From NCBI GenBank assembly GCA_002050035.1, contig MVCR01000001.1, positions 1-41,008 on the forward strand: 41,008 bases of DNA, written 5' to 3'. A program made the translations under genes and the position numbers. The number at the start of each line of letters is the position of its first letter. The stretch's first letter is position 1. Shown one piece after another: positions 1-41,008 of the stretch. The notes under the pieces were generated by a model that was not told the origin of the DNA, did no database searches, and saw only the letters and a program-made list of their open reading frames with translations. The DNA is from Planctomycetales bacterium 4484_113 (GTDB taxonomy: Bacteria > 4484-113).

Positions 1-19
1 CTCCCATGTCGATGCCCTT

Positions 20-118
20 GCTTGTGGGGCGGGGTCTCCGCGCCCCGCCTCTTCTCTCTCTCCTACTGGACGACGGGCGTCCTCGCCCGTCATTTCGCCT
101 GCTGAAGGGCGCAGTCTT
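20..118. repeat. GC-rich palindromic repeat cluster, three imperfect units (about 23-50, 64-92, 98-118)
   Basis: gtggggcggggtctccgcgccccgcc / ctggacgacgggcgtcctcgcccgtc / ctgaagggcgcagtctttgcgtcgcgcc share a (T)GG..GGGCG-GTC-CGCCC layout and are individually near-palindromic. Confidence 0.55.
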
Positions 119-202
119 TGCGTCGCGCCTCCTCCTCTTTCCAACTACGATACTACCAGCTACTGCGCTACTGCCGTCCCTGGACGGCGCCCACCCCCTC
201 CG

Positions 203-3200
203 GTCCATCTTTCCGTCGCCAGTTGCTACAGTTTCCATCGCGGGACAGCGCGGCTTTCGGAGCTCATTGCGGTGGCGAAAGAACGCGGCTTCGATGCGCT
301 GGCGGTAACCGACCGCAACGGCCTCTACGGCGCGATTCAGTTCTACAAGCTCGCGAAGGAAGCCGGCGTCAAGCCTATCATCGGCGTGAGCCTTGACGAG
401 CCGTTGACGACTGGCGATGGCGGTGGACGAACGAGCGGGAAACGAGCAGAGGAGCCTACGCAACCCCTCACACTTCTGGCGAAGAACCGCCTCGGCTATG
501 CGGAGCTTTGCCATCTCGCAGACCGCCGACTGCATCCTCCTCACCGCCGACCCCGCGCTTTTGCGCACGCTGCACCCGCGTTTCCCGCCGGAGCAGCTCT
601 TCGCGGCGATACTTCCGCCGCTGGATAAAGACAGCGCTCGTGCGGCGCGGGAAATGCTGGCGCTGGCTGCGGAACTTCACCGCAAGCCGGTTGCGGTGAA
701 CGATGTGCATTTCATCTCGCCCGCGGATTGGAATATCCATCGGCTGCTGCGCGCCATTGGCGAAAACGAGACCATCTACACGGTGAAGGATACCGTCCCG
801 AATAGCCGCTACCTGCTCAACGCCAAGGAGATGCGCCGCGCCTTCCGCGAGCTTCCGGATGCGCTGGCGACGACTCGCGAGATTGCCGACGCCTGCGAGG
901 TGGAGTTTGAGCTTGGCAGGTGGGTGTTCCCGGAGTTCGCGCTGCCCGCCGGGATGACGCCGGCGAGGCGCCTGCGCGAGCTCTGCATCGCGGGGCTTTC
1001 GCGCCGCTACGAAAAGCTCACTTCCAAGATCCTCCGCCGCCTCGACTACGAGCTTGGGGTCATCAGCCGCCTCGGCTATGCGACTTATATTCTCGCGGTG
1101 CACGACATCGTGGCGGAAGCCAACCGTCGTGGCATTCCCAATCTGGGTCGCGGAAGCGCTGCCAATTCGCTTGTCTGCTACGCGCTTTTCCTCACACACG
1201 TCGACCCGCTCGCCTACAACCTCTACTTCGAGCGCTTTCTCAATCCCGAGCGCACCTCGCCGCCGGATATTGACATCGACTTCAACTGGAAGCGCCGCGA
1301 TGAAGTTATCCACTACGTCTACGAAAAGTACGGCGACCATCGCGTGGCGATGATATCCACGCACGTCACCTTCCAGGCGCGCTCGGCGCTGCGGGAGACC
1401 GCGAAGGCGCTCGGATTTCTAGATGGCGAGCTTGAGCGCGTGCTCAAGCGCCTTCCCTTCTACGCCGGCTCCGATGTGCTGGTGGATTTTGCCGAGCGCT
1501 ACCCCGAGACTCGCGGGATCGACCTCTCCGCGCCCGAATACCGCGCGCTGATTGCGCAGGCGATGAAGCTCGGCGGGCTTCCGCGCCATCTGGGCATCCA
1601 CGTCGGCGGCATCGTCATCGCCCCTGACGACATCTGCAATTACACCGCGCTCGCGCGCTCCGCCAAGGGCTTCGTGGTCACGCAGTACGATATGTTTCCC
1701 ATCGAGGATGTAGGACTCATCAAGATTGACCTGCTCGGAAACCGCTCGCTGGGCGTGCTGGAGGATACCCTGGCGACGCTGCGAGAGCGCGACATCCAGC
1801 CGCCGGTGAACGACTTCGCCGCCATCACTCGCGATGCGGAAACGGTGCGCCTCATCCGTGAGGGGCGCACTATGGGCTGCTTTTACATCGAAAGCCCCGG
1901 AATGCGTCAGCTTCTCCGGAAGCTGGGCACGCAGACCTTCGAGGAGCTCACCGCCGCGAGCAGTGTCATCCGTCCCGGCGTCGCCGAGAGTGGAATGATG
2001 CAGGAGTTCATCAAGCGCCACCGTGACCCATCTGCTGCGACCTACCTGCATCCCAAGCTCAAGAAAATCCTCGCCGAAACCTACGGTGTGATGGTCTACC
2101 AGGAAGACGTGATTCGCGTGGCGCACGAGCTTGCGGGAATGACTCTTGCGGAAGCCGATCTTCTTCGCCGGGCGATGAGCGGGAAGCTTAGAAGCTCCGA
2201 GGCGATGGCGGGAGTGCGCGAGAAGTTCCTGCGAGCCTGTGCAAGGAACGGGCTTTCGCAGTCGGCGGCGGCAGAGCTCTGGCGGCAGATTCGCTCCTTC
2301 GCCGGTTATGCCTTCTGCAAGGCGCACAGTGCAGCCTTCGCCGTGCTCAGCTTCCAGGTCGCCTATCTCAAGGCGCACCATCCTGCGGAGTTTATGGCGG
2401 CGGTGATGAGCAATCACGGCGGCTTTTACTCGACCAGCGCCTACATCCAGGAATGCCGCCGTCTGGGGCTGAGGATTCTGCTTCCCGATGTGAACGCGAG
2501 CGAGCTTGACTTCACCGCGGCGGAAAACGGCAGCGCCATTCGCGTGGGACTTTCGCAAATCGGCGAAGTGCGCACCTCCACCATTGAATCCATCCTCGCC
2601 GCAAGGAAGCGCGGCGGGCGATTCACCAGCCTCGCCGATCTCATCCGCCGCACCGATGCGCGTCTGAGCGACCTTACCGTTCTCATCAGGGTAGGAGCAC
2701 TCGACAGCCTCGGCTTCACCCGCCCGCAACTGATGGCGCTGCTTAGGAGCGAGTTCGCGCCCAACCACACGCAGGGGGACTTCCTTCCGCTTGCCGATGA
2801 AGCGCAATTTCGCGCCCTTGCCGAGAGCCTTCCCAACCTTGCCGATTACGACCGCGTCGTTCGCTGCTACCACGAGATGAAGTATCTGGGCTTCGGAGTC
2901 ACCGACCATCCGCTGGCGTTTATTGCGGCTTCAGGCGGTGATGTCGTCTCCGCAAAAGACCTGCCGCAACACGTGGGAGAAACCGTGCGCATCATCGGAT
3001 GGTGCATCGCGCACAAGCGAGCCGCGAAGCGGGAAAACGTGCGGCAATGGATATGGCATCGGCTCGTAACGACGGCGAAGGAGAGGGGGATGATTCACGG
3101 CAGAGTGCGGCGGAAGAGCTCGGAATCATCGCAAGCGGCGAACGGAAGTTCATTCCCGCCGGACGCGCGATGAAGTTTATGAGCATGGAAGACCTCACGG

Positions 3201-3300
3201 GAACCTACGAAGCGGTGCTCTTCCCGAAAGCCTACGAGCGCCTGGCACCGCTGACGGTAACTGCCGGTCCCTTCCTCCTCACCGGTTGCGTGGAGAATCC
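203..3300 (+). pseudogene. DNA polymerase III alpha subunit, DnaE2/ImuC-like, frameshifted and C-terminally truncated
   Basis: PHP part (VHLSVASCYSFHRGTARLSELIAVAKERGFDALAVTDRNGLYGAIQFYKLAKEAGVKPIIG) lies in frame 2; polymerase core (LGRGSAANSLVCYALFLTHVDPL, PPDIDIDF) is in frame 3 (ORF 417-3173); OB-fold part (MKFMSMEDLTGTYEAVLFPKAYERL) is back in frame 2 (ORF 2999-3415). GRGSAANS.VCY is more DnaE2-like than DnaE1-like. Confidence 0.8.
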
Positions 3301-3302
3301 AA

Positions 3303-3412
3303 TCCGGCGGGCAAGCTTTCCAGGCGGCGTTTCCTTCTCTCCCTGGAGCACGGGCGTCTCGCCTGCACCAACAGGCGGGGCACGGATACCCCCCCGGCGC
3401 TACCCAATTGTC
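3303..3412. repeat. GC-rich palindromic repeat, same type as the one at 20-118
   Basis: ctccctggagcacgggcgtctcgcctgcaccaacaggcggggcacggatac resembles ctcctactggacgacgggcgtcctcgcccgtc; lies where the DnaE C-terminus should continue. Confidence 0.5.
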
Positions 3413-3775
3413 TGACGACTGAAATCTGATGTTCACCCGCCCTGACGCGCCCAACGACTGCCCGCCGCTGTAGGTGATGAGAATAAATGTGCAGGTGATG
3501 GCGAGTGCCGCAAGGCAACCTCCCGTAAGAAATCGCGCGACCTGCAGTCACATTGGCTTCCTCTTGCCGGCATACTATCATCCTCTCTCGGCAATCAGTG
3601 CTTGCTCTATCCCAGCACGTGCTTCCCGTCGAAAGGGCGGTTGAACAGTGTTGAGTGGTCGCCACCGCTGCGCCACCCAAACGCGACGGCGTATCATTGC
3701 CATAGCCCTCTCCACTAACCCGAGCACTCGCTGAAACGATAACGCAAGATGGACCGTGCTGCAGGAAAGCTGGGA

Positions 3776-4684
3776 TCAGAGTTGAGGAAAGCCCGCTGTG
3801 GCGAGGAAATCGCAGGCGGCGGCTATCACTTCCTCAGCCGAATCGGCGACGAACTCTTTTCGCAGGTGCTCCCCTCGAGGGTTATCCGCAGCGTCCAGAA
3901 AAACCGAGAGGCGGAATGTCCCATCCGAACGCTCGCAACTCGCGGCAAATGAACCACTGTCGGAGACCTGGATTCTCCGTTGGACTTCCCTTTCCACCTC
4001 TATCTCCACACCCACCCGCGGATCGTGGATCAGCTTGCAGGCGTTGATCGCGTCGATGTCATCCTGCCGACACAGTACTGCGAGCGCTCCCTGCCCCGGC
4101 GGCGGCACGAGCTGGCTCACCGACACCTTGCTGACAGCGAAACCGCTCAAATCCACCTCCAGAAGCTCCAGATGGAGGCCCGGTAGCACTAGACCGTCCA
4201 TCCTCTTCTGCCTCAGTCTGCGCAGCTGAGATGCCACGTTGCCCTGCAGTGGCACAACCTTGATGTCAGGTCGCAGGTCGATGAGCTGCGCTCTGCAGCG
4301 CAGAGGCTGGATTCCCAAGCACGCGCCACTCTTCAGCTCCAGAGGTGCCCTTTCCTCCCAGGCAGCATACCGGATAACCACCACCATACGTCGCTCGCCT
4401 CGATGAGGAATCGCACCGAGCACCAACCCTTCGGGCATGACAAGCGGCAGCTGATCAACGCAGAATACCGCCAAGTCGATGTCTCCAGAAAGCAGCGCCG
4501 ACTCCAGAGTCTCGAGGGCAAACCCCCCCTCTACACTCCCGTTCATCGCTGCCTCGGCGAGAACATCGTCCGCCGTGCGCAGCACTTTCACCGAGGTTTC
4601 GGTGACCCCGCGGTCAACCATGATTCCCCGAACCAGCTGTGCTTGGTGCAGGGCAAACTCACCACCTCTAGTGCCGATAATCAT
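3776..4684 (-). CDS. Hydroxymethylbilane synthase (HemC) fold protein, probably catalytically altered
   Basis: IIGTRGGEFALHQAQLV, LESALLSGDIDLAVFCVDQLPLVMPEGLVLGAI, VPLQGNVASQLRRL, PPPGQGALAVLCR align over the HemC length, but key active-site residues differ. Confidence 0.75.
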   Translation of the reverse strand: MIIGTRGGEFALHQAQLVRGIMVDRGVTETSVKVLRTADDVLAEAAMNGSVEGGFALETLESALLSGDIDLAVFCVDQLPLVMPEGLVLGAIPHRGERRMVVVIRYAAWEERAPLELKSGACLGIQPLRCRAQLIDLRPDIKVVPLQGNVASQLRRLRQKRMDGLVLPGLHLELLEVDLSGFAVSKVSVSQLVPPPGQGALAVLCRQDDIDAINACKLIHDPRVGVEIEVEREVQRRIQVSDSGSFAASCERSDGTFRLSVFLDAADNPRGEHLRKEFVADSAEEVIAAACDFLATAGFPQL

Positions 4685-4804
4685 AATCCGCTTCCCGATA
4701 GCTTAACATAGCGCGGAGATGAAATGAACAGACTCCGAGAGCTGCAATACCTTTCGGACTCTGCCCAGGTGAAACTGGCCTCCTAGCGCAAATCGACCGT
4801 CCAA

Positions 4805-4812
4805 TGTATAAT
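4805..4812 (+). promoter_or_regulatory. Probable -10 element TGTATAAT, overlapping the nominal ORF start at 4804
   Basis: TATAAT with adjacent TG; implies that translation starts downstream, e.g. GTG at 4840. Confidence 0.45.
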
Positions 4813-4839
4813 GGAGGGGCTCGCGCAAAAGGAACAAAG

Positions 4840-5754
4840 GTGGATACCGCGTCCCCAGAAAAGAAAGTCCCGGAGATGATTGGGGAAGCAATGAAACTCC
4901 TTCCTCAACCAGCCACTCCCGCAGACATCGTGCGCTGGATTACGAAGCAGTATCCCGGGGTTCACGAGAGCACGATCCGCGCTCAGATTACGGCCTGTTG
5001 CGTGAATATGCCCTCACGCGTGAACTTCGCCCCCAACGACCATCCACGCATTGCCCAGGATCCCTCGGAGGATATTCTGTACCGGCTGGACTTCGGGCAG
5101 TATGTAACTTACGACGCCTGCGAGCACGGTGTCTGGGAGATAGCCGAGTTCGGCGGTGAGCTGATAGTGCGCCAGGTAGAGCCCAGCTCGCCTATGGCCG
5201 AACAGGAGGAGGCGTCTTCCCTTACTAGACAGGCGGCCCCAGCAGATCAGGAGGGAACGCTCCCGCACAGGGCACCTCCCGCCACGCAAGCTGCGCCGCC
5301 TGTTAAGCAAGCCACCGCTCCAGGTGGCGCACAAGCCGAAGGAGGAACCATGATCACTGAATCCCACAAGCCAGCGACAGAATCGTATCTGCGGGACATC
5401 ATCAAGTCAAACCTGGGTATGCTAGAAGAGGGAATGAAGCTCTTCACGGATTCCCAGGGAGCCAGCGGTGTGGACTACCAGACTCCACTAGGTCGCATCG
5501 ACCTTCTGGTTACTGATGCTCGCGACAATCTGGTCTTGGTTGAACTGGAGGAGGGCAGCGGCGATGGCGGCTTGATCGGCAATCTGTGTGCGCAGCTGGG
5601 TTGGGTCCAGGAGAACCTCGCCGGCAATCGGAAAGTGCGAAGCATCATTCTAACCTCTGGGCCCTCCGAGCAGCTGAAGTACGCAGCGCGTGCAGTTCCC
5701 GGAGTCGAACTGATGCACTACGAGTTCAAGTTCGAAATCAAACCGGTGAAGTAG
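4840..5754 (+). CDS. wHTH (DUF7669-like) + NucS/DUF91-like PD-(D/E)XK domain protein
   Basis: N-term TPADIVRWITKQYPGVHESTIRAQITACCVNMPSRVNF...YRLDFGQYVTYDACEHGVWEI; C-term GRIDLLVTDARDNLVLVELEEG...GNLCAQLGWVQENL...VRSIILTSGPSEQLKYAARAVPGVELMHYEFKFEI; Pro/Ala/Gln-rich linker between. Longest ORF starts at 4804. Confidence 0.65.
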   Translation: MDTASPEKKVPEMIGEAMKLLPQPATPADIVRWITKQYPGVHESTIRAQITACCVNMPSRVNFAPNDHPRIAQDPSEDILYRLDFGQYVTYDACEHGVWEIAEFGGELIVRQVEPSSPMAEQEEASSLTRQAAPADQEGTLPHRAPPATQAAPPVKQATAPGGAQAEGGTMITESHKPATESYLRDIIKSNLGMLEEGMKLFTDSQGASGVDYQTPLGRIDLLVTDARDNLVLVELEEGSGDGGLIGNLCAQLGWVQENLAGNRKVRSIILTSGPSEQLKYAARAVPGVELMHYEFKFEIKPVK

Positions 5755-5867
5755 ACCCGGCCGGAGGTGATGGGGCAGAACGGCAACGGTGACGCTAGTT
5801 TTGCGAACGACGTGTGGACACTGATGAGAACCTGGGAATGGACTGAGTGACCACGGAGCTCAAATGA

Positions 5868-5876
5868 TGATAGAAT
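5868..5876 (+). promoter_or_regulatory. Extended -10 element TGaTAGAAT upstream of the HD-GYP gene
   Basis: TGnTAGAAT about 40 nt before the ATG; same form recurs at 7818, 22693 and 38316. Confidence 0.4.
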
Positions 5877-5916
5877 ATAGAACTCGGATGAGCCGGAGAG
5901 CCAACACAATTATCCA

Positions 5917-7695
5917 ATGAACGACCTGCCAAGAACCCGGAAAGCACGACTCTTCTACGTAGTCTTCCTCGTGCTTATTCTAGCAAGTGGTGTACCTTTA
6001 ACTGCCCTCACTTTCTACAAGCTCAAAGTTGAGCGCGATGGCTTTGCCGAGCGCCTGCAGCAGGATATGGATGGTGTGTGCCAAGCTGTTTCACGCAACG
6101 TTCAGATTTATGCAGATAGCCGCCGGCGGGAAGCAAGCCTGTTGGCAGGCATGCTGACCACGATAAACCCAGAAGACGTCGCGGGATTGCAGGCCGCACT
6201 TGCCGCGCAAGCACCAAGGCTCAGGGAGAGCTTCCGGGTGGTGCAGGTTGTGGACAGGCAGCTCAAAGTGCTTGCCGCCTACGACACTCAAAAGGGACCG
6301 CTGGAAGGACAGATCGGACTGTCTCTCGCACAACGCTCAGACTTGGAACTAGCACTGGGTCCGACTGGCTTTGGCATCACAGACGTCTTCGTCAGTGCAG
6401 CTACAGAGCACCCCTGCGTACGGATATCGGTGCCTCTTGGCTCCTCCGGCAGCAAGCCGTGGGGACTCTTGGCTTGCACGGTCGATCTCCGAGACATCGA
6501 ATGGGCGACTTCAGTGCCCTCTGATTTCCCGACTCAGGTTCAGGTCATAGACAGCGCGGGAAATCAGATATTGAGCGGGGGGAAAGTGCCCGGATACATC
6601 GCACCGATAGCTGACGTATTGCTCTGGAACTACATCCAGAGCGCGCAACGAGGGTGGCTGCCAGAGCAAAAGGCGGGCAGCCTAAGATACAGTCCCGGCG
6701 TGCACATGCGGATACCCGGAATTCGCTGGTATGTCCTCGTGCGTATTCCTGAGGACTTCGTCGCCAAGCGCATCGAGGAATTCCACTGGTCATCTATCGG
6801 AATGTTGATGATCACTTTCCTCATCGTGGTCGTGCTGGCAGCCCTGCTCTCGAACTTCGTAGTCATACCGATAACTCGGCTGAAGAGTGTTGCCATGGCG
6901 GTGGCGCGGAAGGACTTCTCACCCGCGCAGGTGCGTGCGATTCCCACCGTCTATGAGGAGGTCGACAAGATATCCCAGGCGCTTGAGGACATGGTTCTGC
7001 AGGTCGATCGCTACTTTAACGAAGTCGCCAGCACCCGTGATGCCCTCACTTTCGGCCTGACGACTATCGTCGAGTTCCGCGACCCGGAGACAGGCTATCA
7101 CGTCGAACGTATGGCCCACTACAGCCGCGAGCTGTGCCGCGCTCTAGTGGAGCGAGGGCTGAGCGAGGAGCTATCAGAAGAGCTTATCGACGACATCTTC
7201 AAGGCGGCACCACTGCACGACGTGGGGAAGGTTGCGATTCCCGATAGCATTCTCCTCAAGCCAGACCAGCTTACTCCGCGCGAATTCGAGATCATGAAAA
7301 CCCACACTACCGCCGGAGCACACGCGATTGCATCCATCCAAAGGAAGCTTCCAAGGGCTTCGTTCCTCACTCTGGCTGTGGAAATCGCCCTCGCTCACCA
7401 CGAGTGGTGGGATGGGACCGGCTATCCTTCCGGCCTCGCGGGTCAAGATATCCCTCTCAGCGCAAGGATACTGGCATTGGCCGATGTCTATGACGCACTC
7501 GCATTCCCCCGCATCTACCGGCCATACCGGTTCGGTCATAAGGAGATAATAGAGCTGATAGTCGACAAGAGCGGAACCCATTTCGATCCCCGCATCGTGG
7601 AAGCATTCGTGAACATCGAGGAGGTGTTTCAGCACATCCGTAGCGAGTTCGCGGACGTGGGAGATGCAGCTGGATCGAGTGGCCCAGCAGCATAG
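5917..7695 (+). CDS. Membrane sensor with extracytoplasmic domain, HAMP-like region and HD-GYP c-di-GMP phosphodiesterase domain
   Basis: Two TM segments; VVIPITRLKSVAMAVARKDF (HAMP-like); LHDVGKVAIPDSILLKP and HHEWWDGTGYPSGLAGQDIPLSARILALADVYDAL (HD-GYP). Confidence 0.9.
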   Translation: MNDLPRTRKARLFYVVFLVLILASGVPLTALTFYKLKVERDGFAERLQQDMDGVCQAVSRNVQIYADSRRREASLLAGMLTTINPEDVAGLQAALAAQAPRLRESFRVVQVVDRQLKVLAAYDTQKGPLEGQIGLSLAQRSDLELALGPTGFGITDVFVSAATEHPCVRISVPLGSSGSKPWGLLACTVDLRDIEWATSVPSDFPTQVQVIDSAGNQILSGGKVPGYIAPIADVLLWNYIQSAQRGWLPEQKAGSLRYSPGVHMRIPGIRWYVLVRIPEDFVAKRIEEFHWSSIGMLMITFLIVVVLAALLSNFVVIPITRLKSVAMAVARKDFSPAQVRAIPTVYEEVDKISQALEDMVLQVDRYFNEVASTRDALTFGLTTIVEFRDPETGYHVERMAHYSRELCRALVERGLSEELSEELIDDIFKAAPLHDVGKVAIPDSILLKPDQLTPREFEIMKTHTTAGAHAIASIQRKLPRASFLTLAVEIALAHHEWWDGTGYPSGLAGQDIPLSARILALADVYDALAFPRIYRPYRFGHKEIIELIVDKSGTHFDPRIVEAFVNIEEVFQHIRSEFADVGDAAGSSGPAA

Positions 7696-7817
7696 GGACA
7701 GAACGCCCGAGTTGCTTCACGCAGTCACGAGCATGTCCAGCGAGGGCGTTTCCCACGCACGCATTGTTCATTGCTCCGCTGCAAAGACGACTTATGCCAT
7801 CTGCGTCGCCTCCCATA

Positions 7818-7826
7818 TGCTAGAAT
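7818..7826 (+). promoter_or_regulatory. Extended -10 element TGcTAGAAT upstream of valS
   Basis: TGnTAGAAT in the intergenic region, about 200 nt before the ATG. Confidence 0.4.
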
Positions 7827-8027
7827 CCGGATTGAGTACTCACAGCAGGTTGACAGGAGGCGAATCTGAAAGACACATGTTCGCGGGTGTCTCTGGCAGC
7901 GGGTGCATGGTCCTTGCAGGCTCCCAAATGAGTATGGCCAAGGCTGACGTCCCCGCCGGTTCTTCAAACCCTAGCGCACGTTGGCTTTGAGGCACCGTCA
8001 ACTTACACTGAAGGTGATGATACACTC

Positions 8028-10613
8028 ATGGGCACGTTCGAATCAGCTGTAAACAGCATCAAATCAGTGTCGGAACTCCCGAAACGGTACTCAGCGACGC
8101 AAGTGGAGGAGAAATGGAAGCGCTATTGGGAGGAGCGTGGTGTTTTCCATTTCAGGAAAGATGCCACGCGGGAGCGTATTTACTCGGTTGATACCCCGCC
8201 CCCCACTGTATCAGGGGACCTGCACATTGGGCACGTTTTTTCCTATGCACACCAGGACTTCATCGTCCGCTACAAACGCATGCAGGGATTCGAGGTCTTC
8301 TACCCATTCGGATTCGATGACAACGGTCTGCCTACGGAGCGGCTGGTCGAAAAGACCAAGGGCGTACGCGCCGCTGAACTGCCTCGCGACGAGTTCATCA
8401 AGCTATGCCATGAGGTCAGCCAGGAACAGGAGTCAAAGTTCAAGGATCTCTGGCAGGCAGTGGGGCTATCCTGCGACTGGTCGGAAGTGTACACCACCAT
8501 CAGCGAGCGGAGTCGGCGCATCTCTCAGCGCAGTTTCCTGCACCTGCTTCAGGATGGACACCTCTACCGCAAGGAGTCGCCGACCCTCTGGTGCCCGGAG
8601 TGCAGAACCGCTATTGCCCAAGCCGAAATCGAGGATCAGGAGCGCGATAGCGAATTCTACGAGATCATCTTCACGGCCAGTGATGGGCGTCGCGTACCAA
8701 TCGCAACTACACGACCGGAGCTCCTTCCGGCCTGCGTAGCCGTGTTCGTACATCCCGATGATGCACGCTACCAGGACCTCATCGGGAAGAACCTGCAGAC
8801 TCCGCACTTCAACCATGAAGTCGAAGTGATGGCCGACGAACTGGCGGATCCCGAAAAGGGTACCGGCATCGTGATGTGTTGCACCTTTGGGGACACCACA
8901 GATATCGACTGGTGGCAGCGACACCATCTAGATACGCGAGTGGTCATCGACGAAAGGGGACGACTCAATGAGCACGCACAGGCATTTGCAGGTATGAGTC
9001 TCGACGAAGGACGCCGAGCTGTGGTTGAACAGCTTCGCGAGGGCGGATTTCTTACCCGGAGCTGGAGTATCCAGCATCCGGTGAACTGCCACGAGCGCTG
9101 CGGCACGCCGCTGGAATTCCTCATAACCAGGCAATGGTATGTGCGGCTGCTGGACAAGAAGGAGCAGTTGGTCGCCCAGGGCGCGAAGTGCCGGTGGTTC
9201 CCGGAACACATGGGTGTTCGCTACCGCCACTGGGTGGAGAATCTGAAATGGGACTGGGGCATCAGTCGGCAGCGTTACTTCGGAGTGCCGTTCCCAGTGT
9301 GGTACTGCGCGGACTGCGATGAGGTGATTCCCGCTCGCGAGGAAGACCTGCCGGTGAACCCGTTACACGATGCCCCCCCAGTGGAGGTCTGCCCTCATTG
9401 CGGCTCCAGCAACATCGTGCCAGAGAAAGACGTGCTCGACACCTGGGCAACGAGCTCGCTCACTCCTCAACTGAATACCAGGTGGGGAGAGCCGAATGAC
9501 CGCAGCCAGTTGCTCTTTCCCATGAGTCTGCGCCCGCAGGCACACGACATCATACGCACCTGGGCTTTCTATACTATCGTCAAGGCCTACTTGCACACAG
9601 GCGAGATACCGTGGTTCGACGTGGTGGTCAGCGGTCATGCGCAGGATTCCAGTCGCCACAAGATATCTAAGAGTAAAGGCAAGGGCACCCGCAGTCCGCG
9701 AGAGTTGGTGGAGCAGTACTCAGCCGATGTCATTCGTTACTGGGCGGCTTCGGCTAAACTGGGCACCGATACGTTCATCGACATGGACGATCCGAGAAAG
9801 GACTTCGAAGCAGGGAAGAGACTCGTGACCAAGCTGTACAACGCCAGCAAGCTTGCACTCCGGCACCTCATCGGCTTCACGCCGGCGGCAAACCAACCAT
9901 TGGCCAGCATCATAACCCACCCAGTCGACCGCTGGGCAATGACGAAGCTCACACGAACCGTGGAGGCAGCCACCAGACACCTCGAAGAGTATGATTTCGC
10001 AGAGGCGCTTGCAGTCACCGAGCGATTCTTCTGGAATGATTTCTGCGACAATTACCTCGAACTAGTCAAGGGCCGGCTGTACGGGGATGCTATCCTCCAT
10101 CTTGAGAAAGACCATGCCGCGCGTGTGCAGCTATCGGCAAAGCAGACTCTCTACGTGGCGCTCGAAAGCCTGCTCAAGCTGTTCGCTCCGTTTATCCCAT
10201 TCATTACCGAGGAGATCTGGCATTGGTACTTCGCTGGATTCAGTGACTTACCAAGCGTGCATCTGCTCTCTTGGCCACGTAGAGAGGAGTTTGCGGATCT
10301 GGTCGACGAGGAGCTTTTCACAATCGGTGAGGACCTTGTTGAAGCGCTCGCACTCGCCCGCAAGGCCAAGAGCGAGCTTGGCGTTTCCATCAAGAAGCAG
10401 GCGAAGAAGCTCACCATCGGATTCACCAACGAACAGAAGGTGAATCCAGTCGTGGGCGAGCATCTGAAAGTCGTGGAAACAGACTTGCTGGCGACGGCGA
10501 ACGTCGACGAGCTCGAATTCAAGGCTGAGGTAGTGCCGCAAGGGGTCGAGCTGGAATCAGGTCGCCTACGCGGGCTTCTCGAAATGGAAGGCCAGGAGAA
10601 GGCTGAAACCTAG
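8028..10613 (+). CDS. valS: Valyl-tRNA synthetase, archaeal/rickettsial type
   Basis: DLHIGHVFSYAHQDFIVRYKRMQGFEVFYPFGFDDNGLPTERLVEK; ATTRPELLPACVAVFVHPDD; KGTGIVMCCTFGDTTDI; KISKSKG. Confidence 0.93.
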   Translation: MGTFESAVNSIKSVSELPKRYSATQVEEKWKRYWEERGVFHFRKDATRERIYSVDTPPPTVSGDLHIGHVFSYAHQDFIVRYKRMQGFEVFYPFGFDDNGLPTERLVEKTKGVRAAELPRDEFIKLCHEVSQEQESKFKDLWQAVGLSCDWSEVYTTISERSRRISQRSFLHLLQDGHLYRKESPTLWCPECRTAIAQAEIEDQERDSEFYEIIFTASDGRRVPIATTRPELLPACVAVFVHPDDARYQDLIGKNLQTPHFNHEVEVMADELADPEKGTGIVMCCTFGDTTDIDWWQRHHLDTRVVIDERGRLNEHAQAFAGMSLDEGRRAVVEQLREGGFLTRSWSIQHPVNCHERCGTPLEFLITRQWYVRLLDKKEQLVAQGAKCRWFPEHMGVRYRHWVENLKWDWGISRQRYFGVPFPVWYCADCDEVIPAREEDLPVNPLHDAPPVEVCPHCGSSNIVPEKDVLDTWATSSLTPQLNTRWGEPNDRSQLLFPMSLRPQAHDIIRTWAFYTIVKAYLHTGEIPWFDVVVSGHAQDSSRHKISKSKGKGTRSPRELVEQYSADVIRYWAASAKLGTDTFIDMDDPRKDFEAGKRLVTKLYNASKLALRHLIGFTPAANQPLASIITHPVDRWAMTKLTRTVEAATRHLEEYDFAEALAVTERFFWNDFCDNYLELVKGRLYGDAILHLEKDHAARVQLSAKQTLYVALESLLKLFAPFIPFITEEIWHWYFAGFSDLPSVHLLSWPRREEFADLVDEELFTIGEDLVEALALARKAKSELGVSIKKQAKKLTIGFTNEQKVNPVVGEHLKVVETDLLATANVDELEFKAEVVPQGVELESGRLRGLLEMEGQEKAET

Positions 10614-12649
10614 GAATCGTGCTCCGCTCCCGCTGCCTCGCGGGAGCCATCTCCAGTTTGGTCGGTACCCTCGGCGGGAGATTTCGCATCACTCCCGTGC
10701 TGCTTCGATCTCACAGCCGAGACCTGCCCTCGTCCGGCAGAGATCTTCCGCGGGGTCTTCACAACAGAAGAAAGGTCTGTAATCTCCGGACCCTCCGGGT
10801 GATGCACCTCGTAGATTCTCACGGGCGTCGAACGACCCTTCACCATTGTCTCATCCAGATAGCTGTAGCTGAAGTCGCCACCCAGATGTTGCGCCACTTC
10901 TTCACTCACCAGAATGGCTGTATGGTATGCCTTAGTCTCGCTTTCCAGCCGCGATGCCACATTAACTACATCGCCAATGCATGTGTAATCCATCCGACGC
11001 CCGGAGCCTACGTTGCCCATAACAACAGTTCCGTAGTGGATACCCACACCTATACGGAAAGTAGAAACCGGAATCCCTTCAGTGAAACTGGCGGAGCGCC
11101 TGTAAACAGCCTCTACCATCTGCAGCCCAGCGCGCACGGCACTTGCGCAAGGGTTCTCAAGTGGCACCGGTGCTCCGAAGACCGCCATCACGCCATCACC
11201 CATAAACTTGTCCACGAAACCGCCGTTCCCCATTATGATCTCGGACACTTCCGTCAGGAAACGATTCAGAAAATCCACAGTCTGCCCCGGATCCAGCGGC
11301 TCTGAAATAGTAGAATAGTTGCGGATATCAGAGAACAGGAGCGCCACTTCCCGCTCCGTGCCGCCAAGAACCGCCAGTTGTGGATTCTCGATGATTTCCT
11401 TCACGATGTCCGGTGCCATATAGCGACCGAAAGTGGCGCGAATGCGTCGCTTGTCCGACTCCTCTGCCAGGACGCGAAAACCCAACGAGAAGAAGAAAGT
11501 CGCGAAAAACGCCGTGCTCGACATCGTGAATTCCATTAGCACGTTGAACTGCGTGAACAGCAGGAAAACCAAACTCACAAACAGGGCGCCAAGAACGATG
11601 AAGGCGAACATACTCCAGAGAGGTCGCAGGCTCACTGCCAACAGCCAGGAAACCAGCGCCAGCAGGATGAGCACGACGATGGTCAGTCTCCAGTCTACTG
11701 GGTAGATGAGGTCGTGCTTCATGAGCGTATTCAGTGCTTGTGCGTTCGTTTCTACCCCGAACATCCTATCGAACGGAGTGAGGAAGTAATCGTTGTCTGC
11801 GGTCGCCACGCTGCCCACGAATACGATTGCGCCCTTGAAAGACGACATATCAGGAAGTTCAGCCGATCCCTGTTCCCAAGTTGCGGCGGTCTTATCGGGA
11901 AACAGAGTTGCCAGCTGCCAGGTGCGTATCGTCTCACTGGGACCGTAGTAGTTGATGAGGAAATCATGGTAGCGACTGATACCGAACTCCCCAGGTGCGG
12001 CGTCGAACCGAGAGAGCTTCCCCTCGTCCTTTAGCAACTGGCGGAAAGCCTGCACTGCCTGCGAGTAGTAGCGCTTCCCCTGATAATCCCGAAACGCCAG
12101 CTCCCTCTCTTTGAACGAAAGCTTCGTCAGAGCAGAGACTATCGCCAGTTCTGGTTCCGCTTCCATTAGCGTATCTGTTGGCAGCTCAAGCGTCGCCACA
12201 CTGGCGACTTCACGCCCCTGTATAGACTTGCCTCTCACCTCCCACAGTGCAGATAAAATCACCGTCGTGCCGTGTTCCTGGGCATACCTGATGGCATCGC
12301 GCAGCGCCTGATCCTCGCTTTCGTCCCAAGGCTCAGTGGAGAAAAGGATGTCGAAGATAACTTCTTGCGCACCGGCATCAGCTAACCGACGTAACAGCTC
12401 CCCATGGAGGCTGCGCGGGAATGGATACGGGATACCGGCGTCCTGCAGGTCGGATATGGAGGCGTCGTCAATGCCAACGATGCAGATGCGGGAATCAGGG
12501 ACCTTCGGTCCGCGCAGGGCAAATGCCATGCTCCAGAACCACCGCTCTCCGAATGCTGAAAGCCCATAGGCGGCAATAAGCCATGCTATCCCCAGGCCGA
12601 GAAAGCTGAAAGCCAGAGCCAGAAGTCTCCGTTTCCAATTCATCGGCAT
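10610..12649 (-). CDS. CHASE2-domain adenylate/guanylate cyclase
   Basis: N-terminal TM + CHASE2-like region (ICIVGIDDASISDL...YPFPRSLHGELLRRLADAGAQEVIFDILF), TM cluster, cyclase REVALLFSDIRNYSTISEPL...DKFMGDGVMAVFGAP...DYTCIGDVVNVASRLES. Confidence 0.9.
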   Translation of the reverse strand: MPMNWKRRLLALAFSFLGLGIAWLIAAYGLSAFGERWFWSMAFALRGPKVPDSRICIVGIDDASISDLQDAGIPYPFPRSLHGELLRRLADAGAQEVIFDILFSTEPWDESEDQALRDAIRYAQEHGTTVILSALWEVRGKSIQGREVASVATLELPTDTLMEAEPELAIVSALTKLSFKERELAFRDYQGKRYYSQAVQAFRQLLKDEGKLSRFDAAPGEFGISRYHDFLINYYGPSETIRTWQLATLFPDKTAATWEQGSAELPDMSSFKGAIVFVGSVATADNDYFLTPFDRMFGVETNAQALNTLMKHDLIYPVDWRLTIVVLILLALVSWLLAVSLRPLWSMFAFIVLGALFVSLVFLLFTQFNVLMEFTMSSTAFFATFFFSLGFRVLAEESDKRRIRATFGRYMAPDIVKEIIENPQLAVLGGTEREVALLFSDIRNYSTISEPLDPGQTVDFLNRFLTEVSEIIMGNGGFVDKFMGDGVMAVFGAPVPLENPCASAVRAGLQMVEAVYRRSASFTEGIPVSTFRIGVGIHYGTVVMGNVGSGRRMDYTCIGDVVNVASRLESETKAYHTAILVSEEVAQHLGGDFSYSYLDETMVKGRSTPVRIYEVHHPEGPEITDLSSVVKTPRKISAGRGQVSAVRSKQHGSDAKSPAEGTDQTGDGSREAAGAEHDS

Positions 12650-12704
12650 CTAAACTCCCGAAGGGCCAGCTCTCTCACCGTGCTCCTGCTTGGCTCCAGG
12701 CTAC

Positions 12705-14732
12705 TTATTGCTCAAAGCCAGTCTCCGATTCCTGCTCGATGATGATATCGGTTCCGACCATGCCTCCAACGCCGATGGGCTGGTCTCCTGGCCCACTGAG
12801 GCTTGCCTCCACGATATCGAAGAGCGCAGTTCCGACTTCCAGCGGCATGAACTCCAATTCGGCGAAAGCACCACTTCCTGAAATCGGTTCAGCACCTGAC
12901 GGGACCTGCCCTGAAACGGCAACTCGTCCGTGTTCATCGTCATAGAAGAACAGCGTACTACCACTCGTAAGGCCGGCCTTGTTCCCCCGCGAGAACTCAA
13001 CCATCGAGGGGTCATAAGTCAGGACAATGCTCCAGCTCATCAGGTTGGTGACGTCCCCCATTTCCAGGCGCACGCGTATGGTGTTTCCCATTTGCACCGT
13101 CGAGGGGCCTACGGGGGTTAGCGAGAGATCAACAATCCCGCTCGGCGCATAGCGAAGTCTGAAGTGACGCACCTCGGAAGTAACCGGCACAGCGGATGGG
13201 TCTTGAATCGACGAGGACTCGTGCCATCCATCATGGTGACCGTATTCGTCGGTTCCACCCCAAGACCATCCGCTGGATTCCATAAACGACTCGAAGTCAA
13301 AGTAGCCACGGACGAACCAGGAGAACTCTACCGGTTCTTCGTCGGTGAAAAGCGAAGCGAACGAAGGTGTGCCGTTTATCAGACTATTGATGAGTACTTC
13401 GGCTGACGTGCCCGTCAACTCTCGAGTGGAAGTGATACCTCCGGCCTCTATCACCAGGTCGAAGTTGTTGAAGCACTCCTCATGGTTGAGTTCCCACTCG
13501 AAGCTGATTGAGCGGTCATCCGGGAAGGCGAACTCAGCACCGTCATCAGGAGCCATCAGAATAATGGGATACTCGTCGCTGCCTGGCTGAATCCCCAGCG
13601 CCAGCTCCACCACATCGGGGATACCATCGCCGTCGGTATCCAACGTTCCATAGCGGATGTCCATTGTGGGATGCGCCGATTCTATGGTGCCGCGCATCCG
13701 GTCGAGCAGTTCCTCTGAACTAGGGGCAAACTCCAGAACCGTTTCCTCAATATAGGCGTAATCATCCTCTATGGCACTGCGGAACCTGTCGATATCCTCA
13801 AGGCAGCCTCGCAGCTTGTTGCCTTGCTCCTCTGTCCCGGGAATCGGCTCGGTGCCCGCAGGAATCCAGGAAAGCAAGGGATCGTCCCGCAGCACATCCA
13901 GCAACTGAGCATACCTGCTTTCCAGTCCAGAATAGAGCCTCATCTGCTCCTGCATGTTGTAGTAGATGAACGACATGCGCGCCTGGTCGCCAGCCTGCTC
14001 ATATCGCTGAAACTCGCGGAAAAACTGCTCATGGATACGCTCGTATAGTTCCCGATAACGCGTTCTCAATGCGGCACAGCCGGCGACCAGCGTGTCTGGG
14101 GCGATACCAGCGGACTCCCCAGGCGCGAAGATGTCCTCGGGCCACTCCTCCTCAGCACTGCCCACTTCTCCGGGCTGCCCCTCGTCGTCTACCTGCAGTT
14201 TCTGCCCCGGCCCAACCTGGAAAGTCTCCCCTGCCGCCACAACTTCAAAGGTACCCTCATACCCTGTGAAGACGGTCGTTCCATCCGGTTGAATGTCCAC
14301 ACCGAACTTGGTGCCACGCACCACGGCCAACGCCGTCGGCGTCTCGACTTCAAAGCTGGAACCTGGCGAGAGCGCTGCCTTCAGATTGAAAAGAAAGCCG
14401 CCGGCAAGAGTCTTGACCTTCCCGCTGCCATCTTTACCCAGCTCCTTCAGGCTGAGAACCGAGTTCTCCTTGATCAACACCACATTGTTGCCCGGAAACA
14501 GCAACTGCACCTTGCCGCCCTTGAGCGTACGAAGGGCATCACCTTTGCCCAGAATCTGATCAAGTGTAGCCCGCGCCCACGAGGTACTGCCGACGCTGCG
14601 CACCTGAACCGGCCCTGCGAGCCGCGTCACCTTCACCGCAAGATCCTGTGCTAGTATGGCTCCTCCAGCCACAAGCAGAAGAACTACTCCTGCGAGAATC
14701 GCCCTTCTCAGTTTTTCAATCACTGCCGTCAT
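12705..14732 (-). CDS. Secreted FecR-domain protein with Ca-binding-type DTDGDGIPD motif and C-terminal cohesin-like domain
   Basis: FecR: VEVETPTALAVVRGTKFGVD-like stretch; LDTDGDGIPDVVELALG; cohesin: VQMGNTIRVRLEMGDVTNLMSWSIVLTYDPSMVEF...GSGAFAELEFMPLEVG. Confidence 0.75.
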   Translation of the reverse strand: MTAVIEKLRRAILAGVVLLLVAGGAILAQDLAVKVTRLAGPVQVRSVGSTSWARATLDQILGKGDALRTLKGGKVQLLFPGNNVVLIKENSVLSLKELGKDGSGKVKTLAGGFLFNLKAALSPGSSFEVETPTALAVVRGTKFGVDIQPDGTTVFTGYEGTFEVVAAGETFQVGPGQKLQVDDEGQPGEVGSAEEEWPEDIFAPGESAGIAPDTLVAGCAALRTRYRELYERIHEQFFREFQRYEQAGDQARMSFIYYNMQEQMRLYSGLESRYAQLLDVLRDDPLLSWIPAGTEPIPGTEEQGNKLRGCLEDIDRFRSAIEDDYAYIEETVLEFAPSSEELLDRMRGTIESAHPTMDIRYGTLDTDGDGIPDVVELALGIQPGSDEYPIILMAPDDGAEFAFPDDRSISFEWELNHEECFNNFDLVIEAGGITSTRELTGTSAEVLINSLINGTPSFASLFTDEEPVEFSWFVRGYFDFESFMESSGWSWGGTDEYGHHDGWHESSSIQDPSAVPVTSEVRHFRLRYAPSGIVDLSLTPVGPSTVQMGNTIRVRLEMGDVTNLMSWSIVLTYDPSMVEFSRGNKAGLTSGSTLFFYDDEHGRVAVSGQVPSGAEPISGSGAFAELEFMPLEVGTALFDIVEASLSGPGDQPIGVGGMVGTDIIIEQESETGFEQ

Positions 14733-14745
14733 CAGGTTTCACTCC

Positions 14746-16560
14746 TTAGAACTCAAAGCCCAAACGAGCCTCGAGTGCATCGTCCTTTATGTCCGTCTGT
14801 CGGGCATAGTCCCGACGATCATAGGTGTAGCTCAGGATCAGCCGATAGTTACCGTCGAAACGGTAGCGGTATTCCAACCCCAAGTTGAAGGACTTGTAAT
14901 CGTTCACCGAAGCCAGCATCGCCTGATTCAGGCGGTTGTAAGCAACGTAACAACGGATGTCCTGGTCATCGGAGAGCGGATAGAAGAAATCCGCAAATAG
15001 ATCAAGGATGCTGTAATCCCGGCCTGTATTGGTGCTATAGCTCTGGTCGGTGTAACCGAGTTCTGTAGTCAGAGCTGCACCTCGGGGGAAGTTGTAGTTC
15101 ATTCCCACCCGATTGAACCACCGCCTGTAGCTGCGAGCATCATCGGAATAGCCGTAACTGAAGTAGTCAGAGTTGTAGTACCAGCGCGCTCGATAGCTCG
15201 GATAGTAGTTCAGGTAGAGCTGTCCGTGCCAGAAATCGTAATCGTTGCCACTCGCCACCTGATAATCCTTACTCCGCCATTCCAGTTTGAAGTCACCATC
15301 GGTAGCCGGATTGAAGCTGCGGTAGAAGCGCAGCCGCAACCGGTCTTCGTTGTACCCAAGCGTGCTGCTCCGCCGCTGGTTGCGGTCAAGGTAGCGCCAG
15401 TCAGCTTCGACCAGTGTCTGCAGGTCCGGCTGATACCGGGCGCCAAGCTTCCATTGCTGCTCGAAGTATGCGCTGCTCTTACGAACGTCGTAGGACTTCT
15501 CCAGGCTCCGATAGTCGAGTTGCCAGCTCCAGATGTCAGTCGGAAGGTACTGCACGCCTGCGCCGATATAGGTGGCGTTGCTCCCCAGCGCATCGCCCAA
15601 AGCATACTGGTAATCGTAGACCTTCCAGAACGCATCTCCAATCACCCGCGGCTCAAACTCATGTGTGAGCGAGACGCTGGCGCGATGGCTGAGTAACGAG
15701 CGAGCTGAAACCGCGCGGTAGTTCTTCGAGGCATAAGCATAGGAGAAATCAGCTTCGCTGCAGCCCTGATTGAATGGCAGATCGTAGTCAAGACGAAGAT
15801 CCAGCTGTTTCCGGCTGTTGGTGTTCGATCCCAGATCCCGGTAGTCGCCAAAACGCTGCCTCATCCGCAGATCGCCGCCGTAAAAGGCCGGCAGTTCTTC
15901 CTTCAAGCCAACCTGCCACCGCCGCAGATTGAGAAACGAATGATCGTTGTCGTAGTCCAGCATCAATGTGTAAAGCTCATTACTGGAGTTCCGGTACTGC
16001 TGCCGGAAGCTGAAGAACTGCCGATCATGGTCAGTAAGCGTGCCATTCCCGGTCAGCAAGCCTATTTCACCGCTTCCATGCCATTCAGGCTCCACCCGCT
16101 CGGCCGCTGGCTGCCCTCCCAGCAGTACGGACTGTGTAACGACAACCACGCTAATCTGTAGCAAGTAGTTGTCTACAGAAAGCGACGTTCGATCGACCAG
16201 ATCCGTGAGGGCCGCAATCTCACTCTGCTGCTGGGCCAGCATTTCGGGGTGTGCCTGAGAGTAGTCCAGCACTTCATCCAGAGCTGAGGAGAGCTTCGAC
16301 GCTATCTCCGTCAGATCATCGCGCATCGCCATCAGTTGGTCGTAGTCCTCCTGGTAGCTCTCCGGCGCGACGCGTGCAGCTTGAGCGGAAGTCACTTTCT
16401 CCAAAAGAGCTTCATACACAGGGGATCCTTCTCGAACCTGCCTTTGCAGTGCTTCGAGCTCTGCTCTAACAGACGGCAGCTCGGTATCCGCACTTGCTGC
16501 GATCGGCAGAAGAAGGGCGAGAACGCCCACCAGTATCCCAACGTATTTCAGATAAGTCAT
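14746..16560 (-). CDS. Outer-membrane beta-barrel protein with N-terminal coiled coil
   Basis: Signal peptide MTYLKYVGILVGVLALLLPIAASA, helical N-region, then alternating aromatic strands and terminal F (ARLGFEF); RBS-like GAGGGGGCT before ATG at 16560 (longest ORF to 16638). Confidence 0.75.
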   Translation of the reverse strand: MTYLKYVGILVGVLALLLPIAASADTELPSVRAELEALQRQVREGSPVYEALLEKVTSAQAARVAPESYQEDYDQLMAMRDDLTEIASKLSSALDEVLDYSQAHPEMLAQQQSEIAALTDLVDRTSLSVDNYLLQISVVVVTQSVLLGGQPAAERVEPEWHGSGEIGLLTGNGTLTDHDRQFFSFRQQYRNSSNELYTLMLDYDNDHSFLNLRRWQVGLKEELPAFYGGDLRMRQRFGDYRDLGSNTNSRKQLDLRLDYDLPFNQGCSEADFSYAYASKNYRAVSARSLLSHRASVSLTHEFEPRVIGDAFWKVYDYQYALGDALGSNATYIGAGVQYLPTDIWSWQLDYRSLEKSYDVRKSSAYFEQQWKLGARYQPDLQTLVEADWRYLDRNQRRSSTLGYNEDRLRLRFYRSFNPATDGDFKLEWRSKDYQVASGNDYDFWHGQLYLNYYPSYRARWYYNSDYFSYGYSDDARSYRRWFNRVGMNYNFPRGAALTTELGYTDQSYSTNTGRDYSILDLFADFFYPLSDDQDIRCYVAYNRLNQAMLASVNDYKSFNLGLEYRYRFDGNYRLILSYTYDRRDYARQTDIKDDALEARLGFEF

Positions 16561-16639
16561 AGCCCCCTCGCGTGATGCGAGCTTAGTACAGCCCCGTAAA
16601 TATACTATAAACCCCAGATGCGGGCAAATCCTCTCCATT

Positions 16640-16954
16640 TCATTGGTTCCCTGCGTGCCGGTCGGACTCGCTGACGATGCGCTCGAGTATCAGTCTCAAG
16701 ACTTCCTTATCCATCTCCGCCTGTTCGGTCGCCATCTGCTCACGCAGGACCCGGGAAATGCCCCTTATCGTTTCCTCCACCTCCTGCCTCACCTCTCGCT
16801 TCAACGTTGCAGGAAGACCATCGAACCAGAAGAAGCCTTCGCAACACAGTGGGCAATTCACACGAACTCGGTTGGAGAGAGCTCGCACCGGCAGTGAGAA
16901 GGAAGTCTGGCACTGCGGGCAAGTGAGCGTGATATCGGATGGCAGTGTCAGCAC
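16640..16954 (-). CDS. Small zinc-ribbon protein
   Basis: CPQC...CPLC pair then charged helical tail; GTG start overlaps the upstream gene stop (TAGTG). Confidence 0.6.
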   Translation of the reverse strand: MLTLPSDITLTCPQCQTSFSLPVRALSNRVRVNCPLCCEGFFWFDGLPATLKREVRQEVEETIRGISRVLREQMATEQAEMDKEVLRLILERIVSESDRHAGNQ

Positions 16955-17910
16955 TATCCGCCACGCTCCTGGGTATGCTTAACCAACGGCGAGAAGCGAT
17001 GCTTGAGCAAGAATATGATCTCCGGCAGTGCGGAGTACTCGACGATATTGTGGGCGATGATCTCAGTGAGTGGAACAGCTGCCACGTTGTCGCGTTTTAG
17101 CACAGCCAGTCTTCGCCCTACCCCGTGAACCAGCCCGAGGAGAAAGATGATGTTCGAGCTCCAATCATCGAGAGAAGCTATCACGAACTCTGACTCTTGT
17201 ATGTTCTCGCACGCCCGGCAGAGCTGCTCGGCATCATCCATCTCGTCACCGAGACGATATACAGACAGGCGCAGATCCTTCAGGGCAGGCAGAATCGCCC
17301 TAGCAAAAACCTCGTCATTACGCGGGTCCCGTCGAAGCAAAACAGTGGTCTTGCCACGGGTGTAGACCGGTGCTTTGCGGCAATGTCCATCTGAAAAGCG
17401 CCAGCAGTAGATGCGGAATGGTGGCTCCTCCACATCGGCAACTGGCATGTCCTCCGGTTCTTTGCGTATTATTCCTGCAACTTCCTTCACCAGCTCATCT
17501 GTTACCTGCAACTTGATTTCGGCTTTCTCCCGGGCATAACGGATCTCATCTACAATCGAGGGGGCCTCAGAGTAGAGGGAGCATTGGGAGCAAACATTGA
17601 GGTTGTATATCCGGATGCCAAGTTCGCGGCACGCCATGGCCGTTACCAGTTTGCCCTCTCCACGAAAGGGACGTAACTCAGTGCCCAGAGACAAGAACCT
17701 GCAGCGCGGCTTGCTGATAATATCCGGCACTTCACAATTGAGGCAGGTCAATGGATCCACTTCCGCGAAGTAGGCGTCCGTGGATATCGTGCAGTAGGCG
17801 GACCCGAAGCTCACGCGCCTAAACGGACACGGTGGGACGCTGAGAAAGGTCTCCTCAGTTGGTTCATCATGAGAAGACCCTGATGCATCGTGGTCTTCGG
17901 GCTCTGTCAT
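16954..17910 (-). CDS. Cys-rich protein with C-terminal TIR/nucleoside-deoxyribosyltransferase-like domain
   Basis: Eight Cys in the N-terminal third; TTVLLRRDPRNDEVFARAILPALKDLRLSVYRLGDEMDD...IQESEFVIASLDDWSSNIIFLLGLVHGVGRRLAVL. Confidence 0.5.
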   Translation of the reverse strand: MTEPEDHDASGSSHDEPTEETFLSVPPCPFRRVSFGSAYCTISTDAYFAEVDPLTCLNCEVPDIISKPRCRFLSLGTELRPFRGEGKLVTAMACRELGIRIYNLNVCSQCSLYSEAPSIVDEIRYAREKAEIKLQVTDELVKEVAGIIRKEPEDMPVADVEEPPFRIYCWRFSDGHCRKAPVYTRGKTTVLLRRDPRNDEVFARAILPALKDLRLSVYRLGDEMDDAEQLCRACENIQESEFVIASLDDWSSNIIFLLGLVHGVGRRLAVLKRDNVAAVPLTEIIAHNIVEYSALPEIIFLLKHRFSPLVKHTQERGG

Positions 17911-17919
17911 CACATAGGG

Positions 17920-17925
17920 ATTATA
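17920..17925 (-). promoter_or_regulatory. -10 element TATAAT 9 nt from the ATG of the TIR-like gene (possible leaderless promoter)
   Basis: Reverse strand cgcggTATAATccctatgtgATG. Confidence 0.4.
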
Positions 17926-18006
17926 CCGCGCCCATCTCAATCGCGTAAGTTTCCGACACCGCATCCCCGCATGACGGATGCCCACGCCCCAGAGGTGCAG
18001 ATCTTC

Positions 18007-19878
18007 CTAAAGGAGCTTGATGTGAGTCGCGCCAATCTCGATGATATCCCCTGGATGGACCTCTTCCGCCCGATGAGGTTCCAGCCTGCGGCCGTTCACC
18101 ACCGTTCCATTAGTGCTGCCCAGATCCTCCAGCGTAACTTCATTGGCGGAGCAATGGAACCGCGCGTGCATTCGGCTGACCTGCTTGTCCTCGGAGAGGC
18201 TCACATCGCAGCCCTTGCGACCGAGGGTGAGGTTATCCACCAAGTCGAAGGTCATTCCAGAATGAGCTCCAACTACAACGATTGCGCTGGACGGCGTTGA
18301 GGCGAGAGCTTCGGCTGGGTGCGCGGCAGCTTGATCCTCAACCTCCGCCGCTATCAACTCCTCTATATCGACTTCGCTCCGCCCCCGTGCGAGTTTGCGT
18401 TCGTGGAACACGAGTCGTGTCTGACCAATGTAGAAGTTCTCACCGTCTCTCACGACTGCACGCCGTTGAGGGACGTCTTTGACAAGAGGAAGGTTGCTCT
18501 GATCCAGCGCTGTCAGCACGAATCCGTCACGCCCCAGCCGGATCTCAGCGTGATGGGGCAGCACAGCAGGGTCATGGCGAATGCGGATATTGCAGTCCTC
18601 GGCGCGACCGATGAGATTAGTCTGCGGACGTATGGGGAAATCCTTCCCCTCCAACGGCGCGACCATCACCGTAACCCACGCCGCGCGCAGGAGCTTGAAG
18701 ATCGTCAGAGCAACCAGCAGGACGAAAAGCGCGGTCATCAGGACAAGCCCTGGCCATGCCAGCCTTGCCAGCGCCGAGCCAAGTCCAGGAGAGCGGAACA
18801 CGAAATCCGCGCTCGCAGTAGCACCAGCAGTCTTAGCGGCGAGCGTACCCTCGACTATCGCCCCTGGGCGTCCCTCAGCGCTGTCGTATTCAATGACATA
18901 CTCGTTGAGAATCTGATTGAGGATCGTCTGATAGATCTCGGCGAGTTCCCCAGCATCCGGCGCAAGAAAGAATTTTCCCCCTGTTGCGTCTGCGATGGCG
19001 GTTAGTCCCGGCACGTCTACCTGGTCACCGAGCCCGAGCGTGAAGACCGAGAAGCTCTGGTTCTTTGCCAGAACGTCGTTATGATACATACTGACCAAGC
19101 TCTGCGGCGTCTCGCTGCTCTTGTTGTCCAACCCGTCACTCAGCACTATGATTGCCTTGCGGAACTTACGTTCCTCAAGCATCAGATTGACCCCCTGAAG
19201 AATCGCATCATAAAGCCGTGTCTGACCCATGGCATAGAGGTGATCCAGCGCGTCGAGCATAACCTCGTGCTCATTCGTGAAGTCTTGCATGACCATAACT
19301 GCATCCGAGAACTTGATGAGAGCAACCTTGTCCTCGGGTTGCAGCTGGCGTACGAAAGCTCGTACCGCTTCCTTCTCGTCTTCGATAGCTCCTTCCATAG
19401 AGCCGCTCACGTCTATGATGAAGAGGATTGCCAGGGGCAGCTTGAACACCTCAGGATTGGCGAACCGTAATCCACTCACAGCCTGGCCGTTTTCCGTCAG
19501 CGCGAAGTCCTCTGGCGAGAGGTCTTTGAGCGGCAGGCCTCGACTGTCCAAAACCGAAGCGAAGAGACGCACCACGGGAAACTCCGAGAGGTCATACTGC
19601 GAGACCAGTACCTGATGCGGCTTGAGAGGCGCGACTCTGGGAAGGGGTGTTGCGCGAGTTGAGCCACCCCCTGCTCTAGGGGCACTACCGGACGATCCCG
19701 CAGGTGGAGCAGGTCGCCGAGGCGCTCCCTGCCCGGGAACACCAGCAATCCCCGGGGGAGCTCCGACTGACCACATAAACAGCCCGCCAACGACCAGCAG
19801 GGTCAACAGCGTCAAGTCTCTTCTCTGCGGCTTCACCGTCACTGCAATTGTAGCGCACCCAGTGCTTGCAGCACACAT
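18007..19878 (-). CDS. Membrane VWA-domain protein with two C-terminal FHA domains
   Basis: VWA MIDAS FIIDVSGSMEG...TRLYDAI...VLSDGLDN; TM; FHA1 NLIGRAEDCNIRIRHDPAVLPHHAEIRL; FHA2 LTLGRKGCDVSLSEDKQVSRMHARF...LEDLGSTNGTVVNG. Confidence 0.9.
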   Translation of the reverse strand: MCAASTGCATIAVTVKPQRRDLTLLTLLVVGGLFMWSVGAPPGIAGVPGQGAPRRPAPPAGSSGSAPRAGGGSTRATPLPRVAPLKPHQVLVSQYDLSEFPVVRLFASVLDSRGLPLKDLSPEDFALTENGQAVSGLRFANPEVFKLPLAILFIIDVSGSMEGAIEDEKEAVRAFVRQLQPEDKVALIKFSDAVMVMQDFTNEHEVMLDALDHLYAMGQTRLYDAILQGVNLMLEERKFRKAIIVLSDGLDNKSSETPQSLVSMYHNDVLAKNQSFSVFTLGLGDQVDVPGLTAIADATGGKFFLAPDAGELAEIYQTILNQILNEYVIEYDSAEGRPGAIVEGTLAAKTAGATASADFVFRSPGLGSALARLAWPGLVLMTALFVLLVALTIFKLLRAAWVTVMVAPLEGKDFPIRPQTNLIGRAEDCNIRIRHDPAVLPHHAEIRLGRDGFVLTALDQSNLPLVKDVPQRRAVVRDGENFYIGQTRLVFHERKLARGRSEVDIEELIAAEVEDQAAAHPAEALASTPSSAIVVVGAHSGMTFDLVDNLTLGRKGCDVSLSEDKQVSRMHARFHCSANEVTLEDLGSTNGTVVNGRRLEPHRAEEVHPGDIIEIGATHIKLL

Positions 19879-19911
19879 TGGGCATCATTCACGCTTTTGC
19901 GCCCTGTGGTA

Positions 19912-19917
19912 TATAAT
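19912..19917 (+). promoter_or_regulatory. -10 element TATAAT upstream of purM
   Basis: gccctgtggtaTATAATgtt; overlaps the nominal TTG start, favouring ATG at 19935. Confidence 0.45.
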
Positions 19918-19934
19918 GTTTGACCGGTGAGCTG

Positions 19935-21011
19935 ATGCCACAGGAGGATACTAAACAACCGCTATCCGACACTGCTTCGTCTGGATTGACCTACGAGAAG
20001 GCAGGTGTATCCATCGCTGCCGCCGAGGATGCTGTCGCTCGCATTAAGCGACTCGCGGAGAGCACACGTACGCCTCAGGTACTGGCTGGAGTCGGCCCAT
20101 TCGCTGCTGCTTTCCAAGCCGACTTTGCGCAATACGAAGAACCGTTGCTGGTAGCTTCCACCGACGGTGTCGGAACCAAGGTTAAGCTGGCGGCAGCCTT
20201 CGGCAGGTACAAAGAGGTGGGGCGAGATACTGTAGCCGTCTCAACCAACGATGTTCTCACTTGCGGCGCATCACCGCTCTTCTTCCTCGACTACATTGCG
20301 TGCAATCGCGTCGAGCCGAACGTCATTGAAGAGCTGGTTACAGGGATGCGTGATGGGTGCCTCGAAGCCTCCATGGCTTTAGTGGGTGGAGAGCTTGCTG
20401 AAATGCGTGATTTGTATTCACCCGGCGAGTTCGATCTTGTGGGTTTCGCCGTTGGTGTAGTTGACAGGAGCCAGCTCATCACCGGTGAGCAGATTACTGT
20501 GGGCGACCGGCTTCTGGCGGTGCCTTCTAGTGGGATTCACGCCAATGGGCTTACATTGGCGCGGAAGGTGTTCAAAGGAATGTCTGAGGAGCAGTGGAAA
20601 CAGATCGATGACCGTCTGGGATGCAGTCTTGCCGACGAGATGCTCAAGCCCACGCGCATCTACGCTCGGGAGATGAAGCATCTGCTGGATGCGGGGTTGC
20701 AGATTAGGGGTGCGGCCCACATCAGTGGCGGCGGTATTCCGGGGAATCTCTCGCGCATTCTGCCACCCGGAGTGGATGCGCAGATCAGAGGATCGCTGCT
20801 TCCGAAGCTACCCATTTTCGACCTCATCGCCGAGCGTGGTCCGGTGGCGACGGATGAGATGTGGAGGACCTTCAACATGGGAGTCGGTCTGGTGCTTGCA
20901 GTACGACCTGCGAATGTGGAACCAGCGAAGGAAGTTGCTCAGGAGGAAGGCTTCAGCCTGCTTGATATCGGCGAGGTCGTACCTGGCGACCAACGCGTGA
21001 ACATAATCTAG
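19935..21011 (+). CDS. purM: Phosphoribosylformylglycinamidine cyclo-ligase (AIR synthetase)
   Basis: LTYEKAGVSI, LLVASTDGVGTKVKLA, DTVAVSTNDVLTCGASPLFFLDY, VGGELAEM, AHISGGGIPGNLSRILPP, FNMGVGLVL. Confidence 0.95.
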   Translation: MPQEDTKQPLSDTASSGLTYEKAGVSIAAAEDAVARIKRLAESTRTPQVLAGVGPFAAAFQADFAQYEEPLLVASTDGVGTKVKLAAAFGRYKEVGRDTVAVSTNDVLTCGASPLFFLDYIACNRVEPNVIEELVTGMRDGCLEASMALVGGELAEMRDLYSPGEFDLVGFAVGVVDRSQLITGEQITVGDRLLAVPSSGIHANGLTLARKVFKGMSEEQWKQIDDRLGCSLADEMLKPTRIYAREMKHLLDAGLQIRGAAHISGGGIPGNLSRILPPGVDAQIRGSLLPKLPIFDLIAERGPVATDEMWRTFNMGVGLVLAVRPANVEPAKEVAQEEGFSLLDIGEVVPGDQRVNII

Positions 21012-21025
21012 AGAAGGAGGAACCA

Positions 21026-21412
21026 ATGGCTTCAAACACAAGGATGCTGCTGGCGGCAATAACGGGAGTGCTCGCGTCTGCCCTGATTCTGTGTGCAACC
21101 GCCAGTTGCGGGATGATGCAGAACATTCCGAGCGTGATGAAGATCACCGTCCTCGATGAGCACGGGCACCCCTATGGATTCGTGTCCATTTCTGTCATCA
21201 ACGAACAAGGACTGGTCGTATCCTCAGGGCAGGCAACTGATCGTGGCACCCTGATTCTGGGCAAGAACGAAGGGATGAAGTCTGGCACCTACACCTTTGT
21301 CGTGAAGAATGTCTCTGGCCTCGAGCTCCCCATATTATCGCCGGACAAGGTCGTCGTACCCCCTGGTCGCACGGTGGATGTGGTGATCAAGCTCGGACCT
21401 GCACCCAGCTAA
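21026..21412 (+). CDS. Small lipoprotein, carboxypeptidase-regulatory/Ig-like fold
   Basis: gaaggaggaacc RBS; hydrophobic leader with lipobox-like ATASC; ITVLDEHGHPYGFVSISVINEQG pattern. Confidence 0.55.
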   Translation: MASNTRMLLAAITGVLASALILCATASCGMMQNIPSVMKITVLDEHGHPYGFVSISVINEQGLVVSSGQATDRGTLILGKNEGMKSGTYTFVVKNVSGLELPILSPDKVVVPPGRTVDVVIKLGPAPS

Positions 21413-21494
21413 TCGAGCATCCACCACCATGCAACTGCTTATCAAAGCTCTTAAGTACTCGTCCAGACCATTGAAGCCTTGTTAAACCGTTCAC

Positions 21495-21521
21495 TTGACA
21501 AAGGCGGATGTCTTGTATAAG
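21495..21521 (+). promoter_or_regulatory. Candidate sigma70-type promoter upstream of tdh-like gene
   Basis: TTGACA (21495-21500) and TATAAG (21516-21521), 15 nt spacer. Confidence 0.45.
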
Positions 21522-21616
21522 TTGGAAACACGGCAAGGAAGGGCGCAGAGCCTCGCCCGACAAATGAACATCTCAGTATCCACGCATGGCAGGGAGTATC
21601 CTTCTTGGAGGTAATC

Positions 21617-22603
21617 ATGGCTGGAATTAACCGCATCCTCGTGGTTGGGGCTGTAGGCCAGATCGGCAGCGAGCTCACAATGGCGCTTCGTGAGAAGTAC
21701 GGGTCCGACAATGTGGTGGCTGCGGGACGCAAGACTCAACCCTCACCGACTCTCCGCGATTCTGGACCCTTTGTCTGGTGCGATGTTACCGACCGCAAGA
21801 GACTTGATGCAACCGTTGAGCAGCATAAGATCGACACCATCATCAACATGGCGGCGATCCTATCAGCCACTGGCGAGAAGAACCCACAGCGTTGTTGGGA
21901 CGTCAACGTCGCGGGGCTGATCAACACGCTGGAGGTGGCGCGCGAACACAATCTCACGCAGGTGCTCTGCCCATCGAGCATTGCTGTGTTTGGTCCTGAG
22001 ACGCCAAAGGAGAACACGCCCCAAGAAACGGTATTGAGACCAACGACGATGTACGGCGTGACAAAGGTCACCGGCGAGCTGCTCTGCGACTATTATGTGC
22101 GCAGGTTCGGCGTTGACGCCCGTGGGCTGCGCTATCCCGGAATCATCTCTGCAGAAACGCTTCCTGGCGGCGGCACCACTGACTACGCGGTAGAGATTTT
22201 CTACAAGGCGATTGAAGAGGGACGCTACACTTGCTTCGTAAGGGAGGATACTTCGCTACCGATGATGTACATGCCCGACTGCATCAAGGCGACGATGGAC
22301 TTGATGGCGGCGCCCTTCGAAAGCCTGAAGCATCATGGCGACTTCAATATCGGGGCGATGAGCTTCACTGCGGCCGAGCTGGCAGCGGAGATCAAGAAGC
22401 ACATTCCGGATTTCGAGGTCACCTATGAACCCGACTTCCGCCAGGAGATCGCTGACAGCTGGCCCAGCAGCATTGACGACTCCGCAGCCCGCGAAGAATG
22501 GGGCTGGGAACCAGCTTATGATCTTGCACGGATGACCGAGGACATGCTGGAGAAGCTGAGAGCCCGCCATCAGCGCGGCGAGCTCTACGGAAGCGGGAGC
22601 TAG
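21617..22603 (+). CDS. Short-chain (epimerase-type) L-threonine 3-dehydrogenase-like protein
   Basis: ILVVGAVGQIGSELT (Rossmann), TTMYGVTKVTGELLCDYY, LRYPGIISAETLPGGGTTDYAVEIFYKAIE, LPMMYMPDCIKATMDLM; RBS ggaggtaatc before ATG 21617. Confidence 0.85.
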   Translation: MAGINRILVVGAVGQIGSELTMALREKYGSDNVVAAGRKTQPSPTLRDSGPFVWCDVTDRKRLDATVEQHKIDTIINMAAILSATGEKNPQRCWDVNVAGLINTLEVAREHNLTQVLCPSSIAVFGPETPKENTPQETVLRPTTMYGVTKVTGELLCDYYVRRFGVDARGLRYPGIISAETLPGGGTTDYAVEIFYKAIEEGRYTCFVREDTSLPMMYMPDCIKATMDLMAAPFESLKHHGDFNIGAMSFTAAELAAEIKKHIPDFEVTYEPDFRQEIADSWPSSIDDSAAREEWGWEPAYDLARMTEDMLEKLRARHQRGELYGSGS

Positions 22604-22672
22604 AGGCACGGCAAGACGATCTCATTTGCCGTATGAGCGTGCGCATTCAAGCATCCACCGCTCCCGGTATTG

Positions 22673-22701
22673 TTGATTGTCCGCGAAGCTCGTGCTAGAA
22701 T
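22673..22701 (+). promoter_or_regulatory. Sigma70-type promoter upstream of the acyl-AMP ligase gene
   Basis: TTGATT (22673-22678), 17 nt spacer, TGcTAGAAT with -10 at 22696-22701. Confidence 0.55.
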
Positions 22702-22802
22702 CGCCGCCGCGTGACGATCCAGGGCGCAAGCCGAGTGATGGCGCCGTCCCGGGTTGAACACCGGCAGGATAACGGTAATCAGGCAACTGAGGCGTATGGA
22801 GA

Positions 22803-24500
22803 ATGACTGATTTGGGTTCGTACGAAACGGCATACGACAAGTTCGACTGGCAGCTTGCACGCAAAGAGCTCGGTTACGAAGATGGCTCGCCGCTGAATAT
22901 AGGCTACTACTGCACCGACCGCAACTGCGAGCGCGGGCTGGGCGACACGGTGGCGCTCATTTGGGAAGACAGTTCCGGCGACGTGCGGCGGTACACCTTC
23001 AACGACCTGCGGATTCACAGCAATGCATACGCTTCGCTGCTTGCGGATTTGAAGATAGCCTCAGGCGAGCGGGTGTGCATCTTTATGGATCGGGTGCCCG
23101 ACCTGTATTTCTCCTTTCTTGGCATCCTGAAGTTGGGCGCGATTGCAGTGCCGCTGTTTTCAGCCTTCGGTGAGGACTCGCTGCTGACGAGGATGGAGAA
23201 CTCCGGTGCGGCTGCGATATTCACGACTCGGAAGCACGTCAAGAAGGTGCGCAAGATCAGGGATAGGCTTCCACAGCTCAAGCACATTGTCGTGGTTGAC
23301 GGCGACGGAATGGCGCTCAAGGAGAGGGAGCACGCTTTCAACGTGGAAACTGCGCCGAAAGTGGAATCCTTCGATGTTTACCCTGCGACGGCTGACACGC
23401 CTTCGGTCCTGCACTACACTTCCGGAACGACCGGACAGCCGAAGGGCGCGCTGCACGTTCACGGTTCCATCTTCCAGCAGCACCTGACTACGAAATGGGT
23501 GCTCGACCTGAAGCCAGGCGACGTTTACTGGTGCACCGCCGACCCGGGATGGGTTACCGGTACATCCTACGGGATCATCGGGCCCTGGAGCCTGGGGATA
23601 ACCCAAGTTGTGCTGGAGGTGGGCTTTTTCCCCGCGCGATGGTACGGAGCCATTGAGAATTTCGGGGTGACGGTATGGTATTCCGCACCCACAGCAATCC
23701 GTCTGCTGATGAGAGAAGGAGAAGCCACGGTCAAGAAATTCGACCTTTCGTCGCTGAGGCACATTTGCAGCGTGGGCGAACCTCTGAATCCCGAGGCTGT
23801 AATCTGGTCGGAAAAGGTCTACGGGCTTCCCTTCCACGATACCTGGTGGCAGACCGAGACCGGAAGCATCATGATTTCGAACTTTCCGGGGATGAAGATA
23901 AAGCCCGGTTCCATGGGCAAGCCGTTCCCGGGTGTTACCGCCGCCGTGCTGGGGCCGGACTACAACCCGGTACTTGAGCCGGGGAAAGCCGGCGTCCTGG
24001 CTCTGAAGCCTCCCTGGCCATCGATGTTTAGAACCTACTGGAACAACCCCAGCACTTACGAAGCGAAGTTCAAGAACGGCTGGTACATTACCGGCGACCG
24101 TGCCCGGATCGACAAGGAGGGCTACTTCTGGTTCGTGGGACGGGATGACGACGTCATCAATACCGGTGGTCACCTGGTGAGTCCGTTTGAGGTCGAGTCG
24201 GCGTTGCTGGAACACGAAGCGGTTGCGGAGTCGGCCGCCATAGGCAAGCCGGACCCGGTGAATATGGAGGTTGTCAAGGCTTTCGTCGCGCTGAAGCCAG
24301 GCCATGAACCCAGCCATGACCTTGAGCTCAACATCATCAATTTCATCCGCAAGCATCTGTCTCCGCTGGCGATGCCGCAGGAAATTGAATTCGTGAAGTC
24401 ACTGCCGAAGACGCGGAGCGGGAAGATCATGCGCCGGCTTCTGAGAGCGCAAGAGACCGGCGAAGAAATCGGAGATATATCAACACTTGAGGACGACTGA
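22803..24500 (+). CDS. AMP-forming acyl/acetyl-CoA synthetase (AcsA-like)
   Basis: LHYTSGTTGQPKGALHVHG, DTWWQTETGSIMISNF, WYITGDRARIDKEGYFWFVGRDDDVINTGGHLVSPFEVE, LPKTRSGKIMRRLLR, GDISTLEDD. Confidence 0.9.
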   Translation: MTDLGSYETAYDKFDWQLARKELGYEDGSPLNIGYYCTDRNCERGLGDTVALIWEDSSGDVRRYTFNDLRIHSNAYASLLADLKIASGERVCIFMDRVPDLYFSFLGILKLGAIAVPLFSAFGEDSLLTRMENSGAAAIFTTRKHVKKVRKIRDRLPQLKHIVVVDGDGMALKEREHAFNVETAPKVESFDVYPATADTPSVLHYTSGTTGQPKGALHVHGSIFQQHLTTKWVLDLKPGDVYWCTADPGWVTGTSYGIIGPWSLGITQVVLEVGFFPARWYGAIENFGVTVWYSAPTAIRLLMREGEATVKKFDLSSLRHICSVGEPLNPEAVIWSEKVYGLPFHDTWWQTETGSIMISNFPGMKIKPGSMGKPFPGVTAAVLGPDYNPVLEPGKAGVLALKPPWPSMFRTYWNNPSTYEAKFKNGWYITGDRARIDKEGYFWFVGRDDDVINTGGHLVSPFEVESALLEHEAVAESAAIGKPDPVNMEVVKAFVALKPGHEPSHDLELNIINFIRKHLSPLAMPQEIEFVKSLPKTRSGKIMRRLLRAQETGEEIGDISTLEDD

Positions 24501-24522
24501 TTTCTAATGGAGGATATGCATT

Positions 24523-24777
24523 ATGGCGATGAAAGATGTGATTGTTGACTATGTTAAAGACGAGTACCTTGAAGAGGGCGATGAAACCGAGATTGACGAG
24601 AATACGCCCCTCATCTCCGGTGGGATTGTAGACTCGTTCTCTATGGTCTCGCTGAAGATGTTCCTTGAAAGGAAGTACAAGATCAGTATTCCGGACGAGA
24701 AGGCTACAACTGAAGCATTCGATACTGTTGCCAGCATCATGAAACTGGTCAAGGAGTATGCGCCCGACGCCGAGTAG
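24523..24777 (+). CDS. Acyl carrier protein-like protein
   Basis: 84 aa acidic; GGIVDSFSMVSLKMFLERKYKISIPDE: Ppant Ser in DSFS in place of the usual DSL. Confidence 0.85.
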   Translation: MAMKDVIVDYVKDEYLEEGDETEIDENTPLISGGIVDSFSMVSLKMFLERKYKISIPDEKATTEAFDTVASIMKLVKEYAPDAE

Positions 24778-24836
24778 CGCAGGAAAGCTATTCGTGGAGG
24801 ATTGTTCGGTGGCATGTTTGCCACCGTGGGCGCTAC
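24774..24836 (+). other. Nested inverted repeat between carrier protein and KBL genes
   Basis: Outer GTAGCGC (24774-24780)/GCGCTAC (24830-24836); inner CGGTGGCA-TGTT-TGCCACCG (24807-24826), both perfect. Confidence 0.6.
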
Positions 24837-24870
24837 ACCTCTGGAGACGAAATCTTAGGAGGACTGAATT

Positions 24871-26118
24871 ATGACTTACAGCAGTGAGGCACGGGATTCT
24901 TATCAGAGGGAACTATCTAGAATGCACGAAGGAGGACTGTTCAAGGAGGAGCGTTACATCCACTCTCCCCAGGGAGTGGAGGTCGACGTTGAGTTTCCAT
25001 CCGGCTCTCCACCCAAGCCTGTGATCAACTTCTGTGCCAACAACTACCTGGGTCTTTCCAGCCACCCTGATGTGGTCGAGGCTGCGCGAAAAGGACTCGA
25101 TGAGCGGGGTTACGGCATGTCCTCGGTCCGCTTCATATGCGGTACTCAGGACATTCACCGAGAGCTGGAGAACAAGCTAACCAAGTTCCTGGAGACCGAG
25201 GATACGATTCTCTTCCCCTCGTGCATGGATGCTAACGCCGGATTCTTCGAGGCCGTGCTCACCAAGGATGACGTCATGATCGCCGATCGCCTGGTACATG
25301 CCTCGCTCATCGACGGAATGCGGCTGTGTTCGGCGCAACGAGATTCCTACAAGCACTCCGATATGAAGCACCTGGAATCCAAGCTTGAGCAATACAAGGA
25401 CGCTCGGTTTCGGATGGTTATCACCGACGGCGTATTCAGCATGGACGGCGATATCGCGAAACTCGATGAGATATGCGAGCTGGCCGACAAGTACGACGCT
25501 ATGGTCATGGTTGATGACAGCCACGCCACCGGCTTCATGGGCAAGCACGGCAAGGGCACCCACGAGCACTGCGGGGTTCTGGGCAGGATCGACGCCATCA
25601 CCACGACCCTGGGAAAAGCACTGGGTGGAGCTTCCGGTGGCTGCGTCAGCGGACGCAAGGAACTGGTGGAGATGTGCCGCCAGCGCGCCCGGCCTTACCT
25701 TTTCTCCAACACCATGCCCCCGGTAATCGTCTCCGCCGCGAATGCGGTGATTGACCTGATCTCCCGCACCACCGAGCGGCGCGACAAGCTAGAGGCGAAC
25801 ACGAAGTACTTCCGCGAGAACATGACCGCCGCTGGCTTCGATATCCGCGAGGGCGTGCACCCGATCGTGCCCATCATGCTTTACAACGCCAAGCTGGCAC
25901 AGGATATGGCGCGCGACCTCTTCGACGAAGGCATCTATGTCATCGGCTTCTTCTTCCCGGTGGTGCCAAAGGGACAAGCGCGAATCCGGGTCCAGCTTTC
26001 AGCGGCGCATGAGAAGGAGCATTTGGACAAAGCCATCGCCGCGTTCACGAAGATCGGCAGGAAGTACGACATCCTGGGAAAGGGGAAAAAAGAGATCATC
26101 GATATGTACGGGCTGTAG
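24871..26118 (+). CDS. kbl: Alpha-oxoamine synthase, 2-amino-3-ketobutyrate CoA ligase (KBL)-like
   Basis: INFCANNYLGLSSHPDVVEAARKGLDERGYGMSSVRFICGTQDIHRELE; MVDDSHATGFMGKHGKGTHEHCGVLGRIDAITTTLGKALGGASGG. Confidence 0.9.
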   Translation: MTYSSEARDSYQRELSRMHEGGLFKEERYIHSPQGVEVDVEFPSGSPPKPVINFCANNYLGLSSHPDVVEAARKGLDERGYGMSSVRFICGTQDIHRELENKLTKFLETEDTILFPSCMDANAGFFEAVLTKDDVMIADRLVHASLIDGMRLCSAQRDSYKHSDMKHLESKLEQYKDARFRMVITDGVFSMDGDIAKLDEICELADKYDAMVMVDDSHATGFMGKHGKGTHEHCGVLGRIDAITTTLGKALGGASGGCVSGRKELVEMCRQRARPYLFSNTMPPVIVSAANAVIDLISRTTERRDKLEANTKYFRENMTAAGFDIREGVHPIVPIMLYNAKLAQDMARDLFDEGIYVIGFFFPVVPKGQARIRVQLSAAHEKEHLDKAIAAFTKIGRKYDILGKGKKEIIDMYGL

Positions 26119-26251
26119 GGCGAGATGCAAGTTCTTCCGAGGCAGCCAACTCTGACGAGTCCCTGCGCCATAGAGAAAGACGACAGGCGGGGAGGCTCCA
26201 TCGCGGTGCAAGCACCCCTCGTCCAGAGAGGCGAAAGAAGTGAGCAGTGCA

Positions 26252-26287
26252 GTAGTTAGGCAGCCGGGCTAGTCAGCCCCGGCCTAC
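26252..26287. other. Imperfect hairpin in the kbl / ABC permease convergent intergenic region, possible terminator
   Basis: GTAG-ttaggca-GCCGGGCT-agtc-AGCCCCGGC-CTAC; no clear T-tract. Confidence 0.3.
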
Positions 26288-26515
26288 TTGTGAAGAAATG
26301 ACGAGTGAGGACGCTCCAGAGACGTGCAAACCCTCCTCAGGCGGTTAACCAATCTCGGAAGGACTATCGCCCAGAAAGACGGTGGATACCCGTCGTTTTA
26401 GGAGTCAGCGGACACCCAAGTACAAGGGGCGGTGCTGGTCATCCAGCTGCGGAATTACTCGACTAATCGAAACAACGAAGGCGGGCCCCGGAGACCACGC
26501 CTTACAGGTGGGACG

Positions 26516-27754
26516 CTACTCGCTGCGGAGGGCGTCGATGGGGTCGAGAAGCGCCGCTTTGCGGGCGGGGTAGTAGGCGGCGGCGAGTCCCACCACAATG
26601 ACCACGATGGTGGCGATGTAGATACTGGAAGTCGTTATCGCCGGCGGGGGGAACGCCTCCGGCAGCGGAAGCATCCGCATCGCGCCGATGAGCGCCATCC
26701 CCAAAGCGATGCCGGTGAAGCCTCCGGCCAGGGTGATCATCAGCGCTTCCAGGACGAACTGCGACATGATGCCGAACTGTGTCGCCCCCAGTGCCTTGCG
26801 CAAGCCGATTTCACGCGTCCGTTCCTGCACTGAGACCAGCATTATGTTCATCACCCCCACCGCGCCGACGGTGAGGGTCATAGTCCCCACGGTGTAGAAG
26901 ACGAAGAAAAAGGCGAGAAAGACTTTCTTGGCTTGGTCGCGCCAGCGGGCGGCAAAGTCACGGAAGCGGATGGCGTTCTCATCCTTGGGGTCAAAGCCGT
27001 GCCGCGCCGCCAGCAGACGCCGGGCGAGCAGCTTCCCTTTGTCGTAATCACGCAAGCTTTTCAGCGTTGCATAGATAGTGACATTCGCACGATTTCGCCG
27101 AGAGCCGCCGGTCACTGGCGTGATAGAGATCTCGTAGGTGGAAAGCGGGATGAAGACACTCCAATCCGACATCCAGTGATGCCTGTCAAAGGAGCCGATG
27201 ACAGTGAACGTGGTACCGCCAATAGTGATACTTTCCCCGAGAGCTGTATCAACATCCGGGAAGAAAGTCTCCTTCACCCTACCACCGATGACCGCGACCT
27301 TGCTGAAACGCTCGTAATCAACTCCATTGAAGAACCTACCGTGGTCCGGATTCCAGTCGCGTAGTTCACGCATTTGCGGCGTGGTGGCGACAACGCCATA
27401 CCACGCCTTCTTGTCGCCTACCTGCATCTGGTACCAGCAATCTACTTCCGGCTGTGCATCCTCGATATAGGGGTTGTTAGCTTTGAGGAATGCCGGATCC
27501 CCGGGATCGTAGGTCAGAGGATAGCGGGTGCCATCGCGCTCAAAGCTCTTGGCATACTCCATCACCAACATGTTCACGCCAAACTGCTCCCACCGCCGCT
27601 CCGTCTGCGCCTGAAACCCAGAGACGATAGCCACGAGGATAATGACGCTCGCGAGTCCCCAGACGATCCCGAACATAGTGAGCACGCTGCGCGTAAGGCT
27701 GGAAGCGAGATTCGCTATCGACATCCGCAGCAGATTGACGAAAGCGTTCAGCAT
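26516..27754 (-). CDS. MacB/FtsX-type ABC transporter permease
   Basis: MIANLASSLTRSVLTMFGIVWGLASVIILVAI-type N-term; VGAVGVMNIMLVSVQERTREIGLRKALGAT; C-term TM + YYPARKAALLDPIDALRSE. Confidence 0.9.
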   Translation of the reverse strand: MLNAFVNLLRMSIANLASSLTRSVLTMFGIVWGLASVIILVAIVSGFQAQTERRWEQFGVNMLVMEYAKSFERDGTRYPLTYDPGDPAFLKANNPYIEDAQPEVDCWYQMQVGDKKAWYGVVATTPQMRELRDWNPDHGRFFNGVDYERFSKVAVIGGRVKETFFPDVDTALGESITIGGTTFTVIGSFDRHHWMSDWSVFIPLSTYEISITPVTGGSRRNRANVTIYATLKSLRDYDKGKLLARRLLAARHGFDPKDENAIRFRDFAARWRDQAKKVFLAFFFVFYTVGTMTLTVGAVGVMNIMLVSVQERTREIGLRKALGATQFGIMSQFVLEALMITLAGGFTGIALGMALIGAMRMLPLPEAFPPPAITTSSIYIATIVVIVVGLAAAYYPARKAALLDPIDALRSE

Positions 27755-27761
27755 CTGGTGT

Positions 27762-28979
27762 CTAGTCCGTCCTCAGAGCAACAATGGGATCTAGCAGAGC
27801 GGCCTGCCGCGCCGGGTAAGTACCCGCGATAAGTCCTACAACTACATTCACCACCACAGCTATGCAAATCGTATTCGCAGTGATCACTGGCGTAGGAAAT
27901 TGCTCCGGCAGCGGGAGCAGACGCAGTAATCCCACCAGAGTGAGTCCGAGGACTATTCCAAAGAACCCGCCAGCCAGCGTGAGAATGAGTGCTTCCAGGA
28001 GGAACTGCCCCAATATAGACCCCGAGGGTGCCCCCAACGCCTTGCGCAAACCGATCTCACGCACGCGCTCGCCTACGCTTACCAGCATTATGTTCATCAC
28101 ACCAACCGCGCCTACCGCGAGCGTAGTTACGCCAACGAAGTAGCTGACAATGAACATCATCAAGAGTAGAACCTGGCTTTGCTGCCGCCAGCGGGAGAAG
28201 TCGCGGAAGCGGATGGCTTCTTCATCGCTAGGATCAAAACCGTGGCGGGCAGCGAGCATGCGACGCAGCATAGTCTGTGTCGCGTCATACTGCATCTGAT
28301 TCTTGAGCGCTGCGTAGATGGAGAAATTGCCGCGCCCGCGCGACTCGCCGAGTCGCGCCAGCGATTTCTCGTAGGTGGAAAGCGGAATGAACACGCGATG
28401 ATCACTGCCTCCCCGCCGCCGCTCCATTTCCCCTATCACCGTAAAAGTAACACCGGAAACTGCTAGCTGCTTGCCGAGAACGCTCGCGCCTTCCCCCCAC
28501 AATGTGTTCTTGACTTCGCATCCTACTACTGCGACCTTGGAGCAATTGTCGTAGTCGATCGGACCGAAGAAGCGGCCAGCGGCAAGCCGGTAGTCTCGAA
28601 TCCCACGCATATGCGGCGTGGTCGCGGATATCCCGAAAAAGTCCTTCTTTGCTCCCACCTGCATCTGACGCCACTCTTCCACCTGCGGAGCCGCCGCTCG
28701 CACCAGCGGGTTGTACTCTTCGATGAAGGCCGCATCCGCGGGATCGGGAGTAAGTGGCATCCGCGTGCCGTCCCTGGTGAAGTAGGGGGCGTACTCCATA
28801 ATGAGCAGATTCACCCCCATATCCTTCCACATCTGCTGGTTCTGTTTGGCGAAGCCGGAGATTACCGAGACCAGGATAATCACGGTGGCGATGCCCCAGA
28901 TGATACCGAACATAGTGAGTCCGGCTCGCAGTTTGTTCAAGCCCAGGCTGGTCAGAGCGAGTTTGAAGAGCTCGCACAT
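27762..28979 (-). CDS. MacB/FtsX-type ABC transporter permease, paralogue of the neighbour
   Basis: LNKLRAGLTMFGIIWGIATVIILVSVISGF; VGAVGVMNIMLVSVGERVREIGLRKALGAP; YPARQAALLDPIVALRTD. Confidence 0.9.
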   Translation of the reverse strand: MCELFKLALTSLGLNKLRAGLTMFGIIWGIATVIILVSVISGFAKQNQQMWKDMGVNLLIMEYAPYFTRDGTRMPLTPDPADAAFIEEYNPLVRAAAPQVEEWRQMQVGAKKDFFGISATTPHMRGIRDYRLAAGRFFGPIDYDNCSKVAVVGCEVKNTLWGEGASVLGKQLAVSGVTFTVIGEMERRRGGSDHRVFIPLSTYEKSLARLGESRGRGNFSIYAALKNQMQYDATQTMLRRMLAARHGFDPSDEEAIRFRDFSRWRQQSQVLLLMMFIVSYFVGVTTLAVGAVGVMNIMLVSVGERVREIGLRKALGAPSGSILGQFLLEALILTLAGGFFGIVLGLTLVGLLRLLPLPEQFPTPVITANTICIAVVVNVVVGLIAGTYPARQAALLDPIVALRTD

Positions 28980-28996
28980 AGTCGCACTTGATCCTA

Positions 28997-30310
28997 CTAA
29001 CCGTGGCGCACCACAACGCGCATTCCGCGGCGAGAAGACGCCGATGGTTTCGTCATCGCATCCTCAGTCAACTCGGCAACCACTTTATCCCCTTCCGTAA
29101 GCCCGCTCTTTATCTCTACAAGCCTGCCATCCGAAACACCGGTTTCAACTTCAACCGTTTCCGTCTTCCCGTTCTGAAGCAGCTTCTTCACTACCTTCTT
29201 CTCGCCACTAGAGCCAATGGCGATAACCGGTAGAGCCAAGGCGTTCTTCGCCGATTCCACGGTGATGGTCCCGCGAGCGGTGGAGCCAAGGCGAGGCTCC
29301 CCAATGGATTCGGTGAGCTCCATCTCTATGGGGAACATCACCACACCATTCTCGTTGGGCTTTCCGAAATGAGAAATGCGGCTAATCTCCCCAGCGACCT
29401 TTCGGTCTTTGATGAAAGAAAGGGAGAACTCGACCGGCATTCCTTCTTTGAGTACGCCGATCAGGTCCTCACCGATTTCGCTCTTCACGAGGATAGAAGT
29501 CGTGTCGCCGACAATCATAATTGGCAGTCCCTCGCGGCCACCCACGGAGGGTACCACGGTATCGCCAGGATCCATCTCCACTGAGAGCACTTTCCCGTTG
29601 ACCTCGCTGCGAACAGCGGCGTTTTCGAGGTCTTCATGTGCGCTATCCAGCTGGATCTTAGCTTGCTTCAATTGGGCGCGGGCGATGGCTATATCCTCCG
29701 CAGAAGCGCTGGTCTTGGCATAATCGAGCCGCCGCTTAGCGTCATCGTAAGCCGCCTGAGCGCGTTCCCAGCGCCCCTTGGCATCCTCATACTCCTGGTC
29801 GGAAGAGTACCCCTTCTCGTACAGCGACTTCACGCGCTCCAGGTTCTCCCGCGCCAAGTTCATCTCTACTTGAGCGTTCTTCAGAGAAGCTTCCAGCGAG
29901 CTGACCTGCTCACGGGTGCCGCCCTGCTTCGCCTTTGCATATTGTGCCTCCGCCAGCTCGTAATGAGCCTGCGCCTGTCGCAGGACTTTGCGCAAATCGG
30001 CCTCGTCGATGCGCGCCAGCAGCGCGCCCTTCTTCACCGGATCCCCTTCCTTGACCAACACCTCTTTGAGAACACCCCCGACCTTCGCCTTCACTTCCAC
30101 CTGGCTCGTCGCCTCCAGGACACCGATGACGGTTTCGGTGCGCGTGATATCGGCGCGAGTGACCGTGTAGGTGGTTTCTTCGGCTTTCCCGCGTCCGTGG
30201 TCGGAATTAGCCCAGATGCCGAAGCCAAGAGCTGCCAGGACTATGATAACACCTAGGAATACCCATTTGAAACGCCAGATGGCGACAAAGAATCTGCTGA
30301 TAGTCATCAT
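28997..30310 (-). CDS. MacA/HlyD-family membrane fusion protein
   Basis: Signal anchor MMTISRFFVAIWRFKWVFLGVIIVLAALGFGIWA; GVLEATSQVEVKAKVGGVLKEVLVKEGDPVKKGALLARID; coiled-coil hairpin. Confidence 0.9.
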   Translation of the reverse strand: MMTISRFFVAIWRFKWVFLGVIIVLAALGFGIWANSDHGRGKAEETTYTVTRADITRTETVIGVLEATSQVEVKAKVGGVLKEVLVKEGDPVKKGALLARIDEADLRKVLRQAQAHYELAEAQYAKAKQGGTREQVSSLEASLKNAQVEMNLARENLERVKSLYEKGYSSDQEYEDAKGRWERAQAAYDDAKRRLDYAKTSASAEDIAIARAQLKQAKIQLDSAHEDLENAAVRSEVNGKVLSVEMDPGDTVVPSVGGREGLPIMIVGDTTSILVKSEIGEDLIGVLKEGMPVEFSLSFIKDRKVAGEISRISHFGKPNENGVVMFPIEMELTESIGEPRLGSTARGTITVESAKNALALPVIAIGSSGEKKVVKKLLQNGKTETVEVETGVSDGRLVEIKSGLTEGDKVVAELTEDAMTKPSASSRRGMRVVVRHG

Positions 30311-30383
30311 TGCGAAACAACCATCCTTGGGGGTTACACAATAGATGATTGTAACAGCTTTTCTGTTCGCTCGAGGCGGTTGA

Positions 30384-30389
30384 TATAAT
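30384..30389 (+). promoter_or_regulatory. -10 element TATAAT 8 nt before the tatB-like ATG (possible leaderless promoter)
   Basis: ggttgaTATAATcgagcgcgATG. Confidence 0.4.
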
Positions 30390-30397
30390 CGAGCGCG

Positions 30398-30754
30398 ATG
30401 TTTGGCATTGGCGAAGGCGAGCTGTGCGTCATCCTGCTGGCGGCAGTGATATTCCTCGGACCCAAGCGGCTGCCGGAAGTGGCGCGATGGCTGGCGAAGG
30501 CTTTCCACACGCTTCAAGGCTGGAAGGCGGAGTTCGACCGCCAGCTTACGGAGATTCGCCGCGAGATGGAATCGGATGCCAAGATGGAGCCTACCCGAAG
30601 GGATCAGCCGCACATGGATGATGCTGACCTTGACACGGATGCTGATGACTACCTTGCTGCAGCAGGTGAAGCCCAGGTCGATGCCACACCCGACTACAGC
30701 TACCGACAGGAGGTGCTCCCCGGAGTAGGTGACGAGGGAACAGATCGTGGATGA
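30398..30754 (+). CDS. TatA/TatB-family translocase protein (TatB-like)
   Basis: MFGIGEGELCVILLAAVIFLGPKRLPEVARWLAKAFHTLQGWKAEFDRQL. Confidence 0.85.
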   Translation: MFGIGEGELCVILLAAVIFLGPKRLPEVARWLAKAFHTLQGWKAEFDRQLTEIRREMESDAKMEPTRRDQPHMDDADLDTDADDYLAAAGEAQVDATPDYSYRQEVLPGVGDEGTDRG

Positions 30755-31463
30755 GCAGCACATGAGTTTCTGGCAACACGTGGGAGAGTTCAGGAACCGA
30801 TTGCTGCGAAGCATTGGCGTGCTCAGCATCACCGTGGCGGCGGCTTTCTACTTCCGCCAAGCGCTGTTCAGTTTCTTGCGTTGGCCTTTGCCGGCTGACT
30901 GCCAGCTCTACTACTTCGCAGTTACGGAGGCTTTTTTCTTCTACTTCAAGATTGCCCTGCTGGCGGGCATCGCGGCTGCATTCCCCTATATCCTGTACGA
31001 GCTATACGGGTTTTTTGCCCCGGCGCTGAAGCCAGAAGAGAAACGTCTTATCCTCCCGCTGCTGTCAGTAGTGATTCTACTCTTTGCCGCCGGCATCGCC
31101 TTTGTTTTCTTCGTGCTGATGCCGTACACGATCCGGTTCCTGCTTAGTTTCGGCGGCCAGCAGCTCACCAGCCTCCTGCAGGCGGACAGGTATTTTGGGT
31201 TTGTGCTTGGGCTGTGCATCGGCGGCGGACTGACCTTCGAGCTTCCGGTAGTACTGGCTGCCTCTGCCAAACTGGGCTGGGTAACAGCGCGTGGACTCTG
31301 GCGCAACTTCAACTATGCCATCATCATCATTCTTGTCGCCGCCGCAGTGCTCACACCAACTCCAAACGCGCTTCCGATGATCATCCTGTCGGCACCAATG
31401 ATCCTGCTGTATTTTCTCAGCATTGCCGTGGTTGCACGCATCAAGCCGTTGGGCAAGGCATAA
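30729..31463 (+). CDS. tatC: Sec-independent protein translocase TatC
   Basis: SFWQHVGEFRNRLLRSIGV; PYILYELYGFFAPALKPEEKRLILPL; six TM pattern; start could be GTG 30747 or ATG 30762. Confidence 0.9.
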   Translation: MTREQIVDEQHMSFWQHVGEFRNRLLRSIGVLSITVAAAFYFRQALFSFLRWPLPADCQLYYFAVTEAFFFYFKIALLAGIAAAFPYILYELYGFFAPALKPEEKRLILPLLSVVILLFAAGIAFVFFVLMPYTIRFLLSFGGQQLTSLLQADRYFGFVLGLCIGGGLTFELPVVLAASAKLGWVTARGLWRNFNYAIIIILVAAAVLTPTPNALPMIILSAPMILLYFLSIAVVARIKPLGKA

Positions 31464-31526
31464 GCCCATCCCATCCATGGAAGCACCGCACGCCAACAAG
31501 TCTCTGCTAAACTCCTTTCGCCAACG

Positions 31527-32690
31527 ATGATTGAGCAGGAAAGCAACCAAGAAGTGGCAGCTCCACACCAACGCCAAGAGTATCCCACAAGCCTGCTCCA
31601 CTATGACCTGCCACCCGAGCTTGTTCCCCAGCAGCCGCTCGCGGATAGGGACGCAAGCCGTCTGATGGTGGTGCATCGTCAAACAGCCGATATCGAGCAC
31701 CGTGCTTTCCGGGAGCTGCCAGACATCCTGGAGCCGATGGACTTCCTGGTGCTGAATGATGGGCGGGTAATGCACAGCCGCTTCCGCTGCCTCCGCGCCC
31801 GCACTGGCGGGAAAGTTGAAGTGCTCATTACCCGAGTGCTGCCGGGCTCACGTGCCGAGTGCCTAACGGAATCGCGAGGCCATTTGCAGGCGGGTGACGA
31901 ACTGACACTGGACAGCCAAACGAGCTTCATCCTCGAGCGCCCAACGACACATGAGAATCCAGGTATCGTGCACATTCTGCGGAATGGCGTCCCAGCACCG
32001 GAGCAGGAGATTCGCGACCTGTTGCAGCGTGGAGAGCTACCGCTTCCGCCTTATCTCAAGGAGAGACTCCAGGATGAGGAGCGCTACCAGACCACCTATG
32101 CGGCGAGCTTCGGTTCCGCCGCTGCACCAACAGCCGGGCTGCACTTTACCCCGCGTATCTTCAGCAGACTCAAGGAACGTGGTGTCGACTGGGCGATGGT
32201 TACGCTGCATATCGGCACCGCAACTTTCCTCCCCATTAGAACCGATGACGTAACCGACCATCGTCTGAGCCCGGAAGGATATTCGATGAAGCCTACAGAA
32301 CTGAGGCGTATTCTAAAGGCGAAGCTCTCCGGAAGGAGGATTGTCGCGGTGGGCACGACCTCTGTACGCGTGCTCGAAGGAGTGCTCACAGATTGGCGAA
32401 GGCGACTGCAAGTTCACGGCATCAAGACGACCAGAGATTTGGAAGCGATGAACGACGACCAACTGGCAGAAGCATTCCCCCTCCGCGGTGATACCAGATT
32501 GTTCATTCTCCCCGGCTATCGCTTCGGCGTCATCGACCACATGCTGACCAACTTCCACCTACCGAGGACGACGCTGCTGGCGCTGGTGTACGCTTTCGGA
32601 GGCCGGGAGCTGATCCGCCGCGCCTATGAATCGGCGATAGCGCGGCGCTATCGCTTCTACAGCCTGGGGGATTCCATGCTCATCCTGTAG
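31527..32690 (+). CDS. queA: S-adenosylmethionine:tRNA ribosyltransferase-isomerase
   Basis: YDLPPELVPQQPLADRDASRLMVV; YQTTYAASFGSAAAPTAGLHFT; VTLHIGTATFLPIR; IVAVGTTSVRVLE; NFHLPRTTLLALVYAFGG. Confidence 0.95.
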   Translation: MIEQESNQEVAAPHQRQEYPTSLLHYDLPPELVPQQPLADRDASRLMVVHRQTADIEHRAFRELPDILEPMDFLVLNDGRVMHSRFRCLRARTGGKVEVLITRVLPGSRAECLTESRGHLQAGDELTLDSQTSFILERPTTHENPGIVHILRNGVPAPEQEIRDLLQRGELPLPPYLKERLQDEERYQTTYAASFGSAAAPTAGLHFTPRIFSRLKERGVDWAMVTLHIGTATFLPIRTDDVTDHRLSPEGYSMKPTELRRILKAKLSGRRIVAVGTTSVRVLEGVLTDWRRRLQVHGIKTTRDLEAMNDDQLAEAFPLRGDTRLFILPGYRFGVIDHMLTNFHLPRTTLLALVYAFGGRELIRRAYESAIARRYRFYSLGDSMLIL

Positions 32691-32744
32691 GCGCACACAG
32701 TCCGGTCCCTTCGGAGCACCGCCCTTGAGCCAGTAATCTTGGTG

Positions 32745-32750
32745 TATAAT
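32745..32750 (+). promoter_or_regulatory. -10 element TATAAT upstream of tatA
   Basis: ggTGTATAATgtgaaagagcccggaaggagg. Confidence 0.4.
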
Positions 32751-32776
32751 GTGAAAGAGCCCGGAAGGAGGCTTAT

Positions 32777-32950
32777 ATGTTCGCCAGTCTTGGAGTTCCG
32801 GAACTTCTTATCATCCTCGTGATCGTTCTCATCCTCTTCGGAGGAGCTAGGCTCGCTCAGGTGATGCGCGAGGCCGGCCGCGGAGTCCGGGAGTTCAAGA
32901 AGGGCATATCCGGCGAGGATGAAAACGAAGAGAATGAAAAGAAGGACTGA
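32777..32950 (+). CDS. tatA: TatA, 57 aa (absent from the supplied ORF track)
   Basis: MFASLGVPELLIILVIVLILFGGARLAQVMREAGRGVREFKKGISGEDENEENEKKD; RBS ggaagGAGG. Confidence 0.85.
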   Translation: MFASLGVPELLIILVIVLILFGGARLAQVMREAGRGVREFKKGISGEDENEENEKKD

Positions 32951-33007
32951 ACCTCAGTCGTTCTCCTTCCGCACACCGCCATCCCGCTTGGTTAAGGAGC
33001 AGAAAAT

Positions 33008-34174
33008 ATGACTGTTTCCATTCCGGAGGGCCAGGTTTACCTGGATAACGCCTCCACGTCGTATCCGAAGCCAGAATGCGTCTGTACCGCGGTGGCTCAG
33101 GCTGTGCGTGAAGTCGGCCTGACCACCGGAAGAGGAAAGTACTTCTCCCGCATCAATCCCGATGAAGTAGTCAAGCGAACCAGAGCCAAGATAGCTCGCC
33201 TGCTCAATATCCCCGATCACCACCGCGTCATCTTTACCTACTCCGCAACTGACAGCATCAATACAGCGTTCTTCGGATTGCTTGATCGTGGAGACGAAGT
33301 ACTCATCTCGCCGCTAGAGCATCATGCAGTTACTCGTGCCCTGCATTATCTCGGCAAGGAGCGCGGCGTGGGGTTCAAGAAACTGACGGCGGACGCTGAT
33401 GGCAGGGTGATTCCGGAGCGCATCGCGGAAGCCGTGAGCGATGCGACGAAGCTCATCTGCGTCTCGCACATCAGCAACGTATCGGGGACGGTGCAGCCGA
33501 TTGCCGACATCGGCGCGGAGGCGAAGCGACTGGGCATTCCCTTTATGCTGGATGCGGCGCAATCGGCGGGCTCTCACGCTATTGACGTGCAGGCAGCCAA
33601 TGTGTCTATCCTCGCGGCGCCGGGGCACAAGTCGCTGCTGGGGCTTCCGGGAACGGGCATACTCTATCTGGAGAAAGAGATTTCCCCACAGCCGTTCCGC
33701 GTTGGAGGCACCGGCAGCTTCAGCGAGCTTTACGAGCTTCCGCCGGAGGTGCCCACGTTCTACGAATCGGGCACTCCCAATGTGTTAGGGATTATCGCGC
33801 TCGACGCTTCGGTGGACTTCATCCTTGAAACGGGCGTCGCCGAGATTGAGCGCGTCGGTCATATCAAGCAGCGGCAGATGCTGGAACACCTCGTGGCAAT
33901 GCCACAGGTGGAGCTAATGGGTCCCACAGACAGCGAGATGCGCGGCTGCCCCATTGCGTTCAACGTCAAGGGGCGGGAGCCCTCGGAGATTGGAACAATC
34001 CTTGGCGAGAAGTATCACATCGCACATCGCGCGGGGCTGCACTGCGCTCCGTCGGCCCACGAGTTCTTCGGCACTCTGGAGCGTGGCGGAGCGGTGCGTG
34101 TAAGCCCGGCGTTCCTCACTCCCGACGATGATGTGGACTACTTCTGCGATGTGATGGATGAGATCCTAGGATAG
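33008..34174 (+). CDS. Class V aminotransferase, cysteine desulfurase family
   Basis: VYLDNASTSYPKPECV, SHISNVSGTVQPI, DAAQSAGSHAIDVQ, APGHKSLLGLPGTGILYL, GLHCAPSAHEFFGTLERGGAVRVS. Confidence 0.9.
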   Translation: MTVSIPEGQVYLDNASTSYPKPECVCTAVAQAVREVGLTTGRGKYFSRINPDEVVKRTRAKIARLLNIPDHHRVIFTYSATDSINTAFFGLLDRGDEVLISPLEHHAVTRALHYLGKERGVGFKKLTADADGRVIPERIAEAVSDATKLICVSHISNVSGTVQPIADIGAEAKRLGIPFMLDAAQSAGSHAIDVQAANVSILAAPGHKSLLGLPGTGILYLEKEISPQPFRVGGTGSFSELYELPPEVPTFYESGTPNVLGIIALDASVDFILETGVAEIERVGHIKQRQMLEHLVAMPQVELMGPTDSEMRGCPIAFNVKGREPSEIGTILGEKYHIAHRAGLHCAPSAHEFFGTLERGGAVRVSPAFLTPDDDVDYFCDVMDEILG

Positions 34175-34215
34175 GATTTCAGCCACCCAGAAAGAGGATT
34201 CCCCACCGCCTGAGC

Positions 34216-34665
34216 TTGACAATGGGGCCGGGGGTGCAATACAGGCTGATGGCGGGCACCGGGGAACAACCGATGGCTCCGAGAAACGTACCGACAGAGG
34301 ATGCTGCGGTGGCAGGGCGAGATGCGGGCGCGGCTGCCAAGACAAAGCCGGTCCAACCGCCCAGCGCGCACCGGATGCAAATGGTCATTCCCACGAAGGT
34401 ACTTGTGGATGCTCTGATTCGCGCACTCTGCGCACCCGAGGTGGTCAAGCTCTACACGGATTCGCTGGCGGACGCTGTCAAAGAGCGTCTTCGCGCTACT
34501 CAGGAATGGGATACCGCCGAGATGACCGCGAGGATTATGGAGCGTATCCAGCGAAAGGACTTCGCTGAAGAGGTGGCGCAGCAGATAATCGATTCAGCGG
34601 TGGGATTCAAGAATAGAGTCGCCAAGGGCGAAAAAGGAGGGAACGACGAAGAAGGACCGGAGTAA
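34216..34665 (+). CDS. Hypothetical protein upstream of the Cys-rich gene
   Basis: Open frame; C-terminal amphipathic helical segments; start uncertain (ATG 34249 possible). Confidence 0.5.
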   Translation: MTMGPGVQYRLMAGTGEQPMAPRNVPTEDAAVAGRDAGAAAKTKPVQPPSAHRMQMVIPTKVLVDALIRALCAPEVVKLYTDSLADAVKERLRATQEWDTAEMTARIMERIQRKDFAEEVAQQIIDSAVGFKNRVAKGEKGGNDEEGPE

Positions 34666-34687
34666 GATTTCGGAGATTGCCTCCAAT

Positions 34688-35461
34688 GTGCGGGGGAGGC
34701 TCAAAGAGAAGGGAGAGCTGGGGTTCGGCAATGCTCATCGCCGCACCCGCGCTTTGCGGCCGATAACGAATCCATTCTCGGACATTGGTGATGGCTTTGA
34801 CTGCGTGTCCGCATACAGTTCCGGGTGCACTCAGGAGAATCCATTCGACGGCACTGACTGTTTGGACAATCACGGATACGACATCTGCGTATGCCAGGGC
34901 GAAGCAGAGTTCGATGCGGAGGCCTGTCCCCAAGTGGAACCTGGTGTTGGAGTGATCTGCACGGTGGACTTCTCCTGCGCCAACTTCGTTTGTGATGAGT
35001 TCAGGTGCGTCGATGAAGCTTTTAGCTGCACCGAGTATTCCGGTGCCTGTCGCGACGGCGATTGCCCTAACGGGAAGGACGCAAGCTTTACGTGCCCACA
35101 CTACTTCTCCTGCAAGTCCATCGGAACTGAGACTGCGTATTAGTGCGGAGCACCGCTAAACTACACCTGCCAGCGGCCTGCGCAATTCGCGGGTCAAAGG
35201 TTCTATAGCTGTGCTGGCCAACTTGCCGAGTATGATTGCATGGCTCAGAAATTCTGGTGTGGAGACACATATACTTGCTGGCGCCCGTTCCACTGCGATA
35301 ACACTGTAAACTGCGGAGCGTGCGAGGTGCCATCAGTGCACGCTTGTGCTGCCAGCTTTGCCGGGACCTTCGTGTGCACATCGGAGGAATTCTACCCGGG
35401 TCAAGAGGAGCGTGAAAGTGAAGAACGCTTCACCTGCTTTGGTGAATTCGCAGAGGAGTAG
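34688..35461 (+). CDS. Cys-rich protein with repeated aromatic-x-Cys motifs, interrupted by an in-frame amber codon at 35141-35143
   Basis: ORF 34688-35143 and ORF 35240-35461 are in the same frame; the sequence between is open and Cys-rich; 27 Cys in total, 15 in [F/Y]-x-C. Confidence 0.65.
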
Positions 35462-35464
35462 TCC

Positions 35465-36349
35465 ATGAGCTACCCCGTTAAGACTAGAATCGGATTGATT
35501 CTGGCAGTTGCCTTCGCTGGAGTGGCATATCTGCCAACGAAAGGTCTAGCATCGCTAATCATGACTTCGTACGCTTCGCTACCAGACGCGCGAGTGTCCG
35601 TGGGGACGTTACAGACCAGAAGTACAGAGAAAGCCGCTCAAAAGAGAACGCTTCTCGAGGAGATACGGAACGCAAATGCGAACTGGCTTCTGCGCTGGGA
35701 AAGGGCACTCAACTACTCGGTCAGCTATCATTACGAGCGGATCCATATTGATGGCGACGGAGAAGAAGAAGCCGTATTCTCAGTTCCCCTGAAAGGACTC
35801 TACGATCGAGGTATCGATTTCCTTCCTGAAGGCCGACCTGCAGCGCGGCGACGGAGCTTCCCATCACCCATTGGGCAACTACGCGAGAGAATGGTCACCA
35901 AGATCCACCTGCAAACGCTCTCCCTCTTGGCAACGGACGTCCTTGTGGATGGGCCGTCTCTGCGAGTTTTAGGCGAGGATATGTGGATGCGCGAGACTTT
36001 TCTAGATGGACCTAAGGCTGTGCGGGTACTGGAGTTCTCCGATTACAACGGGGACTTCCATGCAAGGATGTTCAGCCAGGTGGATCACAAGGAAGAGTGG
36101 TATGACCCCGATGACCCGGCTGTCTGGTGGTATACAAGGGGTCCCGGTAGCCCAGACACTTACCTGGATTCGCGCCGAACCTGGAATGGCAGATTCATCC
36201 AGGGACTGCTCTTCGTTACTGAGACTTACGATTGGCGGGGAGAGTGGGTCTCGAGAATCAGGGATGTGAAAGTAGAGCGGCTTCCATACCTAGACTCGGA
36301 GTATGCGACTCGGATTAGCGTGCTCTATGGCGTGCCCTGGGCATTCTAG
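35465..36349 (+). CDS. Hypothetical exported protein
   Basis: Signal-like N-term MSYPVKTRIGLILAVAFAGVAYLPTKGLA; 3 nt after the Cys-rich gene stop. Confidence 0.6.
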   Translation: MSYPVKTRIGLILAVAFAGVAYLPTKGLASLIMTSYASLPDARVSVGTLQTRSTEKAAQKRTLLEEIRNANANWLLRWERALNYSVSYHYERIHIDGDGEEEAVFSVPLKGLYDRGIDFLPEGRPAARRRSFPSPIGQLRERMVTKIHLQTLSLLATDVLVDGPSLRVLGEDMWMRETFLDGPKAVRVLEFSDYNGDFHARMFSQVDHKEEWYDPDDPAVWWYTRGPGSPDTYLDSRRTWNGRFIQGLLFVTETYDWRGEWVSRIRDVKVERLPYLDSEYATRISVLYGVPWAF

Positions 36350-36351
36350 GA

Positions 36352-37101
36352 ATGCGCGTGAAGGAAACGAGCGAGAGCGCTGTCGGAGATGGAAGGACTC
36401 AACTAGCATCCGCACTTACCGCGAGCCTGATTGCGCGCTACTATTACCCTGTCGGGCACGTCGACCTCTTTATCACCGAGCGATGCAATCTTCGTTGTCC
36501 ATACTGCTTCGTGGAGAACAAGAAGGCGAAAGACATCAGTTTGGAAACGGCGTTCAATGCGATTGACTTCATCCTCAAGCACAGCGCCGAGGGCGCGAGC
36601 ATAGGGATTCTGCTCTTCGGCGGTGAGCCGTTCATCCGCTTCGATCTGATGAAGAGCATCACACTGTATGCGGTTGCGACGGCACAGCGGGAAGGAAGGT
36701 CGTTCTACTTCACGGTGACGACCAACGGAACACTGCTGGACCGGCAGAAGCTCGCTTTCTGCCGCGACTACGGCATCAAGTTCCTGCTGTCGTTAGACGG
36801 GGAACCTGAAAGCCACAACCTGAACCGTAAGTTCGCCAATGGTCGCGGGAGCTTCGAGGTCATTGCAGGTAAGATACCGCTGATGAAGTGCTACCAGCCC
36901 TGGCTCAGCGCTTGGGTGACACCCACGGCGGAGGCCATAGCGGGTGTTGTGAAAGACTCAGACCTATGCGCCGATTACATCATTCCTTCGGCGTTCAACC
37001 GCACAGTGGCAAAGCACGTGGCAACCTCGGTAGCCAAGGCTGCACACAAGACGGGTGTTGCTCGCCGAATGCCCAAGGGCACCAGCATCTATCACGTCTA
37101 G
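36352..37101 (+). CDS. Truncated radical SAM protein with a malic-enzyme-like C-terminal tail (chimeric ORF)
   Basis: DLFITERCNLRCPYCFVE (CxxxCxxC), LLFGGEPFI, TVTTNGTLLD, LLSLDGEPESHN; C-term DLCADYIIPSAFNRTVAKHVATSVAKAAHKTGVARR resembles malic-enzyme C-termini. Confidence 0.7.
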   Translation: MRVKETSESAVGDGRTQLASALTASLIARYYYPVGHVDLFITERCNLRCPYCFVENKKAKDISLETAFNAIDFILKHSAEGASIGILLFGGEPFIRFDLMKSITLYAVATAQREGRSFYFTVTTNGTLLDRQKLAFCRDYGIKFLLSLDGEPESHNLNRKFANGRGSFEVIAGKIPLMKCYQPWLSAWVTPTAEAIAGVVKDSDLCADYIIPSAFNRTVAKHVATSVAKAAHKTGVARRMPKGTSIYHV

Positions 37102-37109
37102 AAGAAGCG

Positions 37110-38063
37110 CTAATCCTCTGGTCTCGGCGGGCGGGCGTAGATACACCCCACATTGAGGTCGGCGTCCAGAGCTGGCTCATGGTAATCCAAGGCGGTGCGC
37201 ACATAGCTCACCTCGTGCCCCAGCACTGTGATCAGCGAAAGTCGTCCCCATTCTCCGGTCTCCTTGTACTCAGCCTTGATTGCTGAAGATGCCGCTTCAT
37301 CCTCTCCTTCAAGGTGAAGTGCAATGCTGCGGGCGCCATCGCCGGATTCAGTAATGGTCAGTGCAACCTTGACCTCTCCACTCACGCCCACTGGCTGGCC
37401 GTCTTCACCCCGATAATCGTAGTTGTAGCCGTACGCGAAGCTGTACTCGCCCTCCGCGAATGCCGGCATTTCCACCACAGTCGTAAACGCGCTGAAATCA
37501 GCTTCGATTGTTGACTCGACAGCGAATTCGGGTGGAACGTAATCAGGCGCCGCCTCGACGATGCGCCTCACCAACACCAAGCCATCCTCGCCGCGAATGT
37601 TCCGCATGACAATGATACCCTCCGGGTTAACCAGGAAAGTCGCTGGGATGGCGTGAACACCCCAGGCTTGAGCAAGCCGCGCCTTCCAGCCCCCGCCATC
37701 ACAGACTACAGGATAAGGGATGTCCTTATCAGCGATGAGTTTCTTCATTGCACCCAAGGTCCTCTCCGTATCGAGCGAGCAGGATATCATCCGGAACCGC
37801 GGATTGTCGAAGGACTTGAGGAAGGCTAGGACATGAGGCAGCTCATATACGCAGGGACCGCACCAGCTTGCCCAGAAATCCACCATCACGAACTTACCCT
37901 CGGCGTTCAGAGCTGCAAGGTCAACGAGATCACCATCAAGGTCGCTGCCGACAAACGCAGGAGCCCTAGCCCCTAGTGCAGTACCTACACTCCGCGCCTG
38001 CGCTGTTATACCCAAGAGCAATACAAGCACGACAGCAGCAATTGATGCACGATGAAGTCTCAC
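37110..38063 (-). CDS. Exported TlpA/AhpC-type thioredoxin-fold protein
   Basis: Signal peptide; FVMVDFWASWCGPCVYELPHVLAFL; WGVHAIPATFLVNPEGIIV. Confidence 0.85.
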   Translation of the reverse strand: MRLHRASIAAVVLVLLLGITAQARSVGTALGARAPAFVGSDLDGDLVDLAALNAEGKFVMVDFWASWCGPCVYELPHVLAFLKSFDNPRFRMISCSLDTERTLGAMKKLIADKDIPYPVVCDGGGWKARLAQAWGVHAIPATFLVNPEGIIVMRNIRGEDGLVLVRRIVEAAPDYVPPEFAVESTIEADFSAFTTVVEMPAFAEGEYSFAYGYNYDYRGEDGQPVGVSGEVKVALTITESGDGARSIALHLEGEDEAASSAIKAEYKETGEWGRLSLITVLGHEVSYVRTALDYHEPALDADLNVGCIYARPPRPED

Positions 38064-38295
38064 AGCAACCCTCCTTGTTCAGGTAGCACCTGAACACACT
38101 ATATTAGCATCTTAGAGGATGCGGGCATTCTCCTCGATGAGAGCCATCCCGCATTGCCAATGAGAATGGAGCAAGATATTCGTTGCGTACACATGGAACC
38201 GGAACTAGCCCGACCCCCTATAGGAGAGAACGACGCCCTCCCGCTCCTGCGGTTAGACTTGCCCATCAGGGGAGATTTCACCCTTGTGCAGCAGA

Positions 38296-38324
38296 GTGAA
38301 AAGCGCCCCAGAAAGTGCTAGAAT
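38296..38324 (+). promoter_or_regulatory. Candidate promoter upstream of class V aminotransferase gene
   Basis: GTGAAA (38296-38301), 17 nt spacer, TGcTAGAAT with -10 at 38319-38324. Confidence 0.45.
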
Positions 38325-38377
38325 TCAGAAGGACGTTTGTGACCTGTTACATTTGATCTCGATCAAAGGAGCCGCAT

Positions 38378-39553
38378 ATGCGCAAACATCATCTATTCAC
38401 ACCAGGACCCACGATGGTCCCTGCCGATGTCGCCTTGGCCGGCGCTCGCGACATGATCCACCATCGAACCGACGAGTTCAGATCGCTCTATGAAAAGTGT
38501 CATTCGCAGCTCCAGGAGCTGCTAGGAACTAAGCAGCCGGTCCTCACCCTGCTGGGCAGTGGCACCGCGGCAATGGAGGCAGCGATCGGCGGCATCCTTT
38601 CGCCTGGCGAGAGAATGATCGCCTTTAACGGCGGTAAGTTCGGCGAGCGCTGGGCCAAGATCGGGCGAACCTTGGGATGCGAGGTTCATGAAGTAATCTA
38701 CGAGTGGAGTGATTATACGAGCGTGGACAAGCTTGAACAGGCGCTCGAAGAATGTCCCGACGCGGTAGCTGTCTTCGTGCAACTCAGCGAGACCTCCAGC
38801 GGCATCGCCAATCCGGTGAAGGAGCTTGCTGAGATCTGCCGGGAGCATGACAAGCTCATTGTCGTAGACGGCATCAGCGGCTTTCCTGCAATGCCGTGCC
38901 CGATGGATGAATGGGGGCTGGACGTTATGGTTACTGCGAGCCAGAAGGGAATGATGATGCCACCTGGGCTCGGCATCATCGCCCTCAGCAAAAGGGCACA
39001 GGCAAGAGTCGAGCAGACGCCAGCCCGCATTTTCTACAACGACCTGAAGGCGCAGCTCAAAGCGCATGCCAAGAGCAATCACGCCTGGACCAGCGGCGTT
39101 AGCCTTCATCAGCAGCTCAGCGTGGCGCTGGATGAGCTACTTCGAGAGGGTCTCGACGCTGTCCATCGCCGCAGCCACATCCAGGGCGAGGCGGTACGCG
39201 GTGCCGCCAGGGCGCTCGGCTTCAAGCTGCTCAACGAGAAGCGCCCTGGTGACGTCCTGACCCCTGTGCTGATGCCGGAAGGAGTGAGGGGGAGCGAGGT
39301 GGCGAAGTACTGTCGCGCCAACTGGGGTATCTACTTCGCTGCGGGACAGGGAGATTATACTGACAAGATCGTTCGCATAGGGCATCTGGGCTATCAAGAC
39401 CATTTCGAGACCATTATGGCTGTCGCTGCCTTCGAGATGGCGATGAAGCATTTCGGTGCGGATATCGAGCTTGGCAAAGGCGTGAAGGTGGCGCAGGAGA
39501 TACTGATGGCGGACTTGGAAGCTCAAGCGAAGCGCACGGCTGCATCCAGCTGA
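38378..39553 (+). CDS. Class V aminotransferase (serine-pyruvate / alanine-glyoxylate type)
   Basis: LFTPGPTMVPADV, HHRTDEFRSLYEKC, LLGSGTAAMEAAI, QLSETSSGIANPV, VDGISGFPAMPCPMDEWGLDVMVTASQKGMMMPPGLG. Confidence 0.9.
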   Translation: MRKHHLFTPGPTMVPADVALAGARDMIHHRTDEFRSLYEKCHSQLQELLGTKQPVLTLLGSGTAAMEAAIGGILSPGERMIAFNGGKFGERWAKIGRTLGCEVHEVIYEWSDYTSVDKLEQALEECPDAVAVFVQLSETSSGIANPVKELAEICREHDKLIVVDGISGFPAMPCPMDEWGLDVMVTASQKGMMMPPGLGIIALSKRAQARVEQTPARIFYNDLKAQLKAHAKSNHAWTSGVSLHQQLSVALDELLREGLDAVHRRSHIQGEAVRGAARALGFKLLNEKRPGDVLTPVLMPEGVRGSEVAKYCRANWGIYFAAGQGDYTDKIVRIGHLGYQDHFETIMAVAAFEMAMKHFGADIELGKGVKVAQEILMADLEAQAKRTAASS

Positions 39554-39663
39554 ACCTTCGCACGGCTCGTTCCCGTGACGCTTGCGCAGTCATTGACGGG
39601 ACAGTCCTGTGAAAAGCCGGTTAGGCCGGCTGCGCTACTTAACATTAGACTATTGGAGGAATT

Positions 39664-40593
39664 ATGGCGAGAGTTTTGGTTTGTGACGCAATGGCGGAAG
39701 ATCCGCTCGACGAGATTCGCGCCTGCGATTACCTCGACCTAACCTATGATCCGGAAGTCAGTCCAGAAGGTCTGCTCACCGCCGTCAAGGGCATGCAGGC
39801 ACTGGTGGTTCGCTCACGTACAAAGGTGACCAAGGAAGTGATTGACGCCTTTGACGAGATGAAGCTCATCGTGCGTGCCGGCGTGGGCGTAGATAATATC
39901 GACGTGCCGTATGCCAAGGAGAAAGGCTACGAGGTCCGCAACACTCCGGCCGCTCCCAGCGTCTCGGTGGCTGAACTGGCTGTAGGCATGATGTTTGCCC
40001 TGGCGCGCGGCCTGCCTGCGGCGACCCGTTCGATGCAGGACCGCAAGTGGGAGAAGAAGAAGTTCAAAGGTATTGAGCTCTGGCAGAAAACGCTAGGCAT
40101 TGTTGGCATTGGGCGTATCGGATACGAGCTGGCGAAACGTGCCGTAGCATTGGGAATGACCGTCCTCTTCTATGATCCCTACATCAAACAAGAGGACATC
40201 ACTGAGTTCCGGGCGAAGAAGGTTCTGTTGGATGAACTACTCGCTCAGTCGGACTTCGTCTCCGTCCACGTGCCGCACAATGATCAGACACACCACATGA
40301 TCAACGCAGATTCCCTGGCGAAGATGAAACCCACAGCGTATGTTCTGAACTGCGCTCGCGGCGGAGTCGTTGATGAGCCTGCCCTCGCCGACGCACTGAG
40401 AGAAGGGAAGCTCGCCGGTGTAGGACTGGATGTCTATGAGCATGAACCGGCGCAGGATCACGCATTCGCCGACTTCGAGAACGTGGTACTTACACCTCAC
40501 ATTGGCTCTCAGACCGCTGAAGCACAGTCCCGCGTCGGCTTTGAAGTGGTGGAGATACTGAAGGACTATTTCTCCACCAAGGACAGCGAATAA
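39664..40593 (+). CDS. serA: D-3-phosphoglycerate dehydrogenase-like, no C-terminal ACT domain
   Basis: VRAGVGVDNIDVPYAKEKGYEVRNTP, LGIVGIGRIGYELAKRAVALGM, LNCARGGVVDEPALADALREGKLAGVGLDVYEHEP, LTPHIGSQTAEAQ. Confidence 0.88.
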   Translation: MARVLVCDAMAEDPLDEIRACDYLDLTYDPEVSPEGLLTAVKGMQALVVRSRTKVTKEVIDAFDEMKLIVRAGVGVDNIDVPYAKEKGYEVRNTPAAPSVSVAELAVGMMFALARGLPAATRSMQDRKWEKKKFKGIELWQKTLGIVGIGRIGYELAKRAVALGMTVLFYDPYIKQEDITEFRAKKVLLDELLAQSDFVSVHVPHNDQTHHMINADSLAKMKPTAYVLNCARGGVVDEPALADALREGKLAGVGLDVYEHEPAQDHAFADFENVVLTPHIGSQTAEAQSRVGFEVVEILKDYFSTKDSE

Positions 40594-40650
40594 TCTTGCG
40601 CGAGAATCGGGAACGATGAAACACCGCGAACTCAGTCCTAGCGCATTGCC

Positions 40651-40680
40651 GCGCCGCCTTGGCGGTGGCTTCTTGCTTTT
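40651..40680 (+). terminator. Candidate terminator hairpin downstream of serA
   Basis: gccgccttggcggtggc followed by ttcttgctttt. Confidence 0.35.
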
Positions 40681-40710
40681 GAATCCGCTATCATAACGCG
40701 TGGAGGACGT

Positions 40711-41008
40711 ATGCCGAATATCGCACCATTCAGAGCAACTCGGTTCAATCCAGCCGTTGTGGGCGACGTATCTTCCTGCCTCACGCTTCCCTACGACCGC
40801 ATCACCGACGAACTCCAGGAGAAGTACTACGCACGCAGCAGCTACAACATCTGTCGTGTCATTAAGGGCAAGCAGTTACCTGGCGACAGCGAGCGGGAGA
40901 ACGCCTACACACGAGCAGGCGCTACATGGCGCAACTGGCTTGAGGCGAGAGTCGTTGTTGAGGACAGTAAGCCAGCGATTTACGCCTATGACCAGAGCTT
41001 TGCGGCAG
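40711..41008 (+). CDS. DUF1015 family protein, N-terminal part (runs off the window)
   Basis: MPNIAPFRATRFNPAVVGDVSSCLTLPYDRITDELQEKYYARSSYNICRVIKGKQ; RBS tggagg; open to the window end. Confidence 0.8.
   Translation, partial: MPNIAPFRATRFNPAVVGDVSSCLTLPYDRITDELQEKYYARSSYNICRVIKGKQLPGDSERENAYTRAGATWRNWLEARVVVEDSKPAIYAYDQSFAA

Follow-up and report, generated by a model that had tools for sequence, protein, structure and literature searches.

The window, a 41,008-nucleotide stretch of DNA that constitutes contig C14 of a 1.54 Mb, 77% complete MAG, carries what looks like a decaying copy of a cassette whose relatives pair a dedicated radical SAM (rSAM)/SPASM maturase with a precursor protein built on [F/Y/H]-x-Cys units. 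The product of these relatives is most likely a thioether between Cys and the aromatic residue, and we give this reading as a whole a probability of roughly 0.55. A broader proposal is more tentative, at slightly worse than even odds: that this is a new rSAM modification, which joins Cys sulfur to a Phe, Tyr, or His at position -2 (in Bacillota, at +4) up to about 60 times along an exported protein, yielding a multiply cross-linked scaffold in several phyla of bacteria and perhaps also in an archaeon. The proteins are absent from the family libraries and the literature that we searched and constitute a so far unnamed family. The literature search, partial in coverage, returned no description of the motif, of aromatic acceptors, or of the family, and an earlier notice of the clade is possible.

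The features of the window cassette are listed in Table 1. The frame at 34688-35461 has a single interruption, an in-frame TAG. Reassignment of this amber codon was rejected because the precursor gene and the exported-protein gene after it both end in TAG, which is therefore an ordinary stop here. Read through with the amber codon as X, the product contains 27 Cys, in agreement with a previous sequence-only reading, and 16 of them have Phe or Tyr at position -2; the 15 given in that reading is correct if the motif spanning the amber codon is omitted. Among 2000 shuffles of the protein, the mean was 3.4 motifs and the maximum was 10. Of the 11 Cys downstream of the amber codon, 9 are preceded by F/Y/H at -2 (binomial p 3e-6). 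The almost metrical spacing described earlier did not hold: Cys-Cys distances are mostly 5-12, with modes of 6 and 8, so that we rejected strict periodicity, and what stays constant is the local unit [F/Y/H]-x-C.

Table 1. Features of the cassette in the window.
Feature	Position	Strand	Basis or remark
Gene 1, small Cys-free helical leader-like protein, first in cassette	34216..34665	+	Profile of 7 such genes
Ribosome binding site of precursor gene, AAGGAGGG	34634..34641	+	Direct reading; start position of relatives equivalent
[F/Y/H]-x-Cys repeat precursor	34643..35461	+	27 Cys, 16 [FY]xC; family comparison
Helical leader region of precursor, TTKKDRSKISEIASNVRGRLKEKG...	34643..34780	+	Corresponds to leaders of L036, L039, and L042
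In-frame TAG of precursor	35141..35143	+	TAG is also the stop of the precursor and exported-protein genes
Gene 3, exported protein of unknown family	35465..36349	+	N-terminal hydrophobic segment by inspection
Truncated radical SAM maturase	36352..36957	+	CxxxCxxC kept, SPASM part absent
Unrelated tail fused to the rSAM, weakly malic enzyme-like	36958..37101	+	NF009501, E 2.5e-4, 19 bits

The precursor frame extends upstream of 34688 to at least 34643, directly after a strong ribosome binding site. In seven relatives, the precursor starts at the corresponding position and opens with a helical leader, and GTG 34688 therefore probably cuts the leader. By direct reading, no ordinary start codon (ATG, GTG, or TTG) occurs at normal distance 3' of the ribosome binding site. 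The rSAM gene and the exported protein that had been placed directly downstream are both present, but the former is two genes away, behind the exported protein, and truncated. It matches Pfam Radical_SAM (E 5e-14) and positions 5-170 of 330 of the PapB model NF047865, and it aligns with a profile of its clade over only the first ~202 of 392 positions before an unrelated tail begins. This tail is either a deletion fusion or an assembly join. No second copy of it exists elsewhere in the assembly, which leaves an assembly duplicate unsupported as its origin, and a chimeric join may still account for it. Given the missing start codon, the amber codon, and the truncated rSAM, the window copy looks decayed, or partly damaged in assembly, and it is probably inactive.

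Concerning the other genes of the cassette, a profile of seven gene 1 sequences, run against 12,517 ORFs, found extra copies directly 5' of the precursors in L037, L039, and L048 and weakly matched the leader of the L051 precursor. Gene 3 of the window is weakly similar to its positional counterpart in L036; it has no Pfam match, and a PDB profile search with it was empty. AlphaFold models of the repeat protein and of the exported protein, made separately, had a mean pLDDT of about 34. A cysteine-desulfurase-like aminotransferase (33008-34174) and a TlpA/ResA-like thioredoxin (37110-38063) flank the cassette, and neither was seen at other loci. Genes for TatA/B and TatC (30398-31463) lie 3 kb upstream, which is probably a coincidence, though related precursors have Tat-like signals.

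The same genome contains an intact second cassette on contig C49, comprising gene 1, a repeat protein, an exported protein, and a 400-aa rSAM/SPASM enzyme. At a third locus, on contig C40, a repeat protein of 762 aa carries 74 Cys, of which 53 have an aromatic at -2; downstream of it lie an exported protein and an rSAM gene cut by the contig end. Just before that end (L003/L037 end, G000:C40:20066-20276), the rSAM turns into unrelated sequence, probably an assembly artefact. Six further loci occur in two genomes of the window's class (G007 and G009). The same pairing of repeat protein and rSAM is found in named genomes of Armatimonadota (L048, L049), Sedimentisphaerales (L051), Poribacteria (L052), and Sumerlaeota (L053), in a Planctomycetota MAG (L058), in an archaeal MAG (L056) whose contig is short and could be misbinned, and in Bacillota, including Sporomusa, Heliophilum, and Pelotomaculum. 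Across the family, the repeat proteins span 75-760 aa. In the window's class, the cassette runs from gene 1 through the precursor and the exported protein to the rSAM; at the smallest loci (L056, L058), the precursor adjoins the rSAM without gene 1 or an exported protein. The repeat protein is the sole partner common to all small rSAM loci. As in RiPP systems, leader and core are encoded beside a peptide-modifying enzyme, and the smallest precursors have 75 and 102 aa. Inspection of the neighborhoods by eye revealed no protease gene common to the loci.

Most of these loci were found via the rSAM, and their co-occurrence is therefore only a partly independent test. In an anchor-free profile search of ten genomes of the class, repeat proteins appeared only at rSAM loci, bar one weak hit at the end of a G007 contig (L152); the search lacked the sensitivity to recover the window copy or L043. 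Apart from that hit, homologs without rSAM neighbors, which the earlier reading had named as evidence against itself, were thus not seen in these genomes. Nor did membership in a metallothionein, EGF-like, or spore-coat family emerge, since neither the halves of the window precursor nor the other precursors match Pfam or NCBIfam at cut-off. Single-sequence searches with the window protein and a 761-aa member returned only self-matches, the family being too divergent. The proposal that the neighboring rSAM acts on the aromatic-x-Cys protein gains comparative support from three loci in this genome, two relatives, several phyla, and one rSAM clade.

Two rSAM genes of relatives, L038 (G002:C66) and L039 (G009:C39), are conserved throughout, and each has one internal TAA; judging from these codons, decay of the system recurs in relatives. 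In G001 (L131, 6922-7965), a gene 3 homolog (45% to that of C49) lies beside dnaG with no clade rSAM, and its sister G002 has gene 3 and an rSAM at a dnaG-adjacent site. The nonsense codons in G002 and G009, together with the missing clade rSAM beside dnaG in G001, point to an accessory trait that would often be lost.

We counted residues around 406 Cys in 14 precursors, leaving the Bacillota branch for a separate count. F/Y/H occupies position -2 at 277 of these Cys (68%, against a background of 14%), namely Phe at 211, Tyr at 39, and His at 27, and the motif is far above chance in every precursor. Most precursors have 10-75 Cys. Asp/Glu has no fixed position (12% at +4 versus 14% background), and Asp shows a mild excess at -1 and -3. 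A Cys-x3-aromatic rule was rejected for the window's branch: the aromatic enrichment at +4 stems from hexad Cys spacing and falls to 1.1-fold where the next Cys is not at +6. The unit of the Bacillota branch (176 Cys), by contrast, is Cys-x3-[F/Y], with F/Y at +4 in 55% and D/E in 5%. With F/Y/H at -2 elsewhere and F/Y at +4 in Bacillota, Cys is paired with an aromatic at a fixed offset in each branch. The Bacillota precursors (L057, L059-L065, L067) have a weakly Sm/Hfq-like N-terminal domain followed by low-complexity repeats, such as CFERFGQP and CRERFGPPPP; the branch holds spore formers, and a link to spores is possible.

The best NCBIfam match of the enzymes is PapB (NF047865), with 247, 217, and 207 bits against a cut-off of 340, and their best solved relative is the ranthipeptide enzyme CteB (PDB 5wgg). 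In a tree of 84 rSAMs, the loci with clear repeat proteins all fall into one clade of 25 (support 99/94), separate from the clade with true PapA neighbors (L070, L075). Among its members, L055 is without a repeat ORF, the Cys-rich ORF at L050 is of another kind, and the L054 gene runs off its contig; a repeat protein is present at L045, the contig with the likely other half of that gene. Outside the clade, only one neighboring ORF has p < 1e-3, a 3-of-4 case (L107, p 9e-4) of the sort that chance would produce with this many tests. In the L075 enzyme, the equivalent of PapB Arg372 is residue 372, within a PCHRF motif. At this position, 23 of the 25 clade members have C-[AS]-K (CAR in L050, CSR in L053), and most families outside have HR, VQ, or IQ. 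In PapB, Arg372 is essential, and structural models place it near the Asp carboxylate (PMC9413430). The N-terminus before the cluster motif is about 36 aa in L036 versus about 115 in PapB and is so short that a PapB-like in-cis leader-binding domain seems absent in such enzymes. The rSAMs of L056 and L058 have lost several otherwise conserved Cys of the SPASM region, e.g., SACNALQIAESFRGGC, and may lack one auxiliary cluster.

The constant parts of the system are thus the protein-sized [F/Y/H]-x-Cys precursor and the dedicated maturase. We propose that a helical leader, perhaps aided by the leader-like gene 1 product, would guide the precursor to its maturase within the cytoplasm. In PapB, the Cys thiol sits on an auxiliary cluster, hydrogen is taken from the acceptor carbon, and the thioether is closed with a loss of 2 Da (PMC10470005, PMC9413430). 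By analogy, an auxiliary Fe-S cluster would hold the Cys thiolate while the 5'-deoxyadenosyl radical abstracts hydrogen from the aromatic two positions before it; thioethers between Cys and the aromatic would close small rings at many sites, each at a cost of 2 Da, and the stiffened product would move on to the cell envelope. We infer in this way that the precursor is the rSAM substrate, the aromatic the acceptor, the bond a thioether, and the envelope the final location. A thioether to the aromatic is the most likely bond because the aromatic is the only residue conserved with Cys. The Bacillota unit, with F/Y at +4, has the geometry of PapA with the aromatic replacing Asp, and counts in its favor. 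By inspection, L048, L049, and L052 have Tat-like N-termini, with a twin-arginine motif and a hydrophobic stretch (L052 scores below cut-off with the NCBIfam Tat model), which suggests Tat export following modification. The size, copy number, and export of the proteins would be consistent with a structural or protective role in the envelope.

Several observations count against an aromatic thioether. About a third of the Cys are without an aromatic, Lys in place of Arg372 could itself bind a carboxylate, neither a leader-binding domain nor a protease was identified, and the rSAM of the window is truncated. To our knowledge, acceptors adjoin a polar group, and an aromatic beta carbon in that role would be new. 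PapB left a substrate whose acceptor precedes Cys (DSANCA) unprocessed (PMC9413430), which argues against a thioether in which the aromatic comes first. The main rival is a three-residue cyclophane, in which a C-C bond would link the F/Y/H ring at i to the beta carbon of Cys at i+2 and leave the thiol free. An aromatic in first place, a partner at i+2, and the use of F, Y, and H all recall triceptide geometry (PMC11002830), and this arrangement is found at 68% of the Cys in the 14 precursors. Yet the closest families of the enzymes form thioethers (PapB, SCIFF, QhpD), and scores with the cyclophane families NF041707, TIGR04269, and TIGR04261 are far below cut-off; Cys is practically the sole residue fixed at i+2, which suggests that sulfur is involved; and the Bacillota unit is Cys-x3-[F/Y] rather than a three-residue one. 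We consider a cyclophane improbable, at about one chance in six.

Somewhat less probable still is a classical ranthipeptide, with Cys joined to Asp/Glu and the aromatic serving merely for recognition. PapB is the nearest enzyme family and accepts Cys-Xn-Asp with n of 0-6 (PMC9413430), and the cores are acidic, with the Asp enrichment noted above. Against this, Asp/Glu has no fixed position, not even at +4 in Bacillota, and Arg372 is replaced by Lys. The least probable reading, an unmodified Cys-rich metal-binding or disulfide scaffold beside an rSAM with another target, would fit the high Cys content, the export signals of some members, the spore formers of the Bacillota branch, and the lack of a maturation protease seen near the loci, but we doubt it strongly, as the precursor is the sole common partner at the smallest loci, the rSAM clade follows the motif across phyla, metal or disulfide binding needs no aromatic at exactly -2, and no known Cys-rich family was matched.

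Most characterized rSAM thioether substrates are short peptides in which the acceptor is Asp, Glu, Asn, or Thr. The family described here points to acceptors that are aromatic, to very long substrates modified at many sites, and to export of the modified product, and the Cys-aromatic link, if true, would represent a new type of protein cross-link. The family also provides a distinct enzyme clade with a simple SPASM-region signature, C-[AS]-K, together with small test systems of two genes and a sequence rule by which further members could be located.

Compared with known systems, the CXXX-repeat and Cys-every-fifth families (TIGR04115, NF038107) share, by name, regular Cys repeats beside an rSAM/SPASM enzyme, but our enzymes score far below their cut-offs and those names imply no aromatic rule. 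The triceptides made by 3-CyFE enzymes (XncB, OscB, YhhB, HaaB) also have an aromatic (W/F/Y/H) at i and its partner at i+2; here, the partner is Cys, and the two sets of enzymes lie apart within the SPASM group. QhpD (TIGR03906), the maturase of quinohemoprotein amine dehydrogenase, is likewise an rSAM/SPASM enzyme with a protein-sized substrate, into which it introduces several Cys thioethers with Asp/Glu as acceptors; scores here are 117-156 against a cut-off of 453, and no dehydrogenase subunit genes were seen at the loci. The SCIFF maturase CteB (TIGR03974), a thioether-forming SPASM enzyme, is the closest solved structure, but scores are 117-182 against a cut-off of 425, and the precursors, mostly with 10-75 Cys, differ from SCIFF peptides, which have six Cys in forty-five residues. 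The freyrasin system, PapA/PapB, shares a multi-Cys precursor adjoining an rSAM/SPASM enzyme, the best enzyme family match, and, with the Bacillota members, the Cys-x3-acceptor spacing. It differs in that the precursors reach 760 aa and mostly carry [F/Y/H]-x-Cys, an aromatic replacing Asp, and the enzymes form a separate clade with Lys for Arg372 and a short N-terminus; the enzymes score below the PapB cut-off, Cys-x3-Asp/Glu units do not emerge from the D/E counts at +4, and only L050 and L053 of the clade have Arg at position 372. Overall, these comparisons would class the repeat proteins as ranthipeptide-like rSAM substrates.
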